A DNA stretch of 35,687 bases from a virus, in IMG/VR virus record IMGVR_UViG_3300028388_002326, positions 1 to 35,687 of that record, one strand, 5' to 3'. Shown here piece by piece: positions 1-35,687 of the stretch. The notes beneath the pieces were generated by a model that saw only the letters and a program-made list of their open reading frames with translations, ran no database searches and had not been told where the DNA came from. The position numbers and the translations under genes were made by a program. The number at the start of each line of letters is the position of its first letter. The first letter of the stretch is position 1.

Positions 1-105
1 TTAGTAGATAGGCCAGTGTAGTCTGCAAGTTCACTGTCTGTAGGCTCTGTACCGTTCTCATCAACGAACTTGTTCTGCAGTTGGTTAAGCTTAGTCAAGA
101 AAATG
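1..105 (-). other. Inverted fragment of an HTH-type coding sequence (likely chimeric end)
   Basis: Read on the minus strand, positions 98 to 3 give an open frame that ends LADYTGLST as it runs off the left edge. It contains a sigma-factor-like helix-turn-helix start, 'EPTDSELADYTGLS'. On the plus strand the next bases encode MTPSAVSQRL, which is the natural second half of the same helix-turn-helix. Flipping the first ~105 bases would give a continuous TDSELADYTGLST-NM-TPSAVSQRL. The segment therefore appears inverted relative to its neighbour. The evidence is reading-frame logic plus similarity to the C-terminus of the next gene; an amplification or assembly chimera is the likeliest cause. 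Confidence 0.55.
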
Positions 106-183
106 AATATGACACCAAGTGCTGTAAGCCAGAGGCTTGCTAAAATTGCTGAACAAATCGCTAACGGTCCGGAAGGCGCGTAA
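106..183 (+). CDS. C-terminal fragment of an HTH-containing protein (5' part inverted or missing)
   Basis: The plus frame ending at TAA 181-183 encodes NMTPSAVSQRLAKIAEQIANGPEGA. In this frame a TAG at 19-21 blocks any longer plus-strand gene. The 'PSAV..xLxK...A.GP' tail closely resembles the end of the next gene, PSAVNDSLKRLNDKVAAGP, so the two genes look like paralogues at their C-termini. The stop overlaps the next start (TAATG). Its true N-terminal part seems to lie on the opposite strand in bases 1-105. The function is unknown; the residues look like the recognition helix of a sigma or HTH domain. Confidence 0.5.
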   Translation, partial: NMTPSAVSQRLAKIAEQIANGPEGA

Positions 184-941
184 TGGCAGTTGTAGATAAA
201 ACCTTCTCAGAAGTAATTGCTGCGCTGGTCAATGCTGCTACCGAGAACAAGGTACAGCTTATCAACGGTAAGTGTACTTGGGCAAAGCTCAAGACAGGTG
301 ACGAAGGCAATGAGCTGTTGAACGGTTTAGACACCGAAGAGATAGCCGATACGTTTTCTCGTGATGGTACGTCTAAGCAGTACGCCGAAGCTCTTGATAC
401 AGAAAAAAGTTATCGAGAGTCGCTAGCCGCCAAGTTGCAGGGAGATTTCTTATCGGCTGTTGAACGAGATACCCGCATGCGCTACCGCAACAACGTACCG
501 ATGTTCCACCATGCGGCAGCCAGACAAGCTACACATGGGTTGGGTGTAGGCTCTGTTGAAGCTATTAAAAAGTACGTAACACACACGCTGGATGCCGGGG
601 ATGATGAAGCTAGCACTGAAGCTCAGCAAGTAAACGACGAACAAAATAACACAGCCGATACGGGTGGTAACGGAACACCATCTGGCGCGAATAAGTCGCC
701 CAATGCTGCTGGCTACGATCCACAGTTGTGGGAAACAGCTGTACGAGATTCTGCAGATCCAGTCGACAGGGGAATCTATGATGCATATAATGGTATAGAC
801 GTACCACAGCAGTCGATTCCGGAGATCTCAGCTGCGTTTGGTATACCGCCAAGTGCTGTTAACGACAGCCTGAAGCGTCTTAATGATAAGGTAGCCGCTG
901 GTCCGGGTGATGACTTTGACTGTGACCTTGGAGTTATTTGA
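183..941 (+). CDS. Hypothetical protein with C-terminal HTH-like segment, upstream of baseplate genes
   Basis: This is a 252-residue protein starting at the ATG that overlaps the preceding TAA. I do not recognise the family. The N-terminal ~140 residues are mixed helical and charged. Residues ~145-175 form a low-complexity linker rich in N, T, G and D. The C-terminal ~55 residues contain an HTH-like stretch (IPEISAAFGIPPSAVNDSL) that matches the end of the preceding fragment. It sits directly before the gp25-like gene with a 1-base TGATG overlap, so it is probably co-translated with the baseplate module. It could be a baseplate or hub accessory protein, or a DNA-binding regulator encoded in the structural operon; the sequence does not decide this. 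Confidence 0.6.
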   Translation: MAVVDKTFSEVIAALVNAATENKVQLINGKCTWAKLKTGDEGNELLNGLDTEEIADTFSRDGTSKQYAEALDTEKSYRESLAAKLQGDFLSAVERDTRMRYRNNVPMFHHAAARQATHGLGVGSVEAIKKYVTHTLDAGDDEASTEAQQVNDEQNNTADTGGNGTPSGANKSPNAAGYDPQLWETAVRDSADPVDRGIYDAYNGIDVPQQSIPEISAAFGIPPSAVNDSLKRLNDKVAAGPGDDFDCDLGVI

Positions 942-1417
942 TGGGTACAACCAACTACGACGGAAGAAAGCTTGACCTGTGCATTATGGGCGGGATTGAG
1001 TATTCAGGCGGGTCAACTTCAGAGGTACTGTCTACGCTCGATCTCCAGCTAGGAGGTCGTGTATGCGCAGGTGTCGTGAAGCTGATGCAAAAAGTAATGG
1101 TACTCATGCTCACATTTACATATAGATACGACCCAAGCTGGGGCACAGTTCTTCCTGAAATAATTACACTGGGGAACATTAATTCCGTCGTTGCACAGCT
1201 GGAGCAGCAGCTTCCCAAAATCATGGAAAAAGTTGCCAACACATTAAAGACGCAGGAATACGCTGACACCCCTCTCGATGAGCGCATTGCCCTAATAGAG
1301 CAAGATGGAGATACACTGGTTGACCATGATAATCTGTCAATCAGCATTCGTGTAAGAGTCACTACACTGAATGGCATATCAAATACAATCGTTGTACCTA
1401 TTCGCACGAAAGTATAG
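941..1417 (+). CDS. Baseplate wedge protein, gp25/W-like
   Basis: This is a ~158-residue protein. The start is taken at ATG 941, which overlaps the previous stop. The middle and C-terminal parts match the general shape of the GPW/gp25 baseplate family: 'DPSWGTVLPEI', a long helix rich in L, Q and K, 'DERIALIEQDGD', and then two strands typical of the family's end (ISIRVRVTTLNG, NTIVVPI). The family's usual length is 100-150 residues. It lies immediately before the J-like gene, the same order seen in P2-like and T4-like baseplate modules (W-J, gp25-gp6). Inferred role: a wedge component joining the tail tube and sheath initiation complex to the baseplate. The call rests on fold pattern and position rather than a diagnostic residue. 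Confidence 0.6.
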   Translation: MGTTNYDGRKLDLCIMGGIEYSGGSTSEVLSTLDLQLGGRVCAGVVKLMQKVMVLMLTFTYRYDPSWGTVLPEIITLGNINSVVAQLEQQLPKIMEKVANTLKTQEYADTPLDERIALIEQDGDTLVDHDNLSISIRVRVTTLNGISNTIVVPIRTKV

Positions 1418-1429
1418 GCGGAGACTGAC

Positions 1430-3079
1430 ATGGCCGATCCAAACATTGAAACAACCATTCAAGCACTAGGCGTTACTGAGGTTCAGGAATATGAGTATTT
1501 CCTGAAAGAATTTGTCGACGCCAACATGGGCAACATTGACGTATCAAAGGGATCGGTGTTCTATGACTTGATGATCCGTCCTGATGCAATGTTCAAGCAA
1601 CTGACCAACTTGAATATAAACCGTTGGCGCAGAAGTTCGTCATTACTTGAGATCTCTAAAGACCCCGAGCTTGCTGACGACGGTGTTGTAGATGCTGTAC
1701 TGTCTAACTTCGGCATCACCAGACGTGTTGGTACATACTCTGTCGGATCGGTTGCTATTTATTTATCGTCTAACACGACTACTGTTATCCCGGCCGGCTC
1801 TGTGTTTGCGTCAGGCACGCTACTGTTTACAGCAGATAGGACTTACGTTGGTGTACCTTCATCTGATCTTGTTACAAATACCACTGACAGGCTGATAACA
1901 GACGCCGGTAATGGTCTGTATAGCTTCACTATCAGTGTAATTGCAGCGGATACAGGTGCTAACTTTCAGATCTCAAGAGGGGAGTGCCTGACTCTTCAGA
2001 CACCACCGACGAACTACGTTACGTCAAAAGCATCTGCTGATTTTACCAGTGCTGCTGACGAAGAGTCTAATGCTGACCTGCTTTCCCGACTTGAAACTGG
2101 GATCTCTGGAAAGACCACCGCTTCCAGAAAGCATATCCGTGCGCTCGTACGTGATGCTTATCCCAACGTAAAGCATGGGTCCGTTGTTGGGTTCGGCGAT
2201 CCTGAGATGCACAGAGACAAAACCAATGTGTTTAACATCAGTTACGGCGGAAAGTCAGATATATACCTGCAAACGGATAACCGACCTATAAACACCGTTG
2301 TACGTAAGACGGCTACGCTGATGAACGCTTCAACGTCAAAGTGGCAGATGTTCTTCAACCGTGATGAGTTTGCCGGCGTGTATAAAATAACTAGCATTAA
2401 GCCGGCTGGATCTTCAAACGAAGGTTCGCTGTCTATTACGTCTGATGTACGTGACATTGACTTGAGCCCATTTACTTCTGATGAAGACGCGTTCATACCA
2501 GCTGTGGAGTCGTATACACAAGCAGCGTTCAGTCGGTACCAGACAGCTACCATTGAGTTTAGCGACCCTACTACTGATGCGTCTAGCATGGAGATACTCA
2601 CAACGACACAAGAATACGACGTGGAGTTACTGACGCTACCTGATATAGCAGATATTCAGGACAACCTGATATCTGACTTTTGGACGTCAAGCCATCGATA
2701 TGACGATCTTGTCAGAGCGCCCATTCCGTGCCTTGTATCGCTTTCTATCACCATCAAGGCTCCACAGGGTACAGAAGTCAATCAGGGTAGCATCAGAAGT
2801 GCTGTAGCAGACCGCATAAACGGGATGGACTTCTCTGATAAACTGTCGTCTTCAGTGATTGCCGATGTAGTACATGGACTGATAGACACTGACGGCTATA
2901 TTACTATGCCTATTGATATGCTGGGCGAGCTTATCGATCCGGCTGACGGCTCTTCAGTTATTTTTCGCTCCGGAACTCAGCTAGACATTACTACAGATTA
3001 CACCAAATCAATTTCAAATAAGACAACGATGTTCTTTATCGACCCACTTGATATTGATATTACCGTGGAGAACTACTAA
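1430..3079 (+). CDS. Baseplate J-like / gp6-like wedge protein
   Basis: This is a 549-residue protein with a clear baseplate J signature: 'VGSVAIYLSSNTTTVIPAGSVF', followed by a thrombospondin-like exchange of strands and 'GANFQISRGECLTLQTPP', then the helical 'DEESNADLLSRLETGISG' that corresponds to the family's 'AETDEELRARL' region. The J core spans about residues 105-235. The C-terminal half is unusually long for P2 J (about 300 residues) and is closer to T4 gp6 and jumbo-phage wedge proteins. A Shine-Dalgarno-like GGCGGAGA precedes the ATG. The stop overlaps the next start (TAATG). It is part of the plus-strand baseplate operon and implies a contractile tail. Confidence 0.82.
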   Translation: MADPNIETTIQALGVTEVQEYEYFLKEFVDANMGNIDVSKGSVFYDLMIRPDAMFKQLTNLNINRWRRSSSLLEISKDPELADDGVVDAVLSNFGITRRVGTYSVGSVAIYLSSNTTTVIPAGSVFASGTLLFTADRTYVGVPSSDLVTNTTDRLITDAGNGLYSFTISVIAADTGANFQISRGECLTLQTPPTNYVTSKASADFTSAADEESNADLLSRLETGISGKTTASRKHIRALVRDAYPNVKHGSVVGFGDPEMHRDKTNVFNISYGGKSDIYLQTDNRPINTVVRKTATLMNASTSKWQMFFNRDEFAGVYKITSIKPAGSSNEGSLSITSDVRDIDLSPFTSDEDAFIPAVESYTQAAFSRYQTATIEFSDPTTDASSMEILTTTQEYDVELLTLPDIADIQDNLISDFWTSSHRYDDLVRAPIPCLVSLSITIKAPQGTEVNQGSIRSAVADRINGMDFSDKLSSSVIADVVHGLIDTDGYITMPIDMLGELIDPADGSSVIFRSGTQLDITTDYTKSISNKTTMFFIDPLDIDITVENY

Positions 3080-4629
3080 TGCCGTTTATCAAAGACGACT
3101 CATTCGAGAACGGTGCTGTAACTGCACGTATGCTTGGTTCCTTTTGGAATCTGTGGTTCGGTGACGGTGACGCACTTAAGAACTGGTTGTCAGGCAAAGG
3201 ATACGCTGAGTTTGAAAACTTCATCCAGACACAGGAGTTAACGGACTCTCTATCAAAAGAAGACGTACCGGTTTTCGGCCGTGTTGACTGGCGGTTCCTG
3301 TCATTGACCACAAGCGAACAGAGCAAGTCAGATTCCCTAAAATATTTGTACGGTACAAACGGTGTTGTGTACGGCGGTCCTATACTGTATGGGCAAAAGA
3401 GAGACTCTCAGTATTATACATACCCCATAACTGAAGACATGGTGGACTGCACACACCTGTATAACCGCATACTTGACCCCAGCTATGTAATGGTCAAAGG
3501 AATAGACTTCGACGTTGATTCTGATTTGGGTGTGATTCATTTCTATGAAGACCCGCTTCAAAACGAACTGTTGTCAATTAAAGAGGTTGTAGGTGATGAC
3601 GGCAGCGTGGTGGACACACAGATTGGCCTGTGGGCCCACGACGCTTATACTGACAAAGAGCACGTCTATGTACATTTCGGCTACGTACTTCGGCTGTGGC
3701 AAAAGTCGTCTACGTATTATAAGCAATTTGTGTCTGCTCTTTGGGATGCGCTTGTACAGGGCCCGTCAAAGACGGCTATAAAGCTTTCGTTATCGGCCCT
3801 TACTGGTATTCCGGTAGCTGTTACTGATGAGGTTGTGCAGACAATTCTCACTGAAGATCACGCAGTAACTGTTATTACGAACAAGAACGTTTATGAGTTT
3901 GCACCTGATGCTACGCCTACGGTCGAGGTTGGTACTGTATTGCAGCAGGGCTCTACTATGACAGACGGGTTGCGGGTTATCACACCTACACCAGCTACAG
4001 ACTGGTCTGACATTCGTGGTCTGTCTGTTGGTGAGCAGTTCCTCAACATGCCAAGAGTAAAAGGCTCCCTGTTCTTTGAGAATGATGACGTTGAGCTGGA
4101 ATACCTCAACAAAGACGTTGAGGGACGTACTATCGCACAGTTTAAGGTGTCAGGCACTCAAACCGACGTAGCTGCCTTTTGGGCGACCGTACACAGCAAT
4201 GGCGTCCAAGCTGGTAAGACATTAGCTGAGGCACTTGACACAAGAGTCAATAAAATAGGTCAGCCGGCCGAGATGGACCTGCCGGCAGTGATCAACCCGT
4301 TTGAGTTCCTTATGGACAACGTATTCGCCAACAATGCCTTTATTATCAGTGTAAAGGCGAATCAGCTGGCCCCGGATGCTCCGGGCCTGAGCTATGTAGC
4401 GAACCTGACTAAGTACATGGCTCCGCATACCACAGCTATCATTTTCATTGAAATGGACGAGACCACTGATTATTATAGTTCAAGTGATCTACTTGATAGC
4501 GTAGAGTTTATGGGAGGCTTGTATCATGAGGACAGTATCGACACGAGCGAGCCTATCAACTATGAAGACACAGGCATTCTCGTCGACCACGGCCCAGCCT
4601 TTTCTCTTGTTCCCGAACTTTGTAGTTAA
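3079..4629 (+). CDS. Putative baseplate/tail protein following J
   Basis: This is a 516-residue protein with no motif I can assign to a named family. It is rich in aromatic residues and Asp. It has a predicted helical hub near residues 195-250 (a run containing WDALVQGPSKTAIKLSLSALTGIP) followed by a beta-rich C-terminal half. The 'LSALTGIPVAVTDE..Q' type of segment is seen after J in many contractile-tail modules, where the next gene is usually a tail protein I/gp53-type wedge partner. Its position directly after J, with overlapping stop and start codons, suggests a baseplate wedge component. It could instead be a large linker between baseplate and fibres. Confidence 0.55.
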   Translation: MPFIKDDSFENGAVTARMLGSFWNLWFGDGDALKNWLSGKGYAEFENFIQTQELTDSLSKEDVPVFGRVDWRFLSLTTSEQSKSDSLKYLYGTNGVVYGGPILYGQKRDSQYYTYPITEDMVDCTHLYNRILDPSYVMVKGIDFDVDSDLGVIHFYEDPLQNELLSIKEVVGDDGSVVDTQIGLWAHDAYTDKEHVYVHFGYVLRLWQKSSTYYKQFVSALWDALVQGPSKTAIKLSLSALTGIPVAVTDEVVQTILTEDHAVTVITNKNVYEFAPDATPTVEVGTVLQQGSTMTDGLRVITPTPATDWSDIRGLSVGEQFLNMPRVKGSLFFENDDVELEYLNKDVEGRTIAQFKVSGTQTDVAAFWATVHSNGVQAGKTLAEALDTRVNKIGQPAEMDLPAVINPFEFLMDNVFANNAFIISVKANQLAPDAPGLSYVANLTKYMAPHTTAIIFIEMDETTDYYSSSDLLDSVEFMGGLYHEDSIDTSEPINYEDTGILVDHGPAFSLVPELCS

Positions 4630-4640
4630 TGGAGACTAAT

Positions 4641-5234
4641 ATGTCCGGTTTGAAGATTCTTGATACGCTACCAAAAATGGCAGGATTTACGACCATAGCC
4701 TCATTCGATCCTGAGACTGGCGTTGTGTCAAATATGATAGCGCAGAAGAACCAAATCATGAACGGTGCTGCAAACGCTATTGCCAATCTGATCCTTGGTG
4801 GGGACGAGTATCAAGTGAGCCACATGTACTTCGAGTACATCAACCTGTCTTCTCCCGGTGACGACCCCAACCCGCCCGCGTTTGATAAGGCAGACGACGT
4901 GAGCTACTTCACCGGCCTTGAGTATTCTGACAGTGTAGACTTTCTCAGGGTCCCTGTAGTGCAGGACCCAACAGTCACAGTAAATGCCTCTGGCAACTAT
5001 GTGGCGTCTTTCTATGCGGTAACGCCCGGTAGCGAAACCGGCTTCTGGGGACAGCCTTTCGCCGCAGCAAACAATAGTGCAGTCTATGGTGGAGCGTTGG
5101 TCTGTACCCCACTGGTGACGTCACAACCTAATGATGTGATATTTGCTCGTAACTACCCGACCGGGGCCAAAGTGCTCAAGCCTGACGGCGAGCAGATTGC
5201 AATGGTCTGGAACATTGAAGTTCAACTACCATAG
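4641..5234 (+). CDS. Hypothetical tail/baseplate protein
   Basis: This is a ~197-residue protein. The ATG at 4641 is chosen over the in-frame ATG at 4629 because GGAG (4631-4634) sits six bases before it. Residues ~1-55 are alpha/beta with a helix 'NQIMNGAANAIANLILGG'. The rest is beta-rich with Gly/Asn turns and ends in 'MVWNIEVQLP'. That ending is typical of small appendage or adaptor proteins that trimerise, but I recognise no family. It lies between the baseplate-type gene and a 76-residue gene in the same operon, so a virion role is inferred from context only. Confidence 0.55.
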   Translation: MSGLKILDTLPKMAGFTTIASFDPETGVVSNMIAQKNQIMNGAANAIANLILGGDEYQVSHMYFEYINLSSPGDDPNPPAFDKADDVSYFTGLEYSDSVDFLRVPVVQDPTVTVNASGNYVASFYAVTPGSETGFWGQPFAAANNSAVYGGALVCTPLVTSQPNDVIFARNYPTGAKVLKPDGEQIAMVWNIEVQLP

Positions 5235-5243
5235 GAGAAGATC

Positions 5244-5474
5244 ATGATCAAAGTCGCTGAAGGTATTAAAGTAGCCGCTACTGATCGCGCACCAGAGATG
5301 ACCACTGTTAAGGGTTCGCCAGTTCAAAAGGTGAGGAGCCGTAAATTGGAACCAACTGTGATGAAAGATCGAAGTGCTGGTCGCCGAGCATCTTTGGCTC
5401 TGCGAGGACTACTGCGCAAAATATTTGACGCTAACCCAGTTGATGAGAAGCTGCCTCATCTTTATGACGCGTAG
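5244..5474 (+). CDS. Small basic hypothetical protein
   Basis: This is a 76-residue, strongly basic protein preceded by AGGAGA seven bases before the ATG. The C-terminal half is a likely amphipathic helix (RASLALRGLLRKIF). The middle carries 'VQKVRSRK' and 'VMKDRS'. A weakly similar pattern (IQKV..RRK ... VLKDRS) occurs in the 55-residue gene at 31438-31605, so the two could be distant relatives. It lies in the tail operon between two structural-type genes. The function is not recognisable; a small assembly or nucleic-acid-binding factor are both possible. Confidence 0.6.
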   Translation: MIKVAEGIKVAATDRAPEMTTVKGSPVQKVRSRKLEPTVMKDRSAGRRASLALRGLLRKIFDANPVDEKLPHLYDA

Positions 5475-5492
5475 CATTTAAAGGAGTAACAT

Positions 5493-7139
5493 ATGGCCCC
5501 TCCTTGGGTACAACTACTGGAACTTATTGCTAACGGCGAAGCTGTTGACGCCAAAACGCCTAACAGACCGATTCAGCAGCTTGCTCAGCGTACCGAGTAT
5601 CTGAAAGCACTCGTAGACACGGTAACGAGTGCATCCGGTACGTTTGACCTGAACGCTGCGTTCTCTACTGACGTGCAGGAAGGCTTCCCGGTCTACTGGA
5701 ACCATGAGACCCAGCGCTACGAGCCTGCCCAAGCATTACTGGACAGCAACAACTCTGGCCTCTACAGCAACATCGCTGACTCAGCCTATGCTGTCGGTGT
5801 ATGCGCCAGCAAAGAAAGCTCTACACGAGGCACTGTGGTGTTCAGCGGCAAGGTAGAAGATGTTGACTTCTCTAACGCCATTGACGGAGACATCGTACCC
5901 GGCCCTTACTATCTGTCATCTGTACAAGCTGGTGGGCTGGTAAAGCAGAAACCGCCTGTAGGCATAAATATACTGTTCATGGCCGATACGAATGGTACAG
6001 CGTTTATTATGCCAACACCGCGTGAGTTGCTCGAAAACCATATTCATTATGGTGTTGAGTTTGAGAATGGCAACACTGTAGGCGACCCCGGATGGACAGC
6101 AACGTTTGATACGGCACTTGCTCCAGCGGGTGCTGCATACAGATACACACATGAAGACGACGAAAAGGTAAACTCACTATTTCCGTTTTATCCGGCTGAG
6201 ACTGTTTACTTCGACATCGATGGTATTGGTGCTAACGATAAAGTGATCTTTGACAACAACGGCATCTGGTGGATAGACGCAGACAACGATCCGGATAAGT
6301 ACGAAACTATGACTGTCTATTGGACACGTATGACAGTCAAGTCTGATCAAACTATGGTTACTTCGCTGCAGCCACAGGCAGAAGATAGTCTTATTCAGTT
6401 TGTTGACTGCTTTGGTAACGAGGCCACTGCCGGCGATCTGTATGCCATACTTAATCTGGTGCTTAACGAGAGCGCAGCAGACGAACCCGGTTATTTGGTT
6501 TTCAAGTCATTAACTGAAGGCAGTCAGCTCAAGAAGGGCCCGGTCGTTGAGAGTGTTGTCTCTGGTAGTCCAGAGCTTGCCGTCACTCTGTCAGAGGACG
6601 AAGGCGTACTTAATGAAGACGGTTCTCGCTCCGGTAAACTCGTCGTGTCTTACTTGGATCCACAGGGAAGCACTCTTGAGGGTGAACCGGTTACTACGTC
6701 ACTTGACAACGCAGTGCAGGAAGACTGGGACGGACTTATTCCGTACGTTGGGTTGCCGACATCTATCGAGTCGGCTATCAACTATCAGTTTAATATTCCT
6801 ACCTCTGGGTTGAGTGGAACATACGATCTTCAGTTTAAAGCCGTTATTTTAGGTACAGTAGGAGGTGTTCTTCCTAGCCTCACTTGCGACTACAAAATTG
6901 TTGATCAAGCTAACGGGTCTACTCTTCAAAACGTTGATGACAACGCAACTGTTACTGACGTTGACCTTGACGTCGGTGTTTCAGCTGTGTCAGCAGGTCA
7001 GTATATCGAAGGCTCGCTTAGCACAACAATTACTGTTGCGCCGGGCCAGCAGGTACACGTGGCTATCAAACGTAATGATAGCTCATACGGCGGCACTGTA
7101 GGCGTACTTAAAGCCTACTACACAATGATCTCTGCTTAG
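5493..7139 (+). CDS. Putative tail appendage / fibre protein
   Basis: This is a 548-residue protein preceded by AAGGAG. Residues 1-50 look like an attachment helix (QLLELIANGEAVDAKTPNRP, then QLAQRTEYLKALVDTV). The following ~150 residues alternate beta strands and Gly turns ('AVGVCASKESSTRGTVVFSGKV..GPYYLSS'), as in fibre-tip or decorator domains. The C-terminal half consists of two or three immunoglobulin-like or jelly-roll beta domains and ends 'VHVAIKRNDSSYGGTVGVLKAYYTMIS', a typical beta-sandwich end. It is co-directional with the paralogue array that follows. Inferred role: a virion appendage, possibly the platform on which the paralogues assemble. There is no enzymatic motif. Confidence 0.6.
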   Translation: MAPPWVQLLELIANGEAVDAKTPNRPIQQLAQRTEYLKALVDTVTSASGTFDLNAAFSTDVQEGFPVYWNHETQRYEPAQALLDSNNSGLYSNIADSAYAVGVCASKESSTRGTVVFSGKVEDVDFSNAIDGDIVPGPYYLSSVQAGGLVKQKPPVGINILFMADTNGTAFIMPTPRELLENHIHYGVEFENGNTVGDPGWTATFDTALAPAGAAYRYTHEDDEKVNSLFPFYPAETVYFDIDGIGANDKVIFDNNGIWWIDADNDPDKYETMTVYWTRMTVKSDQTMVTSLQPQAEDSLIQFVDCFGNEATAGDLYAILNLVLNESAADEPGYLVFKSLTEGSQLKKGPVVESVVSGSPELAVTLSEDEGVLNEDGSRSGKLVVSYLDPQGSTLEGEPVTTSLDNAVQEDWDGLIPYVGLPTSIESAINYQFNIPTSGLSGTYDLQFKAVILGTVGGVLPSLTCDYKIVDQANGSTLQNVDDNATVTDVDLDVGVSAVSAGQYIEGSLSTTITVAPGQQVHVAIKRNDSSYGGTVGVLKAYYTMISA

Positions 7140-7148
7140 GAGTAACGA

Positions 7149-8081
7149 ATGCCTCCTATTTGGAATGTAGAGTGGCCCAACATAAACTCTCAGCGCAATT
7201 ACCCGTTTGCGCAGAGTGCTACTTTAGTGTCAGAAGACTTCACGCTGCCTAACGATTTGATTGTCGATCTTGTCATGCCAGTGAATACTGGTGTTACCCC
7301 AGCGGTGGACCCTACGCTGTTTCACGTGTCCAGAATTGGCGTGTTTAGTGGCGGTGTTGTTATCACTCTTGCGTATAACGGTAGTGACTTTGCGACTATC
7401 AATGTAGCTAAATCTACGTTCACTGCATACAAGACATATTCATTCACTGGCATCAATGAGTATTTTGATGTACAGGGATGGATTACTGTTGGTAGCATTA
7501 CCAAGACACTTGAGTATCCGGGTTCTTGGGACTTCACCGCAGCTACGGCCGGGCTGGAGCCCACAGTTGTTAGGCCAAACCTAAGATCCATTACGTCTAT
7601 GCGTGTTGCTAACGGAGAAGACGTAAGCGCTGCGTTATCAGGTGACATTGTTCTCGTGGCAGGGAACAACGTACGGTTCAGGCTCGGTGAAGTTTCAGGA
7701 GACCCAGCTATTATTGTAGATGCCGTTACCGGGGCTAACTATCAAGAAGAATGTGAATGTACCGACATTAACGAACTCTCTCCGCCTATCCGGTCTATTA
7801 ATGGTGTAGCTCCGGATGAGTCAGGTAACCTTACGCTGCAGGGGTCCGATTGCTTGTCCTTAAACGGTGGAACAGCAAAGATCACACTGGAAGACACTTG
7901 TTCCGATCCGTGTTGTGGTTGTGCAGAGCTAGAAGTGATTACGGATACGTTTGCAGCAGTACAGAATCAAGTACAGACGCTTCAGAATACAGCCGATAGG
8001 CTTAACGAAGTAATCATTACTACCCGTACTAACCTTCTGGCATCCAAGAGCACTGGGGTGCTACCAGACTATGGCGACTAA
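7149..8081 (+). CDS. Tail appendage paralogue 1 (RxYPF family)
   Basis: This 310-residue protein is the first of five consecutive related proteins. The N-terminal module reads 'W.NINSQRNYPFAQSATL' then 'LPNDLIVDLVMPV'. The middle has 'ITSMRVANGEDVSAALSGDIVLVAGNNVRF' (in two blocks). The C-terminal part has 'IRSINGVAPDESGNLTLQG' followed by a Cys cluster 'DPCCGCAEL' and a short coiled coil (QNQVQTLQNTADRLNEV). The coiled coil suggests trimerisation, and the Cys cluster may bind metal or form disulfides. An SD (AGGAG) lies just upstream. The stop overlaps the next start. Its role is inferred to be a structural tail or receptor-binding accessory; the family name is unknown to me. Confidence 0.65.
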   Translation: MPPIWNVEWPNINSQRNYPFAQSATLVSEDFTLPNDLIVDLVMPVNTGVTPAVDPTLFHVSRIGVFSGGVVITLAYNGSDFATINVAKSTFTAYKTYSFTGINEYFDVQGWITVGSITKTLEYPGSWDFTAATAGLEPTVVRPNLRSITSMRVANGEDVSAALSGDIVLVAGNNVRFRLGEVSGDPAIIVDAVTGANYQEECECTDINELSPPIRSINGVAPDESGNLTLQGSDCLSLNGGTAKITLEDTCSDPCCGCAELEVITDTFAAVQNQVQTLQNTADRLNEVIITTRTNLLASKSTGVLPDYGD

Positions 8082-9520
8082 TGGATCAGAATCTAGAGTG
8101 GTTAGAATCACACAAACAGATCTCATACCCGTTTATCAACCCTGTAAGCGATGCGTTGAAAGGCCGTATTGTAGACGCTCTCATTATTGATGGTGAACGT
8201 GTAGAGGAGCGTGTACGCCTTATCCAGTTCACGGTCACAACATGGACACCGGCTGGTATCACAGTTGGTCTTCAGTACGTTGACAGCCTTACCTCTTTCT
8301 TCTCAACTACACCGACGATCAACGTAAGCTCATTTGGTGCTTACGGTGTTATCTCTATGCGAAGCGAGGTTGAGCGCAAAGAGGTGTTGATCACAGTGGT
8401 GCTAGACAACATTGCTGGCGTGGATATCATAGAAAATGCTGTCTTTGTAACTCGTATACAAGAGCCGGGACAAGAGTCTGTTCGGTCTGTAACGTTTGAA
8501 GCCGAGGAAGATGGTCTGCCTGTCGAATACACAATCACAGGACCATTCTCTCTGCAGGCCGGCTACAACATGACATTAAGTGCTGGCGTTGCTGAAGAGA
8601 TTGTCGGAGAGAACAGGTTGGAGACGCCAGTAATTTTATCCGCCTCCCCCGGAGCTGGGTTAGGTAAGGTACCTAGTGATTGCGAAAGTGATGGAACCCT
8701 GCGCACCATCAACGGCGTTAGCCCTAATGAGTTCGGTGACTTTACTATTGACTGTGACGGCTGCCATAGGTGCTACGTAGGCTCCTCTAGCCACGATGCT
8801 ACTACAATCGTCCAAGCGCCAAATACTTTGGTACTTGCGAATGACTGTACACCGTGTTGTGACTGCGAAGATTACGAACGAACGTATAAAGCTATGGACA
8901 ACATCTACGTAGATGGTACAGTCGTAGGTGGTGTACTAGAGGATGCTGCTCGCAACCTTGGCCAGACTATGGCAGGTATGAATAGAGAGCGCAACAGGCG
9001 ACAGATCAGAAAGAAGATGCTTACTCTTAGACCTACAGCGGGCTGGTTTGTTGGTGTGACGTTCAGCATTATAAACAATCCACTAGTAGCAATGAACCTT
9101 GAAGCAGAGCCGTGGGTGTTTACTGGTACAGTTAATGGTACCGTACTTACAACAACTAACATCGGCATCCTTACTGAGTCATGCTATGTATACAACTCTG
9201 GTTGGAAATTCGGATGGCAGAAGTTTGCTATCGATGAGGTGTTCAGCCACACTACGTTTAGCGGCGATAACACTGTAGACGAGACCGTTACACTGTCTCT
9301 TGCGCTTCCTGCACCTTATGACACTGGCATGGTATTAGAAGGAACCCAGTATACTTCTGTCTTCTTTGAACTGTTTGTGAAAGATACAGCTGCACGTGCC
9401 CATGAAAATATAATTGAGCTTACGGTGGAAGACGCTGGTACATATGCAACAGAGCCAGATCCTAGAGTTGAGGATGAAAAGATACTTCAACCATTCAGTG
9501 AGGATACTGACGTCACATGA
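8081..9520 (+). CDS. Tail appendage paralogue 2 (RxYPF family, longer C-terminus)
   Basis: This 479-residue protein begins with the family signature 'LEWLESHKQISYPF' and 'GRIVDALIIDGE'. The central hinge 'TLRTINGVSPNEFGDFTI' is clearly homologous in pattern to paralogue 1, and is again followed by Cys clusters (CDGCHRC, then DCTPCCDC). After the Cys cluster comes a helical segment (AMDNIYVDG...QTMAGMNRERNRRQIRKK) and an extra ~150-residue beta-rich domain not present in paralogue 1. That extra domain could carry receptor specificity. It overlaps the previous stop by TAATG and overlaps the next gene by ATGA, so translation is likely coupled. Confidence 0.65.
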   Translation: MDQNLEWLESHKQISYPFINPVSDALKGRIVDALIIDGERVEERVRLIQFTVTTWTPAGITVGLQYVDSLTSFFSTTPTINVSSFGAYGVISMRSEVERKEVLITVVLDNIAGVDIIENAVFVTRIQEPGQESVRSVTFEAEEDGLPVEYTITGPFSLQAGYNMTLSAGVAEEIVGENRLETPVILSASPGAGLGKVPSDCESDGTLRTINGVSPNEFGDFTIDCDGCHRCYVGSSSHDATTIVQAPNTLVLANDCTPCCDCEDYERTYKAMDNIYVDGTVVGGVLEDAARNLGQTMAGMNRERNRRQIRKKMLTLRPTAGWFVGVTFSIINNPLVAMNLEAEPWVFTGTVNGTVLTTTNIGILTESCYVYNSGWKFGWQKFAIDEVFSHTTFSGDNTVDETVTLSLALPAPYDTGMVLEGTQYTSVFFELFVKDTAARAHENIIELTVEDAGTYATEPDPRVEDEKILQPFSEDTDVT

Positions 9521-10962
9521 TAGTTAACCAAGATTGGCTAGTCCGAAACTCACAGAGACGTTACCCCCTTGATGATAGCGCTACCAGCTACCTTGATTCT
9601 GGTGACCGAATGCCAGAGGGGTTCCTCGTTGACGCCAACATCTGGGTGCCTGAGTATTACTATAGTATGACAGAGCAGCTAAGGTACGTATACGTATCAT
9701 CGGCTTCTGTCACACCCGGTATCGTGTCTGTAACGCTCATGGGGTGCGCTAATCCAAATGTGCCGGCAAACGGTGGAGATGCTGCGGTAGCACATGACTT
9801 TGTACCACTGGGGGCAGTTTCTATACTACGCTCTGAAGTTGTACCGTACAAAAACTATCCAATAGATCCGCAGTTATCTGGCGTCTCAGGTTGGATAGCA
9901 TTTGGTCCGACAGTTAAGGTGCAGGAGTTTTCAGGACTATTTTCTAACCCACAACAGTCTCTTTTAGCACCTAAAGGGGTTAACTTTTTTACGGCACCTC
10001 CGGTAACCAGTATTGCCCAAGATACGGGATTCGCTGAATTAACAGGCGATGTAACTGTTTCTGCTGAAGCCCCTATTTCTGTGGAAGAGCGTACTGTCAA
10101 TGTTGATGGTACTCATGTACCAGCACTCGTGTATAACATGGAGCTTGTTCAAGAGACTCTAGCAGCATTTGCGGGCCCGTGTGGTGGGCGTCCTGAGTCC
10201 GAATCATGCGGCCGTGCTCCAATATCTTCTATTGCTGGAGTATCTCCAGACTGCGACGGGAACATAACTATTAACTTTGTAGATATGATTGTACGCCAGT
10301 ATGATACTGCCGGCCTATGCCTTGACTCAGAAATAGAGCTGACATCTGTATGCGATGCACTGTCCAGCCTACCAAGCGCCGACGGGGTGCTACCGTACAC
10401 CAACACATGGGAACGCCCATGTCATATAACAACACCGTATACAGCAGACTTTTCAGACACTGACGAAGTATATAACTTGCTTCCTGTCAGCGGTAGCTGG
10501 CTAATAAACACACTGACCGGTGAATATATTGGTTACGCTGCCAGTGACGCTAGTAGTATTGCAGCACCATGTCTGCAATCTATACCTACTGATGGTTCCG
10601 TCGCTTCAAGAACAGTGGCCATGACGTGTGCAGCACTGCTGGGACAAAATGCCGCTGGTGTATTTGTTAGCGGCCGCTCGCCACGAATGATGATAGTCGC
10701 GTACCACGATGCTTATTCCGGCGCAGCAAAGGTAGTAAACTACAAGTCCGGAGAAGAGGAGCTTTTAGCCACGTTGCCAGCCTCACCGACCGGCTTCACT
10801 GTTACAATAGAGAACTTGAAGATTACTGTCAATGGTACTGAGATTACTATACCAGCAGACAGCCCATATTGGGATCCAAACGGTCGTTTAGGTGTGTTCA
10901 TTAAAGGACCCGGAAGCGCAGTAATTACGGGGTTCTCTGTTACTGACGTCCCAGCACCATAG
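9517..10962 (+). CDS. Tail appendage paralogue 3 with C-terminal lectin-like domain
   Basis: This is a 481-residue protein. Its N-terminus is 'NQDWLVRNSQRRYPLDDSATSYL' (family signature), followed by 'EGFLVDANIWVP'. The hinge is 'ISSIAGVSPDCDGNITI'. Residues ~300-480 look like a concanavalin/LamG-type jelly roll: 'SGSWLINTLTGEYIGYA', an alternating strand region with 'MMIVAYHDAYSG', 'GFTVTIENLKITVNGTEI' and 'GRLGVFIKGPGSAVITGFSV'. This fold class binds carbohydrate in other phage and bacterial proteins. Binding of a host surface glycan is an inference from that fold pattern. The start overlaps the stop of paralogue 2 as ATGA. Confidence 0.65.
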   Translation: MIVNQDWLVRNSQRRYPLDDSATSYLDSGDRMPEGFLVDANIWVPEYYYSMTEQLRYVYVSSASVTPGIVSVTLMGCANPNVPANGGDAAVAHDFVPLGAVSILRSEVVPYKNYPIDPQLSGVSGWIAFGPTVKVQEFSGLFSNPQQSLLAPKGVNFFTAPPVTSIAQDTGFAELTGDVTVSAEAPISVEERTVNVDGTHVPALVYNMELVQETLAAFAGPCGGRPESESCGRAPISSIAGVSPDCDGNITINFVDMIVRQYDTAGLCLDSEIELTSVCDALSSLPSADGVLPYTNTWERPCHITTPYTADFSDTDEVYNLLPVSGSWLINTLTGEYIGYAASDASSIAAPCLQSIPTDGSVASRTVAMTCAALLGQNAAGVFVSGRSPRMMIVAYHDAYSGAAKVVNYKSGEEELLATLPASPTGFTVTIENLKITVNGTEITIPADSPYWDPNGRLGVFIKGPGSAVITGFSVTDVPAP

Positions 10963-10971
10963 GAATAACCT

Positions 10972-11742
10972 ATGCCAAGTCAAAGCAGTCAAAACTTCGT
11001 TGAATGGAGAGCAGCCAACTCTGGAGGCAAGTACCCGTTTGCTGCCAATGTTACGCTAGCCAACGACGATGTATTCATACCTAATGATACCTTTATAGAC
11101 GCTAAGCTATATCCAGTTGGTGCGGATGCAACTCTGCACCTGTCTCAAATTATAAAAGATGGTAATCAAATTACTGTATATGTAGGTACGACATCATCGC
11201 AGCTGTTGGCCTCAGGCAGCTATGACTCAGGCTCCCCGTCAGAAGTAATCACATTGGAAGACACATCGGGACGTGCAGCTGGTATGCTTCTCACATCGGC
11301 ACAGCTGATGCTTCCGTTAGTTGGATGGGCTGACGGCACGTATACGTTTACACAAGGTCAGACAGGCTTCGCCGCACTCGTGGTTGTTCCAGTAACAGCA
11401 AACGGTGTAACGTCTATTCGTGGTTCGGAAACAACGAACAAACTATCTGGCAACGTATGGTTGGTAGGTGGACGTGGGGTTGTATTTGAAGTAGATGACA
11501 GTGATCCTGACGAACCTGTTATTACAGTTAATGCCGTCGGGGAACCGCTGTATAAACGAGCTACGTGTGAAGAGACTGGATTTCCGCGCCCGTGTCTACT
11601 GCAGACGATAAACAATATACCAGCCGATGAGTTTGGTAATTTCCTTATTGGTATCTGTGGTGTAGACTCTAATCAGACTGTTTTTCGTATCGAGCCTATC
11701 GCAAACGGGTTGCAGATACGTTCAATTGGAAGGACTGTTTAA
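10972..11742 (+). CDS. Tail appendage paralogue 4 (short)
   Basis: This 256-residue protein carries the family signature 'FVEWRAANSGGKYPFAANVTL' and 'IPNDTFIDAKLYPVG'. The middle block 'VTSIRGSETTNKLSGNVWLVGGRGVVF' aligns in pattern with paralogue 1, and the hinge 'LLQTINNIPADEFGNFLIG' with all the others. It ends soon after the hinge, so it lacks the extra C-terminal domains of paralogues 2 and 3 and looks like the minimal family architecture. A GGAATAACCT spacer separates it from the previous stop, and its own stop overlaps the next start (TAATG). A structural tail role is inferred. Confidence 0.62.
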   Translation: MPSQSSQNFVEWRAANSGGKYPFAANVTLANDDVFIPNDTFIDAKLYPVGADATLHLSQIIKDGNQITVYVGTTSSQLLASGSYDSGSPSEVITLEDTSGRAAGMLLTSAQLMLPLVGWADGTYTFTQGQTGFAALVVVPVTANGVTSIRGSETTNKLSGNVWLVGGRGVVFEVDDSDPDEPVITVNAVGEPLYKRATCEETGFPRPCLLQTINNIPADEFGNFLIGICGVDSNQTVFRIEPIANGLQIRSIGRTV

Positions 11743-12665
11743 TGGCGTATGCAGACCTGTATAACTGTAATGAGAATCGCAAGTATCCTTTCGCCCCTAC
11801 TGTGGATAATAAGTTGATCTTTGGCGTTGACTATAATCTCAACGACGAAGTTATACTTGATGCCGGGTTTACTATAGGTGCTAACACTGAGTTTGCACCT
11901 GATACACATAACGTTGCTCTTACTCAAATCGATTGGACACCTACAAAGCTTACATTTACGTTCTCTGTTTTGCCCGGCACAGCGGAGTTTGTGTTTACTC
12001 GAAAAAAGACAGACGTAAAAGGAGCCACTGAATACGTAGAAGCTGACGGCGATCCAGCTAACGGCATTGGCTATCTCGTAACAGGTGATCTGTACGGTAT
12101 TATACTTGAGCTTGACACTTTGTACGGTACAACTGGATCCATCCCGGCTAACCTAGTTGTCAACGTACCAAAGGTAGAACTAAGCACGATAATCAACGTA
12201 GGCGGTCAGCGCGTAGAGAGTGTAAATGTCGCTAACCTCGAACGCTATCAGGTTGACGCCTGCTGTGACACAGCAAGCAACTACGATGACTTTGTTGGGC
12301 ATGAAGTTGCCTCTGGGTTGGTTGGCGACGTCAAGTTTCATGCTGGTTATAACGCGGACATCGCAGTAGATCCGAGCAGCAACGTAATGACCTTGAATGC
12401 AGACCAAGGTGCTGGTGATGGAGAGCCGTGTGAAGAGGTACTGCGCTGGCCTGACGAGACTGCTCCTGAAGGCTCGTCTATTTTAAGCGGGGGCCCATCT
12501 TGTGGAGACTTGATCTTCCGCGTCAATGGTGTTATACCTACAGATAATGGCGTGTTTGCTTTGAACGGTGGAGATAGTATCAGCGTAGTATCTTATCCTG
12601 AAGAGCACCGCATAGATATAATCAACAACATAGAAACATCTTTATATTGCGTACCTGAGGAATAA
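11742..12665 (+). CDS. Tail appendage paralogue 5 (divergent)
   Basis: This 307-residue protein has the N-terminus 'ADLYNCNENRKYPFAPTVDNKL', followed by 'NDEVILDAGFTIG', the shared family start. The middle has 'VESVNVANLERYQV..CCDTASN' and 'GLVGDVKFHAGYNADIAV'. The hinge is 'LIFRVNGVIPTDNGVFALNGGDSI'. It is the most divergent of the five but preserves the order of modules. It keeps paired Cys residues near the centre but not the PCCxC cluster of paralogues 1 and 2. It is followed two bases later by a small Gly/Pro-rich gene in the same transcription unit. Confidence 0.6.
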   Translation: MAYADLYNCNENRKYPFAPTVDNKLIFGVDYNLNDEVILDAGFTIGANTEFAPDTHNVALTQIDWTPTKLTFTFSVLPGTAEFVFTRKKTDVKGATEYVEADGDPANGIGYLVTGDLYGIILELDTLYGTTGSIPANLVVNVPKVELSTIINVGGQRVESVNVANLERYQVDACCDTASNYDDFVGHEVASGLVGDVKFHAGYNADIAVDPSSNVMTLNADQGAGDGEPCEEVLRWPDETAPEGSSILSGGPSCGDLIFRVNGVIPTDNGVFALNGGDSISVVSYPEEHRIDIINNIETSLYCVPEE

Positions 12666-12667
12666 TT

Positions 12668-13048
12668 ATGGCCAGAGCATTTCCTGAACGTGATTGTGAT
12701 CCTGATGATCCGGGTACTCAAGCAATTCCGCTAGACACAGCGCCAATGATGCCTTTTATTGGAAACTATTTTGGTTCTCCGATACTTGGCAACGAAGGCT
12801 CCCCTGATCAAGTACCCGGCCCGCCTCCTCCTTTTGGTGAAGCTGAGCTTGGCCTTGTAGCAGCACCACAAAACACCAATGCTGGTGGTACAGGCGGTGG
12901 GGAGCTTCCAGCACTTTATCTTAACGGAATTCGAGGACCCAATGCTATCAGTATCGAAGACGGTGAAGTAATAGTAAGAGTAGAATTCGGTGTAGGTCAA
13001 GGTGGAGAATCTGCATTGAACTTTGTAACGGACTGTTTGAGGATATGA
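12668..13048 (+). CDS. Small Gly/Pro-rich protein, possible truncated appendage paralogue
   Basis: This is a 126-residue protein. Residues ~1-85 are a low-complexity linker rich in P, G, N and D, including 'VPGPPPPFGE' and 'NAGGTGGGELP'. The last ~40 residues, starting 'LYLNGIRGPNAISIEDGEVIV', resemble the hinge region of the five preceding proteins ('INGV.P...G...L..G'). It may be a remnant of, or adaptor for, the same family. GAGGAATAATT precedes the start, so the start looks real. The stop lies just ahead of the GTG start of the next, very large, gene. Confidence 0.55.
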   Translation: MARAFPERDCDPDDPGTQAIPLDTAPMMPFIGNYFGSPILGNEGSPDQVPGPPPPFGEAELGLVAAPQNTNAGGTGGGELPALYLNGIRGPNAISIEDGEVIVRVEFGVGQGGESALNFVTDCLRI

Positions 13049-13049
13049 T

Positions 13050-14156
13050 GTGTACTGTTTCTTTGATGCTTATCGCCAACTATTTCAAGATGTAGGAGAG
13101 CAACCTCCCGCTATAAGTTCATCGTTAGTTTTTAGGATAGAAACGCTGTCTGGTGGCTTGCTCAACGGACAGTTTTATTATTTGTTCACTTACGTAAAAG
13201 ACGGTATAGAAAGCATGCTGTCCCCATCACTAGCAGCGTCAGGGACAGTAACTAACAGTAAGTTGTTTATTAAGCTCGGCTCTGAAGCTGTATCGTACGA
13301 TAAAGACACCAGCATCAGAATATATAGAAGCGATGCCCAGTCGTATAAAAATTACGTGTATAGTGACGGCCCTAAAGATCCTCTATATCGCATAGCTGAA
13401 CTGTCTCCGGGAGAAAACTCTTATATAGACAACACACCTCAAGCTGTGGCAGAAACGTTGCCTGTGTTTGACTTGACGAGGTATGATTTAGGTCACTTAG
13501 ACCAAACTACGTTTAGGTACACAAAGGACTTCATTACGCCAGCCACACCTGTAGTCAATAGTATAAACGACGTACCTGACATCGATAAAAACCTGTTTCC
13601 AGTTGTTCCAGCAGAGGCTCGGCCAGTGACATTTGCTGGCAAGACTGCCCCACATAGTACCGGCCCAGACTCTGTAGCATTTCAAAATAGAGATTATGAT
13701 CCGGTGTTAACTGTTATAGATGACCCAGCTGGCAACTTGCTACCTAATACATATTACTACTATAAAGTGTGTCCTGTGTACCCAGAAGATAATGGAGGAA
13801 TTGGTGCGCAGGGGTACGGCTTTTTCGTTAGCAAGAATACTCGTACAAATGCAAGTCCAGCTAAAATACTAGTATCAAATATATACGTACCGACGGACCC
13901 AAGAGTAACCTCAAAGATTTTATATAGGTCTCTTACATCAACACCACAAGACTTTAAGGAAGTTGCTATACTTGATGCCGATGTAACATCTTATGAGGAT
14001 GACACGTTAGAAGCAGCACTCGGTGCGGCGTATGACGAGTTTAATACAGCTGGACAGTATAAATACAAATTTGCGTTTCTTACACTTGACGGTGGTGTCT
14101 CATCTACGCTGGATGTAACTGTAAACGTAACTAGTTCTCATCTACGCTGGATGTAA
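13050..14156 (+). CDS. Giant tail appendage protein, N-terminal part (frameshifted by duplication)
   Basis: This is a 368-residue frame from GTG 13050, with GAGG seven bases upstream. It contains the beginning of a series of repeated beta-sandwich modules of two alternating kinds: 'G.fYYLFTYVKDGIESMLSPS'-type strands and 'kI(L/I)YRs....y...A.L......YED'-type strands. The frame ends abruptly with a foreign tail, SHLRWM, inside the second copy of a 38-bp tandem duplication (14098-14173). Removing one copy joins it in frame to the downstream 1246-residue frame, giving one protein of roughly 1,640 residues. The last seven or so residues are therefore probably not original. Confidence 0.7.
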   Translation: MYCFFDAYRQLFQDVGEQPPAISSSLVFRIETLSGGLLNGQFYYLFTYVKDGIESMLSPSLAASGTVTNSKLFIKLGSEAVSYDKDTSIRIYRSDAQSYKNYVYSDGPKDPLYRIAELSPGENSYIDNTPQAVAETLPVFDLTRYDLGHLDQTTFRYTKDFITPATPVVNSINDVPDIDKNLFPVVPAEARPVTFAGKTAPHSTGPDSVAFQNRDYDPVLTVIDDPAGNLLPNTYYYYKVCPVYPEDNGGIGAQGYGFFVSKNTRTNASPAKILVSNIYVPTDPRVTSKILYRSLTSTPQDFKEVAILDADVTSYEDDTLEAALGAAYDEFNTAGQYKYKFAFLTLDGGVSSTLDVTVNVTSSHLRWM

Positions 14157-14173
14157 CTGTAAACGTAACTAGT
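14098..14173 (+). repeat. 38-bp perfect tandem duplication causing a frameshift
   Basis: Two identical 38-bp units lie back to back, 14098-14135 and 14136-14173, each beginning tctcatctacg and ending gtaactagt. Because 38 is not a multiple of three, the duplication shifts the frame by -1 and creates an early stop at 14154-14156. With a single copy the reading continues as VTVNVTSFSSAPTFYIY into the downstream frame. It may be a real slipped-strand event or an assembly error. Confidence 0.9.
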
Positions 14174-14233
14174 TTCTCATCTGCACCTACGTTTTATATA
14201 TACGATGAGTACCTATCACGTATTCCTATCACA

Positions 14234-17200
14234 GTGAACACTATTAGGGTTTGGAGGACTAAAAAAGACGATACAGAATACTTTTATCTAACCGAGTATG
14301 ATCTGTATGACTATACAGCCAGCTACTATTTGACTCGCGCAGAAGAGACACTGCCAAAAGATAACAGCTACTACTCTTATATAGTAAGCGACTATATAGG
14401 CGCTGTAGACGACATAAGCGAAGACACCCCAGAAGTACCGATAACAAACTCTACGGGTCGTTACTATTATAAGGTATGTAAAGATGGCAACCTATCAGAG
14501 GACTATGTCAGTGTAGATATTAGTGGTACAGATGGTCGTCAGGTTATTCTTGAAAATATCGCCGCACCTCACATTGACTTTACTTCAGTAGTTTCTGGCC
14601 TAAGAGTAAGCCAAATAGACTGCCCAGATCCGACTGACGATAAATGGTATATTAGTATTGATGGTGACGTTTCACAAGACACAGAAGCTGGCATACCTGT
14701 GACAGTGACCCCCAGACGTCTTTCTACCGGTACAGTAACCCCATGTAGAACATGCTATGAGTCTGTAGATATTCCAACAGATAAGGACACTATAAACTAC
14801 TTTGATACTGAGTACATTTACTCAGCAACAACCAAGGCCGCCCTAGAGTTTAACCTGTCTAAAGCTGTATCAGGTGACGACAACGGTTTGAAAGCTATGC
14901 CAGTTCCAGATAGTATTACGGTGAATAAAATTACGTTTACCAAACCTGAGTCTACAATGACTGCCACGAATAACGGTGACGGTAACTTGGAGTTTGGCAG
15001 AGAGTATAAGTATATTGTAGTGTTCTACGACGAGGTTGGCTTATACTCAAACTTAAGTGAAATAACAGCCGTAACTGTAAACAACCCAAATGGCTCGCAA
15101 ATACTTTTGAGTGGAATACCAACAAGTCCTGATAGAGGTGTTGGTAGGAAGATCTATCGAACGTCTAACCCGTTTAATCCTACTAAATACTATTATGAGC
15201 TGACTGATATACAGGACAATACTACAACAACGTTTATAGACAACCTCTCAACAGAAAGTATATATGGACCACTTTCTTTTATTACGCCCAGTAATCCGGT
15301 CGAAGGCAGTTACACGTTTAGGTTTGCGTGGGCATACACGTATACACACTGGGTTTATAATAGCTATTACGACATCTATATTTTGCAGCGGAGTGCTGAG
15401 CGCGGGTTCAGTCCTGAAGATGCTCAAGTTTATTCAGAAGATGACCCTATTGTGTTTATTGAGTTTCCAAATCTTGATGAAAACTACAGATACAGTCTTC
15501 TTGACATCGAAGTCGGTGTAGCAGAGCCTACGCAAACCAGTACGTATGGGCTTGGTGATATTCCGCCTTATCTAGATACCAACGAAGTAGTACTTCAGTT
15601 AGAAGAAGGTGGCGACTTAGAGCCAAACACAACATATAAGTACGCAATAAGTTTTACTAACTTCATACAGGATAGCATAACGGGGCGGCCTAGGTTAGAC
15701 ACATATGCGGGCAACCCATGCTACGTTGGCGAAGTAACAACTACAGATACTGCCAGATCAGTACGGTTGAAAAATCTTCACAAAGTGCACATGCGTTGGC
15801 TTGATGATACCCGAGATCGTGGTGCCCCCGGAATTGTAAGAAGTAATAGCGGCTGGGGTATATATGACCTTGATGCTTCTTGGCATGGTGCCTTGTTGTA
15901 CCGTACAACTGCGGCTACTCCAAACAATCTTAAATACGTAGCTGGCTGGGCAAGAGATACCAGCAACCTAGATATTAGTCCGTATTATGATGACGCCTTT
16001 GGCAAGCTAGAGTCTTATGAATATATGGACGTTACCAGCGATGACTCGCTAGGCTCAGAGCTTCCAGTTACGCTTCTTGATTTACACCCATACATGTATA
16101 TTAACCGTGGCAAGAAACGCGGACACACTGACTCAGCCACCTCTAGGAATTATCCTACTACTACACTTGGAAGTACACCGCCTGTACCAAAAGCTCTTTA
16201 TGGTTACCTTGCTGTTCCATATTACAGGGACATAGACGGAAGTGAGCCCGTAAGATTCTTTGATGACCTTTCACGATATGAACAATTTCGCTATACGTCA
16301 CGCAGGTTTAAAACAGTGACTGTAACAGATTCTAATGCGTATACTGTATCCTTGTCGTCTATAGAAAGCTCACTCAGGTACTATGCTGATGGTGTTGCTA
16401 TTTATAGATCAATCTTTGGAAGGGATCCATCTAATCCGGAAAACTATAGGCTTGTAGATACAATAGATTACCGAGACGAAGTAGGCGGCCTACTACATGG
16501 TCTATATACGTTCTACACTGCTGGTGAAAGGCCTACTGTAACTAGCGAAATAGATCGGCAAGTCTCCCTGTTAATAGACCCAGTCACGTATGATGAACGT
16601 ATCCCGAAACCGGGGACGACACTTTCAGGAACGTTTAATTATGGCATGACATTCGTTACAGAGTTGGGTGATGAAACAGAGCTAATAGACATTACAACAG
16701 CGTTTCAAACGTATGAGCTAGCTTCCACATCAACTGATATAGTCGACGGTTCTCTTGATCCAGATTTTGGGAATGTATGGATTACCGCAAATCATTTCTA
16801 TGACCTATATAGAATGCTGTTACAAACTAACCGAAGATTCGTAGCAAAACGCATATATAGATACCACATTGAAGACGGTATACCGCCTGTTAAAAAGTAT
16901 AAACTTCTTGCTGAGCTGGACATGAATGTAGACACATATACTGATACAGCAACCAATTCTTCAATCGCGGCCAATGACGCTCTGGAAACTGCAGTAACAT
17001 TGCCAGCGTCGGCGTATACATACCAAGATAACAAGAACAGTGAAGATATTACGGAGGCTGTTGCACTACCTTATTTGTCTTTGCTTGAATCCGATAAAAA
17101 GCATTATGAAATATCGGCAAATAGTGAACAAGCTCCATATAAGTATGTCGGCATGCTGTTAGGTCATACATTACCTGTTTATACGTGTGACCCATACTAT

Positions 17201-17974
17201 ATTCAGTACCCAGAAGAGATACCCGTTTCTTATACAGCTAGCGCCACCAGCGCAACATATCATAGAGAGCCCGTCACTATACCCACTAGCACAGGTAGCT
17301 GGTATGAGAGAGACATCCGCCGCATCATTTCCCAAACTGCTTGGTTTTGGAACCCCGATTATTCTGCACGGTATCTAGGTCCAACATTTCCACAACATTG
17401 GGAGGCGTGGAAAACTGCATATGCGGAGTATGGTATTGGCTTATGGGGCCATTATCAAGGTGGAGAGTATCAATATTGTAGCTATGCGAAACTGGTTGAC
17501 AGAGTAAAGGAAGATGGCTTCTGGCCAAGTAATTCTCTTGTAATTGCTGGATACAATTATAAATCTGACTCAGGTAATCTAGCCTCTACAGAAGACTTGG
17601 TTTTAGCTGGTGCACCATCTGTTGACGCTAGTACATGTTGCCCGTGCTACGGCACGTTTACGTATAAAGTATCTGTAGACGGAGGTGTAAACTGGTCTGA
17701 TGTTGTTGAAACGGACCTAAGCAATCAGTACTTTGACGGCGGTGTAACCGCTGGTGGTTATGTGTACTATAGTGGTCACTTCGGCACAACTATATATGTA
17801 GCTGATGATACAGTTTCCAGTGTAAGTGGCTACTACGGTGGTTCCAAAACGTTTACTAGCTCTGGTGGCGGTCTTTGGGTATACTCGCCTAACGATGATA
17901 TACGGATACAGCTTTTAAGTTGGGCACCTGCTAATGGCAGCAATTTATGTCCGGGGGTTATAACACTTGGATAA
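14234..17974 (+). CDS. Giant tail appendage protein, main part (FnIII-like repeats)
   Basis: This is a 1246-residue frame. The GTG at 14234 has no ribosome site, and the frame is already open from 14135, so this is most likely the continuation of the 13050 gene. It contains many repeats with the theme 'eYkYivvFyDe.G..S.lSe' followed by 'rkIYRt......yy.L.di.d..tt.fiD', which look like tandem fibronectin III-like beta sandwiches. Examples lie around residues 70-110, 255-345, 470-520 and 760-850. The C-terminal ~100 residues hold a 'TCCPCYGTF' Cys cluster and Gly/Ser-rich strands, probably a tip domain. Role inferred: a long tail fibre or tail-surface protein. Composition is AT-rich with frequent tat, ata and aga codons. 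Confidence 0.65.
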   Translation: MNTIRVWRTKKDDTEYFYLTEYDLYDYTASYYLTRAEETLPKDNSYYSYIVSDYIGAVDDISEDTPEVPITNSTGRYYYKVCKDGNLSEDYVSVDISGTDGRQVILENIAAPHIDFTSVVSGLRVSQIDCPDPTDDKWYISIDGDVSQDTEAGIPVTVTPRRLSTGTVTPCRTCYESVDIPTDKDTINYFDTEYIYSATTKAALEFNLSKAVSGDDNGLKAMPVPDSITVNKITFTKPESTMTATNNGDGNLEFGREYKYIVVFYDEVGLYSNLSEITAVTVNNPNGSQILLSGIPTSPDRGVGRKIYRTSNPFNPTKYYYELTDIQDNTTTTFIDNLSTESIYGPLSFITPSNPVEGSYTFRFAWAYTYTHWVYNSYYDIYILQRSAERGFSPEDAQVYSEDDPIVFIEFPNLDENYRYSLLDIEVGVAEPTQTSTYGLGDIPPYLDTNEVVLQLEEGGDLEPNTTYKYAISFTNFIQDSITGRPRLDTYAGNPCYVGEVTTTDTARSVRLKNLHKVHMRWLDDTRDRGAPGIVRSNSGWGIYDLDASWHGALLYRTTAATPNNLKYVAGWARDTSNLDISPYYDDAFGKLESYEYMDVTSDDSLGSELPVTLLDLHPYMYINRGKKRGHTDSATSRNYPTTTLGSTPPVPKALYGYLAVPYYRDIDGSEPVRFFDDLSRYEQFRYTSRRFKTVTVTDSNAYTVSLSSIESSLRYYADGVAIYRSIFGRDPSNPENYRLVDTIDYRDEVGGLLHGLYTFYTAGERPTVTSEIDRQVSLLIDPVTYDERIPKPGTTLSGTFNYGMTFVTELGDETELIDITTAFQTYELASTSTDIVDGSLDPDFGNVWITANHFYDLYRMLLQTNRRFVAKRIYRYHIEDGIPPVKKYKLLAELDMNVDTYTDTATNSSIAANDALETAVTLPASAYTYQDNKNSEDITEAVALPYLSLLESDKKHYEISANSEQAPYKYVGMLLGHTLPVYTCDPYYIQYPEEIPVSYTASATSATYHREPVTIPTSTGSWYERDIRRIISQTAWFWNPDYSARYLGPTFPQHWEAWKTAYAEYGIGLWGHYQGGEYQYCSYAKLVDRVKEDGFWPSNSLVIAGYNYKSDSGNLASTEDLVLAGAPSVDASTCCPCYGTFTYKVSVDGGVNWSDVVETDLSNQYFDGGVTAGGYVYYSGHFGTTIYVADDTVSSVSGYYGGSKTFTSSGGGLWVYSPNDDIRIQLLSWAPANGSNLCPGVITLG

Positions 17975-18539
17975 TGATATTCTTAAACCAGATGAACTGC
18001 CTTGTAATGAGTTTGATGGGTTGTGTGCTATTTGTAGAAATGCTACCAGTAAATGTGGCAAGGCATTCAGAGCAGCCTTGCTAAAAGATGGTGTCGTAGC
18101 AAAAAAGCTGTTTGAGTGTCCTTACGATAAACCGTGGACTGGTATACCTAATAGAGTCGTAAGAAGAAAAATCGGATTAAAAGATCCAGAGTTTAATGAG
18201 GTCATAGAAAAGATTCGTAAGCGGATACATAGGCAAGCTTGTGAAGTTTCTGAAGATGGCTACTGTAAGCCATTTAAGCTTGAAATATCTAAAGAAGAGT
18301 GTACAGAGTGTCAAAGCAACTTTAATAAGAGAAAAGAAATTATAGAGCGTTTCAAAGAGCAAGTAGACAAAACCCGTAAAGTAGAGTTATGTATACACCG
18401 AGAAACTGTAGTTAAGCACGGTAAGACTGGATGCTGCGGTAGCACTAAAACTGTTCCGATAAAAATACAGTGCGTTAAATTCGATAAAGTGGTTTCTGTT
18501 GAAAGATGTTATAGCTGTGACGAGTATCAATCTAAATAA
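17967..18539 (+). CDS. Cys-rich hypothetical protein
   Basis: This is a 190-residue basic protein with about 18 cysteines arranged in pairs (CAICRNATSKC, CTECQSNF, TGCCGS, CYSCDEY). The start is TTG 17967, with GGGGG upstream; it overlaps the end of the giant appendage gene by eight bases. The pairs suggest two or more zinc-binding knuckles separated by a Lys/Glu-rich helix (RKEIIERFKEQVDKTRK). I do not recognise the family. The CCPC/CxxC style is shared with the C-terminus of the upstream protein, so it could be a chaperone or partner of that fibre. It may equally be an independent zinc-finger protein. Confidence 0.55.
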   Translation: MDNDILKPDELPCNEFDGLCAICRNATSKCGKAFRAALLKDGVVAKKLFECPYDKPWTGIPNRVVRRKIGLKDPEFNEVIEKIRKRIHRQACEVSEDGYCKPFKLEISKEECTECQSNFNKRKEIIERFKEQVDKTRKVELCIHRETVVKHGKTGCCGSTKTVPIKIQCVKFDKVVSVERCYSCDEYQSK

Positions 18540-19305
18540 AGTAGTCGTTGTTGCTTTGCCGAGAACGGGCAGCACACTGCTATGCTCGTTAATGAACTTG
18601 CATCCGGAAGCTTATATAGCCGGTGAGCTTATACACGTACTGCCGAATAATAGAAAACTTAATAAGGAACTGTGGACACCTGAAAAGTGTTTTTACTCAC
18701 TTAAGCGAAAGGAACTTACCGCTAAAGTACGCTTCCACCCTGAAAAGTGTATCAATAAACCAATGTACAGTTTAGACGAACTTAAAGATATTGGTATACG
18801 CCTATTTGGATTTAAATGTATGGCGTATGCTTTGGGCCTATTTCCAGAAAATATCAAACGCTTTTTGACCCTATTAAAAAAAGACGGCTACTCCATGATA
18901 TGGCTTCAGAGGGAAGACATACTAAGATCTGCTGTCTCTTTGTGTGTAGCCCATAAAAAACAAATGTTCCACAACGCCAACAATATATCGGCAGGAAATA
19001 AACTACAGGTAGACGTAGCTATAGATCCTGATTTGCTTGAGCATTCGTACCAGTGGTTCGTCAGCATAAACGATGCGATATCAAGCTACTTTAAAACTGA
19101 GGAATATATACCGATAACATACAAAGACATTACGTCTATGAAAAGAAATACCGCCATGCGGGACCTATTCTCAGGCTTGAAAATAGATGCATCAATGATA
19201 GACTTTGCTGATGAGCCATTAAACAGGACTAGTAAGACTAACGCTGTGCTTGATGGTGTAGCGAATAAAGAAGTAGTATTATCAAGAATACAGGGGGCGG
19301 TGTGA
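18499..19305 (+). CDS. Stf0-like sulfotransferase
   Basis: This is a ~268-residue protein with the hallmark PAPS-binding loop 'ALPRTGSTLL' (residues 19-28, 5'-phosphosulfate-binding) and a 3'-phosphate-binding helix 'WLQREDILRSAVSL' (R138 and S147, the R-x8-S spacing). A later 'YIPITYKDI' corresponds to the conserved 'L.YEDL' strand. Known family reaction: transfer of sulfate from 3'-phosphoadenylyl-sulfate to a hydroxyl or amine, often on a sugar or lipid. The TTG at 18499 overlaps the preceding gene by 41 bases; GTG 18517 is an alternative start. Context with fibres and a glycosyltransferase suggests modification of a virion glycan or a host surface glycan, which is inference. Confidence 0.75.
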   Translation: MKDVIAVTSINLNKVVVVALPRTGSTLLCSLMNLHPEAYIAGELIHVLPNNRKLNKELWTPEKCFYSLKRKELTAKVRFHPEKCINKPMYSLDELKDIGIRLFGFKCMAYALGLFPENIKRFLTLLKKDGYSMIWLQREDILRSAVSLCVAHKKQMFHNANNISAGNKLQVDVAIDPDLLEHSYQWFVSINDAISSYFKTEEYIPITYKDITSMKRNTAMRDLFSGLKIDASMIDFADEPLNRTSKTNAVLDGVANKEVVLSRIQGAV

Positions 19306-19889
19306 ACGAGTTGGAGCATATCATATTCGCTAAGCTCGCATGGCGAGAAATGTTTTTAGGCTACCCGTGTCATTGGGACAAAGTATACAGTAGCTTGATG
19401 GCAGCTGCGGCATTAGCAAAAGATACTGTACTACACGAGGAGTTATCAAACGCTGCTAAACTGTTCAAAAAGGCTGTTATAAGCAATGATATGTACAGGC
19501 CTGAGTTTGAAAGGCTGGCTGCGCTTACGGCAAATACACTATCTGGTAAAGAGCTATTTGATATCAACGAAGCAAGTACAACTCAAATGTGTTTAGAGTG
19601 CGCAAACAAGCATTACGCCGCAGCCATGGCAGCATGGTCACCAACAAACATGAAAAAGTGTTTATGCTGTTTAGGTCACTTAGCACATGTATCGGATCAC
19701 TTAGTCGAGTTATCTGTACCAGCTGCGTTAATTGTAAGAGACGAGCGAAAAGAGTTATGGAAAAGCTTTATTGCTGGTGGGGATGTCTATAAGCCAGACT
19801 TTGAAGAAATCGGTACAATGTTGGTTTCCTTAGCAGTTGATGCGGACGATGGTATGCTGTTTAATAGTAAGCACGCTAATTCGCAATAA
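19302..19889 (+). CDS. CxxC...KH-type helical protein, function unknown
   Basis: This 195-residue mostly helical protein starts at a GTG that overlaps the sulfotransferase stop. It contains 'CLECANKHYAAAMAAW' (residues ~97-112) and then 'CLCCLGHLAHVSDHLVEL'. The pairing of C-x2-C-x2-KH with a downstream 'LGHLA....DHL' helix is a pattern I have seen in short uncharacterised phage and bacterial proteins; it looks like a metal-binding helical bundle. A repeated 'R/KPDFE/EFERLAAL' motif near residues 65-75 and 158-170 hints at an internal duplication. No enzymatic role can be named. It is located between two predicted glycan-modifying enzymes. Confidence 0.55.
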   Translation: MNELEHIIFAKLAWREMFLGYPCHWDKVYSSLMAAAALAKDTVLHEELSNAAKLFKKAVISNDMYRPEFERLAALTANTLSGKELFDINEASTTQMCLECANKHYAAAMAAWSPTNMKKCLCCLGHLAHVSDHLVELSVPAALIVRDERKELWKSFIAGGDVYKPDFEEIGTMLVSLAVDADDGMLFNSKHANSQ

Positions 19890-19909
19890 CTTTTAATGGT
19901 GGAGAATTT

Positions 19910-22003
19910 ATGAAACTGTTCATTGACTTTATCAAACCTCCCGGAGACGTACTCTGTCTGCTCGGGGCGTTAAGGGAGATCAACAAGCATGAAGAAATTA
20001 CGTTTTCGATTGGGGGTCCACACGGAGAATTGTACCCTGACCTTACCGCTAACAATCCGCTCTACGACTCCAACATCACCAGAGAAGGCTGCGACAAAGT
20101 GGTCAAGCCCGACTACGGTCAAGGGATTCGAGAATCCGATGAGCGGGAACAAGGCCACTTTACAGAAGCATTATGCCACAACGTCGCCAACCAGCTCGGG
20201 CTAGTTGTACCGTACAACTGCGACACCCGGCCTGCGATCTACCTGACTGACTCAGAGAAGCATCTACGTCCTGTACAGCAGCCATACTGGGTATTCTTTG
20301 CTGGCGGTAAGGTAGACTTCACAGCCAAGTGGTGGACACATGACAACTGGCAGGAGGTGGCAACCAAGCTTAGCACGTTCGTACCAGATATGAACGTGGT
20401 ACAAGTAGGGGCCACCGGACCAGAGCATTATAACTTCCAGCTCCGCAACGTACAGAATATGGTGGGCCAGACGACGCTCAGACAGCTCCTGTGCTTGATT
20501 TATCACTCCGAGGGGGTGGTATGTGGTATTACCAGCGGAATGCACGTAGCGGGCGCTTTTGGCAAGCCCTGCGTGGTCATAGCAGGTGGGCGTGAAGGGC
20601 CATGGTGGGAGAAGTATGACGAGCACACGTTCATACATACAGTAGGGCAGCTGTCCTGCTGTAATAAACCATGCTGGTGCAGCCATGTAGACGACAGCAC
20701 AGCCAAGGCTAACCCTAGCTCAAAGGGCGGAGTCTGCGTTAACGCGTCACTAAACAAGGATGCTCATACCTCAAAGCAGCAGCCGGCAGTACCAAGCTGC
20801 ATGTCCAAGATCACACCGAACTTGGTTCTGAACGCTATAAAGAATACTTACACAGGTAACAAAATGACGGTCACCCCTAAAAAGCGTAAGACTGTCGCCT
20901 CAAGGAAGGACCTATTTCAGGACGTAACCATCATGGTGTGTCTGTACGGCACAGATCAGCCCGGCCGTAGTGACTTCCACGACCTCCACAGACGCTGTAT
21001 AGGGGGCATCCTGAGCACTTTGACGCCGTCAGAGGCCGAGAGGGTACAGTGGGTACTTGGATGCAATGAAGTTGACCCGAAAACTATGCAATATTTGGGT
21101 CAAAAACTTCCACAGGCTACCTTCGTGGTAAAAGACAAGAACGTCAACAAGTATCCTATTATGCGTGAGATGATGGGAAAGGTTCGTACATCTTACGCCC
21201 TATGGTTCGACGACGACTCCTACCCTACCAAGCTTGGGTGGCTAACAAAAGTTGTCAACCTGTTCATAAAGACGGGTGTAGCTGTTGGCGGCAGAGAGTA
21301 CACGTGGCCTATCCTTGATGGTCAGCTGGAGTGGATCCAGAAGGCATCATGGTTCTCTGGTATGGCACCGCATGTAGAGAACAGGGAGATGCGCATCAGG
21401 TTCATCACAGGAGGCTTCCAGATCTTCAGTATGGACGCTATCCGCAAGATGGACTGGCCTGATCCACGGCTAGACCATAACGGTGGTGACGTGATGATGG
21501 GTGAAGCTGTCAGACAAACGGGACAAAAGATTGTGAATTTGTCCCTAGACAAGTACGGTATCGTAGTCAGTGGTGCGAAGCGCAGGGGGACTAACCAGCG
21601 CTCAGCTGGAGCACGTTCCATGCGCCGTGCCCGGTTTAGCCGTGATACATTCTATTTCACTGAGGAGCGGCTTGGTGAGCTACTGCGCCACCCTGACGCT
21701 GAGCTGGTACTACCCAACATAACGCGTGATGTAGATACACTCAAGCCGATAGTGCACAAGCTTGCAGAATATAGACGAAAGGTTAATGCTGGTGGTTGTA
21801 AGGGCTGTAATCGAAAGAAGTACTTCCGTAAGATAGAGGAATGTAAAGCACGCTTGATTGAAGCAGTCAAAGATCATATTATAGTGTTGGACGAGCAGGG
21901 CAAAGAAAGGCTACTGCAGCATATCCGAGCGGAGTACAATACAGAAGTGAAGACTGTGTACTACCCGTCAATTGGTATGATCATTGGAGAAGATAATGGC
22001 TGA
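19910..22003 (+). CDS. Fused glycosyltransferase (GT9-like + GT2-like)
   Basis: This is a 697-residue protein preceded by GGTGGAG. Residues ~1-250 resemble GT9 heptosyltransferases: an N-terminal Rossmann-like half, then 'VVQVGATGPEHYN', 'NMVGQTTLRQLLCLIYHSEG', and the nucleotide-sugar loop 'GITSGMHVAGAFGKP' (206-220). Residues ~338-560 resemble a GT-A/GT2 domain: 'VTIMVCLYGTDQP', then a metal-binding 'WFDDDSYP' (DDD 434-436) after a long variable loop. The C-terminal ~100 residues are helical with 'GGCKGCNRKKY', a probable zinc knuckle. Inferred role: two-step sugar transfer on virion or cell-surface glycans. Visible codon use is more GC-rich than in the genes just upstream. Confidence 0.78.
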   Translation: MKLFIDFIKPPGDVLCLLGALREINKHEEITFSIGGPHGELYPDLTANNPLYDSNITREGCDKVVKPDYGQGIRESDEREQGHFTEALCHNVANQLGLVVPYNCDTRPAIYLTDSEKHLRPVQQPYWVFFAGGKVDFTAKWWTHDNWQEVATKLSTFVPDMNVVQVGATGPEHYNFQLRNVQNMVGQTTLRQLLCLIYHSEGVVCGITSGMHVAGAFGKPCVVIAGGREGPWWEKYDEHTFIHTVGQLSCCNKPCWCSHVDDSTAKANPSSKGGVCVNASLNKDAHTSKQQPAVPSCMSKITPNLVLNAIKNTYTGNKMTVTPKKRKTVASRKDLFQDVTIMVCLYGTDQPGRSDFHDLHRRCIGGILSTLTPSEAERVQWVLGCNEVDPKTMQYLGQKLPQATFVVKDKNVNKYPIMREMMGKVRTSYALWFDDDSYPTKLGWLTKVVNLFIKTGVAVGGREYTWPILDGQLEWIQKASWFSGMAPHVENREMRIRFITGGFQIFSMDAIRKMDWPDPRLDHNGGDVMMGEAVRQTGQKIVNLSLDKYGIVVSGAKRRGTNQRSAGARSMRRARFSRDTFYFTEERLGELLRHPDAELVLPNITRDVDTLKPIVHKLAEYRRKVNAGGCKGCNRKKYFRKIEECKARLIEAVKDHIIVLDEQGKERLLQHIRAEYNTEVKTVYYPSIGMIIGEDNG

Positions 22004-22442
22004 CCCGGAATATCAAGAGTTTGAGTTTGGCTACAGTGACGCGGAAGATCAGTATACCGGTGCATCGATCACCGTGCGAAGATGGCAGTACCTACCTACG
22101 GTAGAGAATCCGCGCCTTGAGGGTTCCCGTATGCGTGTAGAGATTGTGGAAGCGGTCGGCATACCAGCCGAGCTGTTTGTATGGGAGAGACATACCACGT
22201 ATCTTGAAGGTCAGCCTGAAGAGAAGGATCGTGTGATGTGTGTCGCAAAGGTAGGCGACCTAAGTGTGTATCCGGTTGATGCCCCTGATTCGTATAGTGA
22301 CATACCACCGTTCTACCGTACAGCAGTATTTGATATGCCGTTTGCGTCTCCACTTGATATGGTTAACACATGGGATGACATGGCTATGTCTTTCCACTCT
22401 CTTTTGAAGTCTGTTGTAGACCTCGGACTGGCAACTGAATGA
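21996..22442 (+). CDS. Hypothetical protein (gp in glycosylation/tail operon)
   Basis: This is a ~148-residue acidic protein. The ATG at 21996 is chosen because GGAG lies six bases upstream; it overlaps the end of the glycosyltransferase gene. It is alpha/beta with several aromatic strands (VRRWQYLPTVENPRLEG, LFVWERHTTYLEGQ, FYRTAVFDMPF) and a C-terminal helix (MAMSFHSLLKSVVDLGL). I recognise no family. It overlaps the next gene by ATGA, so the two are likely translated together. Function unknown. Confidence 0.5.
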   Translation: MADPEYQEFEFGYSDAEDQYTGASITVRRWQYLPTVENPRLEGSRMRVEIVEAVGIPAELFVWERHTTYLEGQPEEKDRVMCVAKVGDLSVYPVDAPDSYSDIPPFYRTAVFDMPFASPLDMVNTWDDMAMSFHSLLKSVVDLGLATE

Positions 22443-22750
22443 ACCAGCTTGTATTGACCAACTCAGCTACAGAAGCGTTGCTGCAGCACCCAAGACTTCA
22501 GCATATAAGCTTCCTAGCCAATGCAAAGCGTCAGTGGAACATGAAGGTAAAGGTTCGTAAAAGCTGCTGCCGACACAAGAAGACACGGTTGACATCGCAG
22601 CAGAGACAACATATACTCAACTCTGTACGTCAATCTGTATCGCTACTAAGCGGTACCGTACTGCAGCAGATTAAAGACATACTTGGAGTACAAAAAATTA
22701 TTGTCCATCTCGGCGTTGAGAATGGACAGATGAAAACAAAAACACTGTAA
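22439..22750 (+). CDS. Small basic Cys-containing hypothetical protein
   Basis: This 103-residue basic protein starts with ATG overlapping the previous TGA. The middle carries 'VRKSCCRHKKTRLTSQQRQHIL', a Cys-Cys-x-His cluster next to a basic helix. The C-terminal part is a strand-helix unit (QQIKDILGVQKIIVHL). The pattern 'CC..KK..........I' resembles short phage proteins that follow tail genes, but I cannot name a family. Function unknown. Confidence 0.5.
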   Translation: MNQLVLTNSATEALLQHPRLQHISFLANAKRQWNMKVKVRKSCCRHKKTRLTSQQRQHILNSVRQSVSLLSGTVLQQIKDILGVQKIIVHLGVENGQMKTKTL

Positions 22751-22763
22751 CGGAGGATTAGTG

Positions 22764-23087
22764 ATGGTGGAGAACACGGAAAGTACGGAAAAGGTGGGGA
22801 AACTCACGGTGGAAGAGGTCAAGGCAGATGGTGGTAGCCTTGTTGTGCTCGTTTCGTCAAGTGATCGAGAAGAGCTGGTGACTAAAGGTCGTCAGTTTGT
22901 TATCGAGCACCTTGGTAAAACACCAGAGTACAACTCGTGGGCTACTGCTGGCGTGGAGCCTGCCAGCGGCCCAATGGCGTTTGATCCGGAGAACCCGGAC
23001 GCCGATCCTTACGAGCTGCTCTCGTCGGGAGAAAAAACAGATCGTTGGAGTTATAAGCAGATGTTCAAGCTTACCAAGATGATCTAA
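22764..23087 (+). CDS. Hypothetical protein, last gene of tail operon
   Basis: This is a ~107-residue acidic protein. ATG 22764 is preferred over GTG 22761 because GGAGG (22752-22756) gives a 7-base spacing. Predicted structure is short: a helix-strand N-terminus (LTVEEVKADGGSLVVLVSS), a helix (KGRQFVIEHLG), and then an acidic Pro-rich tail with 'DADPYELLSSGEKTDRW'. There is no recognisable domain. It is followed by a hairpin that probably ends both this operon and the opposing one. Confidence 0.5.
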   Translation: MVENTESTEKVGKLTVEEVKADGGSLVVLVSSSDREELVTKGRQFVIEHLGKTPEYNSWATAGVEPASGPMAFDPENPDADPYELLSSGEKTDRWSYKQMFKLTKMI

Positions 23088-23130
23088 CCACCAAATGGGT
23101 TGCTTCAAAGCAATCGGGCCCCTGCCATTT

Positions 23131-23152
23131 AAGCCGCCCTTTCGGACGGCTT
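23131..23152. terminator. Hairpin between convergent operons
   Basis: AAGCCGCCC, a TTTC loop, then GGACGGCTT. Read on the minus strand this is a GAAA-tetraloop hairpin with one G-U pair and eight Watson-Crick pairs. It sits in the 95-base gap between the plus-strand gene ending at 23087 and the minus-strand gene ending at 23183, the normal place for a shared terminator. There is no clear U-run after it on either strand, so it may be rho-assisted or an RNA-stabilising element. Confidence 0.6.
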
Positions 23153-23182
23153 CGTAACTGTGTCCACTCGTGGCAGATCAGC

Positions 23183-23620
23183 TTAGGCGAGGGCAGAACC
23201 AGCGGGGAGTTTGAAGCTGGGCTTGAGATTCGCTTTGAATAGATCCTGAGGATTGAGCTTTAGGCTGCCAGCGTCGATAAGGGACTTACCTCTTCCGCCC
23301 GGAGTATGTGTACTAGCTCTGGACAGCGACTTCGACATTCGTTCAGACGCTGCTGCCAAGCGGGCTGCAAGGTCGTCACCACCACCACTGATAATCTTGT
23401 TCATGCGCTGTTTACCACCACGCAAGATGCGCTTGGTAAGGCCCATTGTAGTGGAGCTTTCTTTAACGAAGATTCCTTCTGCGACCTTGAGCATGGCTTT
23501 CTTCTCCTTGACTTTCTTGGGAAGCTTCTTCCCTTTGGGTGTATGGTCTTCAAACTTGCGGGCAAGCTTTGGGTCAGTAGCCCAAAGATACTTTCTCTGC
23601 TGTTGCGACTTCATAGGCAT
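23183..23620 (-). CDS. Small basic phage protein (MPMKS... type)
   Basis: This is a 145-residue basic protein beginning MPMKSQQQRKYLWATDPKLA, with 'KFEDHTPKGKKLPKKVKEKK'. This type of N-terminus, a basic helix followed by 'HTPKGKKLP', occurs in many short phage proteins of unknown function encoded near head genes. The remainder is Lys, Gly and Ser-rich with a likely amphipathic helix (DLAARLAAASERMSKSL). The first gene on the 3' side of a minus-strand block, it overlaps nothing and is followed by a hairpin. It may be a head-associated or DNA-associated protein; I cannot be more specific. Confidence 0.6.
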   Translation of the reverse strand: MPMKSQQQRKYLWATDPKLARKFEDHTPKGKKLPKKVKEKKAMLKVAEGIFVKESSTTMGLTKRILRGGKQRMNKIISGGGDDLAARLAAASERMSKSLSRASTHTPGGRGKSLIDAGSLKLNPQDLFKANLKPSFKLPAGSALA

Positions 23621-23621
23621 A

Positions 23622-24290
23622 TTACTTTTTCCTGTTAAGAAGTGGCAGCTGCTGAAGCTGTTCCCAGAGCTGCTTCATTCGTTCTTGTACGTAACCTTCA
23701 AGATAAGCTCTGGTGTCTACCTGCTTTTTACGAGCAGCTTCAAACATATCCGCGTCATCCGTGAAGGCTGTCTCTAGATCCAGCACAGGGTTTTCACTGG
23801 TATACTCAGCAAACGCCAAGAACTTTGGAGGCTCAATGATTCCGTTGTTTGAGAGAATAAGCCCGGTGTATCTAGCTATCTCATGTGAGAATTCTGCGTT
23901 ACCAAGTTCCGGGTCAGGGGGATCATTGTACACCACTTCAGCAACGCCCCAAGCAAGGTCTTCAGGATCGACTGGAGAAAAGGTATCAAACTCAGCCTCA
24001 TCACCATTGAGCGCACGACATGTCTGAGAAAATATCTCTTGAGACAAGTAGAACTGATTGGTAGTCAGCGCAACTATCAGCGACCATAGCTTGTCATGGT
24101 TTACTAGCGGAAGCTTTGCGCCGAAGTCATCTTTGATCTGCATGCGTATGGTGTCAGGTTCCCACTCGAATGCTTCGGTGCCATAGTTATCTAGGAAGAT
24201 AGCTAACAAGCAAGTGCCGAAGGTGTTCTCATCCTCCAGCACTTGTTTGATCTGCTGTTTACGTATCGGTGACCCAATAACGTTTGGCAT
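23622..24290 (-). CDS. Hypothetical virion-associated protein
   Basis: This 222-residue acidic, helix-rich protein is encoded one base upstream of the basic gene. It starts MPNVIGSPIRKQQIKQVL at the point where the previous gene stops (shared base at 24290). Notable segments are 'LLAIFLDNYGTEAFEWEPDTIRMQI' and a long C-terminal helix ending 'MKQLWEQLQQLPLLNRKK'. Similar helical proteins of 180-230 residues sit beside head-maturation and portal-linked genes in large phages, but I cannot assign a family. Function unknown. Confidence 0.55.
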   Translation of the reverse strand: MPNVIGSPIRKQQIKQVLEDENTFGTCLLAIFLDNYGTEAFEWEPDTIRMQIKDDFGAKLPLVNHDKLWSLIVALTTNQFYLSQEIFSQTCRALNGDEAEFDTFSPVDPEDLAWGVAEVVYNDPPDPELGNAEFSHEIARYTGLILSNNGIIEPPKFLAFAEYTSENPVLDLETAFTDDADMFEAARKKQVDTRAYLEGYVQERMKQLWEQLQQLPLLNRKK

Positions 24291-24568
24291 TACTTGTCCT
24301 CTTTGTCTTTAGCCAGCACGTTAACCTTCTTACTCTTGTTGGGTGACTTCTTCAAGTACTTGCCATCACCTTTACGTGGGGTTGGTGAGCAACTTGATGC
24401 GGCTTCTTTAGGCATGTTCTGCAGCGCGGCCTTAGCAGCGGCGAGCTTGACAGAAGAAGCTTTTTCCCGCTTGGGCTCAGGCTTATCAACGCCGAGGTAT
24501 TCATGCATATCAACAGTCTTCTTTGTTACACGATCAATACGCTTTGCTTCATCTGCCGAGAGCGTCAA
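24290..24568 (-). CDS. Lys-rich small protein, overlapping or frameshifted from upstream gene
   Basis: This 92-residue frame uses TTG 24568 as its start. The sequence from 'LSADEAKRIDRVTKKTVDMHEYLG' onwards has real-protein character: a helix, then a Lys/Ala-rich tail with 'SPTPRKGDGKYLKKSPNKSKK'. The frame reads further upstream, but that part is a shadow of the next gene. The preceding gene ends 20 bases inside this one with 'SEAFDALGR'; a frameshift there would give 'SEAFDA..SADEAKRI', which looks like a natural continuous protein. Two readings are possible: a separate gene started by TTG, or the C-terminus of the upstream gene after a +1 shift. Confidence 0.5.
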   Translation of the reverse strand: MTLSADEAKRIDRVTKKTVDMHEYLGVDKPEPKREKASSVKLAAAKAALQNMPKEAASSCSPTPRKGDGKYLKKSPNKSKKVNVLAKDKEDK

Positions 24569-25499
24569 ATGCTTCTGAAGCCTTCTCAAGGTCCTGCAGC
24601 CAGTAGGATGAACCGTTCTGCATCGTAACCAGTTCATTCTTAACCTTGTCTGCGGCCGACTTGGTGAATTTGAAGAACACATCTTCAGGGTAGTCAAACT
24701 CATTGCCGTAATGCTTGTTAAGATCCATACAGCGATCGTATACGTCTACAGCCTGAGCAACCTTAGTCAGTGTGTCTGCAGTGAGAACCTCTTCACCTTC
24801 TTCATTGAGACGACTGATAAGCTCTTTCATAGGAGCGGCAGCTTTTTTCTCAGACGTGGTCTTTGCACAAGCTACACGCCGCTTGATCTCTTTGACAGCG
24901 GCTTCCTTGGTCGTCAGCCCGTAACCGGCCATACATTGAATAGTATTTGGTACAGAAGAGATTGGGTAGCCTTCACGAATGTAAGCACCCATAATTTTCT
25001 GCGCTGCTTCCTTACGCATGGAGTACGTAAAGTTGCTACGATGTTCAACGATCTCTTCTGCAGACTTCTCTACAGCTTTACGATTATTAATCGGGAAGTA
25101 GTGAAGAGGCTTGCCATCATGTTTAACGGTCAGGGCGTAGTCTTCTTCCGTAGCTGCCACCTTCTCCGTCTTAGGGCGAAGATCTTCAGCTAGCTTATCC
25201 ATGTCAGGCTCAATATCCCAGAAGCGAGCCATGTCATTGAACTTCCGTTCAATGCGGGACGAGGCTCGTTTCGTGAATTTGTCTTTCTGTCTGACGAAAT
25301 AAGCGTATGATAGATAACAAGCTTCCTTTGTATGCACAGGGAACTGTTTACTGACTTGGTCAGCAAACGCCGTGTGCGGCAGCTTATCGACTTCTTCTGG
25401 TGTTGGCAAGCTTCCCTGCTTGACAAACTCAGGAAGATCAATTACCTTAGTAACTTGGTGGAAGTGTGTTAGCCCCATATCTGATACAGGATCGATCAT
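24549..25499 (-). CDS. Hypothetical virion-associated protein (fPvHT-motif)
   Basis: This is a 316-residue helix-rich protein. ATG 25499 has AAGGAG (complement of 25508-25513) eight bases upstream. Residues ~25-75 contain 'LPHTAFADQVSKQFPVHT', close to a motif ('dFA....r.fPi.t') that I recall from proteins associated with portal or head genes in large phages. The body is rich in Ala, Lys and Glu (KEAAVKEIKRRVACAKTTSEKK) with no enzymatic motif. Its start codon overlaps that of the divergent gene on the opposite strand. It ends inside the next minus-strand gene, where a frameshift is possible. A structural or internal-head role is a guess. Confidence 0.55.
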   Translation of the reverse strand: MIDPVSDMGLTHFHQVTKVIDLPEFVKQGSLPTPEEVDKLPHTAFADQVSKQFPVHTKEACYLSYAYFVRQKDKFTKRASSRIERKFNDMARFWDIEPDMDKLAEDLRPKTEKVAATEEDYALTVKHDGKPLHYFPINNRKAVEKSAEEIVEHRSNFTYSMRKEAAQKIMGAYIREGYPISSVPNTIQCMAGYGLTTKEAAVKEIKRRVACAKTTSEKKAAAPMKELISRLNEEGEEVLTADTLTKVAQAVDVYDRCMDLNKHYGNEFDYPEDVFFKFTKSAADKVKNELVTMQNGSSYWLQDLEKASEAFDALGR

Positions 25500-28041
25500 G
25501 GCAAAAGCTCCTTGTCTAGACGAGTTTATAACTACGGAATCAATTCTACAGCTGCTTAATTCTAGTGTCAAGACTATCCCTGCGGTAGTGGCCTGTCCTT
25601 GGGCCCCGGAAGATAAACTTTACTTGCTTCCTGATGGTGCCGGCTTGTACGCTTGCTCCGATGACTTTGCCGGTGACACCATAGAAGTCACAAAGAAAGT
25701 CTTCAACCTAAAGTCTACAGATCAGGCACTAAATAAGCTAGAAGAACATGGTTGTATTACCAGTGTTCGTGATATACCTGAAGAAGCCGTACTGAGCTAT
25801 GAGCTTGATTCAGCTAAACGAGCCTCCGTAAATGAGTTTATACAAAAACAGCGTGAAGCGCTAGGAAAGATGGATCTGAACCTAGATATTCTTTCTAGAA
25901 TCGGCTTGATGCCAGATAACATAGATCGGTGGCACACTGGATTAGGACAACACATCTTCTTTGCCAGAAAGCCCGCCCTAGAAGGTGTCCTCGGCACAAA
26001 GCTCGGCCTAAGAAACTCCAACGTTATGGTCTTGCCGTACTATGACATGCCGGGACGTGTATCCCGGCTTCGTTGTTTCTTCACTGTTGGCGGTACTGAC
26101 TGCGGATATGTAGACAGAGACATAGGATCCAGCGGTGGTCTGTTTATGACGGATACGGTTAGCCGTGGTGATCCACTGGCTATCGCTGTAGACGATCCTA
26201 TATTTGCTATGCAGCTGCAACGTAAGCATGCGAATATATCTAACAAACCGCTGCCGTTGGTGGTATATAATAGTGACACAGTTCACTGGAACGTCTGGGC
26301 TAACCGCATGGTCTTTTGGGGTAAAGACTATTCAGTTGAGCTGTTTAAGCAGGCTAAGCGGTTACCCAATTCAAGCGTATCAATACCGACCGGAACACTA
26401 ACACCGACAGCTATGATGAAGTTTGGCTCAGAGAGCTGGATGACGTCGGTAGTGCAGCAGGCCAAACCATGGGTAGTAGCACTAAAAGACTACATAACAA
26501 ACCTTGATGCTGAAAAAGCCGAGGCTGTAGTGCGGTCGTTGGAGCTGACTACAGAGGAACAGGGCCATCTACTGTATGAGTGTAACTCCGATGAGAAGGC
26601 GTTCATCAAGAACCTGTTTGATTCAGGCTACGTAGCAAAGACAGGATTCTTAGGAGACCGCAAACTGGTTGAAAGAAATGACGAGTGGTACTACGTAACT
26701 GCTAAGGGACGCATCTCTCGTATTGCAAACGCAACATTTGCCATAGAAAAAGTATTGGACTGTGGTGACGACGAACTTTATTACGGCTGTGAGCTGTGCC
26801 ATGAACAGAAAATGTACAAGTTTACGGCTCCGGCCGACGAGTTTACGCGCAACCCTACACGTTGGCTCCATAGGTATATGCTTGAAGAGGGTATAGGACT
26901 GCTACACGTACAGAAAGCATGGCAAAATAAGTTGATGGACGTAGCGCATACAATGTCGTCTTACAAGATTGAGCGGCAGAGTATGTCTACTCATGTTGGC
27001 TGGTCACCTGACTTCGTCAACTTTTCATTCCCGAATGTTACGTTATCTGACGGTAGAGTGGAGGTTGACTCGAAACCACTGCCGGGTAAGAACCTTCCGT
27101 GTACTGGAATAGACAAAAACCCACTTAGGAAGGCTGCCATAACCAATCTGCTGGAAGATACGCAGGTAAATAGGTACTTTTGGGCCACATTTATCACAGT
27201 TGTGGGCAATTTAACGTCAAAATACGTGGGAAGGCCTGAAAATAAGACCGTTTTTATGGGCAATCCGTACTTTTTTGAAATGTTTGCTGACATGCTAGGT
27301 CTTTGTACCGTACAACTGGTGTCAGGTAACCAAAAATACAACAAATCTGAGCTAAAATCTCTTAGAAATGACGATATTCCGTCGATTGTCTTCGCAGATG
27401 ACGTTGATGCAGCCTATTACAACTGGCAGGCGACTGGTGTTGTCACTACTGCTATACCATTTGTGAGTAATTTGACCGCTGAGATGCTATCCAGTCCAGA
27501 AATACAGTATATGATCACGAAAAGTGTTGATGGCAAGCTAAACCACATAGCCGCTGCGAAGAATTTGTTTGCTATGTACGTTAAAGACTTGCAGAGGAAC
27601 CGTGAATACTACATGGAAGAGTATGATACTACACTGGCCATGTCCTCTAACTTGCTTGCTGAGTGGGTAGAGGAGCGTCTACCAAACGCAGACACCACTA
27701 TTATCACTGAAGCACCGCTTCTTATACGTCATGGATCTCCAACAGGTAAGAGTAAGCCAGCAACAAAGCTGTATCATGTACTGTTTGCTGCAATAAAGGC
27801 CAAAAAACTAGGCGTTGGTAAGGTTGGAGTTAAGGGTAAGAAGAAGACGCCTGTCATGATAGGCGACTCATACGTGCATATACATAAGTATGGGATCACC
27901 TCGTTTCCTACTGGGTTTAACCTTGAGTCACTTGTACACAATGCAAAAGGATTGATGGAAAACTCTGACGAAGATTTCCTGCTTGATAAGAAAATCTGGG
28001 ACAAAGAACTGTCGGTCTGGAATGCCCACCAAATAGCTTAA
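25498..28041 (+). CDS. Primase/helicase-like protein, apparently degraded NTPase
   Basis: This is an 847-residue protein. Start ATG 25498 has AGGA at 25488-25491. Residues 30-80 look like a primase zinc-ribbon region that lost most Cys ('VVACPW...GAGLYACSDDFAGDTIEVTKKVFNLKSTDQALNKL'). Residues ~175-240 resemble a TOPRIM entry ('NVMVLPYYDMPGRVSRLRCF', then 'DPLAIAVDDPIFAMQL'). Residues ~560-660 follow the order of a helicase core: 'RYFWATFITVV', then 'NKTVFMGNPYFFEMFADMLG' where a Walker A loop is expected, then 'IPSIVFADDVDAA' like Walker B. The Walker A GK[S/T] is absent. It may be a degenerate primase-helicase with a structural or regulatory role, or an unrelated protein; this is fold-order inference only. 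It is the sole plus-strand gene between two minus blocks. Confidence 0.5.
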   Translation: MAKAPCLDEFITTESILQLLNSSVKTIPAVVACPWAPEDKLYLLPDGAGLYACSDDFAGDTIEVTKKVFNLKSTDQALNKLEEHGCITSVRDIPEEAVLSYELDSAKRASVNEFIQKQREALGKMDLNLDILSRIGLMPDNIDRWHTGLGQHIFFARKPALEGVLGTKLGLRNSNVMVLPYYDMPGRVSRLRCFFTVGGTDCGYVDRDIGSSGGLFMTDTVSRGDPLAIAVDDPIFAMQLQRKHANISNKPLPLVVYNSDTVHWNVWANRMVFWGKDYSVELFKQAKRLPNSSVSIPTGTLTPTAMMKFGSESWMTSVVQQAKPWVVALKDYITNLDAEKAEAVVRSLELTTEEQGHLLYECNSDEKAFIKNLFDSGYVAKTGFLGDRKLVERNDEWYYVTAKGRISRIANATFAIEKVLDCGDDELYYGCELCHEQKMYKFTAPADEFTRNPTRWLHRYMLEEGIGLLHVQKAWQNKLMDVAHTMSSYKIERQSMSTHVGWSPDFVNFSFPNVTLSDGRVEVDSKPLPGKNLPCTGIDKNPLRKAAITNLLEDTQVNRYFWATFITVVGNLTSKYVGRPENKTVFMGNPYFFEMFADMLGLCTVQLVSGNQKYNKSELKSLRNDDIPSIVFADDVDAAYYNWQATGVVTTAIPFVSNLTAEMLSSPEIQYMITKSVDGKLNHIAAAKNLFAMYVKDLQRNREYYMEEYDTTLAMSSNLLAEWVEERLPNADTTIITEAPLLIRHGSPTGKSKPATKLYHVLFAAIKAKKLGVGKVGVKGKKKTPVMIGDSYVHIHKYGITSFPTGFNLESLVHNAKGLMENSDEDFLLDKKIWDKELSVWNAHQIA

Positions 28042-28073
28042 AAACCACTAAAAATGCGTTAGTATATAGTAGC

Positions 28074-28093
28074 GCTGATAAATTGCTATCAGC
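28074..28093. terminator. Small hairpin downstream of 25498 gene
   Basis: GCTGATA, six-base loop AATTGC, TATCAGC: a perfect seven-base-pair stem 33 bases after the stop of the plus-strand gene. It has no U-run and may act together with the larger hairpin that follows. Confidence 0.5.
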
Positions 28094-28104
28094 CAGCTCA
28101 TTTT

Positions 28105-28147
28105 GACTGCCTTCATCTACGCCATTTGTGCGTGGGTGAAGGCAGTC
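28105..28147. terminator. Long 18-bp hairpin between convergent genes
   Basis: An 18-base stem beginning GACTGCCTTC pairs fully with an arm ending GAAGGCAGTC, with two T-G (U-G) wobbles and a seven-base loop. It lies in the 125-base gap between the plus-strand gene ending at 28041 and the minus-strand terminase ending at 28167. On the plus strand it is followed by CTCCATTTTTC. It probably ends transcription from both directions or blocks read-through into the opposing gene. Confidence 0.75.
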
Positions 28148-28166
28148 GGCTCTCCATTTTTCTTAG

Positions 28167-29768
28167 CTATTGGATGATATCAGTTGGTGCGTCTACATCT
28201 GGTTTGACACCATATATAGCTTCCCATTCCTCAACGCTCATGCCCGCGTCCTTGAACTCATTTAGTTCGTTCTCAGTCAGTGATCTAGTAGTCACAGACT
28301 CTATAAGGTCAGGCCATTTTCCGTTGAGGTGGAAGGATGCTATAGCAGCGAAGTTAAGTGCATGAGCAAAGTCATCGCATTGATTTGCAGACTTACGAAC
28401 AAGGTACGTGTCGGCACCTCGCTTGGAGTCAATTTTCTCTTCGATGAGCGCTAGGATGTCGATAAGAAGATCACTACATGACTTCCATTGTGGGAAGTGT
28501 ATGTAGCCGTTTTTAATACATTCAATCAATAGAAGGAGGGATTTGGTTTTATCAATTGAGTAGTACGGCCGTCTCACAGTCTCAGTGGTTTCATGAAAGG
28601 TAACAATCTCTTTTGTCCATGCTGCCACATAAGAAAATGGTAAGACGGCCTGCATGTTGAATCCGGCGTGTGACATGAACGTGTCTCGCATACCGGCAGT
28701 ACCACCAGCATCATGGGCAAGTATATGGCAGCTGAACGCTTTGAACAGTGCCATAGCTCTTGCAACTTCCTGCCCCGGTTCAGGGAGGTGACCCAACGTT
28801 TCACCGTACAGTAGATCCACCCTGCCGTCAGGCCGCATACCGGTAATGGCCAGCTTGGTAAAACTTAGAGTGTCCTCGCCTCGACCACCCCAGTCTATGC
28901 CTAGCGCACGGAACATGTAACCGTCGATCAATTGACGAGACGTGTTAATGTCCATGCTTATAGGAAGGGTAGCAGCACGCCTAAGGTCAGTCTCTGTGAT
29001 TAGCTTTGCACCGATGTCACAGCTCTCACCAAGCACTTCGTTGTAGAAGGTGCGTTTTGGTATAGCACCTTGTTTGGCAGCCACAATCTTACGCCAGTTT
29101 CTCTTGTCCTCATAATGGAACGGAAGGATAAACTGTGGAACGTGGTAGCCGACGTATTCACCCCGCTTCTCAGGTTTGTTGTGATACCAGTAGCCTTTTG
29201 TACCGTCAATTGGTGACATACACTTTGCACAGATTAAGGTGTCATCACCGATCATCTTGAGCCCATCTCCATCGATACACGGATCATTGGTGTATCCGCA
29301 ATCGCATGGAATGTGCCACTCCGCCATCGACGACTTACACCATTCGACTTCTATCGTATTGTCGAGAGTCTTCGGTGTGCCAGATAGATCGGTGATGCGC
29401 CAGTTAGATCTACCCATCGTCTGTTCAATTTCAGGGATAAAGGCGGGGTCAATGTCCTGACAGTTGTGTACAGCTATGCCATTAACGAGGAGTGTGTGGT
29501 GATTCTCTGTCTCTACGTCCCACACTTCAGTCTCGCCCACGTACTCAATGGACACTATCTCTACTGGGACAAGCTTGTCGCCTTCTTTTGGCGGGCTTCC
29601 GAGTTTCTGCAGTTCTGCCTGTGCTTCGCCTTCTTGCATCCACTTTTTGAGCAGGCGATCGTCGGTGCATCTTTTCTTCGGTGCCCCCGAGGGATAAGGT
29701 CCCCGCAAAAGCTGCACGATACCATCTCTATAGGCTTGGGATTCTCGGCTTTCTTCTTGGCTCGCCAA
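28167..29768 (-). CDS. terL: Terminase large subunit, C-terminal half with C-intein
   Basis: This frame encodes the intein C-terminus and the rest of TerL. The C-intein reads 'VEIVSIEYVGETEVWDVETENH' in blocks, then HTLLVNGIAVHN with the terminal His-Asn, and the +1 extein residue is Cys (codon 29462-29460). The extein continues with coupling motif 'DLSGTP', a zinc-like CDCGY...CAKC, and the RNase H-like nuclease: 'GIDWGGRGED' (first Asp), 'LAHDAGGTAG' (second), 'QCDDFAHALNFA' (third). TTG 29768 and ATG 29639 are possible independent starts; neither has a good ribosome site. Its frame is offset from the N-terminal half, so the enzyme needs trans-splicing or a net -1 frameshift. Spliced TerL would be about 615 residues. 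Cellular role: DNA packaging at the portal. Confidence 0.85.
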   Translation of the reverse strand: MASQEESRESQAYRDGIVQLLRGPYPSGAPKKRCTDDRLLKKWMQEGEAQAELQKLGSPPKEGDKLVPVEIVSIEYVGETEVWDVETENHHTLLVNGIAVHNCQDIDPAFIPEIEQTMGRSNWRITDLSGTPKTLDNTIEVEWCKSSMAEWHIPCDCGYTNDPCIDGDGLKMIGDDTLICAKCMSPIDGTKGYWYHNKPEKRGEYVGYHVPQFILPFHYEDKRNWRKIVAAKQGAIPKRTFYNEVLGESCDIGAKLITETDLRRAATLPISMDINTSRQLIDGYMFRALGIDWGGRGEDTLSFTKLAITGMRPDGRVDLLYGETLGHLPEPGQEVARAMALFKAFSCHILAHDAGGTAGMRDTFMSHAGFNMQAVLPFSYVAAWTKEIVTFHETTETVRRPYYSIDKTKSLLLLIECIKNGYIHFPQWKSCSDLLIDILALIEEKIDSKRGADTYLVRKSANQCDDFAHALNFAAIASFHLNGKWPDLIESVTTRSLTENELNEFKDAGMSVEEWEAIYGVKPDVDAPTDIIQ

Positions 29769-30871
29769 GCTTTCTTGTACTCGTTCTGGGCGATTTGTTG
29801 ATGTAGCGTTGATTGAGTATCCAGTGCCGTTTGCGTTGACATTCGTAACTGCCGCACACGATCATCCTGTTCTGATCGTCCGAGCGGTTCTTCCGAAGTA
29901 TCTCCTCTTGGCAGAACATGCACGTCAGCACCTTGTCGGCGGACACCGTCGACTCTGGTATCACTGTCTTGTATGTCATACTCTCGTGAATGTGTGGCTT
30001 CACCATCTCGATGAACTTCAGTGCAGCATCTTTGTTCATGTTGATGTAGTACCCACCTTTTCTGTTCTGATACCGGCTGTCCTGTCGTAGCTCGGCCATT
30101 ATTCCGCGCTTCCTCAGGTGGTTCACTAGAAGCTGTACCCCCCGTTTGTTGAAGTTGTGAACCGACAGTTGTACAGTCGTTTGCAGTTTGCCTATCGAAC
30201 CGTCGTCCATGTAGAAGTACGCCCAGCTCACCGGAGTCAACTGGTCTGTCCATGCCTTGGTTACAGTCTTTTTTACCCTCTTGGTCCTGCCGTCCACCTT
30301 GTAGCACAGACCCTGTAAGAAGTCGAATACCGGGGAGGTCACTGTCGTAAAAACACAGCTTTTGTTCCCCCAGCCTTTGTTCTCTACTATCTTCGCTGGG
30401 GTACGTACGTAGTCCTGTAATAGACCGGCCTTGTGGTGACAGTACTCTGCTTGAATCTCCCCGTGTGTCATGTAAATACGACCCACTTTTGATCCGTCCG
30501 GTTTCTGCATCCAGTTCATGGCTCCATCCCCTAAGAGCATCCCGAGGATAGCCTCCCGAAGAAACCCAGTCACGGGACGGAGCTTTGTTTCCTGTATATT
30601 GTTCGTAGGCATAGTCAAGTATCTCCTGCAGATGTGTCCAACCTTGGTCCGTGTACAACAACTCGTTTGCCGTACACGATAGTGTTCGACCGTCTGCAAG
30701 TGTAATCTTCCACGTTGGGCGAGTACCTTTACAGACGACGTCGGTTACTGTGTCTGTAACTATACTGCCTTCTTTGTCGAATGTCAAGATAGTGTCTTTA
30801 ACATTTAAATCGTGGCCAATATACTTGATCGTATTCTCATAAGTCGTTACTGTGGAAAGCTTTATAAGGCA
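29463..30871 (-). other. Intein in terminase Walker B (1,409 bp, three frames)
   Basis: The intein begins at C185 of the N-terminal frame (codon 30871-30869) immediately after 'RVHADE', the Walker B Asp-Glu, and ends with VHN just before Cys-Gln-Asp of the C-extein. N-terminal blocks are 'CLIKLSTVTTY' and 'KITLADGRTLSCTANELLYT'. The usual block B His (T-x-x-H) is Glu here (T-A-N-E). The intein length 1,409 is not a multiple of three, so the halves are one base out of frame. A LAGLIDADG gene sits in a third frame between the splicing halves. The general shape is close to split inteins of the gp41-1 type, a comparison made from memory of that sequence. Confidence 0.85.
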
Positions 30872-31423
30872 TTCGTCCGCGTGTACTCTATCCGCTGGTA
30901 TACCTCTCACTCTGTCTGCATCAAGGAAGGCAAAGGAGAAGTGCATCATCGATTGGTTGATAAACGTCTTCTGCAGCACGCTCTTTTCGCATTTAGTATC
31001 AACCATAGCTGGAGCAATCGGGGAGTACTCAATCAGTGGTCGTACGTAGTTACTACTGAATCTGCGGGTCATCTCATACTGTGGTGTGACAGTCAGCGTC
31101 TGAAAAAACGGAATCATAGCAGACAGCATGATGGTCTTCGCCGCAAAGCTAGATGACTTACCAACCTGACGAGCGGTCTTCAGTATACTTCTTGGAGTGA
31201 GTGAAAGGTTAAACAGCGGGTGGAACTGGGGAAACATTCCGTCTGTAAACGGCTTCTGGCGAACGTGGATCATAGAGCCCAGCACAGGTATTAGAGAGTC
31301 AGTCTCATTGACGATACACACCGAAGCGGCTATAATATCTTGTACATGCTTATTCTGCTCCTTGAGGGGTAGTTTGTCTATCTCGGTAAGAAACAATAAA
31401 GCATCGTTAACAGATTTAAACAT
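29561..31423 (-). CDS. terL: Terminase large subunit, N-terminal half with N-intein and long extension
   Basis: This is a 620-residue frame from ATG 31423, with GGAG (31431-31434, minus strand) seven bases upstream. Residues 1-184 are the TerL ATPase: Walker A 'TARQVGKSSS' (83-92), adenine-region 'TVTPQYE', and Walker B ending 'VHADE' (180-184). The N-intein follows from C185 to about residue 275. The last ~345 residues overlap the endonuclease gene in another frame. Most of this extension looks like a shadow, but its end holds a good zinc finger 'CSFC..C....C' (C-x2-C-x17-C-x4-C), like the one in the endonuclease. The frame has no stop for about 1 kb after the intein blocks, which is notable. 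Confidence 0.8.
   Translation of the reverse strand: MFKSVNDALLFLTEIDKLPLKEQNKHVQDIIAASVCIVNETDSLIPVLGSMIHVRQKPFTDGMFPQFHPLFNLSLTPRSILKTARQVGKSSSFAAKTIMLSAMIPFFQTLTVTPQYEMTRRFSSNYVRPLIEYSPIAPAMVDTKCEKSVLQKTFINQSMMHFSFAFLDADRVRGIPADRVHADECLIKLSTVTTYENTIKYIGHDLNVKDTILTFDKEGSIVTDTVTDVVCKGTRPTWKITLADGRTLSCTANELLYTDQGWTHLQEILDYAYEQYTGNKAPSRDWVSSGGYPRDALRGWSHELDAETGRIKSGSYLHDTRGDSSRVLSPQGRSITGLRTYPSEDSREQRLGEQKLCFYDSDLPGIRLLTGSVLQGGRQDQEGKKDCNQGMDRPVDSGELGVLLHGRRFDRQTANDCTTVGSQLQQTGGTASSEPPEEARNNGRATTGQPVSEQKRWVLHQHEQRCCTEVHRDGEATHSREYDIQDSDTRVDGVRRQGADVHVLPRGDTSEEPLGRSEQDDRVRQLRMSTQTALDTQSTLHQQIAQNEYKKAWRAKKKAENPKPIEMVSCSFCGDLIPRGHRRKDAPTIACSKSGCKKAKHRQNCRNSEARQKKATSLSQ
29728..30612 (-). CDS. LAGLIDADG homing endonuclease nested in the terL intein
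   Basis: This 294-residue protein starts at ATG 30612, with AGGAG (complement of 30623-30627) ten bases upstream, so it has its own translation start. Two LAGLIDADG-type motifs are visible: 'AILGMLLGDGAM' (21-32) and 'PVSWAYFYMDDGSI' (127-140), with the family's expected separation. Residues 231-258 form a zinc finger, C-x2-C-x18-C-x4-C, followed by a basic helix. Known family role: double-strand cleavage at the unoccupied target to copy the element. The frame is +1 relative to the terminase N-half, so it is overprinted and free-standing rather than fused. Its last ~20 residues look like a shadow; a one-base A insertion near 29794-29796 would extend it through the second zinc finger. Confidence 0.88.
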   Translation of the reverse strand: MPTNNIQETKLRPVTGFLREAILGMLLGDGAMNWMQKPDGSKVGRIYMTHGEIQAEYCHHKAGLLQDYVRTPAKIVENKGWGNKSCVFTTVTSPVFDFLQGLCYKVDGRTKRVKKTVTKAWTDQLTPVSWAYFYMDDGSIGKLQTTVQLSVHNFNKRGVQLLVNHLRKRGIMAELRQDSRYQNRKGGYYINMNKDAALKFIEMVKPHIHESMTYKTVIPESTVSADKVLTCMFCQEEILRKNRSDDQNRMIVCGSYECQRKRHWILNQRYINKSPRTSTRKLGEPRRKPRIPSL

Positions 31424-31434
31424 AAGGAGTCTCC
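31424..31434. promoter_or_regulatory. Palindromic Shine-Dalgarno serving two divergent genes
   Basis: The bases AAGGAGTCTCC hold GGAG-T-CTCC, a nine-base palindrome. On the plus strand GGAG (31426-31429) lies eight bases before ATG 31438. On the minus strand GGAG (31434-31431) lies seven bases before ATG 31423 of terL. The two start codons are only 14 bases apart, so any promoter must sit inside the opposite gene. Confidence 0.8.
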
Positions 31435-31437
31435 ACC

Positions 31438-31605
31438 ATGGCTAAAACGCAGGACAACTCACGAGTGATCCAGAAGGTAGACTGTAGGCGTAAGTTTGCG
31501 CCTGTAAGTTCATTCCCTCGTAGGCTACGATCACACGATCGTCCTGTGCTTAAAGATAGGAGTTGTGACGAGTCAACCCCTGCGAATGATTTTATCACTG
31601 GATAG
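31438..31605 (+). CDS. Small basic protein (55 aa)
   Basis: This 55-residue frame, from ATG 31438 with a strong SD, ends at TAG 31605. It is Arg/Lys-rich with two Cys. It contains 'VIQKVDCRRKFAPVSS' and 'RPVLKDRSCDE', which resemble 'VQKVRSRKLEPTVMKDRS' in the 76-residue gene at 5244. A rho-independent terminator follows 35 bases later, so it may be a one-gene transcript. Its function is unknown; small basic proteins at such positions can bind nucleic acid or act on host proteins. Confidence 0.6.
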   Translation: MAKTQDNSRVIQKVDCRRKFAPVSSFPRRLRSHDRPVLKDRSCDESTPANDFITG

Positions 31606-31639
31606 CAGTAAGTCAATAACAGTGTGGTTAGGGAACCTT

Positions 31640-31665
31640 GCCCGTACTTCGGTACGGGCTTTTTT
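31640..31665 (+). terminator. Rho-independent terminator
   Basis: GCCCGTAC, a TTCG tetraloop, GTACGGGC, then six T: an eight-base-pair perfect GC-rich stem with a stable loop and U-tract. It ends the transcript of the 55-residue gene and insulates it from the following operon, whose first SD (AAGGAG) is just downstream. Confidence 0.95.
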
Positions 31666-31679
31666 ATTAAGGAGAACAT

Positions 31680-32171
31680 ATGGGACTTAAAGAGTACATG
31701 GATGCCTGCAAAGGCGAGGAGGACAATGTGAAAAAAGATAATGATCCGGTCAACCACCCAAAGCATTATACATCGCACCCTTCAGGAGTAGAAGCCATTC
31801 AGATCTGCGAACATTTTGGATTTTCAATAGGCAACTGTCTGAAGTACTTATGGCGGGCAGGGCTCAAGAATGATGCCATAGAAGACCTGAAAAAGGCTCG
31901 GTGGTATCTTGACCGTGAGATCGCTAAGCGCGAGAAGGAAGCAGGTATCGAATATCTGGTTGAGGACAAGAGTACAGAAGCAGCCGGTCCCTCAGCTAAC
32001 TGGGAGTACATCTGCGGGGAGTGTGCTGCGTGGGCTGGTGGTACTTGGCCAGACAACCACCTCGCAACGTTTCATGAAGGCGAGTGCGACGGTTGTGGCA
32101 AGTCCACGTCTTTGGCCAACGTAGGCGACTGGAACTGGCCTGACGGAAAGAAAAGGGGAATGCGTGACTAA
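31680..32171 (+). CDS. DUF3310 protein with C-terminal zinc ribbon
   Basis: This 163-residue protein is preceded by AAGGAG. Residues 21-82 match DUF3310: 'NDPVNHPKHYTSHPSGVEAIQ' in part, 'FGFSIGNCLKYLWRAGLK', then 'DLKKARWYLDREI'. Known members include T7 gp1.7-like nucleotide-kinase relatives, common in phage early regions. After a short linker, residues 112-140 add a zinc ribbon (CGEC...CDGCGKS) that is not part of the standard domain. It is the first gene of the right-hand plus operon, directly after a terminator, so it probably has its own promoter nearby. Role inferred: nucleotide metabolism; the zinc ribbon may bind nucleic acid. Confidence 0.8.
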   Translation: MGLKEYMDACKGEEDNVKKDNDPVNHPKHYTSHPSGVEAIQICEHFGFSIGNCLKYLWRAGLKNDAIEDLKKARWYLDREIAKREKEAGIEYLVEDKSTEAAGPSANWEYICGECAAWAGGTWPDNHLATFHEGECDGCGKSTSLANVGDWNWPDGKKRGMRD

Positions 32172-32559
32172 GATAACATTGGAGAAAGGAATAGCGTTTC
32201 TGCCTAACGGTGAGGAAGTGTCAAACGTGTCACTAGACTTAATCCGTGCAGCACCGGATATGCTTGATGTTCTGCAGGCGTTGTCCTTGGAGCCTGACAT
32301 ACAGATGGGTGAGCACGCTTGGGAGTGTCGCTTTTGTGGACGTGAATACAGCGTCATGATGGGTGACAATGAGCTGCCAGAGATCTGTCCGGACAGTGAC
32401 TGTCCCGGCTATCAAATGCGGGAGGTTGTAGCAAGGGCCACAGGCACGTCGCTGTACAGGCTGGAAGCAATGCGCCGTATTAAAGCTGGTGACAATAAAC
32501 TAATCAGAGACCTCATCGCGTGTATCAATGAGGGTGTGTTGAGTATGCTATTGGATTAG
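32164..32559 (+). CDS. Small zinc-ribbon hypothetical protein
   Basis: This 131-residue protein uses GTG 32164, overlapping the previous gene by eight bases. It has a CRFC ... CPDSDCPGY zinc ribbon near residues 55-82 between two helical parts ('VSLDLIRAAPDMLDVLQAL' and 'RLEAMRRIKAGDNKLIRDLI'). No family is recognised. It belongs to a run of at least five small proteins with paired Cys in this operon, some of which may interact with host RNA polymerase or DNA-processing proteins, as such proteins do in other phages. That role is only a guess. Confidence 0.55.
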   Translation: MTKITLEKGIAFLPNGEEVSNVSLDLIRAAPDMLDVLQALSLEPDIQMGEHAWECRFCGREYSVMMGDNELPEICPDSDCPGYQMREVVARATGTSLYRLEAMRRIKAGDNKLIRDLIACINEGVLSMLLD

Positions 32560-32568
32560 GAGAGACCC

Positions 32569-32985
32569 ATGAGCCACGTGGCACTGGAACAAGCAATTTG
32601 TCCTGTCTGCGCCACCAAGCACGATACTGGTGTTCTGCTGGACACAAGTCTCCGTGAAGATGCATTCGAGGAGCGTGCAGTAACGACGCACTTCGAGATG
32701 TGTCCTGAGCACAAGGAGATGGAGGAAAAGAATCTCATCGCCCTTGTTGGTGTTGACCTTGAGCAGTCTGAAGTGTCTGAGAATGACAAGATTACTCCTG
32801 AGGGTGCGTACCGTACTGGCAGAGTAATGCATATCGACGACGGCATTGCTCAGCAGATCTTCAACGTGACAATCACAACATCTCTCGTATTTGTTGAGGA
32901 TGAAGTGATCGACAAGCTGATGCAGATGTACAAAGCACAAACAGGTATCGATCTGGAGGAACAAGATGGGCAAGAAGATAAGTGA
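32569..32985 (+). CDS. Hypothetical protein, CPVC...HD...C-E-H type
   Basis: This is a 138-residue acidic protein preceded by AGGAGA. It begins 'ALEQAICPVCATKHDTGVLLDTSL' and has 'FEMCPEHKEMEEKNLIALVGVD'. This pairing of CPxC..HDxGxL with a later CxxH is a pattern I know from short uncharacterised phage proteins and suggests a metal site. The C-terminal part is beta-rich (QQIFNVTITTSLVFVEDEV) and then acidic. It overlaps the next gene by about 20 bases. Function unknown. Confidence 0.6.
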   Translation: MSHVALEQAICPVCATKHDTGVLLDTSLREDAFEERAVTTHFEMCPEHKEMEEKNLIALVGVDLEQSEVSENDKITPEGAYRTGRVMHIDDGIAQQIFNVTITTSLVFVEDEVIDKLMQMYKAQTGIDLEEQDGQEDK

Positions 32986-33277
32986 CTTCCCAAAAGAAGC
33001 ACAAGCCCTGATCGAGCGGCTGTTGGAAGACTATCCTGATATACAAGCAGCAGTGTTGCTCGTTGAATATGATCCTGTATTGAAAGATGCGGATCTTGCA
33101 AGTTGTTTCATGCAGTCTCAGACCGAAGAGTTTGAAGACGTGAAAAGGTTTCATTCAATGTGTTTGCATGGCGCAAACGCAGTTAACAGTAAGGTCATGT
33201 GTGATCTTGCTGGTCTAATCGAGTTGTACCGTACAACTAAAGAAAAAGCAGAAGGAGAAACTGAAGATGACAGCTGA
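32966..33277 (+). CDS. Hypothetical protein
   Basis: This is a 103-residue acidic helical protein. Its ATG lies 20 bases inside the end of the previous gene and is preceded by GGAGGAAC. It has no recognisable domain: an N-terminal helix (FPKEAQALIERLLEDYPDIQA), a central region with two Cys, and an acidic tail (KAEGETEDDS). The following AAA+ gene starts 11 bases inside its end, so all three are likely translated together. Confidence 0.5.
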   Translation: MGKKISDFPKEAQALIERLLEDYPDIQAAVLLVEYDPVLKDADLASCFMQSQTEEFEDVKRFHSMCLHGANAVNSKVMCDLAGLIELYRTTKEKAEGETEDDS

Positions 33278-34655
33278 TGAAAATGCCCCCCGTGATCTGG
33301 TTGATGGACGTATCCGCCCAGTATCAATGGAGACAGCTATGAAGCGTATCCGTGCCCGTATCAAGCACGGTAACGTAAGTGTGGACCAGAAGGCTTTGGT
33401 TCTTGAAGGTGAAGCTGGCTGCGGTAAGACCAGTATCGCAATGCATACTATCGAGGAAGAACTCGGTATTAAGACCGTAACTGGTAAGACAGGGTTGGAT
33501 CCGTTCAAAGTCTGCTTGGGTGCTCAGCAGGTTGAGGAGTTGCTGGCGGCCGGTATCAAGGTGGGAGAGGACAAGGATGGTAATCCCCAGATCATTCAGG
33601 CCGTTCATGAGAACCTCATCCCGAGGCAGCATCACGTGGACTCCGGTGACTACACGTTCGATATCAACGGTAAGAGCCGCACTGTCATTCCTTGGTTCTT
33701 TGATGAGATCTTCACCGGTAACATGGCTCAGATGAATCAGCTGCGTTCAGCGCTGACCCTGAATCAGATCGGCTCGATCGATATCCCCAAGGAAGTCTGT
33801 GTCATCGGAACCACTAACCCTGAGGACGTTGTCTACTCATCACGTAAGAGTGTTGACGGTGCTGTGATGGACCGCTGTGAGATCCTGCGTGTCTATCTGA
33901 GCTTTGAGCACCACCAGCGCTACTTGGCCAAGCAGGAAGCCAAGGGTGACTTCCCGGCCGTATGTCGGCTGTTCCTCCGTATGGATGAGAACAAGGACAT
34001 CTGGAAGAAAGCCTCGCCGCGTTTCTGGCATCAGGGCTTTGGGCTTGTCTGGCAGGAGCTGAGCGGTGAGCTGGACTATGAAGATCCTGATCTCATGGTT
34101 CTGTTCTCTCAGGCTCTCTCTGGTCACTTCCAAGAGATCGCCAAGCGCAACAAGCAGCGTCGTAGTAAGGAGAAGCTCAGCGTGACAGCTGATGCGCTTA
34201 TCGCACGGTTCATGAACTTCATCGAGCATGGCGATGACCCTCATTACTATCCGCTCTCTGGTAATGCTGTACTGCGTGCTGGCGAAGACAAGAAGCTGGC
34301 CAAGAAGCACATGGACCTGTTTGATCACTGGCACAAGCACAACGGCCAGTCCTTCATCGGTGTCACCATCCAAGACATGAGCACGGTTATCTGTCAGGAG
34401 GATGACATCACCAAGGCACAGGCTAAGCATGTCAGTAACCTGTTGGGTAACAGTGGTTCTGGTTTGTCTGTTCAGTTCTTCCGTGAGCTGTATAACACCA
34501 AGCGTAATACTCCGGTGTACGAGAAGATCTATGCGGCTCTCAAGGGAACCAAGGCGTTCACTGATATTGCTGAAGCGATGCAGCAGAACGACAAGATGGT
34601 TCGTGAGCTGAAAGAGAATCGCATGAAACAGAAGAAGCTGCAGGAGGAACTCTAA
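33267..34655 (+). CDS. MoxR-type AAA+ ATPase
   Basis: This 462-residue protein has Walker A 'GEAGCGKTS' (48-56), Walker B 'VIPWFFDE' (140-147), sensor 1 'GTTNPED' (181-187) and an arginine-finger region 'MDRCEIL' (201-207). These spacings match MoxR/RavA-like AAA+ proteins. An inserted basic loop lies between Walker A and B. The C-terminal ~200 residues are helical and end in QKKLQEEL. MoxR ATPases usually work with a VWA-domain partner in protein or metal-cofactor remodelling; large phages often carry both. The last gene in this window (35607) could begin such a partner but is too short to tell. GAGAAACTGAAG precedes the start. Confidence 0.85.
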   Translation: MTADENAPRDLVDGRIRPVSMETAMKRIRARIKHGNVSVDQKALVLEGEAGCGKTSIAMHTIEEELGIKTVTGKTGLDPFKVCLGAQQVEELLAAGIKVGEDKDGNPQIIQAVHENLIPRQHHVDSGDYTFDINGKSRTVIPWFFDEIFTGNMAQMNQLRSALTLNQIGSIDIPKEVCVIGTTNPEDVVYSSRKSVDGAVMDRCEILRVYLSFEHHQRYLAKQEAKGDFPAVCRLFLRMDENKDIWKKASPRFWHQGFGLVWQELSGELDYEDPDLMVLFSQALSGHFQEIAKRNKQRRSKEKLSVTADALIARFMNFIEHGDDPHYYPLSGNAVLRAGEDKKLAKKHMDLFDHWHKHNGQSFIGVTIQDMSTVICQEDDITKAQAKHVSNLLGNSGSGLSVQFFRELYNTKRNTPVYEKIYAALKGTKAFTDIAEAMQQNDKMVRELKENRMKQKKLQEEL

Positions 34656-34657
34656 TG
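34642..34657 (+). promoter_or_regulatory. Junction cassette, copy 1 (SD + overlapping stop/start)
   Basis: AGGAGGAACTCTAATG: the end of the AAA+ gene (..EEL-stop) supplies the Shine-Dalgarno, and the TAA stop overlaps the next ATG. The same 16 bases recur with one change at 34794-34809 and exactly at 35075-35090. Confidence 0.85.
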
Positions 34658-34807
34658 ACTGATGAAACGAAAGAGACGTTTTTTATGCTACTATGTTCCG
34701 AATGCGGCGACCGTTTGGGATACTCTATTAACGTAGATGCCAGATCTGACCATCTACTCTGTAATGACTGTTACTTAGATCATCAAGACGAGGAGGAGGA
34801 ACTCTAG
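34655..34807 (+). CDS. Small zinc-ribbon protein (50 aa)
   Basis: This 50-residue frame runs from ATG 34655, overlapping the AAA+ stop, to TAG 34807. It holds two Cys pairs, CSEC and CNDC (C14, C17, C36, C39), a compact zinc ribbon. It ends DEEEEL, whose codons form the SD of the next gene. Its reading frame is fully supported by the overlapping start and stop on both sides. The function is unknown; a small zinc-ribbon adaptor is possible. Confidence 0.75.
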   Translation: MTDETKETFFMLLCSECGDRLGYSINVDARSDHLLCNDCYLDHQDEEEEL

Positions 34808-34809
34808 TG
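34794..34809 (+). promoter_or_regulatory. Junction cassette, copy 2
   Basis: AGGAGGAACTCTAGTG, identical to copies 1 and 3 except that the start codon is GTG and the stop is TAG. Confidence 0.85.
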
Positions 34810-35088
34810 AACACAGTAACTGATGTGAACGTACTTGTAACTGACGCTGAAGCGGATGCTTATGTTAAACATATGGCTGAGCACGATGTACGAGTAGACA
34901 GGCTAAAACAACTTGTCTGTGATAGGCTAAAGAACGATCCATCTTTTACGCATTTGTATGGCTCAGAGGACCTTCGGACAGCTATTTCTTCTGTGTTTGT
35001 AAACGGTAAGTTTTTAGGACTTAAAGTTTGTACAGATTATAAACTTACTGGTACATGCTTTAGGCTTGGTTACGAGGAGGAACTCTAA
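34807..35088 (+). CDS. Hypothetical protein (93 aa)
   Basis: This 93-residue protein starts at GTG 34807 within junction cassette 2. Its N-terminal half is helical (VTDAEADAYVKHMAEHDVRVDRL) and the C-terminal half beta-rich with 'KVCTDYKLTGTCFRLGYEEEL'. It ends with EEEL, as the two genes before it end in EEL and EEEEL. No family is recognised. Confidence 0.6.
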   Translation: MNTVTDVNVLVTDAEADAYVKHMAEHDVRVDRLKQLVCDRLKNDPSFTHLYGSEDLRTAISSVFVNGKFLGLKVCTDYKLTGTCFRLGYEEEL

Positions 35089-35090
35089 TG
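35075..35090 (+). promoter_or_regulatory. Junction cassette, copy 3
   Basis: AGGAGGAACTCTAATG, identical to copy 1, joining the 93-residue gene to the 67-residue gene. Confidence 0.85.
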
Positions 35091-35291
35091 AAAGTCGTAA
35101 TGCATACTGACGACACAACACAGCAGGACTTCAAGTTTGGTGCTATAGAGATCAGAACAACTGATCCGCAGGAGGCGTTTGCTTTAGGTGAAGTCATGGA
35201 GAAGGCTTACTCTAACGGGAAACGCTGTTGTTGCGGAAGCTGGGGTCAAGGTATGTTTATTCGCTTTCCTCTTACTGAAAGGAAATCCTAA
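35088..35291 (+). CDS. Hypothetical small protein (67 aa)
   Basis: This 67-residue protein starts at ATG 35088, overlapping the previous TAA. It has a strand-helix-strand layout (KFGAIEIRTTDPQEAFALGEVMEKAY) and a Cys cluster, RCCCGSWG, near its end. The next gene overlaps its stop (TAATG). Function unknown; the sequence is too short to classify. Confidence 0.6.
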   Translation: MKVVMHTDDTTQQDFKFGAIEIRTTDPQEAFALGEVMEKAYSNGKRCCCGSWGQGMFIRFPLTERKS

Positions 35292-35614
35292 TGGCAATGG
35301 CACCAGTATGTTTCTGTAAGGACGGAGGTCCTGCGGTAGAGATGCGCTGCCTGAAGAACGGTGTTGGTCTAGTGCATCACTGCGAAGTAGAGAACGAACA
35401 TATGTATCCTAAGTCTTACCGTGGGGACGCATGGAGGTGTCCCCACTGTAACAACGTAGTCGTCATCTGCGGCACTGCTGTACGTCCTGAAGGGCATCCA
35501 ATAGAGCTGATGCAGGCCGTGCATGAGATACCAGTGGCGTCTACAGAAGAGGATATTGAGAAGAGCAAAGAGAAGTATGTGCCTCCACACTGGATAGGAG
35601 ATCTTCATGGCTGA
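35291..35614 (+). CDS. Zinc-ribbon hypothetical protein (107 aa)
   Basis: This 107-residue protein is preceded by AAAGGAAATCC. It contains 'CFCKDGGPAVEMRCL', 'HHCEVENEH' and 'WRCPHCNNVVVICG', at least one complete CxxC...C zinc ribbon. Its overall look fits small phage proteins that bind zinc through three or four Cys pairs. It overlaps the final gene of the window by eight bases. Function unknown. Confidence 0.6.
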   Translation: MAMAPVCFCKDGGPAVEMRCLKNGVGLVHHCEVENEHMYPKSYRGDAWRCPHCNNVVVICGTAVRPEGHPIELMQAVHEIPVASTEEDIEKSKEKYVPPHWIGDLHG

Positions 35615-35687
35615 AGACCGGGAACAGAGTCTGTTTGGATATGAAGCAGACCCAGAAAAAGTAGAGAAAGGTGAGAAGGCGTTTCAT
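35607..35687 (+). CDS. Truncated gene at right edge
   Basis: ATG 35607, with GGAG eight bases upstream (TAGGAGATCTTC), opens a frame that runs off the window after 27 residues, beginning MAEDREQSLFGYEADPEKVE. The 'SLFGYE' start is not diagnostic. Because it follows a MoxR-type ATPase operon, a VWA-like partner is one possibility, but nothing in these residues proves it. Confidence 0.55.
   Translation, partial: MAEDREQSLFGYEADPEKVEKGEKAFH

What the first reader, a model, noticed from the sequence alone, without database searches (positions are those of the whole stretch)
29463..30871. Terminase intein whose two halves and homing endonuclease occupy three different reading frames
Seen: N-extein plus N-intein in frame A, a LAGLIDADG gene in frame B, C-intein plus C-extein in frame C. 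The intein is 1,409 bp, so its ends cannot be in one frame. The split/fractured intein genes I know of keep the halves apart with a separate endonuclease gene between them. Here the endonuclease is overprinted on the N-half frame, which continues open. Inference: TerL is restored by trans-splicing, by a net -1 frameshift, or is damaged. A new kind of fractured gene is possible.
Basis: partly seen in the sequence, partly recalled or inferred. Interest (0 to 1): 0.92.

Follow-up and report, generated by a model that had tools for sequence, protein, structure and literature searches.

The report
Terminase intein with overprinted homing endonuclease
A phage DNA-packaging gene carries a self-removing protein insert whose DNA also encodes, in a second reading frame, the enzyme that spreads the insert; the apparent break into three frames is one local frame displacement in this copy, not a new kind of broken-up gene.

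Summary
The frames are as described: TerL N-part and N-intein in frame A, a LAGLIDADG endonuclease (HEN) in frame B, C-intein and TerL C-part in frame C. One detail was missed: downstream of ~29,800, frame A encodes the HEN's second zinc finger. The closest relative (L014, 55% identical in the TerL C-part) has the same intein at the same site in one uninterrupted 1,129-aa TerL frame, with the whole HEN, both zinc fingers included, overprinted in +1. Aligned to it, both window frames (TerL A to C, HEN B to A) are displaced by the same -1 within ~29,788-29,815. One event (a 3n+1 deletion, or an assembly error of that effect) therefore explains everything. Frame A has 0 stops across the 270 HEN codons (8.9 expected; 0 of 20,000 shuffles). 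Genuinely split helicase inteins of the same HEN type (phages Ymer, Amona, ES) carry chance numbers of stops. This fits continuous cis translation, not an established fractured gene. The surprising part is the overprinting: eight independent phage inteins (five TerL, three helicase) keep the host frame open over an out-of-frame HEN, even where the HEN has died. Artefact versus very recent real break cannot be decided without reads.

The parts
30872..31423 (-). TerL N-extein (Walker A to Walker B 'HADE'), frame A
30610..30871 (-). N-terminal intein splicing domain, Cys1 at 30871, frame A
   Evidence: Hint, E=0.0021, below the Pfam cut-off; profile of relatives vs solved inteins
30623..30627 (-). 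Shine-Dalgarno AGGAG for the overprinted endonuclease, 10 nt before ATG 30612; conserved in L014
   Evidence: duplex energy -7.4 kcal/mol
29728..30612 (-). Overprinted LAGLIDADG_2 homing endonuclease, frame B (+1 relative to TerL); zinc finger 1 at 29839-29922
   Evidence: I-SceI-like
29788..29815 (-). Interval of the single -1 displacement affecting both frames (A to C for TerL, B to A for HEN)
29636..29716 (-). Second zinc finger of the endonuclease, now in frame A (C-x2-C...C-x4-C)
   Evidence: 56% identity to L014 HEN residues 334-405
29561..29563 (-). Stop codon ending open frame A
29463..29573 (-). C-terminal intein splicing domain (...VHN), frame C
   Evidence: (Intein_splicing, E=0.0024, below the Pfam cut-off)
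28167..29462 (-). TerL C-extein beginning CQDID, frame C

Best explanation
This is an ordinary cis-splicing intein (Cys1 ... His-Asn | Cys+1) inserted directly after the Walker B 'DE' of a phage large terminase, with an uncommon coding plan. The I-SceI-like LAGLIDADG homing endonuclease with zinc fingers is not part of the intein polypeptide. It is a separate gene overprinted in the +1 frame of the intein and started from its own Shine-Dalgarno and ATG. The TerL ribosome reads straight through the endonuclease DNA in the host frame, making a long disordered linker of about 350 residues between the two halves of the splicing domain, which then splices. A second ribosome makes the endonuclease, which drives homing into empty DE|[VI]QD sites. 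In the window's copy one event in the linker between the two zinc fingers (~29,788-29,815; a 3n+1 deletion or an equivalent assembly/sequence error) shifts both frames by -1, which creates the three-frame appearance. Shown: one-frame architecture in relatives, same displacement in both frames, host frame kept open beyond chance, conserved start signal. Inferred: splicing, homing and expression. Not decidable here: artefact versus very recent mutation.
For: L014 TerL is one 1,129-aa ORF with N- and C-intein in frame and a 407-aa HEN ORF in +1 carrying both zinc fingers. tblastn of these two ORFs on the window: TerL matches frame A (31393-29945) then frame C (29732-28266); HEN matches frame B then frame A (29788-29573), the same -1 step. 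Window intein 1,409 nt against 1,512 in L014, a deficit of 3n+1. Host-frame stops within the HEN: window 0 vs 8.9 expected, 0 of 20,000 shuffles; L014 0 vs 10.1; L007 0 vs 20.8; L008 0 vs 6.8; FoX3, L011, L013 also 0; split controls Ymer 13 vs 13.4, Amona 13 vs 12.5, ES 10 vs 11.5. In L026 and L091 the HEN is truncated or nonsense-mutated while TerL stays in frame. AF2 of the L014 host-frame intein: residues 1-90 and 470-504 at pLDDT ~90, the overprinted middle disordered; Foldseek hits are inteins. Other genes shared with L014 show no frameshift.
Against: No reads and no near-identical genome, so the displacement cannot be proven to be an error or recent. L014 is only ~55% identical and its zinc-finger linker is longer by roughly 120 nt, so the event is not a plain one-base slip. 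FoX3, L011 and L013 are individually only marginally significant for stop avoidance (P 0.002-0.025). The simulation allows the host frame to stay open by luck if the break is very young (60% at 0.02 mutations per site). The block B histidine is missing.
Confidence: 0.85

Rival explanations
1. Nascent split intein: the frame-breaking deletion is real and recent, and TerL is restored by protein trans-splicing of the frame-A N-half with a frame-C C-half started internally (GTG 29717 or TTG 29768, possibly coupled to the HEN stop at 29728).
For: Both intein halves and exteins are intact; GTG 29717 has a moderate SD (-5.2) close after the HEN stop. Split helicase inteins with HEN overlapping both halves exist in isolate genomes Ymer, Amona and ES. 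Split TerL inteins are known (GOS-TerL, cited in PMC7090010).
Against: C-half start signals are near background level (25% quantile -3.7, 5% quantile -7.4). Frame A has none of the stops that established split relatives have. The HEN would have lost its conserved second zinc finger in the same event.
Confidence: 0.2
2. Programmed -1 ribosomal frameshifting restores TerL (A to C) and the full HEN (B to A).
For: Both frames need the same -1 step and the frames overlap there.
Against: No X XXY YYZ heptamer in phase for either frame in the overlap. The two ribosome streams are in different phases, so one site would not serve both. Relatives need no frameshift.
Confidence: 0.04
3. The TerL gene is truly dead: a defective phage or decaying provirus.
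For: TerL is out of frame as it stands.
Against: Exteins, splicing residues and other shared genes are intact; no other frameshift was found against L014.
Confidence: 0.1
4. The insert is a group I intron or other RNA element carrying a HEN.
For: The HEN resembles intron-type I-SceI and lies out of the host frame, as in introns.
Against: No Rfam match up to E=0.5. The host frame has intein ends and an intein fold.
Confidence: 0.01

Closest known systems
[quoted passage not shown]
   Same: A homing endonuclease hidden in another frame of an insert that stays open in the host frame; mobile; overlapping ORFs in phages
   Different: HNH instead of LAGLIDADG; no splicing domain, so the authors suggest the insert stays in the protein; no recognisable RBS, whereas here a conserved SD precedes the HEN
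Canonical large inteins with in-frame LAGLIDADG domain (e.g. Pseudaeromonas phage KLEP7 RNA ligase, L036, L037)
   Same: Hint splicing domain interrupted by LAGLIDADG coding sequence between its N and C parts
   Different: There the HEN is translated in the intein frame; here it is in +1 with its own start
Fractured genes / split inteins with an interposed endonuclease gene (Dassa et al. 2009, from memory; text not held)
   Same: N-half, endonuclease, C-half order; possible trans-splicing
   Different: There the halves are separate genes; here the host frame is kept open across the HEN and relatives are single ORFs
Split helicase inteins of Pectobacterium phages Ymer and Amona and Escherichia phage ES
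   Same: HEN frame overlaps both intein halves; insertion at Walker B DE|C
   Different: Host frame has chance numbers of stops, so these are truly split; the HEN lies in +2
Xanthomonas phage FoX3 helicase intein (isolate)
   Same: In-frame intein with overprinted LAGLIDADG HEN
   Different: Host gene is a helicase, HEN in +2, no zinc fingers

Membership tests
Intein (Hint splicing domain) | Nucleophile at position 1, C-terminal His-Asn, Cys/Ser/Thr at +1 | tested here: met
   Cys1 at 30871...AVHN ending 29463, Cys+1 at 29462
Intein (Hint splicing domain) | Splicing fold formed by N and C parts | tested here: met
   AF2 on relative L014 plus Foldseek hits to DnaB/DnaX/RecA inteins; not run on the window itself because its halves are in two frames
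Intein (Hint splicing domain) | Block B histidine (TxxH) | tested here: not met
   Window TANE, L014 TANE, L008 TSDS; the intein call rests on fold, termini and exact extein reconstitution, and splicing rate cannot be judged here
Intein (Hint splicing domain) | N- and C-parts in one reading frame with the exteins (cis intein) | tested here: not met
   Window: C-part is -1 to N-part. Met in relatives L014, L008, L007, L026 and L091
LAGLIDADG homing endonuclease | Two LAGLIDADG helices with acidic residues | tested here: met
   LLGDG and YMDDG in frame B, PF03161 E=1.6e-28, I-SceI profile E=2e-22
Overprinted-HEN intein (group defined here) | HEN in another frame while the host frame stays open beyond chance | tested here: met
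   0 stops vs 8.9 expected, 0 of 20,000 shuffles
Fractured gene / split intein | Host frame broken between halves, as seen in established cases | tested here: inconclusive
   Broken once by a displacement, but no stop accumulation (0, against 10-13 in Ymer, Amona, ES)
Fractured gene / split intein | Separate translation start for the C-half | tested here: inconclusive
   Only weak candidates GTG 29717 (-5.2) and TTG 29768 (-2.5)
Fractured gene / split intein | Trans-splicing activity | not testable with these tools
   Needs an assay
ShiLan-type hidden endonuclease | No splicing domain | tested here: not met
   Splicing domain present

The most novel reading that the evidence does not exclude
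The break is real and very recent: the window catches a cis-intein with an overprinted endonuclease at the moment it becomes a split, trans-splicing intein. The overprinted, self-starting endonuclease is what makes the split survivable, a route by which fractured genes arise (Ymer, Amona and ES helicases being later stages).
Probability: 0.18. Interest if true: 0.82.

Novelty: new variant of a known kind. Interest (0 to 1): 0.6.

Why it matters
Inteins are usually described with the endonuclease fused in frame to the splicing domain, or lost. A recurrent class in which the endonuclease is a separately started, overprinted gene separates splicing from homing, lets the endonuclease die without harming the host protein (seen in L026 and L091), and offers a testable path to fractured genes. 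It also means endonucleases of this kind are missed by annotation: in FoX3 the HEN has no annotated gene of its own, and the match falls under a helicase or misnamed product. A preprint on non-canonical intein architecture in actinobacteriophages (Gosselin et al. 2025, cited in PMC11855218) could not be read here and may already describe part of this.

Tried and rejected
Multiple independent indels in a decaying intein: rejected, because one displacement fits both frames. Programmed frameshift: no slippery site. Intron: no Rfam match. Conserved protein in the host-frame linker: rejected, host-frame identity window/L014 is 35.6% against 35.2% in the unused third frame, so only openness is kept. 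Near-identical genomes: an exact-pattern scan and TerL peptide patterns found none. Genome-contig scans gave one stand-alone Ignavibacteria HEN without intein. Plasmid searches gave a canonical in-frame intein (L037) and unrelated HENs. DNA-level phage search: no match. KLEP7 was checked as the canonical in-frame control.

Full report
Observation. On the minus strand the window has a terminase large subunit (TerL) interrupted directly after its Walker B motif (HADE|C). The N-extein (31423-30872) and N-intein (from 30871) are in frame A, a LAGLIDADG endonuclease in frame B, and the C-intein (ending ...AVHN at 29463) and C-extein (29462-28167) in frame C. PHROG_675 covers TerL positions 48-161 in A and 163-554 in C, so the insert boundaries are exact. 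Pfam LAGLIDADG_2 hits frame B at 1.6e-28; the Hint and Intein_splicing hits on the window's own halves are weak (E 0.002, below cut-off). The profile of host-frame inteins from relatives matches solved inteins strongly at both ends. One thing was missed: downstream of about 29,800, frame A carries a second zinc finger (VSCSFC...CSKSGC), similar to the one at the end of frame B.

Relatives. Three viral-contig scans gave TerL relatives with the same insertion. L014 (IMGVR_UViG_3300035698_007215) is closest. Its TerL is one ORF of 1,129 aa through both intein halves, and its HEN is a 407-aa ORF in +1 that contains zinc finger 1, a long basic linker and zinc finger 2. L008/L009 show the same plan at the same site, and L007 shows it in another TerL. 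L026 keeps the one-frame TerL with only a truncated HEN remnant. L091 keeps it with a stop inside the HEN. Helicase inteins of Xanthomonas phage FoX3 (L010), L011 and L013 also have an overprinted HEN, in +2. Of 80 TerL relatives found with the N-extein, 76 have an empty site, nearly always DE|[VI]QD; four rows carry an intein (L014 again, L008/L009 again, and L091).

One event explains the frames. Aligning the two L014 ORFs to the window gives TerL residues 22-504 in A then 611-1101 in C, and HEN residues 11-318 in B then 334-405 in A. A to C and B to A are the same -1 step, and both fall between the end of zinc finger 1 and 29,788. The window intein is 1,409 nt against 1,512 nt in L014 (3n+1 shorter) and lacks part of the linker between the fingers. 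A single 3n+1 deletion, or an assembly or sequence error with that effect, is enough. No other gene shared with L014 shows a frameshift.

Is the N-half frame still read through? Synonymous-codon shuffling of the HEN (protein and codon usage kept) predicts 8.9 stops in frame A over the 270 HEN codons; there are none (0 of 20,000 shuffles open). The one-frame relatives behave the same way: L014 0 vs 10.1, L008 0 vs 6.8, L007 0 vs 20.8, FoX3 0 vs 2.6, L011 0 vs 2.8, L013 0 vs 4.6. As a control, the helicase inteins of Pectobacterium phages Ymer and Amona and Escherichia phage ES are truly split, with HEN overlapping both halves. There the host frame has 13, 13 and 10 stops against 13.4, 12.5 and 11.5 expected. 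The window therefore has the signature of a frame translated across the HEN. Simulation shows an unselected frame would stay open with probability 0.28 at 0.05 and 0.09 at 0.1 neutral mutations per site, so if the break is real it is young. The host-frame linker shows no amino-acid conservation beyond being open (35.6% against 35.2% in the third frame).

How it works. The host-frame intein of L014 folds, by AlphaFold2, as a Hint domain from residues 1-90 and 470-504, with the overprinted middle disordered; structure matches are DnaB, DnaX, RecA and gp41-1 inteins. The block B histidine is absent in the window, L014 and L008, so splicing competence is inferred, not shown. The HEN has both acidic LAGLIDADG motifs and is close to I-SceI among solved structures. 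It has its own Shine-Dalgarno (AGGAG, -7.4 kcal/mol, as strong as TerL's own -6.4), conserved in L014. The likely working is: one ribosome stream makes the TerL-intein precursor, which splices in cis; another makes the HEN, which homes into empty TerL genes.

Rivals. Trans-splicing from a nascent split cannot be excluded (GTG 29717 has a moderate SD) but is not needed. Programmed -1 frameshifting lacks a slippery site. A group I intron is not detected.

Known and new. Split inteins with an endonuclease gene between the halves are known (Dassa et al. 2009, cited in PMC7090010; text not held), and split TerL inteins are known (GOS-TerL, cited in PMC7090010). An endonuclease hidden out of frame in a mobile insert is known from the ShiLan domain, which has no splicing domain and no recognisable RBS (PMC11855218). 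I found no readable paper on inteins whose endonuclease is overprinted in another frame; one preprint on non-canonical actinobacteriophage inteins could not be read. I rate the architecture as a new variant of a known kind, and the fractured-gene claim as not supported for this window.

Noticed in passing
L030 (Pectobacterium phage Ymer), L033 (Amona), L031/L032 (Escherichia phages ES, AN_ECEAS), helicase region: Helicase split by a split intein with the LAGLIDADG HEN ORF overlapping both halves; annotated as hypothetical protein, homing endonuclease and DNA helicase, intein not annotated. Looks like a real fractured gene in isolate genomes.
   Followed up: partly
L007 245-3877 and 3899-6799: One TerL with two inteins (the first without HEN, the second with overprinted HEN), followed by a gene with what looks like a third, in-frame HEN-type intein.
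   Followed up: no
L026 3881-4222 and L091 5491-5495: Dead HENs (truncated; in-frame stop at the second LAGLIDADG motif) while the overlapping TerL frame stays intact: HEN decays, host frame is kept.
   Followed up: partly
L091 4306-7266: TerL intein inserted a few residues upstream of the usual Walker B DE| site, also with overprinted HEN.
   Followed up: no
TerL versus helicase inteins (L007, L008, L014, L026, L091 against L010, L011, L013, L030, L031): HEN lies in +1 in all TerL cases and +2 in all helicase cases, suggesting at least two origins of the overprint.
   Followed up: no
window 25309-25598: Head-to-head overlapping ORFs on opposite strands (24549-25571 minus; 25372-28041 plus), both with homologues in L014's contig; start sites uncertain.
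   Followed up: no
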